NCBI RefSeq assembly: GCF_001984155.1
Contig: NZ_MTQO01000053.1
Span: forward strand, 248,001-312,000
Origin: Actinosynnema sp. ALI-1.44
GTDB lineage: Bacteria > Actinomycetota > Actinomycetes > Mycobacteriales > Pseudonocardiaceae
Direction of reading: 5' to 3'
DNA length: 64,000 nt
Numbering within the stretch: position 1 is the stretch's first letter; every line of letters begins with the position of its first letter. Position numbers and translations under genes: made by a program. This document shows positions 1 through 64,000 of the stretch, one piece after another. Below the pieces are notes generated by a model. It saw nothing but the letters and a program-made list of their open reading frames with translations, was not told the DNA's origin and made no database searches.

Positions 1-1
1 G

Positions 2-1204
2 CTCGCACCTCTCGACGAGGACGTCCCCGGCGACGACCTGCTCGGCAAGTTGCACGAGGCGGTCGTCTCGGGCAACGCCACGATCGCCGAACTGGTCGAC
101 CAGGACCCGGACCTCGAGGGCATGGGCACGACGCTGACGGCGATCCTGTTCGGCGGCGGCAGGCTGGGCCTCGCCAACATCGGGGACTCCCGCACGTACC
201 TGTGGCGTGACGGGCAGTTCAACCAGATCACCAGGGACGACAGCTTCGTGCAGTCCCTGCTGGACGAAGGCCGCATCACGGCGGAGGAAGCGCTCACGCA
301 CCCGCAGCGTTCGCTGGTGTTGCGCGCACTGGTCGGCCACGAGGTGATCGAGCCGACCCTCCAGGTGCGTGAGACCAGGGCGGGCGACCGGTACCTGCTG
401 TGCTCGGACGGGCTGTCGGACGTGGTCGGCTTCGAGAAGCTGGCCGAGACGATCCAGATCGCCGACCGCCAGGCGTGCGCGGACAAGATGATCGAGCTCG
501 CCCTGCAGGGCGGCGGCCCGGACAACGTGACGGTCATCGTCGCCGACGTGGTCGAGGAGGAGCCCCAGGTCACACAGGCGTTCGACGCGTCGAGCAACCA
601 CCTGCAGCCGGTCGGCCCGACCACGTCACCGCCTCGGCAGCCGGTCGCGATGCCCACGCAGCAGCAGCCGCAGGCGACGCTGCAGCAACCGCCGCCGCCA
701 CCGCAGGAGAAGCCGAGGAAACGCGGCCGCAAGATCGCGATCATCGTGGCGTCGGCCTTGATCCTGCTGGCGCTCGCCGGTGCCGGGATCCGGTACCTCG
801 CCTACACCAACTACTACGTCGGTGTGGGCGAGGCCGGGGAGATCTCGGTCTTCCAGGGCGTCCGGGGGACGGTGCTGGGGGTGGAACTGCACCGGAAGGT
901 CGAGGGGTCGTGCGCGCCGGGGTCCGGTGCCTCGTGCAGCCCGCTGAAGGTCGACAGCCTCACCACGGCGAACCAGACCAAGGCCAACGAGGGGCTGCCG
1001 GTCAACGACCTGGAAGCGGCGCGCAGGACCATCTCGACGTGGCGCGACGAGAACCAGGCCGCCGACTGCCCCGAGCAGCCGACGCAACCCCCGACCAGCG
1101 GCTCCACCGCCCCGGCGGGTACGACGACCACTTCGACGGCCCCGGCGACCAACGTGCCGTCGTTCCCCGCGGGCGACACCCCGTCGCAGTCGCCGAACTG
1201 CTAG
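2..1204 (+). CDS. pstP: PP2C-family Ser/Thr phosphatase PstP, 5'-truncated by window edge
   Basis: Membrane-anchored metal-dependent phosphatase that reverses PknA/PknB-type phosphorylation. The frame is already open at base 2, so the start lies upstream; the TTG at 50 is internal. The 400-residue fragment keeps PP2C motifs: GMGTT near 40, GDSR at 61-64 (metal site), CSDGLSD near 140 and GGPDNVTVI near 180. A Pro/Gln-rich linker follows, then one membrane helix around 243-262 and an external domain beginning YYVG, which ends in a Thr/Ser/Pro-rich tail. This is the PstP layout. Its stop codon directly abuts the stop of convergent trpG, so the ftsW-pbpA-pknA-pknB genes that normally follow pstP in streptomycetes and mycobacteria are not here. 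Confidence 0.93.
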   Translation, partial: LAPLDEDVPGDDLLGKLHEAVVSGNATIAELVDQDPDLEGMGTTLTAILFGGGRLGLANIGDSRTYLWRDGQFNQITRDDSFVQSLLDEGRITAEEALTHPQRSLVLRALVGHEVIEPTLQVRETRAGDRYLLCSDGLSDVVGFEKLAETIQIADRQACADKMIELALQGGGPDNVTVIVADVVEEEPQVTQAFDASSNHLQPVGPTTSPPRQPVAMPTQQQPQATLQQPPPPPQEKPRKRGRKIAIIVASALILLALAGAGIRYLAYTNYYVGVGEAGEISVFQGVRGTVLGVELHRKVEGSCAPGSGASCSPLKVDSLTTANQTKANEGLPVNDLEAARRTISTWRDENQAADCPEQPTQPPTSGSTAPAGTTTTSTAPATNVPSFPAGDTPSQSPNC

Positions 1205-1846
1205 CTAGCGGAGGACTGCGGCCTCGGTCAGGGTCCGCATCCCCCGTTCCAGCTCGGCCACCTTGTTCTCCGCGACGGGGTGGCCGCACGCCGCCAGCCA
1301 GTTCGCCAGCATCCGGTGGCCGCCGTCGGTGAGCACCGACTCGGGGTGGAACTGGACGCCCTCGATCGGCAGCTCGCGGTGCCGCATCCCCATCACGATG
1401 CCGGTCTCGGTGCGCCCGGTGACCTCGAACTCGTCCGGGATGGTCTCCGGCAGGACGGTCAGCGAGTGGTAGCGCGTCGCGGTGAACGGGTCGGGCAGCC
1501 CGGCGAGCACACCGGCACCGGAGTGGTGGACCTGGCTGGTCTTGCCGTGCAGCAGCTCCGGCGCTCGGTCGACCGTGGCGCCCCACGCCACACCGATCGC
1601 CTGGTGCCCGAGGCACACGCCCAGGACGGGCACACGCCGGTCGGCGGCCTGCTTGATCAGCTCGATGCTGCGGCCCGCGCGCTCCGGTGTGCCGGGGCCG
1701 GGGCTGACCAGCACCCCGTCGAACCCGTCGAGCGCCAGTTCCGGCGAGTCGTTGCGGAGCACGGAGCACTCCGCGTCCAACTGGGCCAGGTACTGCACCA
1801 GGTTGTAGACGAAGCTGTCGTAGTTGTCGACCACCAGCACGCGCAT
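1205..1846 (-). CDS. trpG: Glutamine amidotransferase subunit of anthranilate/aminodeoxychorismate synthase
   Basis: Class I glutamine amidotransferase that supplies ammonia to a chorismate-using partner (TrpE or PabB). The full 213-residue length is normal. Visible motifs are the N-terminal VDNYDSF, the oxyanion-loop SPGPGTP at 48-54, the nucleophile Cys78 in GVCLGHQ, and His167/Glu169 in FHPES. The position next to pstP and crgA matches the trpG locus of other actinobacteria. No trpE or pabB is nearby, so whether it serves tryptophan, folate or both cannot be decided here. The start ATG at 1846 faces the divergent permease, 55 bp away. Confidence 0.93.
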   Translation of the reverse strand: MRVLVVDNYDSFVYNLVQYLAQLDAECSVLRNDSPELALDGFDGVLVSPGPGTPERAGRSIELIKQAADRRVPVLGVCLGHQAIGVAWGATVDRAPELLHGKTSQVHHSGAGVLAGLPDPFTATRYHSLTVLPETIPDEFEVTGRTETGIVMGMRHRELPIEGVQFHPESVLTDGGHRMLANWLAACGHPVAENKVAELERGMRTLTEAAVLR

Positions 1847-1901
1847 GCCGACATGCTATTCGGCCGCAACGCGACCAAGCGATTATGTTTCGATCGCTCA
1901 T

Positions 1902-3065
1902 GTGAGTGGGCAGCTCGCGCGTCGGCTGGGCACGGTCGACGCGACGACAATGGGCTTGGGGTCCATGCTCGGCGCGGGCGTCTTCGTGGCTTTCGCGCCC
2001 GCGGCGACGGCAGCGGGTTCCGGTCTGCTGGTCGCGTTGGTGATCGCGGCTTTCGTGGCGTACTGCAACGCCTCGTCGTCCGCCCGGCTGGCCGCCAGGT
2101 ACCCGCAGTCCGGCGGGACCTACGTCTACGGGCGGGAACGGCTCGGCCCGTGGTGGGGTTTCACGGCGGGCTGGGGTTTCGTGACGGGCAAGATCGCCAG
2201 TTGCGCGGCGATGGCGCTGACGTTCGCGTCGTACGTGGCGCCGGGTTACGAGAAACCTCTCGCGATCGCGGCGGTGCTCGCCCTGGCCGCGGTGAACTAC
2301 CGGGGGATCACCCGGACCGCGGCGCTGACCAGGATCCTGTTGGCCGTCGTGCTGGCGGTGCTGGTGGCGGTGGTGGTCATCGGCCTGCCCCACGCCACGT
2401 GGCAACCGGTCACCTGGGACGGTGTCGGGATCCTGCAGGCGTCCGGGCTGCTGTTCTTCGCGTTCGCGGGTTACGCGCGGATCGCGACGCTCGGCGAGGA
2501 GGTCCGCGATCCGCACCGCACGATCCCCCGCGCGATCCTCCTGGCACTGGCCATGGCGGTGGTGATCTACCTGGTCGTCGGCGCGACAGTGCTGGGTGTG
2601 CTGGGGCCGTCGCAGCTGGCCCAGTCGTCGGCTCCGCTCGCGCAGATCACGCCGTTGGCCAAAGCCGGTGCGGTGGCTGGAAGCCTGGGCGCGCTGCTCG
2701 CGTTGATCGCGGGTGTGGGGCGCACGGCGCTGGCAATGGCCCGTAACCACGACCTGCCGCCTTTCCTCGCTGCGGTGCACCCCAGGTTCTCGGTGCCGCA
2801 CAAGGCGGAGGTCGCCGCCGCGGTCGTCGTGTGCGGCCTGGTCCTCGCTTTCGACGTACGCGGCGCGATCGGCTTCTCGTCGTTCGGTGTGCTTGTGTAC
2901 TACGCGATCACCAACGCCTCGGCGTGGTCGATGAACCGGAGTCCGGTGGCGGTGGCCGGTCTGGTGGGCTGTGCCGTGCTGGTGGCGTTCCTGCCGGTCA
3001 GCTCGGTGCTGATCGGTTTGGCGGTGTTCGCGGTCGGCTGGGTGGTCCGAGCGGTCCGGCAATAA
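1902..3065 (+). CDS. APC-superfamily amino acid permease
   Basis: Integral membrane transporter of about 387 residues with roughly 11-12 hydrophobic helices. It opens with GLGSMLGAGVF, the glycine-rich helix-1 signature of amino acid-polyamine-organocation permeases, and carries FAFAGYARIATLGEEVRDPHRTI-type sequence in the middle, typical of the family's helix 6 and following loop. I chose the GTG at 1902 because the frame upstream reads into the 5' end of trpG and is not permease-like. No Shine-Dalgarno sequence is visible, so translation may be leaderless. The substrate cannot be told from sequence. The stop at 3063-3065 is one base from the first possible start of the next gene. Confidence 0.85.
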   Translation: MSGQLARRLGTVDATTMGLGSMLGAGVFVAFAPAATAAGSGLLVALVIAAFVAYCNASSSARLAARYPQSGGTYVYGRERLGPWWGFTAGWGFVTGKIASCAAMALTFASYVAPGYEKPLAIAAVLALAAVNYRGITRTAALTRILLAVVLAVLVAVVVIGLPHATWQPVTWDGVGILQASGLLFFAFAGYARIATLGEEVRDPHRTIPRAILLALAMAVVIYLVVGATVLGVLGPSQLAQSSAPLAQITPLAKAGAVAGSLGALLALIAGVGRTALAMARNHDLPPFLAAVHPRFSVPHKAEVAAAVVVCGLVLAFDVRGAIGFSSFGVLVYYAITNASAWSMNRSPVAVAGLVGCAVLVAFLPVSSVLIGLAVFAVGWVVRAVRQ

Positions 3066-3066
3066 A

Positions 3067-3780
3067 GTGGTGCGCCCGTACCACTTTGCCCGTACCCTGC
3101 CCGGTGTGCTGATCTTCGACGCGGACGACACCCTGTGGGAGAACAACGTCCTGTTCGAACGGGTGATCAACGACTTCCTGGACTGGCTGGCCCACCCCAC
3201 GATGGACCGGGCACAGCTGAGGCCGATCCTGGACGACATCGAGCGCGCGAACATCGCGACCGTCGGCTACGGCACGAAAGCGCTGCTGCGCAACCTCCAC
3301 GACACCTTCAAGCACCTCTACCAGCGCGACGTGTCCAGCGCGGAGAGCGAGCAGATCGAACAGCTGGCGGTGACGCTGATCAACCACCAGGTGGAACTGA
3401 TCCACGGCGTCCCGGAAACCCTCACGCAACTGGGCACGCGGCACGACCTGCTGATGCTGACCAAAGGCGCGACGGACGAACAACAGCGCAAGATCGACAA
3501 GTCGGGCCTGGCGCACCACTTCAAGAGCATCCACATCGTGCCCGAGAAGGACCCGGACACCTACCGGGCGCTCGCGAAGGAACTGGCACTCGACGTGGAC
3601 ACGACGTGGATGATCGGGAACTCCCCGAAGTCGGACATCCGTTCGTCCAGAGCGGCGGGGATGAAGGCGGTCTTCATCCCGAACGTGCACACGTGGATCC
3701 TGGAAGAGGAGGAGCTGGACCCGGCGGACGAGGGGATCCTGCACCTCGAACGCTTCACGGACCTGCTGAACCACTTCTGA
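3067..3780 (+). CDS. HAD-superfamily hydrolase
   Basis: Probable phosphatase of the haloacid dehalogenase superfamily. Motif I is FDADDTLWE (nucleophile Asp and acid/base Asp), motif II is MLTKGATD, a Lys follows in QQRKIDKSG, and motif IV is MIGNSPKSDI. A helical cap lies between motifs I and II, as in phosphoglycolate-phosphatase-like members. GTG codons at 3067, 3070 and 3106 are all possible starts; the one at 3106 sits immediately before motif I, so the extra N-terminal residues are uncertain. It probably shares a transcript with the permease just upstream. The substrate is unknown. Confidence 0.85.
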   Translation: MVRPYHFARTLPGVLIFDADDTLWENNVLFERVINDFLDWLAHPTMDRAQLRPILDDIERANIATVGYGTKALLRNLHDTFKHLYQRDVSSAESEQIEQLAVTLINHQVELIHGVPETLTQLGTRHDLLMLTKGATDEQQRKIDKSGLAHHFKSIHIVPEKDPDTYRALAKELALDVDTTWMIGNSPKSDIRSSRAAGMKAVFIPNVHTWILEEEELDPADEGILHLERFTDLLNHF

Positions 3781-3792
3781 AGCAGGGGACCG

Positions 3793-3951
3793 TCACTGCT
3801 CGGTGGTCACGTTGTTGAACCACAGCTTCGGTTCGAGCCACGGGAACACCACGAACAGCAGCAACGCGGCCACGCCGAGGATCAGGATCGTGGCGATGGT
3901 GATCCGCACCGCCAGTGGTCCGGGGAGCTTGCGCCAGATCCACCCGTACAT
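3793..3951 (-). CDS. 52-residue single-pass membrane protein coupled to sortase
   Basis: Small protein beginning [13 protein letters not shown], followed by one strong membrane helix (about residues 16-36) and a short tail rich in Trp and Asn. Its ATG overlaps the TGA of the sortase gene in a TGATG arrangement, which indicates translational coupling. The basic N-terminus and hydrophobic segment suggest an N-in topology. I do not recognise a named family. The tight linkage suggests it works with the sortase, for instance as an assembly partner, but this is inference. Confidence 0.75.
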   Translation of the reverse strand: MYGWIWRKLPGPLAVRITIATILILGVAALLLFVVFPWLEPKLWFNNVTTEQ

Positions 3952-4823
3952 CAGCTGTCCTCCAGCATCCCGGCCGGTGGTTGGCCGGGGTTGGCTGGGT
4001 TCTTGGCCACCTGCAGGGTCATCACAGCGTGCACGATGAGCCGCTGGGCGTCCGAGAATTTCGGGTGGCATGTGGTCAGCGTCAACAACGCCGCACCCGG
4101 CTTGGTGCCCGCAGGGGCGTAGGGCACCGGTGAGATGACCCCTCCTTGCGAGGGTTTCACGATGTCCCGGCCGAAGACCTTCGAGTAGTCGGCGCCGAGC
4201 ACGTTGACCTTCTGGCACTTGGGGCTCTTGGTCCGGACCGAGTCCCACTTCGGGGCCTCGTCCTCCTTGGGCAGCATCCGGTACTCGAACCAGCTGCCCT
4301 CGGTTTCGATCACGATTTTGTCACAGGATTGCAGCAGATCGAGGTCGTTGAAGGGGGCGCCTTTGCCGACCCTGTGCCCAGCGATCGCGAAGTTGCCGTG
4401 CTCACCCGGCAACGCGGTGCCCTTGTAGTGGCCCGGTCCGCTCTCCAGCGTCTTGTCGCTGGTGCCCTCGAGCACTGTGAAGTGAAAATCCGACCCGAAC
4501 TGGGGCATGTAGATCTTGGCGAAGCCCTTGCCGTCTTCCAGCTCGATCTTGTTGGTCCGTTCGCCGCCTTCGACGACGTCCGCACCGGGGTGTTGCCACT
4601 GGTCGTCGAGGGCGGCCGTGGCCTCGCGCTGCTTGCCCGCCGAGAAGAGGTCGGTGATGTACAGCTCGTAGACCACGAACAGCAGGACGACCATGCCCGC
4701 GGTGATCAGCAGTTCGCCGACGTTGCGGACCACGTTGCGGGCCCGGTCACCGGGCTCAGGCGGTCGGTCCCCCAGCTCGCCGTACAGGCGTCCCGAGTCG
4801 TAGTCACCCTCGTGAGTTCCCAC
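3951..4823 (-). CDS. Class E sortase
   Basis: Membrane-anchored transpeptidase that links surface proteins to the cell wall. The 290-residue protein has a cytoplasmic acidic N-terminus, a membrane helix at about 36-54, a linker, and a sortase fold with His150 (in AIAGHR), Cys252 (in TLTTCHP) and Arg261 (in AQRLIVH). The TLTTC box and the internal Cys pair around 166 and 203 are typical of actinobacterial class E enzymes, which prefer LAXTG-type signals. No substrate protein with a sorting signal is encoded nearby. It is divergent from crgA, with a strong inverted repeat in the shared promoter region. Confidence 0.92.
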
Positions 4824-4875
4824 TCGTACTCCCCTGGTGGTTCGCGAGCCTTTTCGACTACGTTAACGTGTTCCC

Positions 4876-4909
4876 ACGGCGGCAGTTACGGACCTCCGTC
4901 TGCCGCCGT
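4876..4909. promoter_or_regulatory. Inverted repeat in sortase/crgA intergenic region
   Basis: Perfect 10-bp arms ACGGCGGCAG and CTGCCGCCGT flank a 14-base centre that itself contains ACGGA/TCCGT. Together they can form a stem of about 15 bp with a 2-base bulge. The element lies 31 bp before the crgA start and 52 bp before the sortase start, so it could be an operator or a leader hairpin. Confidence 0.5.
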
Positions 4910-4940
4910 ATACACACGCATAACGCCAGGCGAGGACACG

Positions 4941-5210
4941 ATGCCCAAGTCCAAGGTTCGCAAGAAGAGCGTCTACACGGCGCCCGCCAGCGATCGCCGT
5001 ACCCCGGTGAAGGTGCGTGGGGGCGGCCCTTCGCATCCGCTGTACATCGCGGTCATGCTCGGCGTGATGGTGATCGGTCTCGCGTGGCTGGTGGTCAACT
5101 ACATCGCCGGTCCGTCCATTCCGTTCATGAACGACCTGGGCAACTGGAACTTCGCGATCGGGTTCGCGCTGATGATCGGTGGTCTGCTGATGACCATGCG
5201 GTGGCGCTGA
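4941..5210 (+). CDS. crgA: Cell division protein CrgA
   Basis: 89-residue inner-membrane divisome protein. In streptomycetes it represses FtsZ-ring formation in aerial hyphae, and in mycobacteria it bridges FtsZ, PBPs and FtsI. The basic N-terminus starts [10 protein letters not shown]. It is followed by two membrane helices (about 34-55 and 68-84) with the conserved P.IPFM.DLGNWN loop between them. The ATG at 4941 is preceded by a good AGGCGAGGA ribosome site. Position beside the PH-domain gene and trpG is the canonical actinobacterial locus. Confidence 0.96.
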
Positions 5211-5297
5211 ACCGTGCTGTTCACTCGGTAGTGGGACCCCGGTTTCCACCCGTTCAGCCCAGCGTTACTGAACCACAAGGATGTAACTCATCCCCAG

Positions 5298-5319
5298 TGT
5301 GGACAACTCTTGTGGATAA
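5298..5319 (+). promoter_or_regulatory. Pair of DnaA boxes
   Basis: Two same-orientation DnaA-box matches, TGTGGACAA (5298-5306) and the perfect consensus TGTGGATAA (5311-5319), lie 4 bp apart just before the PH-domain gene. They are about 19 kb from oriC and could titrate DnaA or give DnaA control of the downstream gene. Confidence 0.6.
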
Positions 5320-5336
5320 GTAGGACGCATCGTCAC

Positions 5337-5747
5337 GTGACGTCACCAAAGACCCGTCTTGTCTGGTCACCGCCACCAGTCCTGGTCGCCCTCGGCTGGG
5401 TGGCGACGGTCGGCGGGGCCGTCTGGGCGGTGCTCTCCGACGACACCGCCGGACGCGTCCTCGTCGGCATGGCCGCGCTGGTCGCGGCCTTGCTCGCATT
5501 GCACGGCACGCTCGCCAGGCCGCGGCTCGCCGCGGACAGCAACGGCCTTGAGCTCCGCAAGCTGGCCGGCAGGCGGCAGTGGTCCTGGGCCGAAGTCAAC
5601 GTCCGGCTGGTCCGCACGCGCAGGCTCGGCCGCCAGGTGAGCACCCTGGAACTCGATGCCGAGGACGACCTGGTCGTCCTCGGCTGGATCGATCTCGGCA
5701 CGCCGCCTGAGGACGTCGCTGACGCCTTGCGCGAGCTACGCACGTAG
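5337..5747 (+). CDS. PH-domain (bacterial PH, Cfp6-like) membrane protein
   Basis: 136-residue protein with two adjacent membrane helices near the N-terminus (about 14-52) and a C-terminal bacterial PH-type domain beginning at RPRLAADSNGLELRKL, with the W.W.EV core WSWAEVNVRL. The arrangement resembles the conserved membrane protein at the mycobacterial crgA-ppiA locus (Rv0010c position) and low-molecular-weight antigen 6. The GTG at 5337 is preferred over the upstream in-frame ATG, which would add residues read from the DnaA-box region. The 3' end overlaps convergent rhomboid by 12 bp. Function unknown. Confidence 0.8.
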   Translation: MTSPKTRLVWSPPPVLVALGWVATVGGAVWAVLSDDTAGRVLVGMAALVAALLALHGTLARPRLAADSNGLELRKLAGRRQWSWAEVNVRLVRTRRLGRQVSTLELDAEDDLVVLGWIDLGTPPEDVADALRELRT

Positions 5748-6659
5748 CCGGTAGCAGCTGACCTGCGGGTAGTCGTAGGTGCACGTCGCCGGGCGGTCGA
5801 ACCCGCTGTCGCGGACGAACACAAGCCCGACCAGCAGGATCACCGCGCCGACGAAAGTCGCGATCTGCACCTTCGTCCGGATGCGCGCGGGCGGGTAGAG
5901 CAGCCCGAGCGCGACCAACCCGCCCGTGACCAGGCCACCGAGGTGCCCGAGCCACGAGATGTTCGGGAGGGTGAACGTGATCACCAGGTTCAGCCCGATG
6001 ACGCCGAGCGCGGGCGTGAGCGGCAGCTTCAGCCTGATCACCGCGACCGTGAGCGCGCCCATCAGCCCGAAGATCGCGCCTGACGCACCGACAGTGGGCA
6101 CGTAGTCCAGCACTGTGCCCGCCGAGGTCTGCACGAGCCGCTTGTAGTCGAAGATGAACACCGCGGTGCTGCCGCCGAGCAGCGACACCATGTAGAGCGC
6201 GGTGAACCGCATCCGGCCGAACAGCGCTTCCAGATCCCGGCCGAGGATGTACAGGCCGACCATGTTCACCACGAGGTGGATCGGCCCGGAGTGCAGGAAC
6301 CCGTTCGTGATCAGCCGCCACCAGTCGCCACCGGCGACCGCGGGCGTCCAGAGCTGACCGAGCTGCGACCAGTAGGACAGGTCATTGTCCCTGATGCTCT
6401 GCGCCTCGACGGCGGTCAGCACGAAGATCGCCACGTTGAGGACGATGAGGATCGGCGTGATCAGCGGCTTGGTGTTCAACTCCGCGCCCGCCACGGTCAC
6501 CGCACGCCGCTGCGTGCGCCTGCCCTCGTTCACGCAGTCGACGCACTGGTACCCGACCGAGGCCTCACGCAGGCACTCCGGACAGGCGGGCCGTTCACAC
6601 CGGACACAGCGCAGCCCCGTCGCCCGGTCCGGGTGCCGCACGCAGACCTGGTCAGTCAC
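5736..6659 (-). CDS. Rhomboid-family intramembrane serine protease with N-terminal zinc finger
   Basis: 307 residues. The N-terminus carries a B-box-like cysteine array (C6, C18, C21, C26, C29, C39, C42) that probably binds zinc. The membrane domain has the catalytic Ser193 in GASGAIFG and His239 in LGHLGG, with the conserved H128/N132 in HLVVNM, so the enzyme should be active. It cleaves membrane-embedded substrates, which are unknown here. Its start overlaps ppiA's stop by 8 bp, so ppiA and the rhomboid gene are one leftward operon. Confidence 0.93.
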   Translation of the reverse strand: MTDQVCVRHPDRATGLRCVRCERPACPECLREASVGYQCVDCVNEGRRTQRRAVTVAGAELNTKPLITPILIVLNVAIFVLTAVEAQSIRDNDLSYWSQLGQLWTPAVAGGDWWRLITNGFLHSGPIHLVVNMVGLYILGRDLEALFGRMRFTALYMVSLLGGSTAVFIFDYKRLVQTSAGTVLDYVPTVGASGAIFGLMGALTVAVIRLKLPLTPALGVIGLNLVITFTLPNISWLGHLGGLVTGGLVALGLLYPPARIRTKVQIATFVGAVILLVGLVFVRDSGFDRPATCTYDYPQVSCYRLRA

Positions 6660-7203
6660 GCGCGATGACCACGTGGTTGATCACCACGTCCTCGACCGGA
6701 CGGTCGTCGCCGTCGGTCGGGACACGGGAGATGGCGTCGACGACAGTGCGCGACTCCTGGTCGGCGACCTCGCCGAAGATCGTGTGCTTGAAGTTCAGGT
6801 GTGGCGTCGGCTTGACCGTGATGAAGAACTGGGAGCCGTTGGTGTTCGGCCTGCTGATGTTGGCCATGCCCAGCAGGTACGGCTTGTTGAACTGCAGTTC
6901 GGCGGTGAACTCGTCCGGCACGGTGAAGCCGGGACCGCCGAGACCGGTCCCGTCCGGGTCGCCGGTCTGGATCATGAAGCCGTCGATGATCCGGTGGACG
7001 AGGCACCCGTCGTAGTAAGGGCCGGACGTGCCGCCTTGTGCGTTCCGCGGCGAATACTCCTTCGTGCCCTCGGCGAGCCCGACGAAGCTCTTCACGGTTT
7101 TCGGGGCGTAATCAGGGAAAAGGGCCAGACGGATGTCACCGTGCGTAGTCTGCAGGGTGGCCGTCACCTTGATCCCGACGAGTGATTCGTTGCTGTCTGC
7201 CAC
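6652..7203 (-). CDS. ppiA: Peptidyl-prolyl cis-trans isomerase, cyclophilin type
   Basis: Cytosolic cyclophilin, 183 residues, which catalyses proline isomerisation during folding. The active-site string around 69-79 (VHRIIDGFMIQ) gives Arg71, Phe76 and Gln79; GSQFFITV and the downstream LNFKHTIFG are the other conserved blocks. No signal peptide is present. It sits where ppiA lies in the mycobacterial origin region, but here it is followed at once by the rhomboid gene, with an 8-bp overlap. Confidence 0.95.
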   Translation of the reverse strand: MADSNESLVGIKVTATLQTTHGDIRLALFPDYAPKTVKSFVGLAEGTKEYSPRNAQGGTSGPYYDGCLVHRIIDGFMIQTGDPDGTGLGGPGFTVPDEFTAELQFNKPYLLGMANISRPNTNGSQFFITVKPTPHLNFKHTIFGEVADQESRTVVDAISRVPTDGDDRPVEDVVINHVVIARD

Positions 7204-7305
7204 GCCTCAATCGTGCCATCCGAAGCGGGAACGGTTCGGAAGGGGCAGTATGGGGAACCTGTCTATCAGGAAACCACCCGCGACCCTATGACGAGGTGAA
7301 GGCAC

Positions 7306-7731
7306 ATGACTCGGGCCCCAGAGGCGGTGGACAAGGCCGTCGACGCGGTCCGCCGGGTTGAGCACAAGCTGGTCGAAAGCGCTGGGGACGTCGCGACCAA
7401 GACCCGCCGAACCCGCCGCAAGCTGGCCCGCAAGGCCAAGGCCACCAGCAAGGACCTGGCGAAGACCGCGAAGAAGGCCAAGCAGACGGCACAGCAGATG
7501 ACCGGCGTGGAGACCAAGCGTCGCCGCCGTTGGCCTTGGCTGATCGCGCTGCTCGTGGCCGCGGCGGGCGCCGCGGCAGTGGTCCGTTCGAAGGCGGCAG
7601 CGCGGCAGGAGGAAGAGGTCTTCACGCCGGAACCCCGCACCACGGAAGACGAGAAACCAGCCGACCAGGCCAAGCAGCAGGAAAACGGCCGCCCACAACC
7701 GGCGAAGACAACCACCCCGCGAAAGAGCTGA
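7306..7731 (+). CDS. Lys/Arg-rich single-pass membrane protein, unknown function
   Basis: 141 residues: a basic, Ala/Lys-rich amphipathic N-terminal half (about 1-72, likely coiled-coil), one membrane helix at about 77-95, then an acidic, Pro/Gln-rich tail. The ATG has a GAGGTGAAG ribosome site. The N-terminal half resembles lysine-rich histone-like or YtxH-like segments in composition only. I do not recognise the family. Confidence 0.7.
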   Translation: MTRAPEAVDKAVDAVRRVEHKLVESAGDVATKTRRTRRKLARKAKATSKDLAKTAKKAKQTAQQMTGVETKRRRRWPWLIALLVAAAGAAAVVRSKAAARQEEEVFTPEPRTTEDEKPADQAKQQENGRPQPAKTTTPRKS

Positions 7732-7745
7732 CCACTCGGCGAAAG

Positions 7746-7785
7746 CCCTGTTCCCCTCCTGGTACTCGGGCGGAGGGGAGCAGGG
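7746..7785. terminator. Hairpin between convergent genes
   Basis: 14-bp stem (left arm 7746-7759, right arm 7772-7785, one G-T pair) with a 12-base loop. It follows the stop at 7731 and precedes the convergent DUF2020 gene end at 7870. There is no long T-run, as is common in actinobacteria. Confidence 0.65.
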
Positions 7786-7869
7786 TTCCTGCTCGTCTTG
7801 AAAGACTGGAAATTCACCCGTTCGCCGCCACGAACGCAGCTGCCTCCCGACTGCGGTGACTCTGGGTTG

Positions 7870-8409
7870 CTAGAGCCCCAGTGTGGTGATGGCTTTTTCG
7901 GCGACCTGGCGTGCCTTGATGGACTGGGCCTGGTTGGTCGTCACGATCACCGCGGTACCTTCTTTTGCCACGGCGTATGTCGATCCCTTTGCCGCGCCGA
8001 TCGATCCGCCTTTCCAGCCCGCTGGGGACGTCGCGGGGTTGGAGGTGTCGATCGGGGCTGCTTCGTCGACGAGTGCTTTGGCGTTCTTGGCCGTTCCGAC
8101 GTAGACCCGTGCGGTCAGCTGGATGCTGCCGTCCGCGCGGTAGAAGAAGCAGGTCGGGTGGGGTTTGTCCGCCGAGATCCGGACTTTGGTGGCGCGCTGA
8201 CCGTTGGCCTGGGCGACGAAGGCGCTCTCCAGGTATGGGCACGGACCGTCGGCGACGGGTTCCGGCGGAGGCGGGGGTCCCTCAGGTTGGGTGGTCGTCG
8301 GCGCGGACGGTGTGCGCTGTGCGGTCGGCGGCGTTTCCCCTGCGTCGGGGCTGGTCGAGCAGGCAGCCAGGCAACACGCCAGCAGCAGGGCTGAAGTCGT
8401 TCGCTTCAT
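7870..8409 (-). CDS. DUF2020-family lipoprotein
   Basis: 179-residue secreted lipoprotein. The signal sequence MKRTTSALLL is followed by the lipobox LAAC (Cys17), then a Thr/Pro-rich linker and a domain running from CPYLES to a C-terminal IKARQVAEKAITTLGL stretch, with an internal CFFYRADG. This pattern matches the DUF2020 family of Pseudonocardiales and mycobacteria as I remember it. ATG 8409 is chosen because it starts the signal peptide; longer in-frame starts read through non-signal sequence. Function unknown. The gene stands alone between two convergent or divergent neighbours. Confidence 0.75.
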   Translation of the reverse strand: MKRTTSALLLACCLAACSTSPDAGETPPTAQRTPSAPTTTQPEGPPPPPEPVADGPCPYLESAFVAQANGQRATKVRISADKPHPTCFFYRADGSIQLTARVYVGTAKNAKALVDEAAPIDTSNPATSPAGWKGGSIGAAKGSTYAVAKEGTAVIVTTNQAQSIKARQVAEKAITTLGL

Positions 8410-8530
8410 AGGTTCGCCAGTCAACCAGAAACAGTGTGGGCCGCGTCGCACGACTCCTCTGAACCATCTCGGTCCGCCGGGCGTAAATGCCTCCGCACCT
8501 TGCTGAATCCTGCATATGTAAGGGGTACGG

Positions 8531-8941
8531 ATGAACAACGTCCTGAGGCGCAGGGAAGACCTGCTCTCGCTGTTCCGGATTGTTGTCGGGTTGCTGTTCG
8601 TCTGCCACGGGGCCGCCAAGCTGTTCGGCATCCCCTCGGGACGAGTGGTTGCCTTCGGCGTGTGGCCGGGCTGGTATGCCGCTGTCATCGAACTCATCGC
8701 TGGTTCACTCGTGCTGCTCGGGATCGGGACCCGGGTCGCCGCGGTGATCTGCTCGGGTGAGATGGCGTACGCGTACTTCGCCAGTCACCAGCCGAAGGCG
8801 CTGTGGCCGATCGAGAACGGTGGCGAACTCGCCGCGGTCTACAGCTGGATCTTCTTGCTGATCGCGTTCTTCGGACCGGGTACGTGGACACTTGCCCGGC
8901 TGTGGAACAAGCAGAAGCAAACCGCAGCGGTAACCGGCTGA
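8531..8941 (+). CDS. DoxX-family membrane protein
   Basis: 136 residues with four membrane helices and the DoxX signatures RIVVGLLFVCHGAAKLFG (helix 1) and a central GSLVLLGIGTR. DoxX proteins are small quinone-linked or redox membrane proteins; in mycobacteria one associates with superoxide dismutase and a thiosulfate oxidoreductase. None of those partners is nearby. The ATG at 8531 lies downstream of a weak AGGGGTACGG site. Confidence 0.85.
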   Translation: MNNVLRRREDLLSLFRIVVGLLFVCHGAAKLFGIPSGRVVAFGVWPGWYAAVIELIAGSLVLLGIGTRVAAVICSGEMAYAYFASHQPKALWPIENGGELAAVYSWIFLLIAFFGPGTWTLARLWNKQKQTAAVTG

Positions 8942-8978
8942 GAGCAGCCCCTGGGTCCTGGCCCGGCGCTGCCAGGAC

Positions 8979-9668
8979 TCAGGTTTCCAGCAGGCGGTCG
9001 ACCTCGGCCGCCGAGTCGAGCACTATGCACCGCGACACCCGTTCCGCCTCGGCCGCGTCGCCGCCTGCGATGGCGTCCGCTTCGAGCAGGTGCCAGTCCA
9101 GTGCCGCGTTCTGCAGGTTCGGGGGAAACAGCTGCAGCTCGGCCCGGCCGTGCAACACCTCGGTGGTCACTTCGCCGACCTGCACGAACAAGTCGTTGCC
9201 GGACGCCAGGAAGACCAGTCGGTGGAACTCGATGTCGGCCTCGATGAACGCGAGCGGGTCACCGGCGATCGCCTGTTGGCGCATCTTGCCGGCCAGGCGC
9301 AGCAGTTCGCCGCGTTGCTCGGCCGACGCCTTGGTGGCCGCCAGTCCCGCGGCGACCGGTTCGACCGCGGCACGCAACTGGGACATCTGCCCGAGCAGCT
9401 CCCGGCGGTCGGTTCCGGCCAGCCGCCAGCGGATCAGCTGCGGGTCGAACAGGTTCCACTCGGCCACGGGCAGCACGATCAGCCCGATCTTGGGTCGGCT
9501 GCGCACCATCCGCAACGCCTCGAGCACGCGGACCGCTTCCCTGCCCACGGTTCTCGACACGCCGTACTGACTGGTCAGCTCGTCGAGCCGGAGTATCGTG
9601 CCGGGCGGGTACCTGCCGGAGGTCAGCGCGAGGCCGAGCGAGTCCAGCAGATGGGCGTGCAGGGTCAC
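8979..9668 (-). CDS. GntR/FadR-type transcriptional regulator
   Basis: 229 residues: an N-terminal winged helix-turn-helix (about 1-65, with YGVSRTVGREAVRVLEALRMV) and an all-helical FCD ligand domain (about 90-225) with metal-ligand-like Asp and His residues in ADIEFHRLV and DWHLLEAD. Such regulators usually sense sugar acids or other carboxylates. Its start overlaps the stop of ispD by 4 bp (ATGA type), so the two are co-translated, an unusual pairing. Confidence 0.9.
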   Translation of the reverse strand: MTLHAHLLDSLGLALTSGRYPPGTILRLDELTSQYGVSRTVGREAVRVLEALRMVRSRPKIGLIVLPVAEWNLFDPQLIRWRLAGTDRRELLGQMSQLRAAVEPVAAGLAATKASAEQRGELLRLAGKMRQQAIAGDPLAFIEADIEFHRLVFLASGNDLFVQVGEVTTEVLHGRAELQLFPPNLQNAALDWHLLEADAIAGGDAAEAERVSRCIVLDSAAEVDRLLET

Positions 9669-10357
9669 CGCGACTCCAGGAACCGTTCGGCCACAACGAG
9701 GTCGTGCGCGAACGTCACCTTGAGGTTGCGCTGTTCACCGGGCACCCACCGGACCTGGATGTCGGTGAACCGCTCGATACAGGACGCGGTGTCCGTCCCC
9801 ACAAACCCCTCCTCAGCAGCCTGCTCGTAGGCAGCGAGCAACGGCGCCGCCAGAAAACCCTGTGGTGTCTGGACCGCGACCAGCTCTTCGGAGATCGGCG
9901 TGACGTGGCCGTCGGTCGCGAGCGCGAGGTCCTCGCTCGGCAAGCCGGGAATCGCGCCGCCATACCTTCTCGCAGCCCGCAGGACCTGCGCAACAAGATC
10001 GGCACTGACCAACGGGCGGGCGCCGTCGTGGATCAGGACGGTGTCGATCTCACCGGAAGTGATCCGGTCGGCGAGATGCCGCAACGCGGCGAGTTCGGAT
10101 CCTTGGCGCGTGTCACCGCCGGGCACGACGTCGACGTCCATCCCGTCGACGATCTTTTCGACGTGTTCGACGTCCTGGGGGCGCGTGACCAGAACCAGTG
10201 CGCTGATGTCGGGGTGCGCGGCGAAGGCCTCGAGCGACCACGCCAGGATCGGCCGACCGGCGATCGGCAGGTAGACCTTGTTGATGTCCCGACCGACACG
10301 TGTGCCGGAACCGCCTGCCAAGACCACCCCGGCCGCCTGAGTCACACCTTCGATCAT
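9665..10357 (-). CDS. ispD: IspD-type sugar/polyol-phosphate cytidylyltransferase
   Basis: 230-residue nucleotidyltransferase. The N-terminal AAGVVLAGGSGTRVG loop and IN-K in INKVYLPIAGRP bind CTP. IHDGARPL and VQTPQGF are the family's conserved blocks. The classical role is formation of CDP-methylerythritol in isoprenoid synthesis. Usually ispD lies with carD and ispF; here it is co-translated with a GntR regulator and follows a LysR regulator, so it may be a second copy or act on another polyol phosphate such as ribitol 5-phosphate. The start ATG 10357 is preferred to longer forms that would overlap the LysR gene. Confidence 0.82.
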   Translation of the reverse strand: MIEGVTQAAGVVLAGGSGTRVGRDINKVYLPIAGRPILAWSLEAFAAHPDISALVLVTRPQDVEHVEKIVDGMDVDVVPGGDTRQGSELAALRHLADRITSGEIDTVLIHDGARPLVSADLVAQVLRAARRYGGAIPGLPSEDLALATDGHVTPISEELVAVQTPQGFLAAPLLAAYEQAAEEGFVGTDTASCIERFTDIQVRWVPGEQRNLKVTFAHDLVVAERFLESR

Positions 10358-10367
10358 CCCCGTTGTT

Positions 10368-11213
10368 TCACGTTGAACCAAGCGACTGACGGATCTGGGC
10401 CAGCAGCTGCGCCACTCGCCGGTCGGCGGGCGCGCCCGGCCGGTGGATCGCGTAGTACGGCACCGACGGCAGGTCGACAATGGGAACCGTGGCCAAGTCC
10501 GTGCGCACACATCCGTTGACCACGGCGGCACCAACACCGAGCTCGACGAAGTGCAGCATCAACGGCCAACCGCCTGCCTCGACCGCGACCTCCCATTCGA
10601 AGTCCGCGACCAGACGCAGGCGTTCGAGCGTCACCCGCAACGGCTGCGTCGGCAACGGCAGCACCATCCGCGTCCCGGCGAGGTCGCTCAACCGGATCCG
10701 TTCACGCCGCGCCAGCGGATGTTCGTGCGGCACCACCACGACCTGGTCGTACGTCGCGAGCTTCACCGTGTCCAAGTCATCGGGCAGCTCGTCGAGCACC
10801 GACACCCCGAGTTGCGCACGTCCGTCACGCACCAGCGCCAGCGTCTGCGCACGAGACGCGGTGAACAGCCGCAACCGCTCGGACTCACGCGCGATCACGT
10901 CCCCCAACAGATAGAGATAGGCGCCCTGTCCCGCGGCGAGTGCGACTCTGCGCTGTTCACCAGCCAGTTCGGTGAGGAACTGGTCGAGCTGGTCGGCCCG
11001 CTCACGCGCGAACCTGGCCAGCGCCTCGCCCTCGCTGGTCAGCACCAGCCGTCTGCCCTGTCGGACATACAGCGGACGGCCGACGGCCTCGGCGAGTTTC
11101 CGCACCTTGACGTGCAGGGCCGGTTGCGAGATGTGCAGGTCACGCGCGGCAGCGGTGAAGTTCAGCCGCTCGGCGAACACCAGGAACGCGGGCAACGACT
11201 CGCCGGGAAACAT
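10368..11213 (-). CDS. LysR-family transcriptional regulator
   Basis: 281 residues. The N-terminal helix-turn-helix (about 5-62, LNFTAAARDLHISQPALHVKVRKLAEAVG) is typical, with a LysR substrate-binding domain behind it. The ATG at 11213 lies beside a TCAAACT...AGTTTGA dyad that could be its own operator. Ten bases separate its stop from ispD, so LysR, IspD and GntR form one leftward set. The inducer is unknown. Confidence 0.92.
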   Translation of the reverse strand: MFPGESLPAFLVFAERLNFTAAARDLHISQPALHVKVRKLAEAVGRPLYVRQGRRLVLTSEGEALARFARERADQLDQFLTELAGEQRRVALAAGQGAYLYLLGDVIARESERLRLFTASRAQTLALVRDGRAQLGVSVLDELPDDLDTVKLATYDQVVVVPHEHPLARRERIRLSDLAGTRMVLPLPTQPLRVTLERLRLVADFEWEVAVEAGGWPLMLHFVELGVGAAVVNGCVRTDLATVPIVDLPSVPYYAIHRPGAPADRRVAQLLAQIRQSLGST

Positions 11214-11281
11214 AACGTCAAACTATAGGAGCGTCTACTTCAGTAGTTCAGTTTGAGCCTTCCATCCCCCACGATGACGGC

Positions 11282-11848
11282 ATGCACAAGGAGTTACGAC
11301 TCGGCGTGGACTTCGGCCGAGTGATCAACGACGGTTCGTCGCACCCCGGCGGTGACGACACGGTGTTCCTCAGTGGATCCGTAGAGGATGCGATGAGCAC
11401 CCCGGCGATGGCGGGCGCGTTCGACACGCTCGCCAGGCTGACCGAGGTGTTCGGCGGCAAGGTCTGGATCGTGTCCAAGGCGGGCGAGCGGATCCAGGAA
11501 CGCACGATGCAATGGCTTGACCACAACGGTTTCTGGTCCGCGACGGGGATTCTCCGCGCCAACGCTCGGTTCTGCCGCAAGCGCCCGGAGAAAGCAGAGC
11601 ACTGCAAGCGACTCGGCATCACCCATTTCGTCGACGACCGCGCGGACGTGCTGAGCCACATGCGGGGGATCGTGCCGAACCTCTACCTCTTCGGCGCGCG
11701 CAAGGCCGAACCACCGGAGTGGGCAACCCCGACCCTGACGTGGGCGGACGTGGAAACCGCTGTCACTGAAGGAATCGCGGCGGAACCTCCGCGACGAGCC
11801 ACACGCCGTTCTCGGCGAGCCGGAACTCGTGGCCTGCCTCGTGCATAG
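11282..11848 (+). CDS. HAD-like (nucleotidase-type) protein
   Basis: About 188 residues. It begins LGVDFGRVIND, a DxG variant of HAD motif I in which the second Asp is replaced, and has KVWIVSKAG (motif II-like), a Lys-rich stretch and THFVDDRADVL (motif IV-like). Some related actinobacterial proteins are annotated as nucleotidase-like. With the acid/base Asp missing, phosphatase activity is doubtful. The last 86 bp overlap the convergent kptA gene, so its Arg-rich C-terminus is antisense to kptA. Confidence 0.65.
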   Translation: MHKELRLGVDFGRVINDGSSHPGGDDTVFLSGSVEDAMSTPAMAGAFDTLARLTEVFGGKVWIVSKAGERIQERTMQWLDHNGFWSATGILRANARFCRKRPEKAEHCKRLGITHFVDDRADVLSHMRGIVPNLYLFGARKAEPPEWATPTLTWADVETAVTEGIAAEPPRRATRRSRRAGTRGLPRA

Positions 11849-12287
11849 CTTTCGCCTGCACGACAAGGACGACCGGCTTTCCCCTTCTGGCGCCGACACG
11901 TTCCGCCGTGTCCACATCGGATGACAGGTGGACGTCGTTGCGCGCCATAGGTTTCAACCCCTCGGCGCGAATGCGTTCCAGGCTGTCGGCGACGGTCCCG
12001 TGGTACAGCACGTCGGGCGGTCGCTGGGCGGTGAGGCCCAGGTCGACGACGACCGAATGTCCCTGGTTCGCGCGAATCCTGTTCCCGTCCACGGCGAATC
12101 GCTGTTTGTCGTTGCTCGCGACGACGAACTCGAGGTCCTCGCGGCTGAGCACGCCACCACGCCGGGCACACGCCGCCAGCAGTTCTTCGATGTCGACCCA
12201 GCCACCCTCGTCCAACGACAGCCCGATGTCCTCCGGGCGGTGGCGCAGGTGCCGCGACAAGAACTTCGACACCCGCACGACGTTCAC
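11763..12287 (-). CDS. kptA: RNA 2'-phosphotransferase KptA/Tpt1
   Basis: 174 residues. Removes a 2'-phosphate from RNA and transfers it to NAD. Family marks are VSKFLSRHLRHRPEDIGLSLDEGGWV at the N-terminus, RIRANQGHS in the middle, and LYHGT followed by HLSSD in the C-terminal ADP-ribosyltransferase-like half. The bacterial role is uncertain because most bacteria lack the tRNA-splicing pathway that produces the substrate. It overlaps plsC by 4 bp and the convergent HAD-like gene by 86 bp. Confidence 0.93.
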   Translation of the reverse strand: MNVVRVSKFLSRHLRHRPEDIGLSLDEGGWVDIEELLAACARRGGVLSREDLEFVVASNDKQRFAVDGNRIRANQGHSVVVDLGLTAQRPPDVLYHGTVADSLERIRAEGLKPMARNDVHLSSDVDTAERVGARRGKPVVLVVQAKAMHEAGHEFRLAENGVWLVAEVPPRFLQ

Positions 12288-12946
12288 CCGCGCAGTTCCT
12301 TCAGCAACTCCCGCACGCGATCCATGATGACCTCGGTGACCTCGCGCAACAACGCACCGTCGACCTCCTTGCCACGATAGGCACTCAGGTCGATCGGTTC
12401 ACCGACCACCATGTCGACGCGCTTGCGCGGGAACGGCCGGAACTTCCTGCGTCTCGAATCGAAGATCTCCCTGGTTCCCCACCGCGCGGCGGGGATCACC
12501 GGTACGTCGTTGGCCAGCGCCACCCGCGCGATCCCGGTCTTGACCTGCGTCGGCCACCCATCCGGATCCTGGGTGAGCGTGCCCTCCGGGTAGAAGACAA
12601 CGAACCGGCCCATCCGCAACGAATCGGTCGCGCCGCGCAAACTGTCCCCGGCCTTCTCGGTCCCGCGGTACACCGGGATCTGCCCGGCCCCATCGAGAAC
12701 CCGGCCAAGCAACGGAACGTTCCACAACGTGTGCTTCGTGAAGAACCGAGGCACCCGCCCCTGTTGGTGCACGAAGATCGCGTCGACGATCGGATCGATG
12801 TACGAGGGGTGGTTCAACACGAGAAGAGCAGGCCCCTGCGCCGGGAACCGCTCCGCGCCGCGAATGCTCCGACGAGCGAACGCCCACGTGAACGGGTAGA
12901 ACACCGAGGCGAACAGCCCAACCCAGAAACCACCGCGTTCCCGCAC
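12284..12946 (-). CDS. 1-acylglycerol-3-phosphate acyltransferase (PlsC family)
   Basis: 220-residue membrane-associated acyltransferase for phosphatidic acid synthesis. It has the HX4D box in NHPSYID (His46, Asp51), the FYPEGTLTQD block near 117-126 that binds glycerol phosphate, and an N-terminal hydrophobic segment. The region VYRGTEKAGDSLRGA is the usual second block. Co-translation with kptA looks coincidental in function. Several paralogues are common in actinobacteria, so which lysolipid it prefers is open. Confidence 0.9.
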   Translation of the reverse strand: MRERGGFWVGLFASVFYPFTWAFARRSIRGAERFPAQGPALLVLNHPSYIDPIVDAIFVHQQGRVPRFFTKHTLWNVPLLGRVLDGAGQIPVYRGTEKAGDSLRGATDSLRMGRFVVFYPEGTLTQDPDGWPTQVKTGIARVALANDVPVIPAARWGTREIFDSRRRKFRPFPRKRVDMVVGEPIDLSAYRGKEVDGALLREVTEVIMDRVRELLKELRG

Positions 12947-12978
12947 ACCAGAACTCTACCTGGCACCCCGTCAACAAT

Positions 12979-12999
12979 GTGCCGGTTCAGGACCGGCAC
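12979..12999 (-). terminator. Short hairpin overlapping a stop codon
   Basis: GTGCCGG (12979-12985) and CCGGCAC (12993-12999) form a 7-bp stem that overlaps the 3' end of the small membrane protein gene. It may terminate or attenuate that transcript ahead of plsC. Confidence 0.35.
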
Positions 13000-13385
13000 C
13001 TCCGCAGCAGAACACTGCCAAGCCCCAAAGCGACGAGCCCGGCAACATCGATCCACGCCACCCGTTCCAGCTGCGCGTTCACCGGCTGACTCAGCACAGC
13101 CACCAGAACGAATCCGCCAAAACTGACCGCGTTGGCACTGACAGCGGCCGTCCGCAACTGCGGCCGGAACAAGCTGACAAGCAAGCCCACCCCGAGGATC
13201 ACGAACAGCACGGCTCGATGCCTCAGCAACACCGCCATGTCGACGCCATCGATCGACACCCCGTAAGCCGAGCGCGCGAACGAAACCGAGATCGCGCCAA
13301 CCCCGGGCAACAAGTTGATCAGCGCGGCAACCCCAAGGAGGCCCCGCCCGACATTCTTCTCGAATTCCCGCACACCTGAGATCAT
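12987..13385 (-). CDS. Small four-helix membrane protein, unknown function
   Basis: 132 residues with four hydrophobic helices and the string GVDMAVLLRHRAVLF, a hallmark of a small actinobacterial membrane family that is often labelled phosphopantetheine adenylyltransferase in databases without good reason (from memory). No catalytic motif is visible. The ATG at 13385 lies only 6 bp from the divergent AraC start, so each promoter must lie within the other's coding sequence unless both are leaderless or one start is misplaced. Confidence 0.7.
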   Translation of the reverse strand: MISGVREFEKNVGRGLLGVAALINLLPGVGAISVSFARSAYGVSIDGVDMAVLLRHRAVLFVILGVGLLVSLFRPQLRTAAVSANAVSFGGFVLVAVLSQPVNAQLERVAWIDVAGLVALGLGSVLLRRCRS

Positions 13386-13391
13386 CGAGCC

Positions 13392-14147
13392 GTGGACGAC
13401 CGCCCGCTTTCAGAAACGTGCTGTCCTGACGAGCCGACTCTGTGGATACAACCGGGGCGGGCAACCTACCTCGGCCCGGCCCTCGACCTCGACCCCCACG
13501 CGGGAGCAGTCCACTGCCTGGCCCTTGGCATAGACGCCCCCTTCGAACTCCGAGCAGCGGACATAGGAACCCAACGACTCAGAAGCGCCTTCATCCCGGC
13601 CCGAGCCCATCACCACCTGATAGCGACAACCGGCCGGATGCTCTTCACCTACTCGGACACCGATGAACCGAAAACCAGGATGGAAGTCCGAACAAAAACA
13701 ATCGCCTACCACCACCGCGACGAAGAAACCCTCATCCAAACAGTCCACACAACCGGCGCACCCGTACCCCACCCACGACCGAACCGCGCCCCGGACCCCC
13801 GAATCCAAACCGCGATGAGAACCCTCCAAGCCAACCCGAACCTGAGCGCCCCCCAACTAGCAGCCCAGCTCCACCTCTCCCCAACCCACTTCCAACACCT
13901 CTTCACAGCAAACGCGGGAACAACCTTCCGACGCTACCGCCTCTGGACCCGAATGACCCACGTAGCAACAGCGCTCACCACCGGAGCGAACCTGACCAGA
14001 GCCTCCGCAGACGCAGGCTTCGCCTCCCCCAACCACTTCAGCGAAACCTTCCACAAGATGTTCGGCCTGACAGCAAAAACCCTCCTGACCACCAACCCCA
14101 CCATAATCACCCCAAACACCCCACACTCCGCCCGCACACGCAGGTAA
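13392..14147 (+). CDS. AraC-family transcriptional regulator
   Basis: 251 residues with an N-terminal sensing half and a C-terminal double helix-turn-helix (about 140-235) containing LSPTHFQHLFTANAGTTFRRYRL and ASADAGFASPNHFSETFHKMFG. The start GTG at 13392 is needed to keep the N-terminal domain. Base use is odd: the + strand is extremely rich in C and A and poor in G over the second half (for instance 29 C and 7 G in 13861-13920), unlike neighbouring genes. The divergent small membrane gene may be its target. Confidence 0.85.
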   Translation: MDDRPLSETCCPDEPTLWIQPGRATYLGPALDLDPHAGAVHCLALGIDAPFELRAADIGTQRLRSAFIPARAHHHLIATTGRMLFTYSDTDEPKTRMEVRTKTIAYHHRDEETLIQTVHTTGAPVPHPRPNRAPDPRIQTAMRTLQANPNLSAPQLAAQLHLSPTHFQHLFTANAGTTFRRYRLWTRMTHVATALTTGANLTRASADAGFASPNHFSETFHKMFGLTAKTLLTTNPTIITPNTPHSARTRR

Positions 14148-14161
14148 CCCCACCCACGCAA

Positions 14162-14187
14162 CAACGCCAACGCCAACGCCAACGCCA
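14162..14187. repeat. CGCCAA hexamer tandem repeat
   Basis: About four head-to-tail copies of a CGCCAA unit just after the AraC gene. It continues the C/A-rich bias of that region and is probably slippage-derived. Confidence 0.6.
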
Positions 14188-14194
14188 GAAAAGC

Positions 14195-14218
14195 AAAAAA
14201 ACCCCGCCGAAGGCGAGG
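14195..14218 (-). terminator. Rho-independent terminator of the leftward tRNA/gyr region
   Basis: Read on the minus strand: a 7-bp stem CCTCGCC / GGCGGGG with a three-base loop, followed by seven T residues (complement of 14195-14201). It lies downstream of tRNA-Ala and is one of the few terminators here with a proper T-run. Confidence 0.75.
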
Positions 14219-14246
14219 CAAGCTGGTGAAAAACCAACGTAACGGA

Positions 14247-14352
14247 GCTGGGTCGAGAGGAGCTCGCACCGTGGGGGGCTTGGGGGGCTCGGCCCCCCAA
14301 AATAATAGAGGCCGACCCGGCGAAAGTGCGAAGCACTGAGCAGGGTCAGCCC
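14247..14352. repeat. Dispersed structured repeat, copy A
   Basis: About 105 bp, closely similar to copy C at 50409-50518. It holds a palindrome core GGGGGGCTCGGCCCCCC followed by AAAAT, then GACCC...GTGCGAAGCAC...GGGTC, in which a GTGC-GAA-GCAC hairpin is nested inside a GACCC/GGGTC pair. It starts 8 bp beyond the 3' end of tRNA-Ala, reading leftward. Confidence 0.8.
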
Positions 14353-14359
14353 GAGGCCG

Positions 14360-14432
14360 TGGAGACGAGGGGAATCGAACCCCTAACCCCTGCCTTGCAA
14401 AGGCAGTGCTCTGCCAATTGAGCTACGTCCCC
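14360..14432 (-). tRNA. alaT: tRNA-Ala (TGC anticodon)
   Basis: 73 bases, cloverleaf by eye: acceptor GGGGACG pairs with CGTCTCC and shows the G3-U70 wobble that defines alanine tRNAs. The D arm is GCTCAATTGGCAGAGC, the anticodon loop CTTTGCAAG gives TGC, and the T arm is GGGGTTCGATTCCCC, with discriminator A. No CCA is encoded. It is leftward, in the same order as after gyrA in mycobacteria. Confidence 0.97.
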
Positions 14433-14491
14433 GGGTGGGACTCCGAGCCGGTGGCCCAGGCGCGAACCCGGGCCCCCGGCTGGGATGGGTC

Positions 14492-14629
14492 TTACTTGGC
14501 GGCGCCGTTGTTGCCCGCCGGCGCGGTGGCCTCGCGCCACAGGTCGGCCTCAGCCTTCGCGGAACGGCTACGGCGGACCACCAGGAAGATGGCACCTGCA
14601 ACAGCCACCAGTCCGAGAAGCTTCTTCAC
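14492..14629 (-). CDS. DLW-39 family small protein
   Basis: 45-residue peptide between tRNA-Ile and tRNA-Ala, reading MKKLLGLVAVAGAIF at the start, then VVRRSRSAKAEADLWREA and a short NNGAAK tail. The DLW motif and the single hydrophobic segment identify the small DLW-39 family of actinobacteria. The start codon is GTG at 14629, with a strong AAGGAGG ribosome site 6 bp upstream. One membrane helix is predicted at about 4-18. Function unknown; its position downstream of gyrA is conserved. Confidence 0.88.
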   Translation of the reverse strand: MKKLLGLVAVAGAIFLVVRRSRSAKAEADLWREATAPAGNNGAAK

Positions 14630-14715
14630 GTCAGGCCTCCTTCAGGCACATGCTCTTCTTTCCCCAGGTCCCCACACTACGCGACCCAAGCCCTGGCGCG
14701 CAGCGCCTCATCTTT

Positions 14716-14750
14716 CCTGGGGGGCGTGGGGGCTGGGCCCCCCAAAATTA
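14716..14750. repeat. Dispersed structured repeat, partial copy B
   Basis: Only the G-rich palindrome half of the repeat is present (GGGGGGCGTGGGGGCTGGGCCCCCCAAAAT pattern, written here as a degenerate core). It lies between DLW-39 and tRNA-Ile. The second hairpin of copies A and C is missing. Confidence 0.55.
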
Positions 14751-14806
14751 TGACGATCGATGAAGGCCAGTAGCCCCGCTACCGGCACACGTCACCCAAT
14801 CGATCG

Positions 14807-14880
14807 TGGGCCCAGGAGGACTTGAACCTCCGACCTCTTCGTTATCAGCGAAGCGCTCTAACCGCCTGAGCTATGGGCCC
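14807..14880 (-). tRNA. ileT: tRNA-Ile (GAT anticodon)
   Basis: 74 bases. Acceptor GGGCCCA pairs with TGGGCCC, the D arm is GCTCAGGCGGTTAGAGC, the anticodon loop CTGATAAC gives GAT, and the T arm is GGAGGTTCAAGTCCTCC, with discriminator A and no encoded CCA. It lies between the DUF3566 gene and tRNA-Ala, the standard ileT-alaT arrangement after gyrA. Confidence 0.97.
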
Positions 14881-14943
14881 TTGGGAACGTTGAGAAGACT
14901 ACAGCACGCCTTCCCACGCCCCAAAACGGGTATCCCCTTTCCG

Positions 14944-15852
14944 CTACTCCCGCTCGGCCAACGTGACCTCCAGGCCGCCCGCGAGGTCGGCGGAGACGTT
15001 GTAGACGAACGCCGCGACGGTGGCCAACGCGCTGAACAGCACGATGTTCACCGCACCGATGATCGCCGCGACACCGAACACCCGGCCCGCGCTGATCAGG
15101 GGTTCCGCCGCGTTGTTCGCGTTGGCCGAGAACAGCTCGTTGGCCGTGCCGTTGACCTTGTCCCAGACGCCCATGCCGTCCAGCACCGCGTACAGCACAC
15201 CGACTGCCACCAGCCAGACGAAGAACAGCGCCACGCCGAGCACCAGCGACAGCTTCAGCACCGACCACGGGTCGAAGCGCTTGATCTGCAGGTTCGCCCG
15301 ACGGGGGCCACGGCCCGGACGGCGCAGTGCGCTGGGCGGAGCCGTGCCCGCGCGTTGTGTCGCTCCTGCCATGCCCGGCACCGCACTGTTCGATGTGCCG
15401 AGGTTCACAGTGGTCCTGGCCGGTGCTCCCGGTGCCGGTTGCGGCCCGGTCTGGTGCAGACCGACCGGCGGGTACTCGCCGAGTGCCCGCGGTGCCGCCG
15501 TCCCGGTCACGACCGGGCGCGGCATGTTCACGGTCTTCTCGTCGACCAGGCTCGGCCTGGTCGACTGGTCCGAGGGCTGCGCCGGTGGTGCCGGATCCGC
15601 CACCGGTTCGGGTTCCGGTTCCGGGTCCGGGTACTGGGCGTCACTGGTGACGCGCTGCCATGGCGGCGGCGCGCCGTTCGTGTCCTCCTCGGCCACCACC
15701 GGGTGTTTGATGGTGGTCTCGGTCTTCTCACCCTGCCCGTTGGGCTCCTGCCCCGGCTGTGTGGCCGGCTCTGAACGGTTAGCCGTGGACACCGTGGACG
15801 TCGGGTCGACGTTCACATCCTGCGTCTTGTCCGTTCCCTCGGGGGGTGTCAC
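14944..15852 (-). CDS. DUF3566 transmembrane protein
   Basis: 302 residues. The first ~190 are disordered and Pro/Thr/Glu-rich. The last ~110 form the DUF3566 domain, starting LQIKRFDPWSVLKLSL and containing two membrane helices with a loop between. The gene follows gyrA by 43 bp, as Rv0007 does in mycobacteria, and is probably in the gyrB-gyrA transcript. The long disordered region is a plausible phosphorylation target of Ser/Thr kinases. Function unknown. Confidence 0.92.
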   Translation of the reverse strand: MTPPEGTDKTQDVNVDPTSTVSTANRSEPATQPGQEPNGQGEKTETTIKHPVVAEEDTNGAPPPWQRVTSDAQYPDPEPEPEPVADPAPPAQPSDQSTRPSLVDEKTVNMPRPVVTGTAAPRALGEYPPVGLHQTGPQPAPGAPARTTVNLGTSNSAVPGMAGATQRAGTAPPSALRRPGRGPRRANLQIKRFDPWSVLKLSLVLGVALFFVWLVAVGVLYAVLDGMGVWDKVNGTANELFSANANNAAEPLISAGRVFGVAAIIGAVNIVLFSALATVAAFVYNVSADLAGGLEVTLAERE

Positions 15853-15895
15853 GAGCTGATCCTCGTCTCCTCGTCGGCGGTGTCCCGCGCTTCAC

Positions 15896-18442
<2,547 letters not shown>

Positions 18443-18488
18443 GGCTCTTCTCTCTGGCTACCCGGTGTGAAGGTCTGCTGTGGACGGA

Positions 18489-20531
<2,043 letters not shown>

Positions 20532-20575
20532 CTACTGGTAGAGCTCGTCAGAACCGCCCTTAGGACACCTCTAGA

Positions 20576-20584
20576 TTGTCCACA
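20576..20584. promoter_or_regulatory. DnaA box upstream of gyrB
   Basis: TTGTCCACA, the actinobacterial DnaA-box consensus, in the 177-bp gap between gyrB and dciA. A candidate gyrB -10 (TAGGAT on the minus strand) lies nearby at about 20530. Confidence 0.55.
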
Positions 20585-20645
20585 GACGTCATACCGTGAA
20601 GTTCGGCGGGTGCGACCGGCCGGAAGACAGGTTCAGGCGCTCAGG

Positions 20646-21332
20646 TTAGCCGTAAGTGTCACGTGGCCCACGTCCGGCCACGTGCCTCGGCCCGTACCGC
20701 CAGCTGGGTGCCGCGGGGCCGTGCACCTTCAGTCGTTTGACCACTCCGTCACCCACACCTTTGGCGATCTTCGCCAGCAGTTGGCGCTGCAGCAACCGCA
20801 GCTGTGTCGCCCATGCGGTTGAAGACGCCTGCACGGTCAGCTCGCCGTCGCGCAACGTCAGCGGCTTGGCGTGCTCGGCGATCTCCGCCCCGACGATGGC
20901 GGTCCACCTGCCGAACACCTCGCCGTTGGCCAGCTGGCCGTTCCACCCGCGTTCAGCTGCGATTTTACCCAGAAGTGCGCCGAATTTCTGCGGATCCCGG
21001 CTGTCGGCTCCGGCTCCTGACCAGCGACGACGCTTGCGTGACCCGGTGTGCGGGACCTTGCCCTTCGCCGACTGCGCCTTGCGCTTGTTCCCGGCCGCTT
21101 CCTTGGCCGCCTGCAGCGCCGCACGGGCGAGGTCCGAGCCACGCAGAACACGGTCACCTTCGGTTCCGCCATTCCCCGATAGAGGGGGCTCAGTGGGCGA
21201 AATGTCCGAGTTAGCCGCCTGTAGACCGCTCGTGGTCACTGTGTTATCCACACTATCCACAGAGTTGTCCCCAGTTGTGGGGCCGGTCACACCACTAGGG
21301 GTGATCTTCGGTTGCTGATCGTCATCCCGCAC
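20646..21332 (-). CDS. dciA: DciA-family (DUF721) replication protein
   Basis: 228 residues. DciA proteins load or assist the replicative helicase in bacteria without DnaC/DnaI. The C-terminal DUF721 domain spans about 120-210 and includes [22 protein letters not shown] and the [25 protein letters not shown] block; the first ~100 residues are disordered. GTG 21332 is chosen; it overlaps recF's stop by 11 bp, as in other actinobacterial recF-dciA-gyrB operons. The 5' part contains three clustered DnaA-box-like sites. Confidence 0.88.
21244..21273. promoter_or_regulatory. DnaA-box cluster inside dciA
   Basis: TTATCCACA (21244-21252, perfect consensus), CTATCCACA (21253-21261, adjacent with no spacing) and TTGTCCCCA (21265-21273). 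They lie within the disordered N-terminal coding region and encode Ser-Val-Asp repeats. Confidence 0.6.
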
Positions 21333-22482
21333 GGTGTACCTCCCCGTCCGCGACCGAGAACCTCGTCCCGGCCAACTCGCCGGGCACATCCTCCGCCACC
21401 GCGGCCGTGATCAGGACCTGTTCGGCGGCCGCGGCCACTTCGGCGAGTCGCGACCGGCGGCGCCGGTCCAGTTCGGCGAAGACGTCGTCCAGCACGAGCA
21501 CCGGCTCGGATCCTTCGGCCCGCAGCAGTTCGTAGGCCGCCAACCGAAGGGCCAGCGCGTACGACCACGACTCGCCGTGACTCGCGTACCCCTTGGCGGG
21601 AGCCTCCCCCAGGACCAGTTCGAGCTCGTCGCGATGCGGTCCGACGAGACTGACACCACGTTCCAGTTCCTGCGACCGGTTCGCTGCCATCGCCGCGAGC
21701 AACGAGTCCGTCACCGCGTCCGGGTCAGCGCGCTCACCACCGTGCACCCCGTAACCCGGTTCGAGGTTGTCCGCGATCGACGACTTGTACGCGATGGTCG
21801 CGGGGCTACCGGAATCGCTTCCCGCAACCCCCGCGTACGCGGCCAGTACATGCGGCGCCAGGTCCGCGACGAGATCGAGCCGTGCGGCGAGCAGCTGCCC
21901 ACCGTGCGTCGCGAGGTGACCGTCCCACACGTCCAGCGTCGCGATGTCGCCTTTCGACCCGGCACGACGCGCGGCACCGGACGACTTGAGCAACGCGTTG
22001 CGTTGCCGCAACACTCTTTCGTAGTCCGAGCGGACACCGGCGTACCTCGGCGCGCGCAACACGAGCAAGTCGTCGAGGAACCGACGGCGCTCACCGGGAT
22101 CGCCGCGCACCAACGCCAGATCCTCCGGCGCGAACAACACAGTGCGCAGAATCCCGAGCACGTCACGGGGCCGGGGCACGGGTCCACGGTTCACGCGGGC
22201 ACGATTCGCTTTGCCCGCCGTGATCTCCAGTTCGATCGTGAGCTCGCGGCCTTCGTTGACGACCGCGGTGCGCACCACCGCGCGCTGGGCACCGTGCCGG
22301 ATCATCGGCGCGTCCGCCGACACCCGGTGCGAGCCAAGCGTTGCGGTGTAACCGATTGCCTCGACCAAGTTGGTCTTGCCCTGGCCGTTCGCGCCGACGA
22401 GCACGCACGGCCCGGGTTCGAAGGTCAGGTCCGCCTGCTTCCACGACCGGAAGTCGACGACCTGCAGCTGCCGGACGTACAC
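21322..22482 (-). CDS. recF: DNA repair and recombination protein RecF
   Basis: 386 residues; SMC-like ATPase that acts with RecO/RecR at stalled forks and gaps. Walker A is GANGQGKTN at 31-39, the signature region lies in the middle, and Walker B is [12 protein letters not shown] near 325. The GTG start at 22482 directly abuts the gnd stop (22483-22485), so translation is coupled. It is in the conserved order dnaN-gnd-recF-dciA-gyrB. Confidence 0.97.
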
Positions 22483-23397
22483 CTACGCCTGCGTGCTGCC
22501 GGATCCCGAACTCGGTCCGGCTTTCTGCACCGCGTGCCCGCCGAACTGCGCGCGCAGTGAGGCAACCGCCCGCATCGCGGGCGAATCCGGTTGCCGCGAA
22601 GCGAAACGCGCGAACAGCGCGGCCGAGATGACCGGCGCCGGAACCGCGTTGTCGATCGCCTCGGCCACCGTCCACCGGCCTTCGCCGGAGTCCTCGACGT
22701 AGCCGCGCAGGTCGTCGAGCTCGGGGTCGGAGTCGAGCGCACGCACCAACAAGTCGAGCAACCACGACCGCACAACGGTTCCGCGCTGCCACGCCTTGAT
22801 CACCGCGGGCACGTCCTCGACGATCTTGGCGGTGTCGAGGAGTTCGAAGCCTTCGGCGTACGCCTGCATCAAGCCGTACTCGATGCCGTTGTGCACCATC
22901 TTCGCGTAGTGCCCCGCACCGATGGGGCCCGCGTGCGCGAAGCCCTCCTCGCGCGGGCCTTCCGGCCGCAGCGTGTCGAAGATCGGCAGCATCCGCTCGA
23001 CGTCCTCGGCCGTGCCGCCGACCATCAGGCCGTAGCCGTTCTCCAGACCCCAGACGCCGCCGGACACACCGACATCCAGGTAGTGGATGCCCTTCTCGGC
23101 GAGCTTCGCGGCGTTGGCCTGGTCCTCGGTGTACTTCGAGTTGCCGCCGTCGATCACCAGATCGCCTTGGGACAGCAGCGATCCGAGCTCCTCGACGGTC
23201 TGCCTGGTCGGCTCGCCCGCCGGGACCATCACCCAGACCGCGCGCGGCGCCTCGAGCCTGCCGACCAGATCGGCGAGCGATTCGGCGTCGGTCACGTCCG
23301 GGTTGCGGTCGTAGCCGATTACGTCGTGACCGCCTTTGCGAAGGCGCTCGCGCATGTTGAAACCCATTCGGCCAAGACCGACGAGCCCGAGCTGCAC
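22483..23397 (-). CDS. gnd: 6-phosphogluconate dehydrogenase (decarboxylating), short NAD-type
   Basis: 304 residues; oxidises 6-phosphogluconate to ribulose 5-phosphate. The Rossmann motif GLGRMG is near 7-12, the substrate block DVGVSGGVWGLENG near 108-121, and GHYAKMVHNGIEYG at 162-175 holds the catalytic Lys166. It is the short, NAD-preferring (YqeC/GndA-like) form rather than the ~470-residue NADP form. It lies between dnaN and recF, as in streptomycetes and many Pseudonocardiales. Confidence 0.95.
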   Translation of the reverse strand: MQLGLVGLGRMGFNMRERLRKGGHDVIGYDRNPDVTDAESLADLVGRLEAPRAVWVMVPAGEPTRQTVEELGSLLSQGDLVIDGGNSKYTEDQANAAKLAEKGIHYLDVGVSGGVWGLENGYGLMVGGTAEDVERMLPIFDTLRPEGPREEGFAHAGPIGAGHYAKMVHNGIEYGLMQAYAEGFELLDTAKIVEDVPAVIKAWQRGTVVRSWLLDLLVRALDSDPELDDLRGYVEDSGEGRWTVAEAIDNAVPAPVISAALFARFASRQPDSPAMRAVASLRAQFGGHAVQKAGPSSGSGSTQA

Positions 23398-23413
23398 GGT
23401 GTTCTCCCCTGGA

Positions 23414-24550
23414 TCAACCCGGCAGGCGCACGGGCATGAGCAAGTACAGGTACCCGGCGACGACTTCGCCGTTCTCGTCGACCGGCTTGATCAGCGCAGG
23501 CCGGTTCGGGGTCGTGAAGGACAGTTCGGCGCGGTCGGTGTGCAACGCGCCAAGGCCGTCCTGCAGGTAACCCGGGTTGAAGGCGATGGTGACCGGTTCG
23601 CCTTCGTACTGCACGGGCAGCTCTTCCTCGGCGCTGCCTTCGTCATCGCCGCCTGCCGACAGCTTCAGGCCGCCGCCGGTGAACTCGAGCCGGACCTGGG
23701 TTCCGCGCTCGGCGACGAGCGACACGCGCTTGATCGCCTCGACGAGCGGGGACACCTCGATGATCGCGTTCGACGTCTGCTCGGTCGGCAGCAACTGGCG
23801 GTAGCGCGGGAACTCCGCGTCGAGCAAGCGGGTGGTCGCTCGGCGGCCGGTACCCGACAGACCGAGCAGGCCGTCACTCGACGACAACGCGAGCTCGACC
23901 GTCTTGCCCGCGGTGCCCAACGACTTGGCCGCGTCGGCAAGCGTTCGCGCGGGCACGAGCACCGCCGCGTCCTCGACGTCGCCGGACGGCTTCCACGTGA
24001 ACTCGCGCATCGCCAACCGGAACCGGTCGGTGGCTACGAGGGTGAGCGTCTCGCCACTGATCTCGACGCGGACGCCGGTCAGCATGGGGAGCGTGTCGTC
24101 GCGGCCCGCCGCGATCGCGACCTGGGCGACCGCCTGACCGAACACCTCACCGGCGAGCTCGCCCGCGTGCGGCGGCATCGGCGGCAGCTGCGGGTAGTCC
24201 TCGACCGGCATGGTCGGCAGGCTGAACCGCGCGCTGCCGCAGGTGATCGACACACGGGCGCCGTCGACCGCGATCTCGACCGGCTGGTTCGGCAGCGCCT
24301 TCGTGATGTCGGCGAGCAGTCGTCCGGACACGAGGGTGCGGCCGCCGTCGGCGATCGTCGCCGGGACACCGACCGTCGCGGACACCTCGTAGTCGAAACC
24401 GGAGATGGTCAGTGCTTCGCCTTCGGCGTCCGGCGAGCCTGCGTCAAGCAGAACACCGCCAAGGACGGGGACGGGTGGCCTGGACGGGAGGCTGCGCGCG
24501 ACCCAGGCGACGGCGTCGGCGAGACCGTCGCGCTCGACGCGGATCTTCAT
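23414..24550 (-). CDS. dnaN: DNA polymerase III beta clamp
   Basis: 378-residue sliding clamp. Three structural repeats are recognisable; the start [17 protein letters not shown] and the C-terminal [11 protein letters not shown] (the MPVRL hydrophobic pocket edge) are typical. The ATG at 24550 is supported by AAAGGA 7 bp upstream. The frame stays open far upstream into oriC, but that extension has no clamp sequence and carries DnaA boxes, so it is not coding. The promoter should lie in the AT-richer stretch about 24700-24760. Confidence 0.98.
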
Positions 24551-25410
24551 GGAGGTCCTTTCAGACTCGACCTGTTGATCCCCGGAGTGACTCACCTCGA
24601 GGTGCAGAGGGTCCAACCGTACGGCGTGCCGGGCGGTCCCGTCATCCGGGGCTTGGCCCGTCGGCTTTTGTCGGGAGCCAGTTGTCCTCAGCCATCCACG
24701 CCCCCTGTTTTTGTTCTGTTGATTCCTTGAAGAGAGCAAAACAGTGACAGAGATAAGTCCTGTGGGTTGTGTGGATACACGCCGTCCGCCCAGGTCCAGC
24801 GCCGCGTCCGGCTGTGGAAGACCACGGGATGTGATCGGTGGATAGACCCGATCGGCGGTGTACAACTCTCGACCGGCCGCCATCCGTCCACACAATGCGC
24901 CAGTTGTCCACAGGCTCATCCCCAGATGTGGGTCGATCCATGCCCAGGGGGTGTGAATGGCGAGAAGTGACGCGAATCGCCCCGTCGGGTGATGCCGAGC
25001 GGCCCTCGGCGGGCCTTCTGGCCAGTTTCTGGGGCTGTGGACAACTCTCCACAGCCCCAGAAAAGTTCGTCGCCCGAGCGATCCGCACCGTGCCCCCGCG
25101 CGCCGCGCATCATCGACTCCGCCCAGGTCAGAGCAACGCGGACACGCGGAGCCTACCGACGAGCACCTGCCCGGCCGGAGATCCGGGTGCGTACTCGACC
25201 CGTGTCGGCCGATTTCGGGTTTTCCCTGCTCAGGCCGCATACCGCTGATCGAATCGACGGCGGGCGCGACGGTTTCACAACAGCGGCTCGGAGCGGGCGT
25301 CGGCGTCGCGAAATCGTGGATGATCTTGGTCGATCCTGTGGATGAGTCGACGATCGGGCCTGGTCGAAGCCAACCACAGCGATGTCCACACCTGTGGATA
25401 ACTCGGATGC
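24551..25410. other. Replication origin oriC (DnaA-box cluster)
   Basis: Non-coding spacer next to dnaN. DnaA-box matches include TTGTCCTCA (24682), TGTGGATAC (24770), TGTGGAAGA (24813), CCGTCCACA (24884), TTGTCCACA (24904, consensus), TGTGGACAA (25036) with CTCTCCACA (25045), TGTGGATGA (25337), ATGTCCACA (25382) and TGTGGATAA (25393, consensus). The stretch 24701-24757 is the most AT-rich of the spacer and is a candidate unwinding site, near the dnaN promoter. The location between dnaN and dnaA is the usual actinobacterial oriC site. Confidence 0.9.
25026..25063. other. Perfect 16-bp-arm hairpin with opposed DnaA boxes in oriC
   Basis: Left arm TTTCTGGGGCTGTGGA (25026-25041), loop CAACTC, right arm TCCACAGCCCCAGAAA (25048-25063). 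The arms are perfectly complementary. DnaA boxes TGTGGACAA and CTCTCCACA face each other inside it. Its ends also match the TTTCTG/CAGAAA ends of the array further right. Confidence 0.85.
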
Positions 25411-25490
25411 CCCGCGATCGGTCCACGAGACCCACCAGAGCCGGATTTCCAGGTGGCCGGGGCGGCGCGGTGTCGGCCGAACGCCGGAAG

Positions 25491-26249
25491 TTTTCTCCCA
25501 GACCAGGTCAGTTGGACCGGGCGCCCTGGCAGAAAAGCCGCGGGTCCGGCGGGCCGGACTCCGGGCGGCCGAGTGGTCGGCGCCGCGAGTCGTGATCTTT
25601 CTGGACGGGGTGGTCGCCTCGACCGAAGGGGTGGCGGAGAAACCCAGGCGGCGGTGGAGCTCGTGGCGCGATGCTTTCTGGACGTGGGAGTGACCTGGGC
25701 CGAGCGACCTGGCAGAAAGGATCCGGCGGCGTCCGCACCGGCGGCAGCCGGGGCAGGCGGTGCGGTGCGACGTGGGATCCGGAGCCGATCTTTCTGCAGA
25801 GCCGGTGGGCCGGGGCGTCCGGGGTCGGCAGAAACCTCCCGGCGCGGGCGTCGCGGAGTTCCCCTGTCCGAAGGACTAAGGCCGGGCCGGTGATCGGCCG
25901 AAGATCATGGGGCGGAGCGCGGGCCGCCGCCGGGTGCGCCCGGTGCCAGGAGTTCCGGCTGGCCGCGCCGCCTGGCCCTCAGGCCGTGCACCGGAAGGTT
26001 TCTCCGACAGCGGGGTGGCTCAGGCTCGGACCCTTCCCAGAAAGATGTCGACGCTGCCGGGCGAGGTCGGAGCCCCACCCGAGCATCGCGGACCGCCGCA
26101 GCGCGTCCGAAGTCCTGGCAAGCGTTTGCGCCGGGCCTTGGGTGCCGAAACCGGAGCGGGATGCCGAGGTGGGGTGAACGGACGCGGCCCGGACAGCGGT
26201 CGCGGAGTTTTCTGGGTGGGTGGCTGGGCTCAGGGACGGCGCCAGAAAA
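25491..26249. repeat. Array of ~45-bp elements with inverted TTTCT...AGAAA ends
   Basis: Six elements: 25491-25536, 25598-25642, 25674-25719, 25791-25834, 25999-26043 and 26208-26249 (lengths 46, 45, 46, 44, 45, 42). Each begins TTTCT or TTTTCT and ends AGAAA or AGAAAA. The best arms are TTTTCTGG/CCAGAAAA (sixth) and TTTCTGC/GCAGAAA (fourth). A seventh, degenerate TTT...AAA pair lies at 26124-26149. Start-to-start distances are 107, 76, 117, 208 and 209, so they fit a loose period near 100. The interior is GC-rich and poorly conserved. No gene is credible in this spacer. Confidence 0.75.
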
Positions 26250-26328
26250 GGTCGCGACAGGCGGGGCGGAGCGGACCGGTCACCCCCGGACGGAGCAGAG
26301 GCCGGCCATGGCTGTTCCGGCCATGCGA

Positions 26329-26355
26329 AACGGGCAGGCGCGTGGCCTGCCCGTT
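26329..26355 (-). terminator. dnaA terminator hairpin
   Basis: Perfect 11-bp stem AACGGGCAGGC / GCCTGCCCGTT with a 5-base loop, 12 bp after the dnaA stop. Read on the minus strand it is followed by TTTCG-like sequence, a weak T-run. Confidence 0.7.
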
Positions 26356-26366
26356 GGCGGGGGTGT

Positions 26367-27911
26367 TCAGCCGCGGGCGCGCTGCTTGATCCGGGAGGTG
26401 AGTTCCTGGACCTGGTCGTAGGTCCGGCGGCGCTCGGCCATCTCCTTGCGGATCTTCTTCTCCGCGTGCATCACGGTGGTGTGGTCGCGGCCGCCGAAGG
26501 TCTGGCCGATCTTCGGCAGGGACAGGTCGGTCAGCTCCCGGCACAGGTACATCGAGATCTGCCTCGACTGCGCCAGCGCCTTCGTCTTGCCAGGCCCGCA
26601 GAGGTCCTCGATCGTCACTCCGAAGAACTCCGCGGTCACCGCCATGATCGTCGGGGCGCTGATCTCCGGGACCTGCGAGTCCGGGATCAGGTCGCGCAGG
26701 ACGATCTCGGTGAGACCCAGGTCGACCGGTTGGCGGTTGAGCGACGCGAACGCCGTGACGCGGATCAGCGCGCCCTCGAGCTCCCGGATGTTGGCCTCGA
26801 TCCGGGCCGCGATGAACTCCAGCACCTCGGCGGGGACGTTCAGCCGGTCCTGTGCCGCCTTCTTGCGGAGGATCGCGATGCGGGTCTCCAGCTCGGGCGG
26901 CTGGATGTCGGTGATCAGGCCCCACTCGAAGCGGGTGCGCAGCCGGTCTTCCAGGGTTTCCAGCCGTTTGGGCGGCCGGTCGCTCGAGACCACGATCTGC
27001 TTGTTCGCGTTGTGCAGCGTGTTGAAGGTGTGGAAGAACTCCTCCTGGGTTCCTTCCTTGCCCTCCAGGAACTGGATGTCGTCGACCAGCAGGATGTCGA
27101 TGTCCCGGTAGCGGCGCTGGAAGGCGACCTTGCGGTCGTCGCGCAGCGAGTTGATGAAGTCGTTGGTGAATTCCTCAGTCGACACGTACCGCACGCGCAT
27201 GCCGGGGAACAGCCGTTGCGCGTAGTGCCCGACCGCGTGCAACAAGTGCGTCTTGCCCAGTCCCGACTCGCCCCAGATGAACAGCGGGTTGTACGCGCGG
27301 GCCGGCGCTTCGGCGACGGCGACGGCAGCGGCGTGCGCGAAGCGGTTGGAGGCGCCGATCACGAACGTGTCGAACGTGTACTTCTCGTTCAGCCGGGTCT
27401 TGGACGTCTGCGGCTGCGCCGGTGCGGTGAACGGCTGGCCCACCGCGGCGGGCTGCTTGCCGTTGAACGTCGGCCAGACTTCCCGCGCCGTGGCGAGCGC
27501 GTCGCCTTCTTCGTCGACCTCGTCGCTGTCGGTGTCCGTGCCGAGATCGATCTCCGCGACGGGGACCGGGCCGGGCGCGGCCATCGGCGCGCTCACGCCC
27601 ACCGGCTCGACCGGCTGGACGGGTGGCGCCACGGCCGGGGTCGGTGAGCCGACAGTGTCCACTTTCACAGCGAGGGAGATGGCGCGGCCGAGCCTCCGGG
27701 ACAGCGCGTCGGTGATCGGTTCGCGCAGCGCGCGCTCGATCGCCTCCTTGGCGAAGTCGCTCGGCGCGGCCAGCAGCGCCGTTCCGTCAAGCAGACCGAT
27801 CGGCCTCGTCACCCGCATCCACGCCTGTTGCTGGCGCGACAGGATCCCGGCAGACAGCTCCCGGACGACTTGCTCCCATACGAGACCGAAGTTGATCTGG
27901 TGCTCGGACAC
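26367..27911 (-). CDS. dnaA: Chromosomal replication initiator DnaA
   Basis: 514 residues. Domain I (about 1-90) is the helicase/DnaA contact. Domain II is a long Pro/Ala/acidic linker (about 90-175). Domain III is AAA+ with Walker [10 protein letters not shown] near 215 and Walker [10 protein letters not shown] near 273. Domain IV is the DNA-binding part, with [13 protein letters not shown] near the end. The GTG at 27911 has a purine-rich AGGGGAGGGGAG site upstream. Transcription is away from rpmH; DnaA boxes in the upstream gap suggest autoregulation. Confidence 0.98.
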
Positions 27912-27984
27912 CTGGCGGGCTCCCCTCCCCTCGTACTTGTGAATCGCGGGCGTGGCCGCTGCCCGAGGTCACCCGAACCGCAGG

Positions 27985-28005
27985 GCATCCACAGGGTTGT
28001 CCACA
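27985..28005. promoter_or_regulatory. DnaA boxes upstream of dnaA
   Basis: GCATCCACA (27985-27993) and consensus TTGTCCACA (27997-28005), spaced by 3 bp, in the 476-bp dnaA-rpmH gap about 80 bp before the dnaA start. They are candidates for DnaA autoregulation. The rest of the gap (28006-28387) holds the rpmH promoter region and nothing else I can name. Confidence 0.6.
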
Positions 28006-28218
28006 ACTGTGCACGAAGATACGGCGTAGCGCAGCGAAGCCCTTATCGGTTCAACGTACCGAGTGGCGGGACGCGACACGGCGAGGCTCCCACTTCCCCG
28101 TGTGACAAACCGGAAGCCGCACGCTAACAAGCGCCGCCCTCGCCCACAAGACGTGCCCGTCCCCAGCGCGCCGAGTGGCGGCGTGTCGCGGTCGAACGCG
28201 GTTAGGCGGACCCGGATT

Positions 28219-28246
28219 TTGCCGCCGGACGCGGGGTGCGTACCCT
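28219..28246 (+). promoter_or_regulatory. Candidate rpmH promoter
   Basis: TTGCCG (-35-like, 28219-28224) and TACCCT (-10-like, 28241-28246) with 16-bp spacing, about 140 bp before the rpmH start. It fits an actinobacterial housekeeping promoter, but by eye only. Confidence 0.4.
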
Positions 28247-28387
28247 CGAAAGGTCTCCCGCTAGCGTCGGGTGTGTTCTGCGTGCCCATTCACGCCGTGC
28301 TGGAACACCACGTCGCGACCGGTCCATCGAGGGCCAACCACCAGCTGGGGACACGGGACCTCAAGAACAGACCGGGAGAACCAAGCC

Positions 28388-28531
28388 GTGAGCAAGGGCA
28401 AGCGCACCTTCCAGCCGAACAACCGTCGTCGCGCCAGGACCCACGGGTTCCGGCTGCGGATGCGTACCCGTGCGGGCCGGGCCATCCTGTCGGCTCGTCG
28501 CCGCAAGGGCCGCGCCGAACTGTCGGCCTGA
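28388..28531 (+). CDS. rpmH: 50S ribosomal protein L34
   Basis: 47 residues, very basic, with the family pattern [17 protein letters not shown]...[11 protein letters not shown]...[11 protein letters not shown]. The GTG start at 28388 is preceded by GGGAGAACC. It heads the rpmH-rnpA-yidD-yidC-khpB rightward operon, the universal arrangement beside dnaA. Confidence 0.98.
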
Positions 28532-28547
28532 CAGGCGGCACGGCACC

Positions 28548-28925
28548 GTGCTGCCCGCGACCGCCCGGCTCACGCGTAGTGGCGACTTCGCCCGAGTGAC
28601 CCGGCAAGGTCGACGAGCCGGGCGATCCCGGCTCGTCGTACACGCGGTGCGGGCGACGCAGCCGACAACTGAGACCACGCTGACCCGGACGGGAAACCCC
28701 GTCCGGGTTGGCTTCGTTGTGAGCAAGGCGGTGGGCAACTCGGTGGTTCGCCACCGGGTCACCCGCAGGCTGCGCCACCTTGTGGCCGACCGGCTCGGAA
28801 CTCTCGCCCCTGGCAGCACGTTGGTTGTCCGGGCGCTAGCGCCGGCAGCCTCCGCGTCGAGCGCGGAACTCGCCCAGGATTTCGACGCGGCTGTCCGGCG
28901 GCTGAAGCTGGCGGTGGAACAGTGA
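28548..28925 (+). CDS. rnpA: Ribonuclease P protein component
   Basis: 125-residue protein subunit of RNase P, which matures tRNA 5' ends. The family core [26 protein letters not shown] includes the RNA-contact RNR-type helix. GTG 28548 is chosen because it gives the normal [14 protein letters not shown] start 16 bp after rpmH; the longer in-frame form would overlap rpmH. The stop overlaps the yidD GTG (GTGA). Confidence 0.95.
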
Positions 28926-29245
28926 CTGAATCCCCTGACGAGAACACGGACGGCGCGCCACGCCGGACCGGGCCTGTCGCGTGGGTTCTGCTGCTTCCCA
29001 TCCACGTGTACCGCAAGGTGATCTCGCCGCTGCTCCCACCCACCTGCCGCTACTACCCCAGCTGCAGCACGTACGCCGTGGAGGCACTGAAGACCCACGG
29101 CGCCATCAAGGGATTGTGGCTCGCAGTCTGGCGGTTGCTGCGGTGCAATCCCTGGAGCAACGGGGGAATCGACCCCGTGCCACCCCGTCGCCCCCGGCGC
29201 AAGCCGTCCGGGACCCCGGCTCACCACAGTTCCGCCGAGGAGTAG
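28922..29245 (+). CDS. yidD: Membrane protein insertion efficiency factor YidD
   Basis: 107 residues. Amphipathic, membrane-associated helper of YidC. The conserved core is [30 protein letters not shown], with the Cys pair, followed by [16 protein letters not shown] and GGIDPVP. The N-terminal ~15 residues are extra and acidic. It overlaps rnpA by 4 bp and ends 4 bp before yidC. Confidence 0.96.
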
Positions 29246-29249
29246 TTCC

Positions 29250-30338
29250 GTGCTCGATTTCATCAACTACCCGGTGTCCTTCATCCTCTGGTGTTGGCAC
29301 AAGGTCTTCGGTGCCGTCTTCGGCCCGACCAGCGGCGTCGCCTGGTTGCTGGGAATCGTCTTCCTGACGTTCACCGTCCGCGCGATCCTGATCAAGCCGT
29401 TCGTCAAGCAGGTCCGCTCCATGCGCAAGATGCAGGAGTTCGCACCTGAGATCAAGAAGCTGCAGGCGAAGTACAAGAACGACCGGCAGAAGCTGGCGCA
29501 GGAGATGCAGAAGCTGCAGTCGCAGCACGGCGTCAACCCGCTGGGCAGTTGCCTGCCGATGCTGCTGCAGATCCCGGTCTTCTTCGGTCTGAACAACGTG
29601 CTCCGCGGCTTCACGCCGGGCGCGTCCGGCAACTACTACTTCGGTGCGGACGAGGTCTCGTCGTACCTGCACGCGAACCTGTTCGGCGCCCGCCTGTCGA
29701 ACTACATCGCGCAGGCGAGCAAGGAGATGACCGACCTCGGCGGCAACCTCCAGTCCGTCATCTTCGTGTCGGCTCCGCTGATGGTGATCGCCTCCGTCGC
29801 CACCCACTTCACGGCGAAGCACAACGTGGCTCGGCAGAACCCGACCACCGCCACCGCGCAGACCGGCATCATGAACAAGATCACCCTCTGGGTGTTCCCG
29901 CTCGGTGTGCTCGTGTTCGGTGCGTTCTTCCCCATCGGTCTGTTGATCTACTGGCTGAGCAACAACATCTGGACGCTGGGCCAGCAGTGGCTGATCTACA
30001 AGAAGATCGACCGCGAGGAAGAAGAGCAGAAGGTCCAGGCGCAGGAGAAGCGCACCAACCTCGGCCCGAAGGTCGGCCAGAAGCCGACCCAGCCGAAGAA
30101 GCGCCCCACGCCGCCGAAGCTGCCCGCCGACATGGCCGCGGATGCCGAGGAGTCGACCCCCTCGACGTCGGGCAAGGCCAAGCCGGACAAGAAGTGGCCG
30201 GCCAAGCAGCCGTCCGTGCGCCCGGCCAACCAGAAGAAGCCTGCCTCGGGGAACACCTCCTCCAACGGCGGCACCGAAATTCCCGGTCTGATCTCGGACC
30301 GATCCCGCAGCAAGAAGTCAGGCCGGAAGCGTTCGTGA
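29250..30338 (+). CDS. yidC: Membrane protein insertase YidC
   Basis: 362 residues; inserts and folds membrane proteins alone or with Sec. It is the Gram-positive form without the large periplasmic domain. The groove Arg is in FLTFTVRAILIKP, a cytoplasmic coiled-coil hairpin spans about 50-90 (MQEFAPEIKKLQAKYK), and four more helices follow. The C-terminal ~100 residues are Lys/Pro-rich and unstructured, probably ribosome-binding. GTG start at 29250. Confidence 0.97.
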   Translation: MLDFINYPVSFILWCWHKVFGAVFGPTSGVAWLLGIVFLTFTVRAILIKPFVKQVRSMRKMQEFAPEIKKLQAKYKNDRQKLAQEMQKLQSQHGVNPLGSCLPMLLQIPVFFGLNNVLRGFTPGASGNYYFGADEVSSYLHANLFGARLSNYIAQASKEMTDLGGNLQSVIFVSAPLMVIASVATHFTAKHNVARQNPTTATAQTGIMNKITLWVFPLGVLVFGAFFPIGLLIYWLSNNIWTLGQQWLIYKKIDREEEEQKVQAQEKRTNLGPKVGQKPTQPKKRPTPPKLPADMAADAEESTPSTSGKAKPDKKWPAKQPSVRPANQKKPASGNTSSNGGTEIPGLISDRSRSKKSGRKRS

Positions 30339-30366
30339 CGCCATCCGAGCCTGGAGAGGAGACACC

Positions 30367-30924
30367 GTGACGGCAGCCGACACCGACCTCGGGGCCGAGG
30401 GCGGGCAGGTCGACAAAGACGCCGCCGAGGAGAAGCCCGCGCGGTCCGGTCCCACCGGTGAGGAGTTGCTCGTCCAAGAGGGCGACATCGCCGGGGACTA
30501 CTTGGAGCGCCTGCTCGACCTGCTCGACTTCGACGGCGATATCGATCTCGACGTCGAAGCGGGCCGGGCCATCGTCAGCATCGACGGTGGCGACGACCTG
30601 GAGAAGCTGGTCGGTCCGCGCGGCAACGCACTCGAGGCGCTGCAGGAGCTGACCCGGCTCGCGGTCCAGCAGGAGACCGGCGTGCGCAGCCGGCTGATGC
30701 TGGACATCGCCGGGTGGCGCGCCGAGCGTCGAGAGGAACTCCGCGATCTCGGCAAGGCCAGTGCGGAGAAGGTGGTGAGCTCCGGCGAGAAGGTTCGGCT
30801 CCAGCCGATGACCCCCTTCGAGCGCAAGGTCGTGCACGACGCGGTGGCTGAGGTCGACGGCGTGCACAGCGAGAGTGAGGGCGAGGATCCCCGCCGCCGC
30901 GTGGTGATTTTCCCGAAGCCCTAG
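30367..30924 (+). CDS. khpB: RNA-binding protein KhpB/Jag (KH and R3H domains)
   Basis: 185 residues. An acidic, disordered N-terminal ~40 residues precede a KH-like domain (about 45-120, DLEKLVGPRGNALEALQELTRLAV) and an R3H domain (about 120-180, RREELRDLGKASAEKV...PMTPFERKVVHDAV). It binds small RNAs and affects cell length in firmicutes. It is the last gene of the rpmH operon, closed by a strong terminator. Confidence 0.95.
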   Translation: MTAADTDLGAEGGQVDKDAAEEKPARSGPTGEELLVQEGDIAGDYLERLLDLLDFDGDIDLDVEAGRAIVSIDGGDDLEKLVGPRGNALEALQELTRLAVQQETGVRSRLMLDIAGWRAERREELRDLGKASAEKVVSSGEKVRLQPMTPFERKVVHDAVAEVDGVHSESEGEDPRRRVVIFPKP

Positions 30925-30942
30925 CTCCATTGAGTGAGTTTG

Positions 30943-30981
30943 GACGCGGTCCGTCGATAAGACGGGCCGCGTTCTTTTTTT
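30943..30981 (+). terminator. Rho-independent terminator after khpB
   Basis: 13-bp stem GACGCGGTCCGTC (30943-30955) / GACGGGCCGCGTT (30961-30973) with two wobble pairs and a GATAA loop, followed by C and seven T. Confidence 0.92.
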
Positions 30982-31024
30982 GCCCGCCGAATGTGAGAAG
31001 CTTTGCCAGGCTCCACTCGGCACG

Positions 31025-31040
31025 TGTTTCACGTGAAACC
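31025..31040. other. parS site (perfect palindromic core)
   Basis: TGTTTCACGTGAAACC matches the ParB-binding consensus, with the 14-bp palindrome GTTTCACGTGAAAC intact. It lies between the khpB terminator and rsmG. Confidence 0.93.
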
Positions 31041-31104
31041 GCCATTCGTACGCGGTGAGTCCGGTGGGGCGAGGGTTGCCGATCGGCGACAATCGGGCGG
31101 ACGT

Positions 31105-31120
31105 GGTTTCACGTGGAACA
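31105..31120. other. parS site overlapping rsmG start
   Basis: GGTTTCACGTGGAACA, one mismatch in the palindromic core. It covers the GTG (31113) that could start rsmG. Confidence 0.82.
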
Positions 31121-31784
31121 TCGGATGGAGCTCATGACCGACGTGGTGTCCCAGGCGTTCGGCGCTGGTTCAGATCGAGCGACGCGGTTCGTCGAACTGC
31201 TGACGGTCCACGGCGTCGAGCGCGGGTTGATCGGGCCACGGGAAGTCGACCGGCTGTGGGATCGCCACCTGCTGAACTCGGTGGCGATCGCGGAGTGCGT
31301 GCCAGACGGCGCGACCGTCGTCGACGTCGGGTCGGGCGCCGGGTTCCCCGGCATCCCCCTGGCGATCGCCCGGCCGGATCTGGACATCGTTCTGCTGGAG
31401 CCCATGGCACGCCGGGTGGCGTGGCTCGAAGAGGTCGCGGCCAAGCTCGATCTGGATGTCACGGTCGTCCGTGGCCGGGCCGAGGAGAAAGAAGTCCGGC
31501 GGACGTGGGCCAACCGAGACGTGGTGACGGCGCGGGCGGTGGCGCCGATGGGCAAGCTGGCCGGCTGGTGTCTTCCCCTGCTTCGGAGCGGTGGCCGGTT
31601 GGTCGCGCTCAAGGGATCGAGCGCCGCCGAAGAGATTGAACGGGACCGGGCCGAGATCGCTCGCGCGGGCGGCGTGGACCCGGAAGTACGGACGTGTGGT
31701 GGTGGGTTCCTCGACGAGCCCACGACCGTTGTGGTTGTGCGGCGCGCCGAACCGGCTGCCGGGCGCAGCCGCAAGCGGCGATAA
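31113..31784 (+). CDS. rsmG: 16S rRNA m7G527 methyltransferase RsmG (GidB)
   Basis: Up to 223 residues. Methylates G527 of 16S rRNA; loss gives low-level streptomycin resistance. The SAM site is VVDVGSGAGFPGIPLAI near 68-84, preceded by the DRHLLNS block; ALKGSSAAEEI lies in the C-terminal half. Possible starts are GTG 31113 (inside a parS site), ATG 31125 and ATG 31134; the last has a GGAG 5 bp upstream and may be the true one. Confidence 0.94.
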   Translation: MEHRMELMTDVVSQAFGAGSDRATRFVELLTVHGVERGLIGPREVDRLWDRHLLNSVAIAECVPDGATVVDVGSGAGFPGIPLAIARPDLDIVLLEPMARRVAWLEEVAAKLDLDVTVVRGRAEEKEVRRTWANRDVVTARAVAPMGKLAGWCLPLLRSGGRLVALKGSSAAEEIERDRAEIARAGGVDPEVRTCGGGFLDEPTTVVVVRRAEPAAGRSRKRR

Positions 31785-31803
31785 GGAAGGATCGGACCGA
31801 GCA

Positions 31804-31819
31804 TGTTCCACGTGAAACT
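31804..31819. other. parS site before parA
   Basis: TGTTCCACGTGAAACT, one mismatch in the core, 20 bp after the rsmG stop and immediately before parA. Confidence 0.85.
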
Positions 31820-31831
31820 TGAGACGGTGCC

Positions 31832-32749
31832 GTGGGCGCCGGGGAGGTGCAGCCACTCGTGAGCCATCCGACGCCGACGGGCGCGGTCAACTGGACGCCG
31901 ATCGCCGAAGAGGCTGAGCGCGCGGCCAAGCTGTTGCACCCCGACAAGCAGTTCCCGAAGCCGTCGCACCGCCGCGTCTTCACCATTGCCAACCAGAAAG
32001 GAGGCGTCGGCAAGACGACCAGCGCGGTGAACCTCGCCGCCGGTCTCGCGATGCACGGACTCAACGTGCTCGTCATCGACCTCGACCCGCAGGGCAACGC
32101 CAGCACGGCACTCGGGGTCGACCGCCGCTCCGGCACACCGTCCATCTACGAGGTGCTGATCGGCGAGGTGTCGCTGAAGGACGCGTCTCAGGTCAGCGAC
32201 CAGTCGCCGAACCTGTGGTGCGTGCCGGCGACCATAGACCTCGCTGGTGCGGAGATCGAACTGGTCGAGATGCACGGACGCGAGTCGCGGCTCAAGGCCG
32301 CGCTGACCGACGAAGCGTTCAACGAACTCGGCCCGGACTACGTCTTCATCGACTGCCCGCCGTCGCTCGGCCTGCTCACGGTGAACGCCATGGTCGCCGC
32401 GCAGGAGGTCCTGATCCCGATCCAGTGCGAGTACTACGCACTGGAAGGTCTGAGCCAGCTGCTGAAGAACATCGATCTGGTGCAGAAGCACCTCAACCCG
32501 GATCTGGACCTGTCCACGATCCTGCTGACGATGTACGACGGCCGGACGAAGCTCGCCGACCAGGTGAGCGCGGAGGTGCGGCAGCACTTCGGCGACGTGG
32601 TCCTGCAGACGGTCATCCCCCGGAACGTAAAGGTCTCCGAGGCGCCGAGTTTCGGGCAGACCGTGCTCGCCTACGACCCGGGTTCACGAGGTGCCATGAG
32701 CTATCTCGACGCGTCCCGCGAACTCGCTGAGCGGGGTGCGGCGCAATGA
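31832..32749 (+). CDS. parA: Chromosome-partitioning ATPase ParA (Soj)
   Basis: 305 residues. Walker-type ATPase that moves ParB-parS complexes. The deviant Walker A is [11 protein letters not shown] near 53-63, with [10 protein letters not shown] and FIDCPPSLG further on. The N-terminal ~45 residues are extra, as in other actinobacteria. GTG codons at 31832, 31847 and 31859 are possible; GGGGAGG at 31841-31847 best serves the one at 31859. It overlaps parB by 4 bp. Confidence 0.96.
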
Positions 32750-33738
32750 GCAAGCCGGAATCGGCCCCTCCGGCACGGAAGGGCGGCCTTGGCCGAGGCC
32801 TGGCCGCCCTGATCCCCAGCGGTCCCGAAGCCGACGCGGCCGCTCCGGCCGTGCCCCGGCGTCCCGTCCCGACTCGCGGCGCTCCCCCGCCCGAGCCCGG
32901 CGGTGAGGTCGCCGGTGCGGTGTACCGCGAGATCCCCACCTCGGCGATCAAGCCCAACCCGAAGCAACCGCGTCAGGTCTTCGACGAGGACGCGCTGGCC
33001 GAGTTGGAGCACTCGATCCGCGAGTTCGGGTTGATGCAGCCGATCGTGGTCCGCGATCTCGGCGGCGGCTCGTACGAGCTGGTGATGGGTGAACGGCGAC
33101 TGCGCGCGTCGCAGCAGGCCGAGCTCGAGAAGATCCCGGCGATCGTCCGGCAGACCGCGGACGACGCGATGCTGCGGGACGCCCTGCTGGAGAACATCCA
33201 CCGGGTTCAGCTCAACCCGCTCGAAGAGGCGGCGGCGTACCAGCAGCTGCTCGACGAGTTCGAGGTGACGCACGAGGAACTCGCGTCCCGGATCGGGCGC
33301 AGCCGCCCGGTCATCACGAACACGATCCGGCTGCTGAAGCTTCCCCTCCCCGTGCAGCGTCGGGTCGCGGCGGGCATCTTGTCCGCCGGGCACGCCCGCG
33401 CGTTGCTCGGATTGGAGGACCCGGAGCGGCAGGAGGCGCTCGCGGCACAGATCGTCAAGGAGGGCATGTCGGTCCGTGCGACCGAGGAAGCGGTGACTCT
33501 CGCCAAGCACGACCAACCGGCGAAGCCGAAGGCCGCTCCGCGTAAACCGATGCACGCCCCCGGGCTTCAGGATCTGGCCGAGCGGCTCTCCGACAAGTTC
33601 GACACCCGGGTGAAGGTCGAACTGGGGCAGCGCAAAGGCCGGATTGTGGTCGAGTTCGGGTCGGTTGACGATCTTGAACGGATCATTGACATCATCAACG
33701 AAAATGGGACAAAAGGGATTCGTTCCCAGGACGTGTAA
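32746..33738 (+). CDS. parB: Chromosome-partitioning protein ParB
   Basis: 330 residues; CTP-dependent DNA clamp that spreads from parS. It has an N-terminal [12 protein letters not shown] ParA-contact peptide. The CTP-binding domain includes GERRLRASQ (about 110), and [14 protein letters not shown] follows. The helix-turn-helix [23 protein letters not shown] lies near 180-205, and a C-terminal dimer domain spans about 270-330. Start ATG overlaps parA's stop. Confidence 0.97.
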
Positions 33739-33832
33739 CCACCCCAGGCCATTGCGTCACGGTGATGATTCCGATTTGTCCGATTCAGTGGAGGCATCGA
33801 TCGAGTCTCGGCTCGGTCGCCCGGCGCATAAG

Positions 33833-33860
33833 AAAGCCCCGGCGGGTGCCGGGGCTCTTT
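33833..33860. terminator. Bidirectional terminator between parB and the ligase gene
   Basis: Stem AGCCCCGGC (33835-33843) / GCCGGGGCT (33848-33856) with GGGT loop, flanked by AAA on the left and CTTT on the right, so it can serve both convergent genes. Confidence 0.85.
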
Positions 33861-33883
33861 GCTGTCCGAGGATCGGGGCCGCA

Positions 33884-33899
33884 TGTTTCACGTGAATCA
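33884..33899. other. parS site after parB
   Basis: TGTTTCACGTGAATCA, one mismatch in the core, in the gap between parB and the convergent ligase gene. Confidence 0.8.
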
Positions 33900-33928
33900 C
33901 CGCCGCAGTGGCGATGTCGGCCCGGCGG

Positions 33929-34876
33929 TCAAGCGCGAGCGATGGCGCGGTCGACCAGTTCGGCATAGATCCCACCGAGCGACCGCCCGGCAGCCTCGGT
34001 CGCCATCGGCAGGAGCGACGTCTCAGTGAGCCCGGGTGACACGTTCACTTCGAGGAAGTAGATCGAGCCGTCGTCGTCGACTATCGCGTCGGTCCGTGAC
34101 ACATCACGCAGACCGAGTAAACGGTGCGCGGACACGGCCAACTCGGCGACCTCGCCCGCCGTCTTCGCCGACAGCCGAGCCGGGGTGTGGAAGTTGGTGA
34201 AGCCTGCCGTGTACCGGGAGGTGTAGTCGTAGACGCCGCTCTCGGGAACGATCTCCACTGCGGGCAGGGCCACCGGTCCGTCGGCACTGTCGACAACAGT
34301 CACCGCGACCTCGACACCGGAGATGAACTGCTCGGCCAACACCGTCTCGCCGTATGCCAGGCAGTTGACCATCGCGGCGGGCAGCTCGGCCGCGTCACGC
34401 ACGACCTGAGCGCCGAGCGCCGACCCACCCTGATCGGGCTTGAGCATCAGCGGCAGGCCGAGCCTGGCCACCATCGCGTCGAGCACCGCCTGCGCGCCCA
34501 GCTCCCGGAAGGTGCTGTGCGGCAGCACGACCCAGTCCGGCGTCAGCAGCCCGGCGCGCGAGAGCTCGGCCTTGGCGGTCGGCTTGTCCCAGGCACGGCG
34601 GCACGCGTGCGAGTCCGCGCCGACGAACGGCAGGCCGAGCATTTCCAGGACGGTCTGGACGGAGCCGTTCTCCCCTTCACCACCGTGCAACGCGATCACG
34701 ACCGCGTCCGGCTGCTGGACGCTGAGCTTCGTCAGCAGGGAGCCGTCGGTGTCCCACTCGTCGACGGTCAGGCCGACCGAGCGCAGGGCGGTCGACAGTC
34801 GCCGCCCCGACCGAAGGGAAACATCACGCTCATGCGAAAGCCCGCCGGACAGGACGGCAACAGTTCGATCTGACAC
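33929..34876 (-). CDS. D-alanine--D-alanine ligase family ATP-grasp protein
   Basis: 315 residues. The N-terminal VAVLSGGLSHERDVSLRSG and GGEGENGSVQ are typical of D-Ala-D-Ala ligases; the ATP-grasp core includes LMLKPDQGGSALG and the C-terminal FLEVNVSPGLTETSLLP, where ENxxPG is replaced by EVNVSPG with both metal-ligand positions kept. It may be a second ligase beside a main ddl elsewhere, or act on another dipeptide. GTG 34876 is preferred since longer forms run into the aminotransferase. Seven bases separate it from the aminotransferase stop, so they form an operon. Confidence 0.87.
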   Translation of the reverse strand: MSDRTVAVLSGGLSHERDVSLRSGRRLSTALRSVGLTVDEWDTDGSLLTKLSVQQPDAVVIALHGGEGENGSVQTVLEMLGLPFVGADSHACRRAWDKPTAKAELSRAGLLTPDWVVLPHSTFRELGAQAVLDAMVARLGLPLMLKPDQGGSALGAQVVRDAAELPAAMVNCLAYGETVLAEQFISGVEVAVTVVDSADGPVALPAVEIVPESGVYDYTSRYTAGFTNFHTPARLSAKTAGEVAELAVSAHRLLGLRDVSRTDAIVDDDGSIYFLEVNVSPGLTETSLLPMATEAAGRSLGGIYAELVDRAIARA

Positions 34877-34883
34877 TCCCGGA

Positions 34884-36212
34884 TTATGCAGTGTCCGGGC
34901 TCGGGGTCTGCGGACCGGACGCGATCCGCCGGGACGCGGGGCCGAACGTGCGCAGCAGTTCCATCTCCTGCTCCAGCACGACGGACAGCCGCCGGACACC
35001 CTCACGGATCCGTTCCGGCGTCGGGTAGCAGAACGACAGGCGCATCTGCCGGGAGCCGAACCCGTCCGCGTAGAAGCCGATGCCGGGCACGTACGCGACC
35101 CGTGCGGTGACCGCTCGCGGCTGCATCGCCTTGGTGTCGATGCCCTCCGGCACGGTCATCCAGACGAAGAAGCCGCCATCCGGCTTGGTCCACGTACAGC
35201 CGACCGGCATGTGCTGGTCCAGCGACGTCAGCAGCGCGTCGCGGCGCTCGCGGTACATCGTCTGGAAGGACTTGATCTGGCCCTTCCAGTCGTGCGTGGC
35301 GAGGTAGCGCGACACGATCAGCTGCGACAGCACGGGCGGTGACAACACGGCCGCTTCCGCCGCGAGGACGAGCTTCTCCCGCACAGCGTGCGGCGCGAGC
35401 GCCCAGCCCACCCGCAGGCCGGAGGCGAACGTCTTGGAGAACGACCCGAGGTAGATCACGTTGTCCGGGTCCATCGAGCGCAGCGCCGGGTACGTCTGGC
35501 CGTCGAAGCCAAGCAGCCCGTACGGGTTGTCCTCGATCACCAGCACGCCGGCCTGGCGGCAGATCTCCAGGATCTTCGCGCGGCGCGACACCGCCAGCGT
35601 GACGCCCGCCGGGTTGTGGAAGTTCGGGATCGTGTACAGGAACTTCACCCGTTGGCCCTGTTCGGCCGCCGCGGCGAGCGCCTGGCGCAGCGCCTCGGGG
35701 ACCAAGCCGTCCGAGTCCGTCTCGACGTGCACGACACGCGCCTGGTACGAGGCGAACGTCCCCAGTGCACCGACATAGGACGGCCCCTCGGCGATCACGA
35801 CGTCGCCGGGGTCGCAGAAGATCCGGGTGACCAGGTCGAGCGCCATCTGGGAGCCGACGGTGACGACGATGTCGTCCGGATGTCCGGTGATCCCCTCGAT
35901 CGCCATCACCTCGCAGATCTGCTCACGCAGCCCTGGAACACCGTGCGCGGAGCCGTACTGCAGTGCGACGAGCCCGTCCGAGGTGATCAGTCCGGCGACC
36001 TCGCTCGCGATGGAGTCGAGCGGCAGCGCCGCGAGGTTGGGCATGCCCCCTGCCAGCGAGACGACCTCTGGCCTGCTCGCGACCGCGAAGAGCGCTCGTA
36101 CCTCCGACGCGGTCATCCCTTCCGCACGCGCCGCGTAGCGCTTCAGGTGCGGGTCGAGATTCTGGCCCTTCGAGGGCACCAGCTGATTGCCCTCCGGTTC
36201 CTCCGAGTGCAT
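34884..36212 (-). CDS. PLP-dependent aminotransferase (2-aminoadipate/MocR-like class I)
   Basis: 442 residues. Fold-type I aminotransferase with Lys near 259 in GSFSKTFASGLRVGW, the Asn/Asp/Tyr set in YTIPNFHNPAG and EDNPYG, and RLSFCYPTPE at the substrate Arg. Closest in feel to LysN/2-aminoadipate or aromatic aminotransferases. There is no N-terminal DNA-binding domain, so it is not a MocR regulator. The same pair (aminotransferase plus D-Ala ligase) occurs near parB in streptomycetes, to my recollection. Substrate not determinable. Confidence 0.9.
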   Translation of the reverse strand: MHSEEPEGNQLVPSKGQNLDPHLKRYAARAEGMTASEVRALFAVASRPEVVSLAGGMPNLAALPLDSIASEVAGLITSDGLVALQYGSAHGVPGLREQICEVMAIEGITGHPDDIVVTVGSQMALDLVTRIFCDPGDVVIAEGPSYVGALGTFASYQARVVHVETDSDGLVPEALRQALAAAAEQGQRVKFLYTIPNFHNPAGVTLAVSRRAKILEICRQAGVLVIEDNPYGLLGFDGQTYPALRSMDPDNVIYLGSFSKTFASGLRVGWALAPHAVREKLVLAAEAAVLSPPVLSQLIVSRYLATHDWKGQIKSFQTMYRERRDALLTSLDQHMPVGCTWTKPDGGFFVWMTVPEGIDTKAMQPRAVTARVAYVPGIGFYADGFGSRQMRLSFCYPTPERIREGVRRLSVVLEQEMELLRTFGPASRRIASGPQTPSPDTA

Positions 36213-36366
36213 GCGCCACCTCGTTCGTCAGTCAAGCGAGTGTAACTCTGGCCTCTATCAGGTCGTTGTCCTTCCGGCTCTTGTCACATCCCCCTATCCT
36301 GAACCCTGGGCCTGTGGTTACCGCATGCCCTTCTCAAGTTCCAACCGAGCGGGCCGGGGAGGTTGG

Positions 36367-36996
36367 GTGTCGCGACGCGTCGTCGGCATCACGCTGGACA
36401 ACCTGGATCACCTCCCCAAGCATTCACGGGGCTGCGTGTTCTGGGAGCTGGCACCGCACCTGAAGGAGCAGGCCGAGGCCTTCGGGGAGACCGAGCTGGA
36501 GAAGGAGGCCTGGGTTTCCAGCATGCTGCTGGAATGGGGCTCCTGTGGCCGCCTGGTCTACTCCGACAAGCTCCCGGTGGGATTCGTGCTCTACGCCCCG
36601 CCGAACGCCGTACCGCGCTCACTGGCCTTCCCGACGTCCCCGATCAGCCCCGACGCGGTGATGCTGACCGGGTTCCACATCCTTCCCGAGTTCCGCGGTG
36701 GCGGGCTCGGCCGGATGCTCGTCCAGGCCGTCGCCAAGGACCTCACCCGCCGTGGTGTGAAGGCGATCGAGTCGTTCGGCGACGCCAAGCCGGACGAGGA
36801 CGAGCCCAGCTGTGTCGTGCCGTCGGAGTTCCTCGCGGCGGTCGGGTTCAAGACCGTCCGCCCGCACGCCCGGTGGCCGCGGCTGCGCCTGGAACTGCGC
36901 AGCGCGATCACCTGGAAGGAAGACGTCGAGGCAGCGCTGGAGCGCCTGCTGGGCACGGTCTCGGTGACCACGGCCAGCCCGGTCTACCAGCGCTGA
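36367..36996 (+). CDS. GNAT-family N-acetyltransferase
   Basis: 209 residues. The acetyl-CoA loop is seen as EFRGGGLGRMLVQAVAKDL near 116-134, preceded by LTGFHILPEF (beta4). The GTG at 36367 has GGGGAGG about 6 bp upstream, a clear Shine-Dalgarno sequence, so the longer in-frame forms are less likely. It is divergent from the aminotransferase and convergent with cwlM. The acetyl acceptor is unknown. Confidence 0.88.
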   Translation: MSRRVVGITLDNLDHLPKHSRGCVFWELAPHLKEQAEAFGETELEKEAWVSSMLLEWGSCGRLVYSDKLPVGFVLYAPPNAVPRSLAFPTSPISPDAVMLTGFHILPEFRGGGLGRMLVQAVAKDLTRRGVKAIESFGDAKPDEDEPSCVVPSEFLAAVGFKTVRPHARWPRLRLELRSAITWKEDVEAALERLLGTVSVTTASPVYQR

Positions 36997-37006
36997 CAGT
37001 GCTGGG

Positions 37007-38164
37007 TCAGCTCTTGGTGAGTTCGTGCCGCATCAGGTCGGCGAAGGTGAACGTGCCGGTCGGCTGGTCGTTCTCGCCGAGCAGGTAGAGCCGCTTGACC
37101 GACACCAGGATGCCCTCGGCGACCAGGTCGCGGAACGCCGGATCGGCCAGCAGCGTCCGGTCGCCCGTGTTGGTCAGGTAGCCCAGTTCGAGCCGGACGG
37201 CGGGGCAGCGGGTCAGCCGCAGCGAGTCCCACGTCTTGCCGTGCGTGCGGCAGTTGACCATGCCGGTGCGGGCGGTCAGCTCGCGCTGGATGAAGCCCGC
37301 GAGCGCCTCGCCCAGAGTGGACGTGTTGTTGCGCGCGGTCCCGAAATGGAAGGTCGCCAGGCCGGAAGCGTGGGGGGAGGCGTTGCGGTCGCAGTGCAGG
37401 GACAGGAAGACGTCACTGCCCGCCTCGTTGGCGAAGTGCGCGCGCTGGGCCTCGGTCGGGCACTGGTCAGGCCCGCGGGAGAGCATCGCCTCCATCCCGG
37501 TGGCCACCATCCGGCCTTCCAGGCGGCGAGCCAGGTCCCACATCAGGTCGGCCTCGCGGATGCCGTCGACGGTCACGCCGGGGTCCGTGCCGCCGTGCCC
37601 CGGGTCGATCACGATCCGCTTGCCGCGCAGCCGCGGACCGGCGTTGCGGACCTTCTCCTGCTCGCGCAGCAGGACCGGACGGCCACCGCTGGCGCGCGGG
37701 GACAGGCGGTTGAACGCGCCGACGGTCTCGGCGCCGCACATGCCGTCCACTGTCAGGCCGTAGTCGCGCTGGAACTCACGCAGCGCACGCTCGGTCTGCG
37801 GACCGAACACGCCGTTCGGCCGGCCCGCGTTGTACCCCAGTTGGAGCAGGCGCTCCTGCAGTTCCAGGACGTCGTCGCCGCTCACCGGCGCGGAAACCAG
37901 GTACGCGAGCGGCCGGCCGCCGAGACGGTAGGTGGCGTCGCGCAGGGCCTGGTAGGTGGCCTGCCCGACGATTCCGTCCGTGATCAGGCCGCGCTGCTGC
38001 TGGAAGGCGCGAACGGCGTGCTCGACGGCGAGGTCGTACAGCGACGGGTCGCCCGTGCCGTTGGCCGTGGGCAACAGGCCCAGGCTGGCGAGCGTGGCCC
38101 GCACTTCGGCTACAGCCGGTCCGGCGTCACCGGGGCGGAGTTCCCGCATGCACCCCTCACTCAA
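37007..38164 (-). CDS. cwlM: CwlM-type N-acetylmuramoyl-L-alanine amidase homologue
   Basis: 385 residues. Two peptidoglycan-binding domains (about 10-75 and 95-152) precede an Amidase_3 domain (about 183-365). Zinc and catalytic residues His190 (DPGHGG), Glu204, His257 (SLHCD) and Glu326 (ELGY) are all present. In mycobacteria CwlM is cytoplasmic, phosphorylated by PknB and activates MurA. No signal peptide is seen, which fits that role. ATG 38149 (MRELRPGD) is an alternative start. It lies next to trxA as in mycobacteria. Confidence 0.9.
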   Translation of the reverse strand: MSEGCMRELRPGDAGPAVAEVRATLASLGLLPTANGTGDPSLYDLAVEHAVRAFQQQRGLITDGIVGQATYQALRDATYRLGGRPLAYLVSAPVSGDDVLELQERLLQLGYNAGRPNGVFGPQTERALREFQRDYGLTVDGMCGAETVGAFNRLSPRASGGRPVLLREQEKVRNAGPRLRGKRIVIDPGHGGTDPGVTVDGIREADLMWDLARRLEGRMVATGMEAMLSRGPDQCPTEAQRAHFANEAGSDVFLSLHCDRNASPHASGLATFHFGTARNNTSTLGEALAGFIQRELTARTGMVNCRTHGKTWDSLRLTRCPAVRLELGYLTNTGDRTLLADPAFRDLVAEGILVSVKRLYLLGENDQPTGTFTFADLMRHELTKS

Positions 38165-38300
38165 GTCATAGTTTGATAAACCGACGATCTCAGGTTGTGT
38201 CGCAGGCTATTGTGCCCCGGCCTGCGGGCCGGTCCCCTTTAGGGTCACGTCCCGCGTCGAGTTCCTTACCGAGTCTTCGGATCCAGTGTGATGCATGACA

Positions 38301-38349
38301 CGGCCCGGGGCTGGTCAACTCACGAGGAGTGGACGTCAGCCCCGGGCCG
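38301..38349 (-). terminator. Long-arm hairpin downstream of trxA
   Basis: Perfect 13-bp arms CGGCCCGGGGCTG (38301-38313) and CAGCCCCGGGCCG (38337-38349) with a 23-base loop. It lies 31 bp after the trxA stop on the minus strand and has no T-run. It is a likely terminator between trxA and cwlM. Nothing else is seen in 38165-38300. Confidence 0.7.
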
Positions 38350-38379
38350 AGGTTGCTCGTATTCGGTTACGGCTGGAGA

Positions 38380-38709
38380 TCAGGCGACGTAGTCGGCCAG
38401 GTCGCTGAGCAGCGCCGCCTTCGGCTTGGCACCGACGATCTGCTTGACCGGGCGGCCACCCTGGAAGACGATCATGGTCGGCACCGACATGATCTGGTAG
38501 TCCCGTGCGATCGCGGGGTTGGCGTCGATGTCGAGCTTGGCCACGGTGATCTTCTCGGCGTGCTCGGACGCGATCTCCTCGAGCACCGGCGCCACCATGC
38601 GGCACGGTCCGCACCAGGTCGCCCAGAAGTCCACCAGCACCGGCTTGTCGCTCTGCAGCACGTCCTCGGTGAATGACTTGTCAGTAACGGTGACGGGTTT
38701 GCCGCTCAC
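38380..38709 (-). CDS. trxA: Thioredoxin
   Basis: 109 residues, cytosolic disulfide reductase. The active site is WATWCGPCRM with Cys33 and Cys36; the cis-Pro is in SVPTMIVF. GTG start at 38709. It follows trxB by about 130 bp, in the order found in many actinobacteria, where the pair is next to sigM. Confidence 0.97.
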   Translation of the reverse strand: MSGKPVTVTDKSFTEDVLQSDKPVLVDFWATWCGPCRMVAPVLEEIASEHAEKITVAKLDIDANPAIARDYQIMSVPTMIVFQGGRPVKQIVGAKPKAALLSDLADYVA

Positions 38710-38839
38710 GGTCTCTCCTAGTGGTTGCGAACGGGAGTTCGTTGGGAGTATTCGGCGGATCCAGGTTTTCGCCCGGTGCGGTCAGCGGGAAGTTGGGCCG
38801 TCGAGACCCCTGACAGACTTCCGTTCGTGACCACTGGTG

Positions 38840-39838
38840 TCAGCTGTTGGTCGGGGCGTAGCCGCCGCCGACGAGTTCCGGTGCCTGCTGTGCGTGCTGT
38901 TCACCGTGCTCGGCGAGCCAGCGCTCCGCGTCGATCGCCGCGGAACAACCCGAGCCGGCCGCGGTGATGGCCTGCCGGTACGTGTGGTCGACGAGGTCGC
39001 CCGCGGCGAAGACCCCGTCCAGGTTCGTGTACGTGCTCTGGCCCTTGACCTGCACGTAGCCCTCCGCGTCGACGTCGACCTGGCCCGCGACGAGCTGCGA
39101 GCGCGGGTCGTGGCCGATCGCCATGAACACGCCCGTGACGGCGATGTCCTCGGTCTCACCGGTTCGGGTGTCCCGCAGCCGGGCGCCGGAAACCTTGCCG
39201 TCGGTGTCGAGCACCTCGACGACCTCGGCGTTGAGCCGCCACTTGATCTTCTCGTTGGCCTGCGCCCGCTCGAGCATGATCCGCGAGGCGCGGAACTCCT
39301 CGCGGCGGTGCACGATCGTCACCGAGTCGGCGAACTTGGTCAGGAAGATGGCCTCCTCCATCGCCGAGTCGCCACCGCCGACCACGATGATGTCGTGGCC
39401 GCGGAAGAAGAAGCCGTCACAGGTGGCACACGCGGACACGCCGCGGCCGAGCAGCTCCTGCTCACCGGGGACGTGCAGGTAGCGTGCGGCGGCGCCCATC
39501 GCGAGGATGACGGCCCTCGCCGCGTACCGGGCACCGTTGACCGTGACGTACTTGACCGGGCCGTCCAGCTCGACCGCCTCGACGTCCTCGGCCCTGAGCT
39601 CGGCACCGAACCGCTCGGCCTGCTCGCGCATCTGCGCCATCAGGTCGGGGCCCATGATGCCGTCGCGGAAACCGGGGTAGTTCTCGACCTCGGTGGTGGT
39701 CATCAGCGCGCCACCGAACTGGGAGCCCTCGAAGACCAGCGGAGACAGTTGCGCGCGTGCCGCGTACACCGCGGCTGTGTATCCCGCCGGACCGGACCCG
39801 ACGATGATCAGGTTGCGGACCTCGTCTTGCGACGCCAT
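38840..39838 (-). CDS. trxB: Thioredoxin reductase
   Basis: 332 residues. FAD motif [10 protein letters not shown] near 14-23, redox pair Cys137/Cys140 in CATCDG, NADPH motif [12 protein letters not shown] following it, and the C-terminal FAD block [23 protein letters not shown]. It reduces thioredoxin TrxA encoded just downstream. The gap to the anti-sigma gene is 120 bp and may hold a SigM promoter; I did not find a clear one by eye. Confidence 0.98.
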
Positions 39839-39958
39839 CTGTCCTCCGTGACTTTCCCGCCAGTGACAACTAGGTCAACCGATCGTAGGTGCTTGTTGTT
39901 CCGCACCGTCCGGTGACCGGGAGCACTGAATCGTGACCGGCGGGAAAGCCGGGAAGGA

Positions 39959-40723
39959 CTACTTCACGCCCGTTTTGTTCGCCAGGGTCGCCGGGGTGCC
40001 CGGACCGCAGTCCGGACCGACCGCGAGCAGCCGGAACGTGCCGACCGGCGTGGACGCCAGGACGAACAGCGTGCCTTGCTTGCCGTCGACGGTGACCTGT
40101 CTGGCGCCGAGCGGATCGGCGTTCTTGCTGACGTTGTTCGCCTCGAAACAGGCCGCCAGCTTCTGCTTGTCGGTGAACGGTCCGTAGTCGTTGTGCCCTT
40201 TGGCCGCCTGCAACTGGTTCGGACCGATGTCTTCCTTGGTGAAGGTCAGCGGTCCCGGCGCCGCGACGTTGCCGCTGGGGCCGTTGTCGCCACCACCGGG
40301 CAATGCGGCGAACGTGATGCCGACAGCCGCTGCCGCCGCGGCGAAGATCCCGACGGCCCACCCGGTGCGGGTACGGCGCCGACGGGCGGCGTCGAGGCTC
40401 ACCACAGGCGCTGCCGCTGCCTGCTGCTGGGGTGGCGGCGCCGTCTGAACCCCCTGCGACCGGGCCTGTGCCTCCGCCGCGATCGCCGCGTCCAGCCGTG
40501 CGGCGAAGTGCGCGGGCATGGGTGGCGCAGGCGCGTCCGCGAACTCGCGCAGATCGGCCTGCGTCGTCTCCAGCGCGGCCAGGATCTCCATGGCTTCCGG
40601 ATCCGCGTTGACCTGGGGCCACAGCTCGTCGGCCTGCCGAGGGTCCAGCGCACCCGCCTGGAGATCGGCGAGCAGGTCGACCGACCACGGTGGCCCGCCG
40701 CTCCCCCGTCCGATGCTCGTCAT
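39959..40723 (-). CDS. Anti-sigma factor of SigM (RsmA-like)
   Basis: 254 residues: a soluble N-terminal part of about 115 residues that would hold the sigma factor, one membrane helix near 122-142, and an extracytoplasmic domain with two Cys. No HXXXCXXC zinc motif is present. ATG 40723 has GGGAGGGGAC upstream and overlaps sigM's stop by 4 bp, so the two are co-translated. The position matches Rv3912 next to sigM in mycobacteria. The sequence is poorly conserved; the role is by context. Confidence 0.8.
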   Translation of the reverse strand: MTSIGRGSGGPPWSVDLLADLQAGALDPRQADELWPQVNADPEAMEILAALETTQADLREFADAPAPPMPAHFAARLDAAIAAEAQARSQGVQTAPPPQQQAAAAPVVSLDAARRRRTRTGWAVGIFAAAAAAVGITFAALPGGGDNGPSGNVAAPGPLTFTKEDIGPNQLQAAKGHNDYGPFTDKQKLAACFEANNVSKNADPLGARQVTVDGKQGTLFVLASTPVGTFRLLAVGPDCGPGTPATLANKTGVK

Positions 40724-41346
40724 GTCCCCTCCCACTGACGCCGTGGACGCCCCTCGCGCTTTTCGCTTGCGTCACCTGGGACGTTCGCATCAGCAACCGG
40801 GTTCCGCAGATGCCCGAGAACTTTGGCGAGCTTGGCCCGCCCCCTGGCGCAGCGGCTCTTCACGGTGCCTTCGGCGATGCCGAGGATCTTGGCCGTCTCG
40901 GCGACCGAGTAGCCCTCGACGTCGACCAACAGGATGGGCACGCGCTGTTCCTCCGACAGTTCGGCGAGCGCGTTCTTCACCACCAGGCTGGTCTCCCGTT
41001 CGGACATGGCGTCGCCGGGAGTGACCGGCTCGCCCGGCCCGGTCTCCGGCAACGGCACAGTCGGGCGCGCTTGGCGGCGTCGGACTCGGTCCAGGCACGC
41101 GTTCACCACGATCCGGTGCAGCCATGTCGTCACCTGCGACTCGGCCCGGAACGACCCGGCGTTGCGGAAAGCCGAGATGAAGGCCTCCTGCAGCGCGTCG
41201 GCGGCCTCTTCCGGGTCACGGAGAGTGCGCAGCGCCACGGCCCACATCCGGTCTCTGTGGCGACGAACGATCTCGCTGAACGCGTGTGGATCCCCTGCGG
41301 CATGGGACGCGATCAGCGATGCGTCCGAGCTAGCTGCGGCGGTCAC
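40720..41346 (-). CDS. sigM: ECF sigma factor SigM
   Basis: 208 residues. Region 2 (about 22-90) has the RDRMWAVALRTLRDPEEAADALQEAFISAF block, and region 4 (about 125-180) includes LVDVEGYSVAETAKILGIAEGTVKSRCARGRAKL. The C-terminal ~30 residues are variable. In mycobacteria and corynebacteria SigM responds to redox or envelope stress and drives trx genes. Its neighbours here (trxB, trxA, anti-sigma) fit that model. Confidence 0.92.
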   Translation of the reverse strand: MTAAASSDASLIASHAAGDPHAFSEIVRRHRDRMWAVALRTLRDPEEAADALQEAFISAFRNAGSFRAESQVTTWLHRIVVNACLDRVRRRQARPTVPLPETGPGEPVTPGDAMSERETSLVVKNALAELSEEQRVPILLVDVEGYSVAETAKILGIAEGTVKSRCARGRAKLAKVLGHLRNPVADANVPGDASEKREGRPRRQWEGT

Positions 41347-41381
41347 GCTGGCAGCTTATCCATGGCGGGTTTGTTGCCCTT

Positions 41382-42989
41382 TTACTGGGCCGTTCGGAAC
41401 TCGATCTCCCGGATCTGGCTGACGTTCTGCTCCTTCTCGTCCACCGCGAGCTTGGTGATCCACACCAGCACGTACTGGGTCGGCTCCGCGTTCGACAGCG
41501 CGATCTCGGTCTTGCCGTCGTTCAGCGTGGCCTGGCCGATCAGCTTGGTGTCGTCGAACTTCGCGGTCGCCGATGAGGCGGCCCGGATCTCCACGACGGT
41601 GCCCGCGCTCGGCGAGTCGATGATCACCTGGGCGAGCTTGGTCGCGTCACCGAAGGTGGACATCACGCCGATGCCCGGCTTCATCGCGGGGAACGGCTTC
41701 TTGTACTCGTCGGTCGACCACACCGTGTTCGGTTTGCCGTCGTTGACGCGGCCTACCTTGGCGGCTCCGTCCTTGTCCCCCTTGACCGAGTAGACCACGA
41801 CCTTCGTCGGCTTGACCGGCTCGGCGGGCTTGGGCGCGGGCGGTGGGTTCGCCTGGGGCTGGTTGCCGCTGTTGCCGCCGGGCGACGGGGGCGCCACCGC
41901 CACGGACTGCTGCACCGCCGCGGGCACCGGGTCGCTGCCGAAGAAGCTGATCAGCTGCATGCCGACCCACGCGAGCACGCCCACAGTCGCGACCGTCAAC
42001 GCGGTCACGCCGATGGCGAGTTTGCGCCGCCTGCCGTCGTCCTTGGGCGGGCGTTTGCTGGTGGTCCAGATCGTGTCCTGGTCAGCCAGCTGGTCGCCGC
42101 CCTGCACCGAGGGGAGCAGTTCCGTCTGTTGTTCGAGCAGCTCGGCGCGTTGGGCGATGGACTCGAGCACTGTCAGGAACGCGGAACTGGTCCGGATTCC
42201 GCCCAGTGACGTCTCCGCGATGCTGCGCACCGCCAGTTCAGCCAGGTCGTCCGGGACGTCGTGGCGCAGCGCGGCAGGCGAGACCGGCGCGCCCATGCGG
42301 TCGCGGCGGGCGCCGGGGATGGTCGGCGGGCCGCCGGGCAGCGCCCAGCGCCCGGTCAACAGCAGGTAGAGGATCGCGCCGAGGCCTTTGACGTCGTCCT
42401 GCAGCTGGGCCTGCGGCAACGGGCCGGGGAAGGACAGCCGCAACGAGCCGTCCGGACCGATCCGGACCCGCTGCGGGTGGTCGACGCCCAGCACCAGGCC
42501 GGTGTGGTGGGCCTGTTCCACGGCGATGGCCAACGGCTCGAGCAGCCTTGCCGCGGTCCCCGAGGGCAACGGGTGCTCGGCGACCAGGTCGACGAGGTCC
42601 GTACCTTGCGCCCAGTCCGCCACGACGACACCGAGGACACCTTCACTCGGGTCGATCCCGCTGCCGACACCCAGCACATCCAGCACACGGGACACGCTCG
42701 GACTTGTGAACCGCGCGGCGTGCGCGGCCCGCTCCAACGTGCGGCGGGCGGCGACGGTGGCGTCACGGTTGGTCGGGTCACCGACGAGGACTGTCAACCC
42801 GACATCACGGCGCAGCTGGCCGTCGCGGGCGCGCCACAGATGCGCGTTGCCGCGGATGTCCACACCGAAAGGGGCAAGCAGACGGTATCGACCATCGCCG
42901 ATGACCCCGCCCGGAAGCAGGTCACCAGCCGTCGCGCGAACGCCTGGGACGGTCGCGTCGTTGGTGTAGTCGGTCCTCCTGGTCGTCAC
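41382..42989 (-). CDS. Membrane-anchored pseudokinase with external discoidin-like domain
   Basis: 535 residues. The N-terminal ~270 have a protein-kinase-like fold (GDGRYRLLAPFG, then DDVKGLGAILYLLLTGRWALPGG), but the VAIK lysine, HRD and DFG are missing, so it should be inactive. A membrane helix at about 340-360 and a C-terminal domain resembling F5/8C discoidin (RVNDGKPNTVWSTDEY) follow. In mycobacterial MviN the same pseudokinase plus external domain are fused to MurJ and bind FhaA when phosphorylated; here they are a separate gene just downstream of murJ. Confidence 0.88.
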   Translation of the reverse strand: MTTRRTDYTNDATVPGVRATAGDLLPGGVIGDGRYRLLAPFGVDIRGNAHLWRARDGQLRRDVGLTVLVGDPTNRDATVAARRTLERAAHAARFTSPSVSRVLDVLGVGSGIDPSEGVLGVVVADWAQGTDLVDLVAEHPLPSGTAARLLEPLAIAVEQAHHTGLVLGVDHPQRVRIGPDGSLRLSFPGPLPQAQLQDDVKGLGAILYLLLTGRWALPGGPPTIPGARRDRMGAPVSPAALRHDVPDDLAELAVRSIAETSLGGIRTSSAFLTVLESIAQRAELLEQQTELLPSVQGGDQLADQDTIWTTSKRPPKDDGRRRKLAIGVTALTVATVGVLAWVGMQLISFFGSDPVPAAVQQSVAVAPPSPGGNSGNQPQANPPPAPKPAEPVKPTKVVVYSVKGDKDGAAKVGRVNDGKPNTVWSTDEYKKPFPAMKPGIGVMSTFGDATKLAQVIIDSPSAGTVVEIRAASSATAKFDDTKLIGQATLNDGKTEIALSNAEPTQYVLVWITKLAVDEKEQNVSQIREIEFRTAQ

Positions 42990-43083
42990 CGCACTCTCCC
43001 GTCAGACGCGCCACCGATCCGCGCACAACGGATACCTCGTAGCGAGCCTACGGGAAACCCACCAGACGTGATGGGTGCCCAGT

Positions 43084-44751
43084 TCACCGCCGACGAATCA
43101 GACGGGTGATTTTCGCGGTAACAGGTTTGAGCTCGTCGACCTTGAGTACGACCAGCACGCCGAACGACACAGCACCCGCCACGATTCCCTCGATGACCAG
43201 CGAAAGCATCGCCCTGGGCTTGGCCGCGTCCGGGAGCACACCACCGAGCATCTTGGCTACCACCAGACCGGCCGCGACGCCGAGCCCCCCGGCGAAGACT
43301 GAGAAAAGCGTCACGCCGACGACCCGCTTGGTCTTCAGGTGTCCCAGCCGCAGCCAGAGCCACACCTGGCCGAGCACCGCGCCGACGACGTAGCTCAGCG
43401 AGTTGACCATCATCACGCCGATCACGACGTGCTCGGGCGCCAGCAGCCCCTCGCACATGTAGAGCAGCGGGATCTTGACCGCGGTCATCACGATCATGAT
43501 CAGCGTCGGCGTCCGCGCGTCCTTCATCGCGTAGAACACCCGCAGCTGGAGCATGACCAGGGCGTACGGCAGCAGACCGAACGCCGACACGGCCAGGGAC
43601 TCACCCAGCCTGGTCGCCTGCGCCGGGTTGCTGGCGCCGTGGGAGAACAACACGACACCGATGGACGCACCGGTGACCGTGAGCACAGCGGAGATCGGCA
43701 CGAGGATCACGGCCGACAAGCGGCTGGCGTACGACAGGTCGCCGATCAGCTTGCGGTCGTCGCCGTCCGCTGCGGCCCGGCTCAGCCTCGGCATGATCGC
43801 GGTCAACAGCGAGACACCGATCACGCCGTACGGCAACTGCAACAGCAACCACGCGTTGCTGTAGATGGCCGCACCGCCCTCGTCGCCTGCGGTGAGCACG
43901 CGGGTGCTGATCGTCCAGCCGACCTGGCTCACCGCGACGTAGCCGATGATCCACAGCGCCAGCCCGCCGAACTCCTTGAACCGGGAGTCGAGGCCCCAGT
44001 TCCAGCGGAACTTGAAGCCTATCCGGCGCAGCGCGGGTAGCAGCATCAACGACTGCACGACGATGCCCGCCGTCACGCCGATGCCGAGGACCAGCAGCTT
44101 GACGTCGCCCATCTTGACCGGGTCGAGCGAGATCTCACCCGGCACGATCGCGTAGATCCCGATGGTCGCCATGACCACCAGGTTGTTCACCACCGGTGCC
44201 CACGCCGTCGGGCCGAACACCTGCTTGGCGTTCAGGATCGCCGTCAGCAACGCGAACAGGCCGTAGAAGAAGATCTGCGGTAGCAGCAGGTAGGCGAAGG
44301 CGGTCACCAGTTCGGGGTTGGCCTTGCCTGTCGAGTCGTCCACGTACAGCTTGGTGATCAGCGGCGCCGCGGCGGTCGCGACGACCGTGCCGACGCCCAG
44401 CAACGTCAGCCCGACCGTGAGCAACCGCTGCGTGTACGCGAGGCCGCCGTCCGGGTCGTCCTGCGAGCGGACGAGCAACGGCACGACCACGCTGGCCAGC
44501 ACGCCACCCATCAGCAGCTCGAAGACGATGTTGGGCATCGTGTTGGCGATCGTGAACGAGTCGTTGCGCACACCGATGGCGAGCGCGGCGGTCAGCATGA
44601 CCTTCCACAGGAAGCCGGTGATCCGGCTGATCAGGGTGGCGATCGCCATGGACCCGACGGCACGACCGAGCGACCCGCGGGCCTGGGGGGCCTGTTTCCG
44701 GGGCGCCGCGGGTTTTCGAGGGTGTTGTCTGCCGCCGCCGGCGGGGGGCAC
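43084..44751 (-). CDS. murJ: Lipid II flippase MurJ (MviN)
   Basis: 555 residues with about 14 membrane helices. Moves lipid II across the membrane. The first helix begins SMAIATLISRITGFLWKVMLTAALA, typical of MurJ. Arg and other groove residues lie in the expected helices. The GTG at 44751 has a CGAGGAC ribosome site; a TTG at 44772 that overlaps the previous stop (TTGA) is an alternative. Much longer in-frame extensions read antisense-like through the neighbouring gene and are rejected. It is followed by the separate pseudokinase. Confidence 0.93.
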   Translation of the reverse strand: MPPAGGGRQHPRKPAAPRKQAPQARGSLGRAVGSMAIATLISRITGFLWKVMLTAALAIGVRNDSFTIANTMPNIVFELLMGGVLASVVVPLLVRSQDDPDGGLAYTQRLLTVGLTLLGVGTVVATAAAPLITKLYVDDSTGKANPELVTAFAYLLLPQIFFYGLFALLTAILNAKQVFGPTAWAPVVNNLVVMATIGIYAIVPGEISLDPVKMGDVKLLVLGIGVTAGIVVQSLMLLPALRRIGFKFRWNWGLDSRFKEFGGLALWIIGYVAVSQVGWTISTRVLTAGDEGGAAIYSNAWLLLQLPYGVIGVSLLTAIMPRLSRAAADGDDRKLIGDLSYASRLSAVILVPISAVLTVTGASIGVVLFSHGASNPAQATRLGESLAVSAFGLLPYALVMLQLRVFYAMKDARTPTLIMIVMTAVKIPLLYMCEGLLAPEHVVIGVMMVNSLSYVVGAVLGQVWLWLRLGHLKTKRVVGVTLFSVFAGGLGVAAGLVVAKMLGGVLPDAAKPRAMLSLVIEGIVAGAVSFGVLVVLKVDELKPVTAKITRLIRRR

Positions 44752-44768
44752 GGATGTCCTCGCTCTGG

Positions 44769-46949
44769 TCAAGCCGGGGTGGGCTCCTGTTTCTTGCGCT
44801 GCTTGATACGACGGTAGACGCGCCGGGAGGCGAGCAGTACCAGCATGCCACCGGCGACGCTGGTCACGGCGACCGTGATGGTGCCGTACGCGCCCGACGT
44901 GATCTCGAACTTGGAGATGTTGCCCAGCTGGGTGCCACCGGGCGTGGTGACCTGGACGTCGACGGTGAACTTGCCCGACCGGAGCAGCTCGACCGGGATG
45001 AGGTCGGTGAAGGCGTTGCCCGCCGGGATCCGCCGCTGCTGGACCACGCCGGGCCGCAGGCCGGCGCTCTCCTTGATCACCAGCTTGACCAGCACGTCGA
45101 CCGGGAGGGTGTTGGTGATCCGGACAGGGATCGGGCTGTTGGACGACGCGGGCACGATCGGCGGCCCCGGCGGGTTGACCTTCACCTGCGCACGCATGTC
45201 GTCGAGTTGTTTGACCGCGGTGGCCGCGGCCTGTCTGCCGCCTTCGACGTTGCCGCGCCACCCGCTGGACGCCGCCCGAAGCAGCCCGTTGCGGACCGGG
45301 GTCATCAGCGTCTCCGGGAGCACCGGGCGGGTGTCGTCCGGCAGCATCGCGCCGAGCAGGTCCCGCTGCACCGCGTTGGCCTGCGAGACCTGGTCGATCA
45401 GCCCGGCGGGGACTTCGGCGGCCACGTCCTGTTCCGGGTAGTCCAGCGCGGTCGCCGAGCCCTCCGGCGAGTCGGCGAGGTCGGCAAACGGGCTCGCGGT
45501 GGCCAGGTTGTCGGTGAACATCCGGCCGATGGTCTCCAGGTACACGGTCAGCTCGCTGGCCGGGGCGGTCCACCGGCGTGGCGGCGCGACCAGCACCGAC
45601 TGGCCGGGGCGCGTCGAGCGGAACAGCAGCGCGGCCAGCCCGTTCTGCACCGACACCGGCCCGGCCGCCGACGCGGGCCCGGCCAGCGCCAGCGAGGTCA
45701 ACCGGTCGATCGGCAGCACGCGGTCGTTCTGCCCGAGCGTGAACGGCCCTGGGCCCTTGACGCCCTTGAGCCGCTCGGGGTTGGCCAGCACGACCGTCGG
45801 CGTCAGCCCGCCGACGTCGCTGAGCGCACGCGGGTCGACCGTGCCGTCGACCGGCCACAGCACTCCTTGCTGCGGTTTGGTCGGCTCCAGCGCCTTGCTG
45901 ACCGAGGTGACGCCCTGGTTGACGGAGGTCTTGGCGAGGTCCACCGCGCCTGCGCGGGACAACGCGGAGACGTCCGCGTCGGCGTACGGCAACGCGATGA
46001 CGCACTGCCCACTGGTCAACGAACGGAGCCCGTCCAGCCAGCGCCGCGCGAAGTCCTTGCCACGACCGGGCACGGTCTTGTCGTCGCCGACCTGGACCTG
46101 GTAGCCGTTCGTCATCGCCTGGAGCGTCTCCAGCAGGTCCCCGTCGATCGCGAAGCACAGCGAGGACATCAGCTTCGGGTTCTGCTTCGTGGCGCTCTCG
46201 ACCGCGTTGAGCAGTCCGTGGAGCCTGCCGCCGATCTGCACCGACGAGGCCAGGTCGTCGTCGGCGAGCAGCAGTTGCCTGTCGTTCTCGCGTTGCCGGA
46301 CCACCCGGGGGTGCTCGTCGACCAACGGCCACAGCACGGTGACCTTCGGCGGTACCTGGGCGGGCGGAGCGCTGCGGCCGGGCAGTGACAGCACCGGCAT
46401 CAGCACGTTCAGCCCGGCCAGCCGCTCTGACCCGCCGTACTCTGGCCTGCCGTTGACGTTGATCAGCAGCGGGTAGACGCCCGGCTGGTCCAGCTTGAGC
46501 TCGTCGAGGGTGTAGGTCGCGGTGAAGGCGGTGCTCGCGCCCTTCTCCAGCGACTTGGTGACCGGCTTGAACGGCGGCCGGGCGGCCTCCGCGGCAGGCG
46601 GCTGGGTCATCGCTGCCCGCAGCTTGCCCTCCTCGGTCACCACGTCACCGCGTTGCAGCCGGACCTCGACCTGCTCGATCCGCCGGTCGCCGACGTTGGT
46701 GACCTTGCCCATGACAGTGATCTGCGGGGTGTCCGACCGGATCACCCTGGGGTTGAGCTGGTCGACGTCCAGCCGCAGCCGGGGCGGGCTGTTGGACGGC
46801 TGCGTGCGGGCCAGGCCGATCGGAGCGAACAACGGCTCCGGACCCGGCTGCTGCGCGGCAGCGGTCAACGGAGCTGATCCGGTCAGCACGACACCCGCCG
46901 CGACCAGTGCGGCAAGCTTGTGACGGGTTGCGTTACGCAGCCCACTCAT
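44769..46949 (-). CDS. DUF6049-family secreted/membrane protein
   Basis: 726 residues. A signal peptide (first ~33 residues, ending near TAAAQQ) is followed by a large external region, one C-terminal membrane helix (about 690-710), and a short basic tail. It corresponds in position to mycobacterial Rv3909, next to murJ. No enzyme motif is visible. Coupling with murJ, pseudokinase and nudix suggests a cell-envelope role. The nudix stop and this start overlap by 4 bp. Confidence 0.85.
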
Positions 46950-47509
46950 TGTTTTCGACCCTTCGGCGCGTCAAGGCCGTCCGAGAACGACACATCACCC
47001 TCATACGGTGTGTTTGTCGGCTCTGAGAGTAGTTGCATCGCCTTGCGCACCAACCGGCGCTCGTCCGCATACGCCAACCGGCCGTCAAGATCATCCAGCG
47101 CGACCCACGCGACCTCGGTCACTTCGATGTCCTCATCGGACAGCTCACCGGACAGCGCGGTCAGCAGGTAGTGGTGGACGGTCTTGTGCACCCGCCGGTT
47201 CTCCGCGACGAACCAGTAGTCGATCGACCCGAGCGAGCGGACCACCTCACCGGTGATCCCGGTCTCCTCCTTGACCTCGCGGACGGCGGTCTGCTCGGGC
47301 GTCTCGCCCTCCTCGATGTGGCCCTTCGGCAGCGACCAGAGCAACCGCCCCCTGCGGTCCAGCCTGCCGATGATCACCGCGTTCGCCTGGGACTCGTCGA
47401 TCACCAGTCCGCCTGCCGACGTCTCGTCGACCGTGGTCAACCGCCTGCTCCGACGCCTGCCGCGGCGCCCGGACCGGGCACCGTCGGAACGTCCGGATGA
47501 CGGAGGCAT
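46946..47509 (-). CDS. NUDIX hydrolase (MutT4-like)
   Basis: 187 residues. The Nudix box is [23 protein letters not shown] at 63-85, a perfect match to GX5EX7REUXEEXGU. The N-terminal ~25 residues are basic and disordered. It occupies the mutT4 position between pcnA and the DUF6049 gene. It probably hydrolyses (d)NTPs or nucleotide sugars; the exact substrate is unknown. It is divergent from pcnA. Confidence 0.93.
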
Positions 47510-47555
47510 GAACTCGATCGTAATCGTCTGGCCACGTCAACTAGCCTGATTCGCC

Positions 47556-49067
47556 GTGTCGACGATGCTTGCCAAGCAGAATGCGGTTGTGGAACTGATG
47601 CGTGTCTCACCGGTCGCGGAAGAGTTGTCCGTGCTGTTCGCCAAGGCGGGGCACAGCCTGTTCCTCGTCGGCGGGAGCGTCCGCGACGCACTGCTGGGCA
47701 GGCTGGGTACCGACCTCGACTTCACCACCGACGCACGGCCGCAGGAGGTCATGCGGCTGGTTTCCGGCTGGGCGGACGCGGTGTGGGACATCGGCATCGC
47801 CTTCGGCACGGTCGGCGCCACCAAGGGCGGCCTGACGTGCGAGATCACCACGTTCCGCGCGGACACGTACGATGGCGTGACCCGCAACCCGGAGGTCCAG
47901 TTCGGCGACTCGATCGAAGTGGACCTCAAGCGGCGCGACTTCACCGTCAACGCGATGGCCGTGAACCTGGCGACCAAGCAGTTCGTCGACCCGCACGACG
48001 GCATGGCCGCGCTGGCCGAGAAGGTGCTCGACACCCCGGCCACGCCGGAGGAGTCGTTCGGCGACGACCCGCTGCGGATGATGCGTGCCGCGCGGTTCAC
48101 CAGCCAGCTGGGGTTCACGCCCGCGCCGCGCGTGGTCGACGCGATGAACCGGATGGCGGGCCAGATCGAGCGGATCACCGCCGAACGGATCCAGGTCGAG
48201 CTGTCGAAGCTGCTCTGCGGCGCGCACCCGCGCACGGGGATCGAGTTGCTCGTCGACTCGGGGCTGGCCGACCACGTGCTGCCCGAGGTGCCCGCGATGC
48301 GGCTGGAGATCGACGAGCACCACCAGCACAAGGACGTGTACCAGCACTCGCTCGTCGTGCTCGACCAGGCGATCGACCTGGAGGAAGAGGGTAGCGAGCC
48401 GGATCTGGTCCTGCGGCTGGCCGCGTTGCTGCACGACATCGGCAAGCCGGACACCCGCAGGCACATCCCCGGCGGTGGCGTGAGCTTCCACCACCACGAG
48501 GTGGTCGGCGCCAAGATGGTTCGCAAGCGTTTGCGGGCGTTGCGGTACTCGAAGGAGATCATCGAGAACGTCGCCAAGCTGGTGTTCCTGCACCTGCGCT
48601 TCCACGGCTACGGCAAGGGCGAGTGGACGGACTCGGCGGTCCGCCGGTACGTCACCGACGCCGGTGACCTGCTCACGCGGCTGAACAAGCTGGTCCGCGC
48701 GGACTGCACGACCCGCAACCGCCGCAAGGCGCAGGCGCTGCAGCGCTCCTACGACGACCTGGAGACCAGGATCGCCCGGATCGCCGCGGAGGAGGACCTG
48801 GCCAAGGTGCGGCCGGACCTCGACGGCAACGAGATCATGCGGCTGCTGGGGCTCAAGCCGGGCCCGGTGGTCGGCAGGGCGTGGAAGTTCCTCAAGGACC
48901 TCCGGCTCGACCGCGGCCCGCTCGACCACGACGAGGCCGTGGCCGAACTGCGCCGCTGGGCAGCCGAACAGGGAGTGCTAGACGACGTGAGCGCCGTGGT
49001 CGCGCCTGCTGGCGATCACGTAGCCGACGACACCGATCAGGTAGAGGACGATCGTCGCGACGACTAG
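47556..49067 (+). CDS. pcnA: CCA tRNA nucleotidyltransferase / poly(A) polymerase
   Basis: 503 residues. The nucleotidyltransferase head has GGSVRD at 39-44 and the catalytic DLDF (Asp53, Asp55). The RRDFTVNAM motif follows, and the HD domain has LLHDIGKPDT near 291-300. The HD domain and gene order (divergent from nudix) match mycobacterial pcnA. Because the tRNA genes here lack encoded CCA, this enzyme is essential for CCA addition. The last 90 bp overlap the convergent MFS gene, so the acidic C-terminus may be an extension. Confidence 0.94.
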   Translation: MSTMLAKQNAVVELMRVSPVAEELSVLFAKAGHSLFLVGGSVRDALLGRLGTDLDFTTDARPQEVMRLVSGWADAVWDIGIAFGTVGATKGGLTCEITTFRADTYDGVTRNPEVQFGDSIEVDLKRRDFTVNAMAVNLATKQFVDPHDGMAALAEKVLDTPATPEESFGDDPLRMMRAARFTSQLGFTPAPRVVDAMNRMAGQIERITAERIQVELSKLLCGAHPRTGIELLVDSGLADHVLPEVPAMRLEIDEHHQHKDVYQHSLVVLDQAIDLEEEGSEPDLVLRLAALLHDIGKPDTRRHIPGGGVSFHHHEVVGAKMVRKRLRALRYSKEIIENVAKLVFLHLRFHGYGKGEWTDSAVRRYVTDAGDLLTRLNKLVRADCTTRNRRKAQALQRSYDDLETRIARIAAEEDLAKVRPDLDGNEIMRLLGLKPGPVVGRAWKFLKDLRLDRGPLDHDEAVAELRRWAAEQGVLDDVSAVVAPAGDHVADDTDQVEDDRRDD

Positions 49068-50279
49068 ACCGTGCGAGTGGCCGTTGGCGGGGACGATCGC
49101 CGCGGCCACCGCGATCGACGCCACCTGCATGACGTTGAGCAGCGTGTCGTACAGGGAGAACACCCGGCCGATCGACTCGTCGCCGATGTCGGCCTGGATC
49201 ACCGCGTCGACGCACAGCTTGATCACCTGACCGGCGCCGAACAGCAGGAACGCCGCGCCGAGCATGGTCGGCAGGACCATCGGCAGCCCGAGCCCCGCCA
49301 TCGCGGCCGCGACCACCAGCAACGAGCCGATGATCACCGCGTGCCTGCCGAACCGCTCGACCAGCTTCGGCGTGATCAGCCCGGCGATGAAGATGCCCGC
49401 ACCGGCGAACGCGGCGATCTCGCCGAGCCCGGTCAGCCCGGCCTTGAGCCAGCCGTAGTCGGTGAAGTAGTAGCGCATCAGCAGCACGGCCATCAGCAGC
49501 GCGATGCCCTGCGACGCCCGGTGCGCGAGCAGCGCGACGAACCCGGCGACCACCCGTGGGGCGTTCCACGCCGCTTTCGCGCCGTCGACCAGGCCACGGG
49601 CGACCGCGACGACCGTCCCCGACGGTTCGTCCACTTCGTCAGGTCCGAGCCTGCCGCGTTCGTACCGGACGGCGAACACCACGGCCAGCAGCGTGCCGAT
49701 GATCGCGAACGACGTCGTGATGCCCGAGCCGAAGTCGTCCTCGCCGAAGACCTTGCGCAACCCGATCGCGCACCCGCCACCGACAACCGCGACCACCGAG
49801 CCAAGGGTCACCGCGATCGCGTTGGCCTGCACCAGGGTGCGCTCCGGCACCAGGTGCGGCAGCGCTGCGGACAGCCCCGACCCCATGAACCGCGTGGCAC
49901 CGAGGACCAACAGGGAGACCAGGAACAGCGGCCCGCTCGGCACACCGGCCAGCAGGCCGATCGTCGCGAACAGGATCAACGTGGCCCGCAGCAGGCTGGC
50001 CACGACAAGCACCTTCCTGCGATCCCACCGGTCCAGCAGCGCGCCCGCGAAGGGCCCGATGACGGAGTACGGCAGCAGCAGGGTGGCGAACCCGGTCGCG
50101 ATGGTCAACGGGTCGGCGCCGCGCTCGGGGTTGAAGATCACCGCCCCGGCCAGTCCGGTCTGGAACAGCCCATCCGCCCACTGCGAGGAAAAACGCAGGT
50201 AGAGAAGCCGACGGAACTCCCGTAGCGCCAGCAACTGCCGCGCCGGGACCTTCTGCTTCTCGTCGACCACCGCCGTCAC
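48978..50279 (-). CDS. Major facilitator superfamily transporter
   Basis: 433 residues with 12 membrane helices and the loop 2-3 motif FAGALLDRWDRRKVLVVAS near 65-85. Drug-efflux or small-molecule exporter type; substrate not known. GTG 50279 is chosen, with GGAG 6 bp upstream; the longer in-frame ATG start would reach into the repeat region. It overlaps pcnA's 3' end by 90 bp. Confidence 0.87.
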   Translation of the reverse strand: MTAVVDEKQKVPARQLLALREFRRLLYLRFSSQWADGLFQTGLAGAVIFNPERGADPLTIATGFATLLLPYSVIGPFAGALLDRWDRRKVLVVASLLRATLILFATIGLLAGVPSGPLFLVSLLVLGATRFMGSGLSAALPHLVPERTLVQANAIAVTLGSVVAVVGGGCAIGLRKVFGEDDFGSGITTSFAIIGTLLAVVFAVRYERGRLGPDEVDEPSGTVVAVARGLVDGAKAAWNAPRVVAGFVALLAHRASQGIALLMAVLLMRYYFTDYGWLKAGLTGLGEIAAFAGAGIFIAGLITPKLVERFGRHAVIIGSLLVVAAAMAGLGLPMVLPTMLGAAFLLFGAGQVIKLCVDAVIQADIGDESIGRVFSLYDTLLNVMQVASIAVAAAIVPANGHSHGLVVATIVLYLIGVVGYVIASRRDHGAHVV

Positions 50280-50408
50280 GAGACTCCAGCGTACGCACCG
50301 CAGTGAACCACCAGCCAACAACGATCCACCGATGGAATGAATCCAGCCGCACACACGCTCCCTGCGGCACAGTGCACGTGGAGTTGGTGACAGCGCAACG
50401 CGCCCAGC

Positions 50409-50518
50409 GCTGGTTCGAGAGGAACTCGCACCGTGGGGGGTTGGGGGGCTCGGCCCCCCAAAATGGACCTAGGCGACCCGGCGAAGCTGGTGCGAAGCAC
50501 AGCGAGCAGGGTCACCCA
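50409..50518. repeat. Dispersed structured repeat, copy C
   Basis: About 110 bp, closely similar to copy A at 14247-14352: same GAGAGG-A-CTCGCACCGTGGGGGG lead, GGGGGGCTCGGCCCCCC palindrome, AAAAT, and the GACCCGGCGAAG...GTGCGAAGCAC...GGGTC structure. It lies in the 460-bp gap between the MFS gene and yqgE. Confidence 0.8.
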
Positions 50519-50522
50519 GAGG

Positions 50523-50641
50523 CTAGGGGTCGGTACGCCTGGTCGCCTCTCGGCGGATGGCGCGACATGGCTCCTGCGTTACCGGTATTCCATGAAGGCT
50601 TTGTAATTGAGCCCGGGGGACACAGATGCGTACCGACCTAG
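50523..50641. repeat. Inverted repeat pair, possible miniature element
   Basis: GGTCGGTACGC (50528-50538) and GCGTACCGACC (50628-50638) are exact inverses about 90 bp apart; CTAG extends both sides with a 2-base gap on the left. The interior has no gene. It directly follows repeat copy C. It could be a small non-autonomous element or a long-range RNA stem. Confidence 0.4.
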
Positions 50642-50739
50642 CGTCTAACGTTACCGGGTGCCTTGCGTGTTCCCGAGGATCATCCGGCGATTTTTCCCAC
50701 GCGCCGGGGGCTCATGGTGTTCCCGGGGCTGATGGGATC

Positions 50740-51324
50740 ATGTGCGCTGTGCGACCCGACGCTGACGTAGAGCCAGGAACGCTGCTAGTGGCGGCGCCGA
50801 CCCTGCTCGACGAGAACTTCCGCCGGACGGTGGTCTACGTGATAGACCACCGTCGTGGTGAGGGCACGCTCGGTGTCGTGCTGAACCGTCCCAGCGAGGT
50901 GCCCGTCAACGACGTCTTACCGGCATGGGGCGATCACGTCACCGAGCCGCGGTCGCTGTTCGTCGGCGGTCCGGTCGACCAGAAGACCGCGCTGTGCCTC
51001 GCCGCTCTGCGCACGGGTGAGGACGCGGCCAGTCTCAAGGGTGTGATCAGCGTGCGTGGCCCGGTCGCGCTCGTGGACCTCGACGCGGATCCGGCGACGC
51101 TCACACCGAAGGTCAAGGGGCTGCGGGTGTTCGCCGGGTACGCGGGCTGGGACGTCGACCAGCTCGCCGGGGAGATCGAGCGCGGCGACTGGATCGTGGT
51201 GCCCGCGCTGCCGAACGACGTGCTGGCCGAGCCGGAGCAGGACTTGTGGGGCAGGGTGCTGCGGCGCCAGGGCATGCCGACGGCGTTGCTCGCGACCCAC
51301 CCGGACGACGTCCGCCTGAACTAG
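50740..51324 (+). CDS. YqgE/AlgH family protein
   Basis: 194 residues of DUF179. Blocks seen: PGTLLVAAPTLLDENFRRTVVYVIDH at the start, GVVLNRPSEVPV, FVGGPVDQ, RVFAGYAGWDVDQLAGEIERGDWIV, with the C-terminal DLWGRVLRRQG. ATG 50740 is chosen; GTG 50749 is also possible. Function unknown although widespread. It is convergent with the SdpI-like gene, 2 bp apart. Confidence 0.93.
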   Translation: MCAVRPDADVEPGTLLVAAPTLLDENFRRTVVYVIDHRRGEGTLGVVLNRPSEVPVNDVLPAWGDHVTEPRSLFVGGPVDQKTALCLAALRTGEDAASLKGVISVRGPVALVDLDADPATLTPKVKGLRVFAGYAGWDVDQLAGEIERGDWIVVPALPNDVLAEPEQDLWGRVLRRQGMPTALLATHPDDVRLN

Positions 51325-51326
51325 AG

Positions 51327-51743
51327 CTATCCGCGGAGCTTGGCGACGCCGCAGTTGCCGCACGCGCACCCGGCGCACCCGGCGGGCAGTTCCGGCTCGG
51401 GCTCCGGCACGGCGAGCGCGGCCTTGTGGCCGAGCACCCCACCGGCACCGGCGATCACGAGCATTCCGCCCGTGCTGACCACGGCAGCGACCAAGCCACC
51501 CGTCGCCAGGATCGCCAACAGCAGTCCACCGACGGCTCCGACCACGCCCGCGACCACGAACGGCAGCCCGGCGACCTTGTTGGCGACCCGGAACGTCTCG
51601 GCGTCCCGCATCGACACCGCCGTGCGCACGCCCAGGTACCGGTTGAGCGGCAGCCGTTCGCGGAAACCGAGGACTCCGGTCACGCAAACGGCAAGACCCA
51701 CTACAACCAGTACGATTGCGACGACCAGGGATGCGACGAACAC
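51327..51743 (-). CDS. SdpI-like membrane protein with Cys-rich tail
   Basis: 138 residues with three membrane helices and the SdpI core GFRERLPLNRYLGVRTAVSMRD...FRVANKVAG. In Bacillus, SdpI gives immunity to a killing peptide, but the actinobacterial members are mostly uncharacterised. The C-terminus ends in CAGCACGNCG, possibly a metal site. GTG 51743 starts just before the first helix; longer forms read unrelated sequence. Confidence 0.82.
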   Translation of the reverse strand: MFVASLVVAIVLVVVGLAVCVTGVLGFRERLPLNRYLGVRTAVSMRDAETFRVANKVAGLPFVVAGVVGAVGGLLLAILATGGLVAAVVSTGGMLVIAGAGGVLGHKAALAVPEPEPELPAGCAGCACGNCGVAKLRG

Positions 51744-51911
51744 AACGCCGATGTTAGGTGTCAGGCATCTTCGACTGAACGGACACCCTGGTTCGATGTG
51801 CTTCAGGCCATGTCCGCACGCATGGTCGCGCCGCCCGGAGGGGCACGACAAACTTCTCCGCTGGTCAGGTCACCCAGATAGTCGCTTTGGCGGTCCGCTA
51901 TCCTCATTGAC

Positions 51912-51950
51912 ATGGGCACGGCCCGCCGACTTCTTCGCTGGCCGCGCTGA
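51912..51950 (+). CDS. Leader peptide of leuS (12 residues, two CTT leucine codons)
   Basis: Short frame MGTARRLLRWPR beginning 8 bp after a TATCCT -10-like box (51899-51904), so it may be leaderless. The two adjacent CTT codons stand out because CTT is rare in this GC-rich genome. A GCCGCGC/GCGCGGC stem spans its end, and a terminator-like hairpin follows before leuS. Confidence 0.6.
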   Translation: MGTARRLLRWPR

Positions 51951-51977
51951 CCCGTCAAGGACTGGTTGGCGCGGCGA

Positions 51978-52009
51978 CCCCTCATGCCCGAGACAGGGCT
52001 GAGGGGTTT
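51978..52009 (+). terminator. Attenuator hairpin before leuS
   Basis: CCCCTCATGCCC (51978-51989) pairs with GGGCTGAGGGG (51996-52006), leaving one bulged T, then TTT. It stands 41 bp before the leuS start and after the candidate leader peptide. Confidence 0.65.
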
Positions 52010-52047
52010 CGCGTTGTTCAGGGCCGAAAAGCAGGGAAGGACAAGCG

Positions 52048-54888
52048 ATGAGCGAAAGCGCTGAGGCTGTACCGGCGCACCGCTACACGGCCGCGCTGGC
52101 CGGCGAGATCGAGCGGAAGTGGCAGGAGTTCTGGCAGGAGCACGGCTCCTACGAGGCGCCCAACCCGGTCGGCCCGCTCGCTGGGCCCGTTCCCGACGAC
52201 AAGATGTTCGTCCAGGACATGTTCCCGTACCCGTCGGGCGCCGGGCTGCACGTCGGCCACCCGCTGGGCTTCATCGGCACGGACGTCTTCGCCCGCTACC
52301 ACCGGATGCTGGGCCACAACGTGCTGCACACGATGGGCTTCGACGCGTTCGGCCTGCCCGCCGAGCAGTACGCGATCCGCACCGGGCAGCACCCGCGCAA
52401 GACCACAGAGGACAACATCAACACCTACCTGCGGCAGATCCGCAGGCTGGGACTGGGCCACGACGAGCGGCGCCGGATCTCCACGATCGATCCGGAGTAC
52501 TACAAGTGGACTCAGTGGATCTTCCTGCAGATCTACAACTCCTGGTACGACGAGAAGGCGGGCAAGGCCCGGCCGATCGCCGAGCTGGTCACCGAGTTCG
52601 CGCAGGACAAGCGCCGGACGCCGGACGGCCGCAACTGGTGTGAGCTGACCGTCGCTGAGCAGCAGAACGCCATCAACTCCTACCGGCTGGTGTACCTGTC
52701 GGACGCGCCGGTGAACTGGGTTCCCGGTTTGGGCACGGTCATCTCCAACGAGGAGGTCACCGCGGACGGCCGCTCCGAGCGCGGCAACTTCCCGGTGTTC
52801 CGCCGCAACCTGCGGCAGTGGATGATGCGGATCACCGCGTACGCCGACCGCCTGATCGACGACCTGGACCGGCTGGACTGGCCGGACAAGATCAAGGCGA
52901 TGCAGCGCAACTGGATCGGCCGCTCGCACGGCGCCAGGGTGAAGTTCGCCGTGTCGACGAACTCGGGGGCCGACACCGACATCGAGGTCTTCACCACCCG
53001 TCCGGACACGCTGTTCGGCGCGACCTACATGGTGCTGGCGCCGGAGCACGCGCTGGTCGACTCGATCGCCTCGGCGCAGTGGCCGTCCGATGTGGACACC
53101 CGGTGGACCGGCGGCGCCGCCACCCCGGCCGAAGCCATCGCCGCGTACCGGCGTGCCGCCTCCATGAAGTCCGAACTGGACCGCCAGGAGAACAAGGACA
53201 AGACCGGTGTGTTCACCGGTGCGTACGCCACGAACCCGGTCAACGGCAGCAAGATCCCGGTGTTCATCGCCGACTACGTGCTGATGGGGTACGGCACCGG
53301 CGCGATCATGGCCGTGCCCGGCCAGGACCAGCGCGACTGGGACTTCGCCACCGCGTTCGGCCTGCCGATCATCCGGACGGTCGCGCCGAGCGAAGGCTTC
53401 GACGGCGAGGCGTTCACCGGCGACGGACCTGCGGTGAACAGCGGGTTCCTGGACGGGATGGCCATCGACGAGGCCAAGAAGACGATCATCGAGTGGCTGG
53501 AGGAGCACGACCGCGGCCGCGGCACCATCCAGTACAAGCTGCGGGACTGGCTGTTCTCCCGTCAGCGCTACTGGGGCGAGCCGTTCCCCGTCGTCTACGA
53601 CGAGGAAGGTCTGCCGCACGCGCTGCCCGAGAGCATGCTGCCGATCGAACTGCCCGAGGTGGACGACTACTCCCCGACCACCTTCGACCCGGAGGACGCG
53701 GACACCGACCCGTCACCGCCGCTGTCCCGCGCCACCGACTGGGTGACGGTCGAGCTGGATCTGGGCGACGGCACGAAGACCTACCGCCGCGACACCAACA
53801 CGATGCCCAACTGGGCGGGCTCGTGCTGGTACCAGCTGCGCTACGTCGACCCGAGCAACAGCGAGCGGTTCGTCGACCCGGAGAACGAGCAGTACTGGCT
53901 GGGCCCGCGCACCGAGAAGTTCGGCGCGAGCGACCCGGGCGGCGTGGACCTGTACATCGGCGGTGTCGAGCACGCGGTGCTGCACCTGCTGTACTCGCGG
54001 TTCTGGCAGAAGGTGCTGTTCGACCTGGGGCACGTCAGCTCGCCCGAGCCGTACCGCAAGCTGTTCAACCAGGGCTACATCCAGGCGTACGCGTACACCG
54101 ACTCGCGCGGCCAGTTCGTGCCCGCCGCCGAGGTCGTCGAGGAGAACGGCAAGTTCTTCTACGAGGGCCAGGAGGTCACCCAGTCCTACGGCAAGATGGG
54201 CAAGACCGAGCGCAACGTCGTCACTCCCGACGAGATGTGCGAGTCGTACGGCGCGGACACGTTCCGGCTGTACGAGATGTCCATGGGCCCCATGGAGGTC
54301 TCGCGTCCGTGGGCGACCAAGGACGTCGTAGGTGCGCACCGGTTCCTGCAACGCCTGTGGCGCAATGTCGTCGACGAGGTCAGCGGCGACCTGCGGGTCA
54401 CCGCCGACGAGCCGACCGAGGCGGACCTGCGTCAGCTGAACAAGGCCATCGCCGGTGTCCGTGAGGACTACGAGGAGATGCGGTTCAACACCGCGGGCGC
54501 CAAGCTGATCGAGCTGAACAACCACCTGACCAAGACCTACAGCTCGGCTGCGGGCACCCCGCGCGCCCTGGTCGAGCCGCTGGTGCTGATGCTGGCCCCG
54601 CTGGCTCCGCACGTGGCGGAGGAGCTGTGGTCACGGCTGGGCAGGGAGTCGCTGATCCACGGGCCGTTCCCGGTGGCGGACGAGAAGTACCTGGTCGAGG
54701 ACTCGATCGAGTACCCGGTTCAGGTCAACGGCAAGGTCCGCTCGCGCGTGACCGTCGCCGCGGACGCGAGCCAGGACGTCGTGAAGGCCACCGCGCTGGC
54801 CGACGAGAAGATCGTCGCGCTGACCGGCGGCAACGAGCCCCGCAAGGTGATCGTGGTACCCGGCCGCCTGGTCAACATCGTTCTCTGA
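52048..54888 (+). CDS. leuS: Leucyl-tRNA synthetase
   Basis: 946 residues; class I synthetase. HIGH variant HVGH at 68-71, KMSKS variant KMGKT near 716-720, with the editing domain between ([19 protein letters not shown]). The C-terminal anticodon and tRNA-binding parts are full length. GGAAGGA lies 8 bp before ATG 52048. The CDS follows a candidate leucine attenuator. Confidence 0.97.
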
Positions 54889-54904
54889 GTTCGGTCGGGA
54901 GCCG

Positions 54905-55645
54905 TCAGGGGCTTCGGTTGGGTTCCTCGTCCCAGCCGAGCCCCGCGTCGGCGACCAGTTCGGCCAGCATGACCTCGAAGAAGTCCTCGGTGTTGCTGAT
55001 CAGCATCGGGAAATGGCCGAACACCTCCAGCGCGACCTGGCCGTACAGCCGGACCCAGAACTGCAGGATCATGTACGTCGTCCCGATGCTGAGGATGTCG
55101 TCGGGCACGTCGACACCGGTCTGCGCGATCGTCGCCAGCAGGTCCGCGCGGAAGTCCTCGAGATCCGCCCGCATGGCCGGCGGCACGGTGTCGTCCGGCG
55201 GCGGGGTGAGCTGCTTGGTGATCAGCACCTGGCCCGCGACCGACAGGAAGATCCGGCCGAACGGGTCGGCCGAGAGGTCGTCGGGGCCGCCCTGCGGTGT
55301 GGCGAACACCATTGAGAACTCTCGCGGGTGGTCCAGCGCCCAGCGCCGGAAGCCGCGGCAGATGGTCAGCACCTGCCGCACCGTTTCGCCCTCCGGGATC
55401 TCGGCGAGGTCGGTGGTGAGATCGGCGGCCAGGTCGGCGCAGATGTCCATCCGGACGTGGTGCACCAGGTCCTCGCGTGAGGAGTAGTAGCGGTAGAGCG
55501 CCGGTGCGGTGATCCCGAGCTGCCGGGCGATCGCGCGCAGGGTGACCGCTTCCGGGCCCTCGTTGATCAGCAGGGTGCGGGCCTGCTGGCGGATCTCGCG
55601 GTCTGTCGCCGCACGGGCACGCTCGCGCCGTGTGGGCTCGCTCAT
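54905..55645 (-). CDS. TetR-family regulator
   Basis: 246 residues. The helix-turn-helix is LRAIARQLGITAPALYRYYSSREDLVHH near 37-65; the C-terminal ligand domain belongs to the TetR_C_13/MftR-like type by feel. ATG 55645 has GGAG 7 bp upstream; ATG 55657 adds four residues. It is divergent from the MMPL transporter with two operator-like dyads between them, so it probably represses both. Confidence 0.92.
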   Translation of the reverse strand: MSEPTRRERARAATDREIRQQARTLLINEGPEAVTLRAIARQLGITAPALYRYYSSREDLVHHVRMDICADLAADLTTDLAEIPEGETVRQVLTICRGFRRWALDHPREFSMVFATPQGGPDDLSADPFGRIFLSVAGQVLITKQLTPPPDDTVPPAMRADLEDFRADLLATIAQTGVDVPDDILSIGTTYMILQFWVRLYGQVALEVFGHFPMLISNTEDFFEVMLAELVADAGLGWDEEPNRSP

Positions 55646-55663
55646 GCTTGACTCCATCGTCTT

Positions 55664-55719
55664 GTAAACGCCGTTAACCGTCCGTACGCTGGCCCTCAGA
55701 GTCAGTGAACGGTGTTTAC
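55664..55719. promoter_or_regulatory. Two TetR operator-like dyads
   Basis: GTAAACGCCGTTAAC (55664-55678) and GTGAACGGTGTTTAC (55705-55719) are each near-palindromic (GTAAACG-n-CGTTTAC type) and are inverted copies of one another, 41 bp centre to centre. They lie between the divergent TetR and MMPL genes. Confidence 0.75.
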
Positions 55720-55795
55720 CGAGTTGCTTGGCCCCGTTCACGCCGACGGTAGTCACGGTGGCCGTCGGGCACCACCGAAACGGGAGGACGCAGAA

Positions 55796-57937
55796 GTGTT
55801 CAGCAGGTGGGGAATAGTCGCATACCGCCGCCGGTGGACAGTGCTCGTCGCGGTACTCGTCCTCGCGGTGATCGGTGGCCTGTGGGGTCTCGGTGTTTTC
55901 GACCGGATGAAACAAGGTGGTTACTACGACGAATCCAGCCAGTCCGCCGAGGCCGCCAGGGTGGCCCAGCAGGTCCTCGACCAGCGGGAAAGCGATGTCG
56001 TGGTGGTCTACGACGCGGGCGAGGGCAAGTCGGTCGACGACCCGTCCGTGGCCACGCGGGTAGTCGACAGGCTCAACACGTTGCCCGCCGATGCCGTCAA
56101 ACAGCGCGTCACCTACTGGGAAACCAAGAATCCCGCGCTCGCGGACGCCGGAAAACGATACGGCCTTGTGACCATCACGCTCGCGGGCAACGACGAGAAC
56201 GCGCGACTGGCGAATTTCGAACGGGTCAAGGACAACCTCGCAGTCGACGGGCTGCGCGACCAAGTCGCGGGCACCGTCGCGATGGAGCACACCATCGGCG
56301 AACAGTCGAAATCCGACCTGACCATGGCCGAAGCGATCTCCCTGCCGGTCGTGCTCGTGCTGTTGCTGCTGATCTTCGGCGGCGTGGTGGCCGCGTTGCT
56401 GCCGGTGCTCGTCGGTGGACTGGCGATCCTCGGCTCGCTCGGCGTGCTGAACGCGTTGTCGTACGCGGTGGACGTGAACAACTTCGCCATCAACGTGGCG
56501 ACCTTGCTCGGGCTCGGACTGGCCATCGACTACGGCCTGTTCGCCGTCGGTCGATTCCGCGAGGAACTCGCGGACGGCCGCGGCACCGGCGAAGCCGTGC
56601 GCAGAATGGTGGCCACGGCAGGCCGCACCATCGCGTTCTCGGCGACGCTGCTGGTGATCGCTTTGGCCGGACTGCTGGTCTTCCCGCTCGATTTCCTCAG
56701 GTCGATGGCCTACGGCGGAATGTCCGCCGTCGCGATCGCGGCGTTGATCTCGTTGACCCTGCTGCCCGCGATCCTCGGCATCCTCGGTCCGCGCGTGGAC
56801 AAGTTGTCCTTGCCGTGGCGGCGTGACCGGCCGGTCAGCGATCCGCGGCTGCTCGCCCGCCTTGGCCGGGCGGTGATGCGCAGGCCGATCGTGTTCGTGT
56901 TGCCGATCCTGGCTGTGCTCGTGGTGCTGGCGTTGCCGTTCACGGGAGTCAGCTTCGGCGCGGTGACCGAGAAACAGCTGCCCGCCGACGACCCGACCCG
57001 GCAGGCCGTCGAGACCATCAACCGCAACTTCCCCGCGGCGAGCAACAACACAGCCGAGATCGTGGTCCGCGGCAGCGTGAACGTGGACCCGTTCGTCTCG
57101 CGGGTGAACGACGTCCCGGGTGTCCGGCAGGCGGGAGTCGTCGCGGGCCGGGACGGCATGGTGCTGATCCGCGCGCAGCTCGAGGGCGACGCCGTCGGCG
57201 ACACCGCACGTCAGGCGGTCGACGGACTGCGTGCACTGCCGCCGCCGGGTGGCTCCCAGGTGCTGGTCGGCGGGCTGACCGCCGACGTGCTGGACGCCAA
57301 CAAGTCCATTGTGGATAACGCGCCCCTGATGATCGGGATACTGGCTGGCGCCACGCTGATCCTGATGTTCTTCGCGTTCGGCTCGGTCCTGCTGCCGATC
57401 AAGGCGGTGCTGATGAGCGCGTTGAGCCTGTCGGCGACATACGGCGTGCTGGTCTTCGTGTTCCAGTGGGGGCACGGAGCCGACCTGCTCGGCATCACCC
57501 CGGAACCGTTGCAGGCCGGGATGTTCGTCCTGATCGGCGCGGTCGTGTTCGGACTGTCCACCGACTACGAGACGTTCCTGTTGTCCAGGATGGTCGAGGC
57601 ACGGCATTCCGGGATGAGCACACCGGACGCCATCCAGACCGGCCTTGTCCGAACGGGCCGCATGATCAGCGCGGCAGCGGTTCTGCTCATCGTGGTGACA
57701 GGTGCGTTCGCCTTGTCTCAGCTTTCGATGATGAGATTCGTCGGGGTGGGAATGATAGTCGCTCTCATTCTGGACGCCACCGTCGTTCGAATGACCCTCG
57801 TTCCGGCAATCATGCGACTGCTGGGTGATGCCATTTGGTGGGCGCCGAAGTTCCTGCGCAAGCTGCAACAACGCGCCCACTTGGGCGAGGTCAGCGACCC
57901 GGGCTCCTCAGACGCCCGAGCACTCGAGAAGGTTTAG
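55796..57937 (+). CDS. MMPL-family transporter
   Basis: 713 residues; RND-type exporter of lipids or drugs. Two halves of six helices each flank large external loops; GLGLAIDYGLFAVGRFREEL in the first half and FGLSTDYETFLLSRMVEARH in the second carry the Asp-Tyr pairs of the proton path. GTG 55796 with GGGAGGA upstream is preferred over the longer in-frame start. The cargo is unknown. Regulation by the adjacent TetR is likely. Confidence 0.93.
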   Translation: MFSRWGIVAYRRRWTVLVAVLVLAVIGGLWGLGVFDRMKQGGYYDESSQSAEAARVAQQVLDQRESDVVVVYDAGEGKSVDDPSVATRVVDRLNTLPADAVKQRVTYWETKNPALADAGKRYGLVTITLAGNDENARLANFERVKDNLAVDGLRDQVAGTVAMEHTIGEQSKSDLTMAEAISLPVVLVLLLLIFGGVVAALLPVLVGGLAILGSLGVLNALSYAVDVNNFAINVATLLGLGLAIDYGLFAVGRFREELADGRGTGEAVRRMVATAGRTIAFSATLLVIALAGLLVFPLDFLRSMAYGGMSAVAIAALISLTLLPAILGILGPRVDKLSLPWRRDRPVSDPRLLARLGRAVMRRPIVFVLPILAVLVVLALPFTGVSFGAVTEKQLPADDPTRQAVETINRNFPAASNNTAEIVVRGSVNVDPFVSRVNDVPGVRQAGVVAGRDGMVLIRAQLEGDAVGDTARQAVDGLRALPPPGGSQVLVGGLTADVLDANKSIVDNAPLMIGILAGATLILMFFAFGSVLLPIKAVLMSALSLSATYGVLVFVFQWGHGADLLGITPEPLQAGMFVLIGAVVFGLSTDYETFLLSRMVEARHSGMSTPDAIQTGLVRTGRMISAAAVLLIVVTGAFALSQLSMMRFVGVGMIVALILDATVVRMTLVPAIMRLLGDAIWWAPKFLRKLQQRAHLGEVSDPGSSDARALEKV

Positions 57938-57956
57938 TCACCTGAGACCGGGTTTT

Positions 57957-58040
57957 GTTGTCGGTGCCGATCGCTCGGGGGGCTACACGACCGACACCGA
58001 CAACTACAGAAGTTCAGTTTCGCCTTTCGGCGGAACTGAA
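57957..58040. terminator. Inverted repeat plus hairpin after the MMPL gene
   Basis: GTTGTCGGTG (57957-57966) and CACCGACAAC (57995-58004) are exact inverses. Next TTCAGTTTCGCC (58013-58024) / GGCGGAACTGAA (58029-58040) forms a 12-bp stem with a TTTC loop. No T-run. It probably ends the MMPL transcript. Confidence 0.5.
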
Positions 58041-58189
58041 CCCCAACGCCGCGATGATGGTCGCGACGCGGGTCCTTTCCCGTCAACGACGGGTATACAC
58101 GACTGTCACTCACATTGTGGCATCAACCATCCGCTGGGACCCGCAATCGTTAACAGATGCGCATGACCGCCACGCCGATGCGTGGTTAG

Positions 58190-59077
58190 GTGTCGCCCGT
58201 GGGAGTTGATCTCGGACTTGATCTTATCGTGGTTGGTTCGGCCAATGCCGACCTGGTAGTCGCTGTGCAGCGGCGGCCGGGGGCTGGCGAAACGGTGCTC
58301 GGCTCGGACACTTCGGTGCTGCCGGGCGGCAAAGGGGCCAACACCGCGGTCGCGGCGGCCAAGCTCGGCGCCAAGGTCGCTCTGCTCGGCGCGGTCGGTG
58401 CGGACGCCAACGGCGAGCTGTTGCTGGACTCGCTGCGTGCGGCTGGTGTGGACGTCTCGCTCGTTCGACGCAGTGACCGGCCGACAGGCGTCGCATACAT
58501 ATTTGTCACACCGGACGGTGAGAACTCCATCCTCGTCTCGCCCGGTGCCAACAGCGCGCTCACCGAGGACGACATCGACCTGGCTGATGCGCGTGTGCTC
58601 GTCGCGTCGCTCGAAGTGCCTGTTCCGACTGTGGAACACGCTGTTTCGGTGGCGGCAGAGCGCGGAGTCCGCCCGGTTGTCAACATCTCGCCAATGGCCG
58701 AGTTGTCCCCGCGAACCCTTGCGGCACTGGACCCGGTGGTGGTCAACGAACACGAGGCCGCGCAGTTGCTCGGCGGCGAGGACGTGGATCCGCGGGGCCT
58801 GCTCGACCTCGGTGCACGCTCGGCCGTGGTCACGTTGGGAGCCCGTGGTGCGCTGGTGATCGACGCGAACGGCACCCAGCGGGTCGAATCGCCGCAGGTG
58901 GAAGCGGTGGACACGACCGGAGCGGGTGACGCGTTCACCGGCGCGCTCGCCGCGCGGCTGGCCGAAGGTGCCGATCTGGCAACCGCGGCGCAACTCGCTG
59001 TCAAGGTGGCGGCCGTCTCAGTCACCCGCAAGGGAGCACAGCCTTCCTATCCGACGGCGGACGAAATCGCCGGGTAA
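58190..59077 (+). CDS. PfkB-family carbohydrate kinase (ribokinase-like)
   Basis: 295 residues. Signature 1 is PGGKGANTAVAAAKLGAKV near 44-62, signature 2 is VDTTGAGDAFTGALAARL with catalytic Asp247. The N-terminal GSANADLV resembles ribokinase more than 1-phosphofructokinase. GTG 58190 or GTG 58199 may start it. It is 10 bp upstream of PTS enzyme I, so the two are co-transcribed. The substrate is unknown (ribose or another pentose is likely). Confidence 0.88.
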   Translation: MSPVGVDLGLDLIVVGSANADLVVAVQRRPGAGETVLGSDTSVLPGGKGANTAVAAAKLGAKVALLGAVGADANGELLLDSLRAAGVDVSLVRRSDRPTGVAYIFVTPDGENSILVSPGANSALTEDDIDLADARVLVASLEVPVPTVEHAVSVAAERGVRPVVNISPMAELSPRTLAALDPVVVNEHEAAQLLGGEDVDPRGLLDLGARSAVVTLGARGALVIDANGTQRVESPQVEAVDTTGAGDAFTGALAARLAEGADLATAAQLAVKVAAVSVTRKGAQPSYPTADEIAG

Positions 59078-59087
59078 GGTCCGGACC

Positions 59088-60716
59088 ATGCTCAGTGGCG
59101 TCGGCGTAAGTCCTGGTCGGGCCGCAGGCCCGGTGATCATCGTTGCTCAGCCCTCGGGTGAACCGCCCGCAGGGCCGCCGCCGACGGACACCGCGGCCGA
59201 AGCGGACCTGATCGCTCCGGCCGCGGATCGGGTCGCGGCGGACCTGAACGCGCGTGCGCAAGCGGCGACCGGTGAGGCCAGACAGCTACTGGAGACCACG
59301 GCGATGATGGCCGCGGACCCGACGCTGGTCACGCAGGCCGCGCAGCTCGTCACCACCAAGCAACTGCCTGCGGCGCGCGCGTTCTACGAGGCAGCAGCCG
59401 GTTTCGCCGACGCGTTGCGCGCGGCGGGTGGGTACATGGCCGAGCGGGTGCGTGACATCGAGGACGTGCGGGACCGGGTGGTCGCCGATCTGCTGGGCGT
59501 CTCGGCGCCGGGCGTTCCCGACCTGAGCGAACCGAGTGTGCTTGTCGCGCAAGACCTCGCGCCCGCCGACACCGCGGGGCTCGACCCGGCGAAGGTGCTC
59601 GCGCTGGTCACCGAGGAGGGTGGGCCGACCAGCCACACGGCGATCCTGGCGCGGGCGTTGGGAATCCCGGCGGTCGTCGCGGTTCGCGGTGTGCTCGCGG
59701 CGAAACCCGCGCAGCTCATCGTGGACGGCTCGACCGGCGCGGTCGAGGTGCCGACCGAACCGGTCACACCGTTCGCCGCGGAAGCCGTCGCGACCGAGGA
59801 CTGGAACGGCACCGGCGCGACCGCCGACGGCCTGCGGATCAAGGTGCTGGCCAACGTCGGCTCGGCCAAGGACGCGAAGGCCGCGGTGGCGGCGGGTGCC
59901 GAAGGCGTCGGCCTGTTCCGCACCGAGTTCTCCTACCTCGACGCGACCGACGAGCCGACTGTCGCGGAGCAACAGGCCGCGTACGCCGCCGTGCTGGCAC
60001 CGTTTCACGGGAAACCGATCATCGTCCGCACCCTCGATGCCGGCGCGGACAAGCCGTTGGCGTTCCTCGCACCCGACCCCGAGCCCAACCCGGCGCTGGG
60101 CGTGCGCGGTATCCGCGTGTCACGCGAGCGAGTCGACGTGCTCGACCGCCAGCTCGCCGCGATCGTCGGCGCTGCGGCCGAGACCGGTGCCGAAGTGTCG
60201 GTGATGGCCCCGATGGTGGCCACGGTCGAGGAAGCGGCGTGGTTCGCCGACCGCGCACACGCCGCGGGCATCGAACGAGCGGGCGTGATGATCGAGGTCC
60301 CGGCGGCCGCGTTGGTCGCCGACGAGATCTTCGGCGCCGTGGAGTTCGTCAGCATCGGCACCAACGACCTCGCGCAGTACACCCTCGCCGCGGACCGCCA
60401 ACTCGGCGCGGTCGCGACGCTCAACGACCCGTGGCAGCCCGCGTTGCTGCGCCTGATCGGCATGATCGGCAAAGCGGGCATCGCGGCGGGCAAACCCGTG
60501 GGGGTGTGCGGCGAGGCAGCCGCGGACCCCAACCTGGCGGGCGTGCTCGTCGGTCTCGGGATCACCAGTCTTTCCATGAACGCAGGCGCGATCCGGCGAG
60601 TCGGTGCCGCACTGGCCAAGCACACCGAGGACACCTACCGCCAGGTCGCGAGGGCCGCGCTCGTGTCGCACACGCCGACCGACGCCCGCGCGACCGTGCA
60701 CGCGATGCTGTCCTAG
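59088..60716 (+). CDS. ptsI: PTS enzyme I (phosphoenolpyruvate-protein phosphotransferase)
   Basis: 542 residues. Phosphoryl-acceptor His183 is in GGPTSHTAILAR; the PEP-binding blocks LFRTEFSYLD, RTLDAGADK and FVSIGTNDLAQYTLAADRQ are present, and Cys474 in GVCGEAAADP is the active-site Cys. ATG 59088 starts the family's MLSGVGVSPG. No ptsH or sugar-specific EII is present in the window, so its partner HPr must be elsewhere. Confidence 0.95.
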   Translation: MLSGVGVSPGRAAGPVIIVAQPSGEPPAGPPPTDTAAEADLIAPAADRVAADLNARAQAATGEARQLLETTAMMAADPTLVTQAAQLVTTKQLPAARAFYEAAAGFADALRAAGGYMAERVRDIEDVRDRVVADLLGVSAPGVPDLSEPSVLVAQDLAPADTAGLDPAKVLALVTEEGGPTSHTAILARALGIPAVVAVRGVLAAKPAQLIVDGSTGAVEVPTEPVTPFAAEAVATEDWNGTGATADGLRIKVLANVGSAKDAKAAVAAGAEGVGLFRTEFSYLDATDEPTVAEQQAAYAAVLAPFHGKPIIVRTLDAGADKPLAFLAPDPEPNPALGVRGIRVSRERVDVLDRQLAAIVGAAAETGAEVSVMAPMVATVEEAAWFADRAHAAGIERAGVMIEVPAAALVADEIFGAVEFVSIGTNDLAQYTLAADRQLGAVATLNDPWQPALLRLIGMIGKAGIAAGKPVGVCGEAAADPNLAGVLVGLGITSLSMNAGAIRRVGAALAKHTEDTYRQVARAALVSHTPTDARATVHAMLS

Positions 60717-60719
60717 GCC

Positions 60720-61319
60720 CTAGCCGATCCGGTCGATCCGCAACGGGAACCGGACCTGCACCGAGCCGAGCCGCAGGGCCGCGGGCCGGGTGATGGTCAG
60801 GGTGCCGCCGCGCACCTTGCCGCTGAGCTCGAACCGCGGTCCCGGCAGCAGGCCCGACCGCACTTTGTTGATGTAGCGGCAGTTGAGCACCTGCAGCATG
60901 GTCGCGTCCAGGGTCGACTCGTACGGCAGTTGCACCCGCACGTGCGCCGCCCGGACGTCGAACTCGACCTTGACGACCTCGTACGGGATCCGGGCGACGG
61001 TGAAATCCAGGTGGCACGCGCTCTGGTCGCACCGCACCACCAGTTCGCTCGGCACGCTCCAGTTCCCGCGGCGGCGGACCTTCGACAGCACGCTGTGCAG
61101 TTCCAGGCGCTGCTCCGGCACTGTGTCCGTGCGGACAAGGCCGGGGATGTCGATCAGGACCCCGTTCAGCTCGGACCTCGTCACCGCGGCGAGCGCCTTC
61201 TCGGTGCGAGCGGTGAAGTCGTCCAGCGAGATCAGCGCCTGCGCCAGCGCCTTGTGCAGGACACCGACCACGTGTTCGCGTTCGCTGTCGGTCACCCGGA
61301 GTTCGCGGGGGTCGGTCAC
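60720..61319 (-). CDS. DUF1707-domain protein
   Basis: 199 residues. The N-terminal DUF1707 domain (about 1-55) is ELRVTDSEREHVVGVLHKALAQALISLDDFTARTEKALAA. The rest resembles a cell-wall-active antibiotics response/LiaF-like domain or has none I recognise, with no membrane helix. DUF1707 proteins are common beside two-component systems in actinobacteria. Stop is 3 bp from ptsI's stop (convergent). Confidence 0.8.
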   Translation of the reverse strand: MTDPRELRVTDSEREHVVGVLHKALAQALISLDDFTARTEKALAAVTRSELNGVLIDIPGLVRTDTVPEQRLELHSVLSKVRRRGNWSVPSELVVRCDQSACHLDFTVARIPYEVVKVEFDVRAAHVRVQLPYESTLDATMLQVLNCRYINKVRSGLLPGPRFELSGKVRGGTLTITRPAALRLGSVQVRFPLRIDRIG

Positions 61320-61328
61320 GCGAAAACC

Positions 61329-61991
61329 CTACTGGGGCTCGGCGTCCAGTCCGTGCTCAATCGCATAACGCGCGAGCTCGACCCGGTTGTGCAGCTGCAG
61401 TTTGCGCAGCGTTGACTGGACATGGTTCTCCACAGTCCGGTGCGACAGCACGAGCCGGTCGGCGATCTGCCGAGCGGTCATTCCCTTGGCCACCAGCCGC
61501 AGCACCTCGGTCTCCCGGTCGGTGAGCTTCGGCGCGGCCTCGGCCTCCGCGGGCGCGGCGGCCATCCTGCGGTACTCGCCGAGCACGAGCCCGGCCAGCC
61601 CCGCGGTGAACACCGCGTCGCCGTGCGCCGTCCGGGTCACCGCGTCCACGAGCTCCTCGGCGGACGCGGATTTCACCAGATAACCGGAGGCGCCTGCCTT
61701 CACGGCCTCGAGCACATCGCTGTGCGCGCCGCTGGCTGACAGCACGAGCACACGGGTCTTGGGCAGGTTCTGGACGATCTCGCGGGTCGCGTCCACGCCT
61801 GACTCGCTGCCCAACTGCAGGTCCATCAGCACGACGTCGGGCGCGACCGTCCGCGCGATCCGCACAGCCGCACTCGCGCCACCGGCTGTCGCGCGCACGT
61901 CGAAGCCGCGTTCGGACAGGTCACGGGCCACCCCGTCACGCCACATCGGGTGGTCGTCGACGACCATCACCGAGATCGTCCCTGTGGTCAT
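61329..61991 (-). CDS. NarL/LuxR-type response regulator
   Basis: 220 residues. Receiver with acid pair Asp12/Asp13, phospho-acceptor Asp57 in VVLMDLQLG, and Lys107. LuxR helix-turn-helix KLTDRETEVLRLVAKGMTARQIADRLVLSHRTVENHVQSTLRKL lies near 152-195. ATG 61991 overlaps the kinase stop in ATGA form, so the pair is co-translated. Confidence 0.96.
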   Translation of the reverse strand: MTTGTISVMVVDDHPMWRDGVARDLSERGFDVRATAGGASAAVRIARTVAPDVVLMDLQLGSESGVDATREIVQNLPKTRVLVLSASGAHSDVLEAVKAGASGYLVKSASAEELVDAVTRTAHGDAVFTAGLAGLVLGEYRRMAAAPAEAEAAPKLTDRETEVLRLVAKGMTARQIADRLVLSHRTVENHVQSTLRKLQLHNRVELARYAIEHGLDAEPQ

Positions 61992-63145
61992 CGCGCACCT
62001 CCCACTCTGTGCCGTCCCTTCTTGCCACCCGGCCCGGTGGGGACCCGGATCTCCCACTCGGTGCCCGCGCCGGGGGCGGTCTCCAGGGTGATCGTGCCAC
62101 CGAGATCCGCGACACGCCCACGAATGGACCGGGCCACTCCCATTCGGCCATCGGACGCGGCCTGGTCGAGCCGTCCGGCCGGGATGCCGGCACCGTCGTC
62201 GCGGACGCTGATCACCACCTCGTCGCCGAGGTCCTCCACCAGCACCCAAGCCCGTGCGTTCTCACCCGCGTGCTTGGTGACGTTCAACAGCGCCTCGGAC
62301 ACCAGTGAAGTCAGCTCGGTGACCGTCGTGCCCGGCAACCGGACCGGCGTGCCCGGCACCGACACCTGCACGGTTTCAGTTTCCATCACCTGCAGCCGTG
62401 ATCGCAGGTCCGCCGATCCGTCGTCGCTGGACTCCGGTGGCGTGGTGGCGACAAGGGACCGAAGCGCGACCTCCTGCTCACCGGCCATCCTGGCCAGGTC
62501 GGCCGCCTCGCCACCGAGTTCTTTCCCACGCTTGCGGACACGCGCCAGCACTTGCAGCACACTGTCATGGATGTTGCGGGCGAGCCGTTCCCGCTCGGCG
62601 GTCGCGGCCTCGACACGTGCTGCCTGTGCCATCCGCTCCTGAGCACGCCGTGCCGTGACGGACGCGAGCCCGACGACGAAACCGCTGCCCATGAGTAGGA
62701 CAGCGTCCCTGGTCACGTCCGTTGTCAGCGCACCGCGAGTCAGCCCGGTTGACACCGCCACGAGGGCGCCCGCGAGCACACCGGCCGTCCGGCCGTTCAA
62801 CACGGCGGCGGCGATCGGCGGTTCGCTCACCCACACAGTGGTGATCAGGGGCGAGATCTCGGTCATCTGCTGCGGCGACAGGATCCACACCGACGTGTAC
62901 ATCAGCGCACACGTGACCAGCACGTCCGCCCACACCACCGCCACCCGGCGGCCGAACTTCAACAGATACGCCGGGACCGTGAACAACGTCCACGCCGCGA
63001 TCAGGCCAAGCACGATCCAGGCCAGGCCCGGCCGTTGGTAGCCGTCCTGGTGCACGAACACGGCGACGACCGCGAAGCCGAACGTCACCACCCGCAGGAT
63101 GGCGACGCTCGACCACAGCGGTGCTGTGGCGTCACTCTTCTGCAC
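61988..63145 (-). CDS. MacS-like histidine kinase
   Basis: 385 residues. Four or five N-terminal membrane helices (about 13-165), a HisKA_3 dimer helix with phospho-acceptor His193 in ARNIHDSVLQVLARVRKRG, and a GHKL ATPase (SEALLNVTKHA, VRDDGAGIP). The HDSVLQVLARVRKRGKELGGEA string matches the MacS family. GTG start at 63145. Partner of the response regulator just downstream. Signal unknown. Confidence 0.93.
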   Translation of the reverse strand: MQKSDATAPLWSSVAILRVVTFGFAVVAVFVHQDGYQRPGLAWIVLGLIAAWTLFTVPAYLLKFGRRVAVVWADVLVTCALMYTSVWILSPQQMTEISPLITTVWVSEPPIAAAVLNGRTAGVLAGALVAVSTGLTRGALTTDVTRDAVLLMGSGFVVGLASVTARRAQERMAQAARVEAATAERERLARNIHDSVLQVLARVRKRGKELGGEAADLARMAGEQEVALRSLVATTPPESSDDGSADLRSRLQVMETETVQVSVPGTPVRLPGTTVTELTSLVSEALLNVTKHAGENARAWVLVEDLGDEVVISVRDDGAGIPAGRLDQAASDGRMGVARSIRGRVADLGGTITLETAPGAGTEWEIRVPTGPGGKKGRHRVGGAR

Positions 63146-64000
63146 GGCTTCCCGGCCTCGAACCCGAGTCGTCCAGCACGTCCACGTCGTCGCCGTCCAG
63201 GTGCCGGTCGCGGTCGCTGAGCAACGACCGGATGCCCGCGTTCAGCACCGCGAGCAGCGGAACGGCCAGCAGCGCACCGGGGATGCCCGCCGCGACCAGA
63301 CCGGCCGTGATCGCGAGGACCACAGCCAACGGGTGCAACCGAACCGCGCGGCCGAGCAGCCACGGCTGCAGGATGTGGCTCTCCAGCTGCATGACCGCGA
63401 TCACGATCGCCAGCACGATCAGCGACGCGACGAAGCCGTTGGCCACCAACGCGACCAGCACGGCCACCGCACCGGCGATCACGGCACCGATGATCGGAAT
63501 GAACGCGCCGAGGAACACCAGCGCGGACAACGGGACCGCGAGCGGCACGCCCACGATCGCCAGCCCGATGCCGATGCCGACCGCGTCGACCACCGCGACC
63601 GCCGCTGTCGCTCGCACGTAGCTGACCAGCGAGGCGAAGCTGCGCCGACCGGCCACGTCCACCCGCTCGCGCACGTTCGCCGGGACGCCGCGGCACAGGA
63701 ACTTCCAGATGCCCTCGCCGTCGTAGAGGAAGAAGATCAGGATGAACAGCGTCAGGATGAACCCGGCGAGCCCCTCACCGATGCTGGCCGCGGTGGTCAG
63801 CGCACCGGAGGTGATCTCGGCCTGGTTCTTCTTGATCGTGTCGATGATGTTGTCGAGGAAGTCCTTGAGCTGTTCCTGGCGCAGGTGCAGCGGACCGTCG
63901 ATCAACCACGCCTTGATCGTCTCGAGCGACTGCGCGACCTGGGTCTGCAGCTGCGGCAGACCGGTGGAGAACTCCGAGATGACGAACGTCAGCAGCCCGC
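63132..64000 (-). CDS. AI-2E family transporter, N-terminus off window
   Basis: The last 289 residues are present; the frame stays open to base 64000, so the start lies beyond the right edge. Multiple helices with the family's LVFLGAFIPIIGAVIAG and QLESHILQPWLLGRAVRLHPLAVVLAI signatures near the C-terminus. These proteins export autoinducer-2-like molecules or act as sodium/proton antiporters. It overlaps the kinase start by 14 bp and is in the same leftward group. Confidence 0.92.
   Translation of the reverse strand, partial: GLLTFVISEFSTGLPQLQTQVAQSLETIKAWLIDGPLHLRQEQLKDFLDNIIDTIKKNQAEITSGALTTAASIGEGLAGFILTLFILIFFLYDGEGIWKFLCRGVPANVRERVDVAGRRSFASLVSYVRATAAVAVVDAVGIGIGLAIVGVPLAVPLSALVFLGAFIPIIGAVIAGAVAVLVALVANGFVASLIVLAIVIAVMQLESHILQPWLLGRAVRLHPLAVVLAITAGLVAAGIPGALLAVPLLAVLNAGIRSLLSDRDRHLDGDDVDVLDDSGSRPGSRAEE

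Follow-up and report, generated by a model that had tools for sequence, protein, structure and literature searches.

Between oriC and dnaA, Actinosynnema sp. ALI-1.44 carries an array of six elements of the form TTTCT-N30..35-AGAAA (positions 25492-26248; five of 44-45 bp and one of 40 bp; Table 1). Judged from sequence, these elements are probably (at a probability of about two in three) long, two-fold symmetric double-stranded DNA sites for a dimeric or oligomeric protein that acts at the origin. The window, which is the whole stretch of 64,000 nucleotides that was analysed (G000:C50:248001-312000), belongs to a genome of 11.7 Mb that is designated G000; other G-numbers denote the genomes compared with it, and the genus set comprises eight genomes (G000-G007). 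The dnaA and dnaN genes were both assigned by Pfam and are separated by a spacer of 1.8 kb.

Table 1. Coordinates of the array elements and their neighbours in the window.
Feature	Start	End	Strand	Remarks
dnaN	23414	24550	-	Opposite side of oriC; Pfam DNA_pol3_beta domains
oriC	24682	25401		Five DnaA boxes (0-1 mismatch); between dnaN and array
oriC palindrome	25026	25063		Outer ends as in elements
Element 1	25492	25535		TTTCT-N34-AGAAA, 44 bp; oriC-proximal; exact pattern; ortholog in G005
Element 2	25598	25642		45 bp; exact pattern; aligned with G005
Element 3	25675	25718		44 bp; exact pattern; aligned with G005
Element 4	25791	25834		44 bp; exact pattern; aligned with G005; top profile score of window
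Element 5	25999	26043		45 bp; exact pattern; aligned with G005
Element 6	26209	26248		40-bp variant closest to dnaA; exact pattern; weaker profile match
dnaA	26367	27911	-	514 aa; 3' end toward array; Pfam Bac_DnaA 2.3e-77

An earlier note on this DNA had described, in positions 25480-26260, 14 T or A runs of at least three bases each that strictly alternate between T and A, and all of these runs are confirmed. Six of the seven run pairs have the TTTCT...AGAAA form, as had been stated, and the seventh (26125/26148) holds no element. The alternation itself is present, but the odds of 1 in 3432 attached to it are a post hoc statistic, and chance was therefore assessed with independent controls. 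The lengths reported for the elements (46, 45, 46, 44, 45, and 42 bp) are reproduced by counting each T and A run in full, with the exception of element 3, which measures 44 rather than 46 bp. A regular repeat spacing of about 100 bp is not borne out, as centre-to-centre distances are irregular (106.5, 76.5, 116, 208.5, and 207.5 bp). A half-site separation of about 40 bp, proposed to be near four helical turns, agrees with half-site centres that lie about 39-40 bp apart, but this distance amounts to about 3.75 turns, which makes the argument loose. The oriC palindrome has the TTTCTGG/CCAGAAA ends that had been reported, yet it spans 38 bp, is near-perfect, and holds a DnaA box. It is also found in G002 and G003 and, with one mismatch, in G005; it is possibly related to the elements and is counted separately from them.

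The array is real and lies far beyond chance. In G000, TTTCTN{32,36}AGAAA has eight matches, of which five lie within the array, whereas its reversed control has none. The 3' flanks of dnaA were compared in 87 genomes (eight of the genus and 79 others of the family); in these spacers, 73 of the 105 TTTCT-to-AGAAA pairs that are 10-120 bp long measure 43-46 bp (44 bp, 43 pairs; 45 bp, 19; 43 bp, six; 46 bp, five). Pairs of 43-46 bp are rare for the control word orders AGAAA-to-TTTCT (1/38), TTTCT-to-TTTCT (0/23), and AGAAA-to-AGAAA (1/41), and for the reversed control words (0/18 and 0/43). A similar density in random sequence, which the earlier note had named as grounds for giving up the pattern, is not seen: shuffled spacers yield 0.05 elements versus 73 observed. 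Outside the spacer, G001, G003, G005, G006, and G007 have three to six exact matches per genome (control pattern, 0-2), so that single exact matches elsewhere are background and clustering is the special part.

Concentration at the origin was also examined with R1, a sequence-only profile for which 64 of the 68 unique elements were used. In the eight genus genomes, every R1 match below E=0.03 falls inside the spacer 3' of dnaA; outside it, matches start at E=0.038 and extend to 1. One exact match outside the origin is common to G000, G005, and G006; in G000 and G006 it falls within long open frames, and R1 gives it no score in locus L069. When R1 was applied with stricter filters to 249 genomes of the family, 48 genomes in 14 of 46 genera had matches at E<=0.01, where about 2.5 genomes are expected by chance. 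Among the matches listed (44 genomes, E to about 0.0014), all are located no more than about 1.35 kb from the dnaA 3' end. Of the remaining four genomes, G066 has elements beside dnaA. Exceptions to origin confinement are weak matches, as in G097, where the match falls outside the dnaA slice; the matches of G511 and G519 are also weak, with no position assigned. Together, G097, G511, and G519 represent three of the 14 genera. Since these elements served to train R1, its matches in the family are not an independent discovery of them, but their location, which forms no part of the model, is. The genome-wide search recommended in the earlier note thus finds the pattern concentrated at the origin, both by exact matches in G000 (5/8) and by R1. 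In the overlapping samples of 394 genomes of the class and 397 of the order, R1 matches outside the family occur only in G181, G614, and G879 (E 1e-4 to 1e-3, with about 0.8 expected by chance), and no dnaA is present within the slices of 8.5-10 kb around them; these matches were rejected as true elements and are taken as chance.

Within one actinobacterial family, the elements occupy the dnaA 3' flank, on the side of oriC that faces dnaA. Exact elements are present in the same spacer in six of the eight genus genomes; G002 has two degenerate elements, and G007 has none between dnaA and oriC, where the stretch is short. In the family, 26 of the 87 dnaA 3' spacers (12 of 39 genera) contain elements, and with the addition of 23 further slices, chosen for a profile match nearby or in the same genome, exact elements are found in 13 genera at one to six per slice. 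Copy number thus ranges from one to six exact elements, and up to eight if one mismatch is allowed. Saccharopolyspora erythraea NRRL 2338 (G019) has three, and the array is absent from Amycolatopsis regifaucium (G022), Actinosynnema mirum (G028), and Saccharothrix espanaensis (G114). The array is therefore dispensable, a point against the protein-site reading: two of the eight genus genomes have it in degenerate form or not at all, and these three named species lack it. The class and order samples and the named dnaA loci contain no credible case outside the family: among the 55 named dnaA loci, of which about 50 come from other families, elements occur only in a Saccharopolyspora. A tandem-pattern search of the 397 order genomes matched six genomes, and the match in G000 is the array.

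Comparison between G000 and G005 shows that the ends of the cis-element are constrained and conserved far above their surroundings between two species. All six elements align between these genomes in the same order and orientation. Identity is 70/72 in the 6-bp ends, 149/190 in the interiors, and 441/618 between elements (Fisher test versus between-element sequence: ends, P=6e-8; interiors, P=0.06). Conservation of ends and spacing in relatives, which the earlier note had looked for, is thus observed, in six of eight genus genomes and in the peak at 43-46 bp. Among 61 cluster representatives, the length classes are 44 bp (28), 45 bp (26), 43 bp (5), and 46 bp (2). Their pooled halves read R-A-N-B-TTTCT-G (the TTTCT bases being fixed by the search pattern used for collection), followed by about 12 bp of low information and then by G.YC at the dyad. 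The centre of the site is a weak GC-rich dyad, G.YC meeting GR.C, with A/T tracts about two turns to either side.

Each element has two outer half-sites (consensus RANB-TTTCT-G) that face each other, with 43-46 bp, mostly 44-45 bp, from TTTCT to AGAAA. A dimer or higher oligomer may grip both half-sites of one site, and neighbouring copies may cooperate. The sites are clustered at the origin and scarcely found elsewhere; such a protein is therefore likely to have an origin-specific role, whether it organises or marks the origin domain or modulates DnaA-oriC assembly, rather than a role in ordinary gene regulation. No origin-proximal gene tracks the array among the ORFs conserved between G000 and G005 in 40-80-kb slices of six genomes (array present in G019 and G063; absent from G007, G022, and G028), and this comparison yielded no candidate for the protein.

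The inverted ends could instead pair within a strand. Hairpins formed through TTTCTG/CAGAAA, either as small RNAs or as cruciforms or lagging-strand hairpins, are an unlikely basis of the array. When 124 unique elements were folded on both strands, the end stem formed in 183 of 248 strands versus 160 with shuffled interiors (mean z -0.51), and end stems are therefore possible but not clearly what selection keeps. An end stem predicts that the variable positions should covary. Variable arm position 6 shows no excess pairing (39/68 versus 39.9; 40/61 versus 38.6), and offset -2 pairs in 12/61 versus 17.0. In the third covariation set (the 61 cluster representatives of the 124 elements), three of 27 offsets pair above shuffles at P<0.05, the best of them adjoining the arm (offset -1, 31 versus 20.8, P=0.002 uncorrected; offset 9, 28 versus 19.9, P=0.011; offset 13, 24 versus 18.1, P=0.037), and four of 27 pair less than shuffles (P>0.95), with 1.4 expected by chance on each side. 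Three of 13 offsets (-1, 6, and 8) had reached P<0.05 in an earlier set of 68 elements, and covariation about the dyad centre (41 elements of 44 bp, 18 of 45 bp) gave P<0.05 in one of 18 offset tests. The compensatory arm changes that the earlier note had sought are thus mostly absent, apart from the three offsets in excess. RNAalifold predicts 0 pairs for 64 elements, a scan at Rfam gathering thresholds has no match in the spacer and finds only two tRNAs in the window, and a 6-bp A/T-rich stem would have to close loops of about 33 nt, which is long. Variation in the two arms is largely independent, as expected of a degenerate half-site, so that neither an RNA nor a cruciform stem is favoured. 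Between the two possibilities raised in the earlier note, protein half-sites and hairpin RNAs, the former is thus favoured by origin concentration and by the conserved ends and spacing.

Terminator-like matches, defined by a GC-rich stem, a loop of 3-8 nt, and then a T run, number four in the spacer versus 1.1 expected, and none uses the two ends of an element as its stem. All four have a T-rich element end as their tail, belonging to element 1, 3, or 6, and elements 2, 4, and 5 provide none; stems are located at 25468-25487, 25723-25741, and 26183-26204, with tails from elements 1, 3, and 6. Directly after the dnaA stop, a hairpin (GGGCAGGC...GCCTGCCCGTTT, 26327-26355) is kept in G000, G001, G004, and G005; it is a possible terminator ahead of the array and is missing from the output of the terminator scan.

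In G004, the interior of element 6 (28 bp) is inverted: scored against G000, G001, G003, and G005, it matches at 23-26 of 28 positions when inverted versus 8-12 directly. The interior in G006 is probably inverted as well, less clearly than that in G004 (18-22 inverted versus 13-17 direct; direct match to G004, 22/28). In the oriC tree, the sister of G006 is G001 (support 95/95), which is not inverted, so that at least two flips or a reversal are required if both G004 and G006 are inverted. The inversion fits a symmetric site that is indifferent to orientation, and also fits hairpin-mediated flipping, as template switching on a hairpin would give. Together with the dyadic layout, this species-level inversion might also point to sites of a recombinase or resolvase at the origin, or to remnants of a mobile element there. 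Such an origin of the array is nevertheless highly improbable, given that interiors vary from copy to copy without dispersal, that the plasmid collection has no DNA similar to the 927-base query region, and that the six elements are collinear and in the same orientation in G000 and G005. A MITE or insertion sequence was rejected since there is no dispersal and the interiors are not near-identical, the direct repeats in the array being three families of two copies each with 77-87% identity over 18-30 nt. REP/BIME elements were rejected as well, as only three exact matches lie outside the array in the 11.7 Mb of G000 and R1 matches are concentrated at the origin.

A general architectural factor (gyrase, HU, or an IHF-like protein) or intrinsically bent DNA could also shape the origin through these elements, a proposal that gains from the origin location, from the A/T tracts placed about two turns from the GC-rich centre, and from a possible helical phasing. 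The phasing is weak and suggestive: edge-to-edge gaps favour multiples of about 10.4 bp with a phase near zero (P=0.024, 38 gaps), and centre spacing gives P=0.094 (38 gaps), both after correction for the choice of period and for common ancestry; the uncorrected phasing has a nominal P of 0.001. Such phasing would also suit the protein-site reading. Five end bases per side (fixed by the search pattern) and a ruler of 44/45 bp exceed the specificity that gyrase, HU, and IHF-like proteins require, and the sites are rare elsewhere in the genomes; we give this proposal little credence.

Returning to sites for an origin-acting protein, the elements can be compared with several known systems. Like the DnaA-box clusters of oriC, they are clustered repeats in the dnaA-dnaN spacer, but they differ in sequence, and TTRTCCACA boxes (0-1 mismatch) are not enriched inside them (10 of 50, versus 11.7 expected by length). 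They resemble the parS sites of ParB in being origin-proximal palindromes, but differ in sequence and length. The parS-like sites are also separate: the 14-mer GTTTCACGTGAAAC (0-1 mismatch) occurs in the window only at 31026, 31106, 31805, 33885, and 60002. The first four (31026-31039, 31106-31119, 31805-31818, and 33885-33898; one exact, three with one mismatch) form a parS-like cluster upstream of dnaA. Plasmid iterons are likewise repeated sites beside an initiator gene, but the elements are irregularly spaced and are not direct repeats; iterons were rejected, as there are no tandem direct repeats of one sequence and the interiors differ.

The matS and maoS sites of Escherichia coli are short. 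The elements differ from them in being dyads of 44-45 bp clustered within about 1.35 kb of dnaA. The likeness lies in confinement to one region of the chromosome and, for the elements putatively, in being read by a dedicated protein, and by this analogy they would work most like a domain-restricted site system. The matS/MatP and maoS/MaoP systems are named in one article (PMC5441646). Passages of two others (PMC4210621, PMC3469384) describe no such elements, and the statement in the earlier note that no described system is like this one agrees with searches of an open-access library, a scope that most subscription journals fall outside.

The control and placement of actinomycete origins beyond DnaA and ParB are, to our knowledge, poorly known. 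The broader proposal, that a dedicated protein on the 44-45-bp dyads organises the origin or gates initiation as an undescribed origin-marking system of one actinobacterial family, is tentative, with odds slightly below even. If this proposal is true, the elements would join DnaA boxes and parS as a third class of origin site. For an antibiotic-producing family that includes the erythromycin producer, they offer a cis-element that is precise, conserved, and testable, and a handle for finding the protein.

Two further features lie within the array region. The block GATCTTCGGCCGATCA...GGCCTTAGTCCTTCGGACAGGGGAACT (25847-25925) is strongly conserved between G000 and G005, and its exact words are absent from the other six genus loci. 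The palindrome GCAAGCGTTTGC at 26118-26129, which we take to resemble a PurR/LacI-like site, occurs in the same spacer in five of the eight genus genomes, in either orientation.
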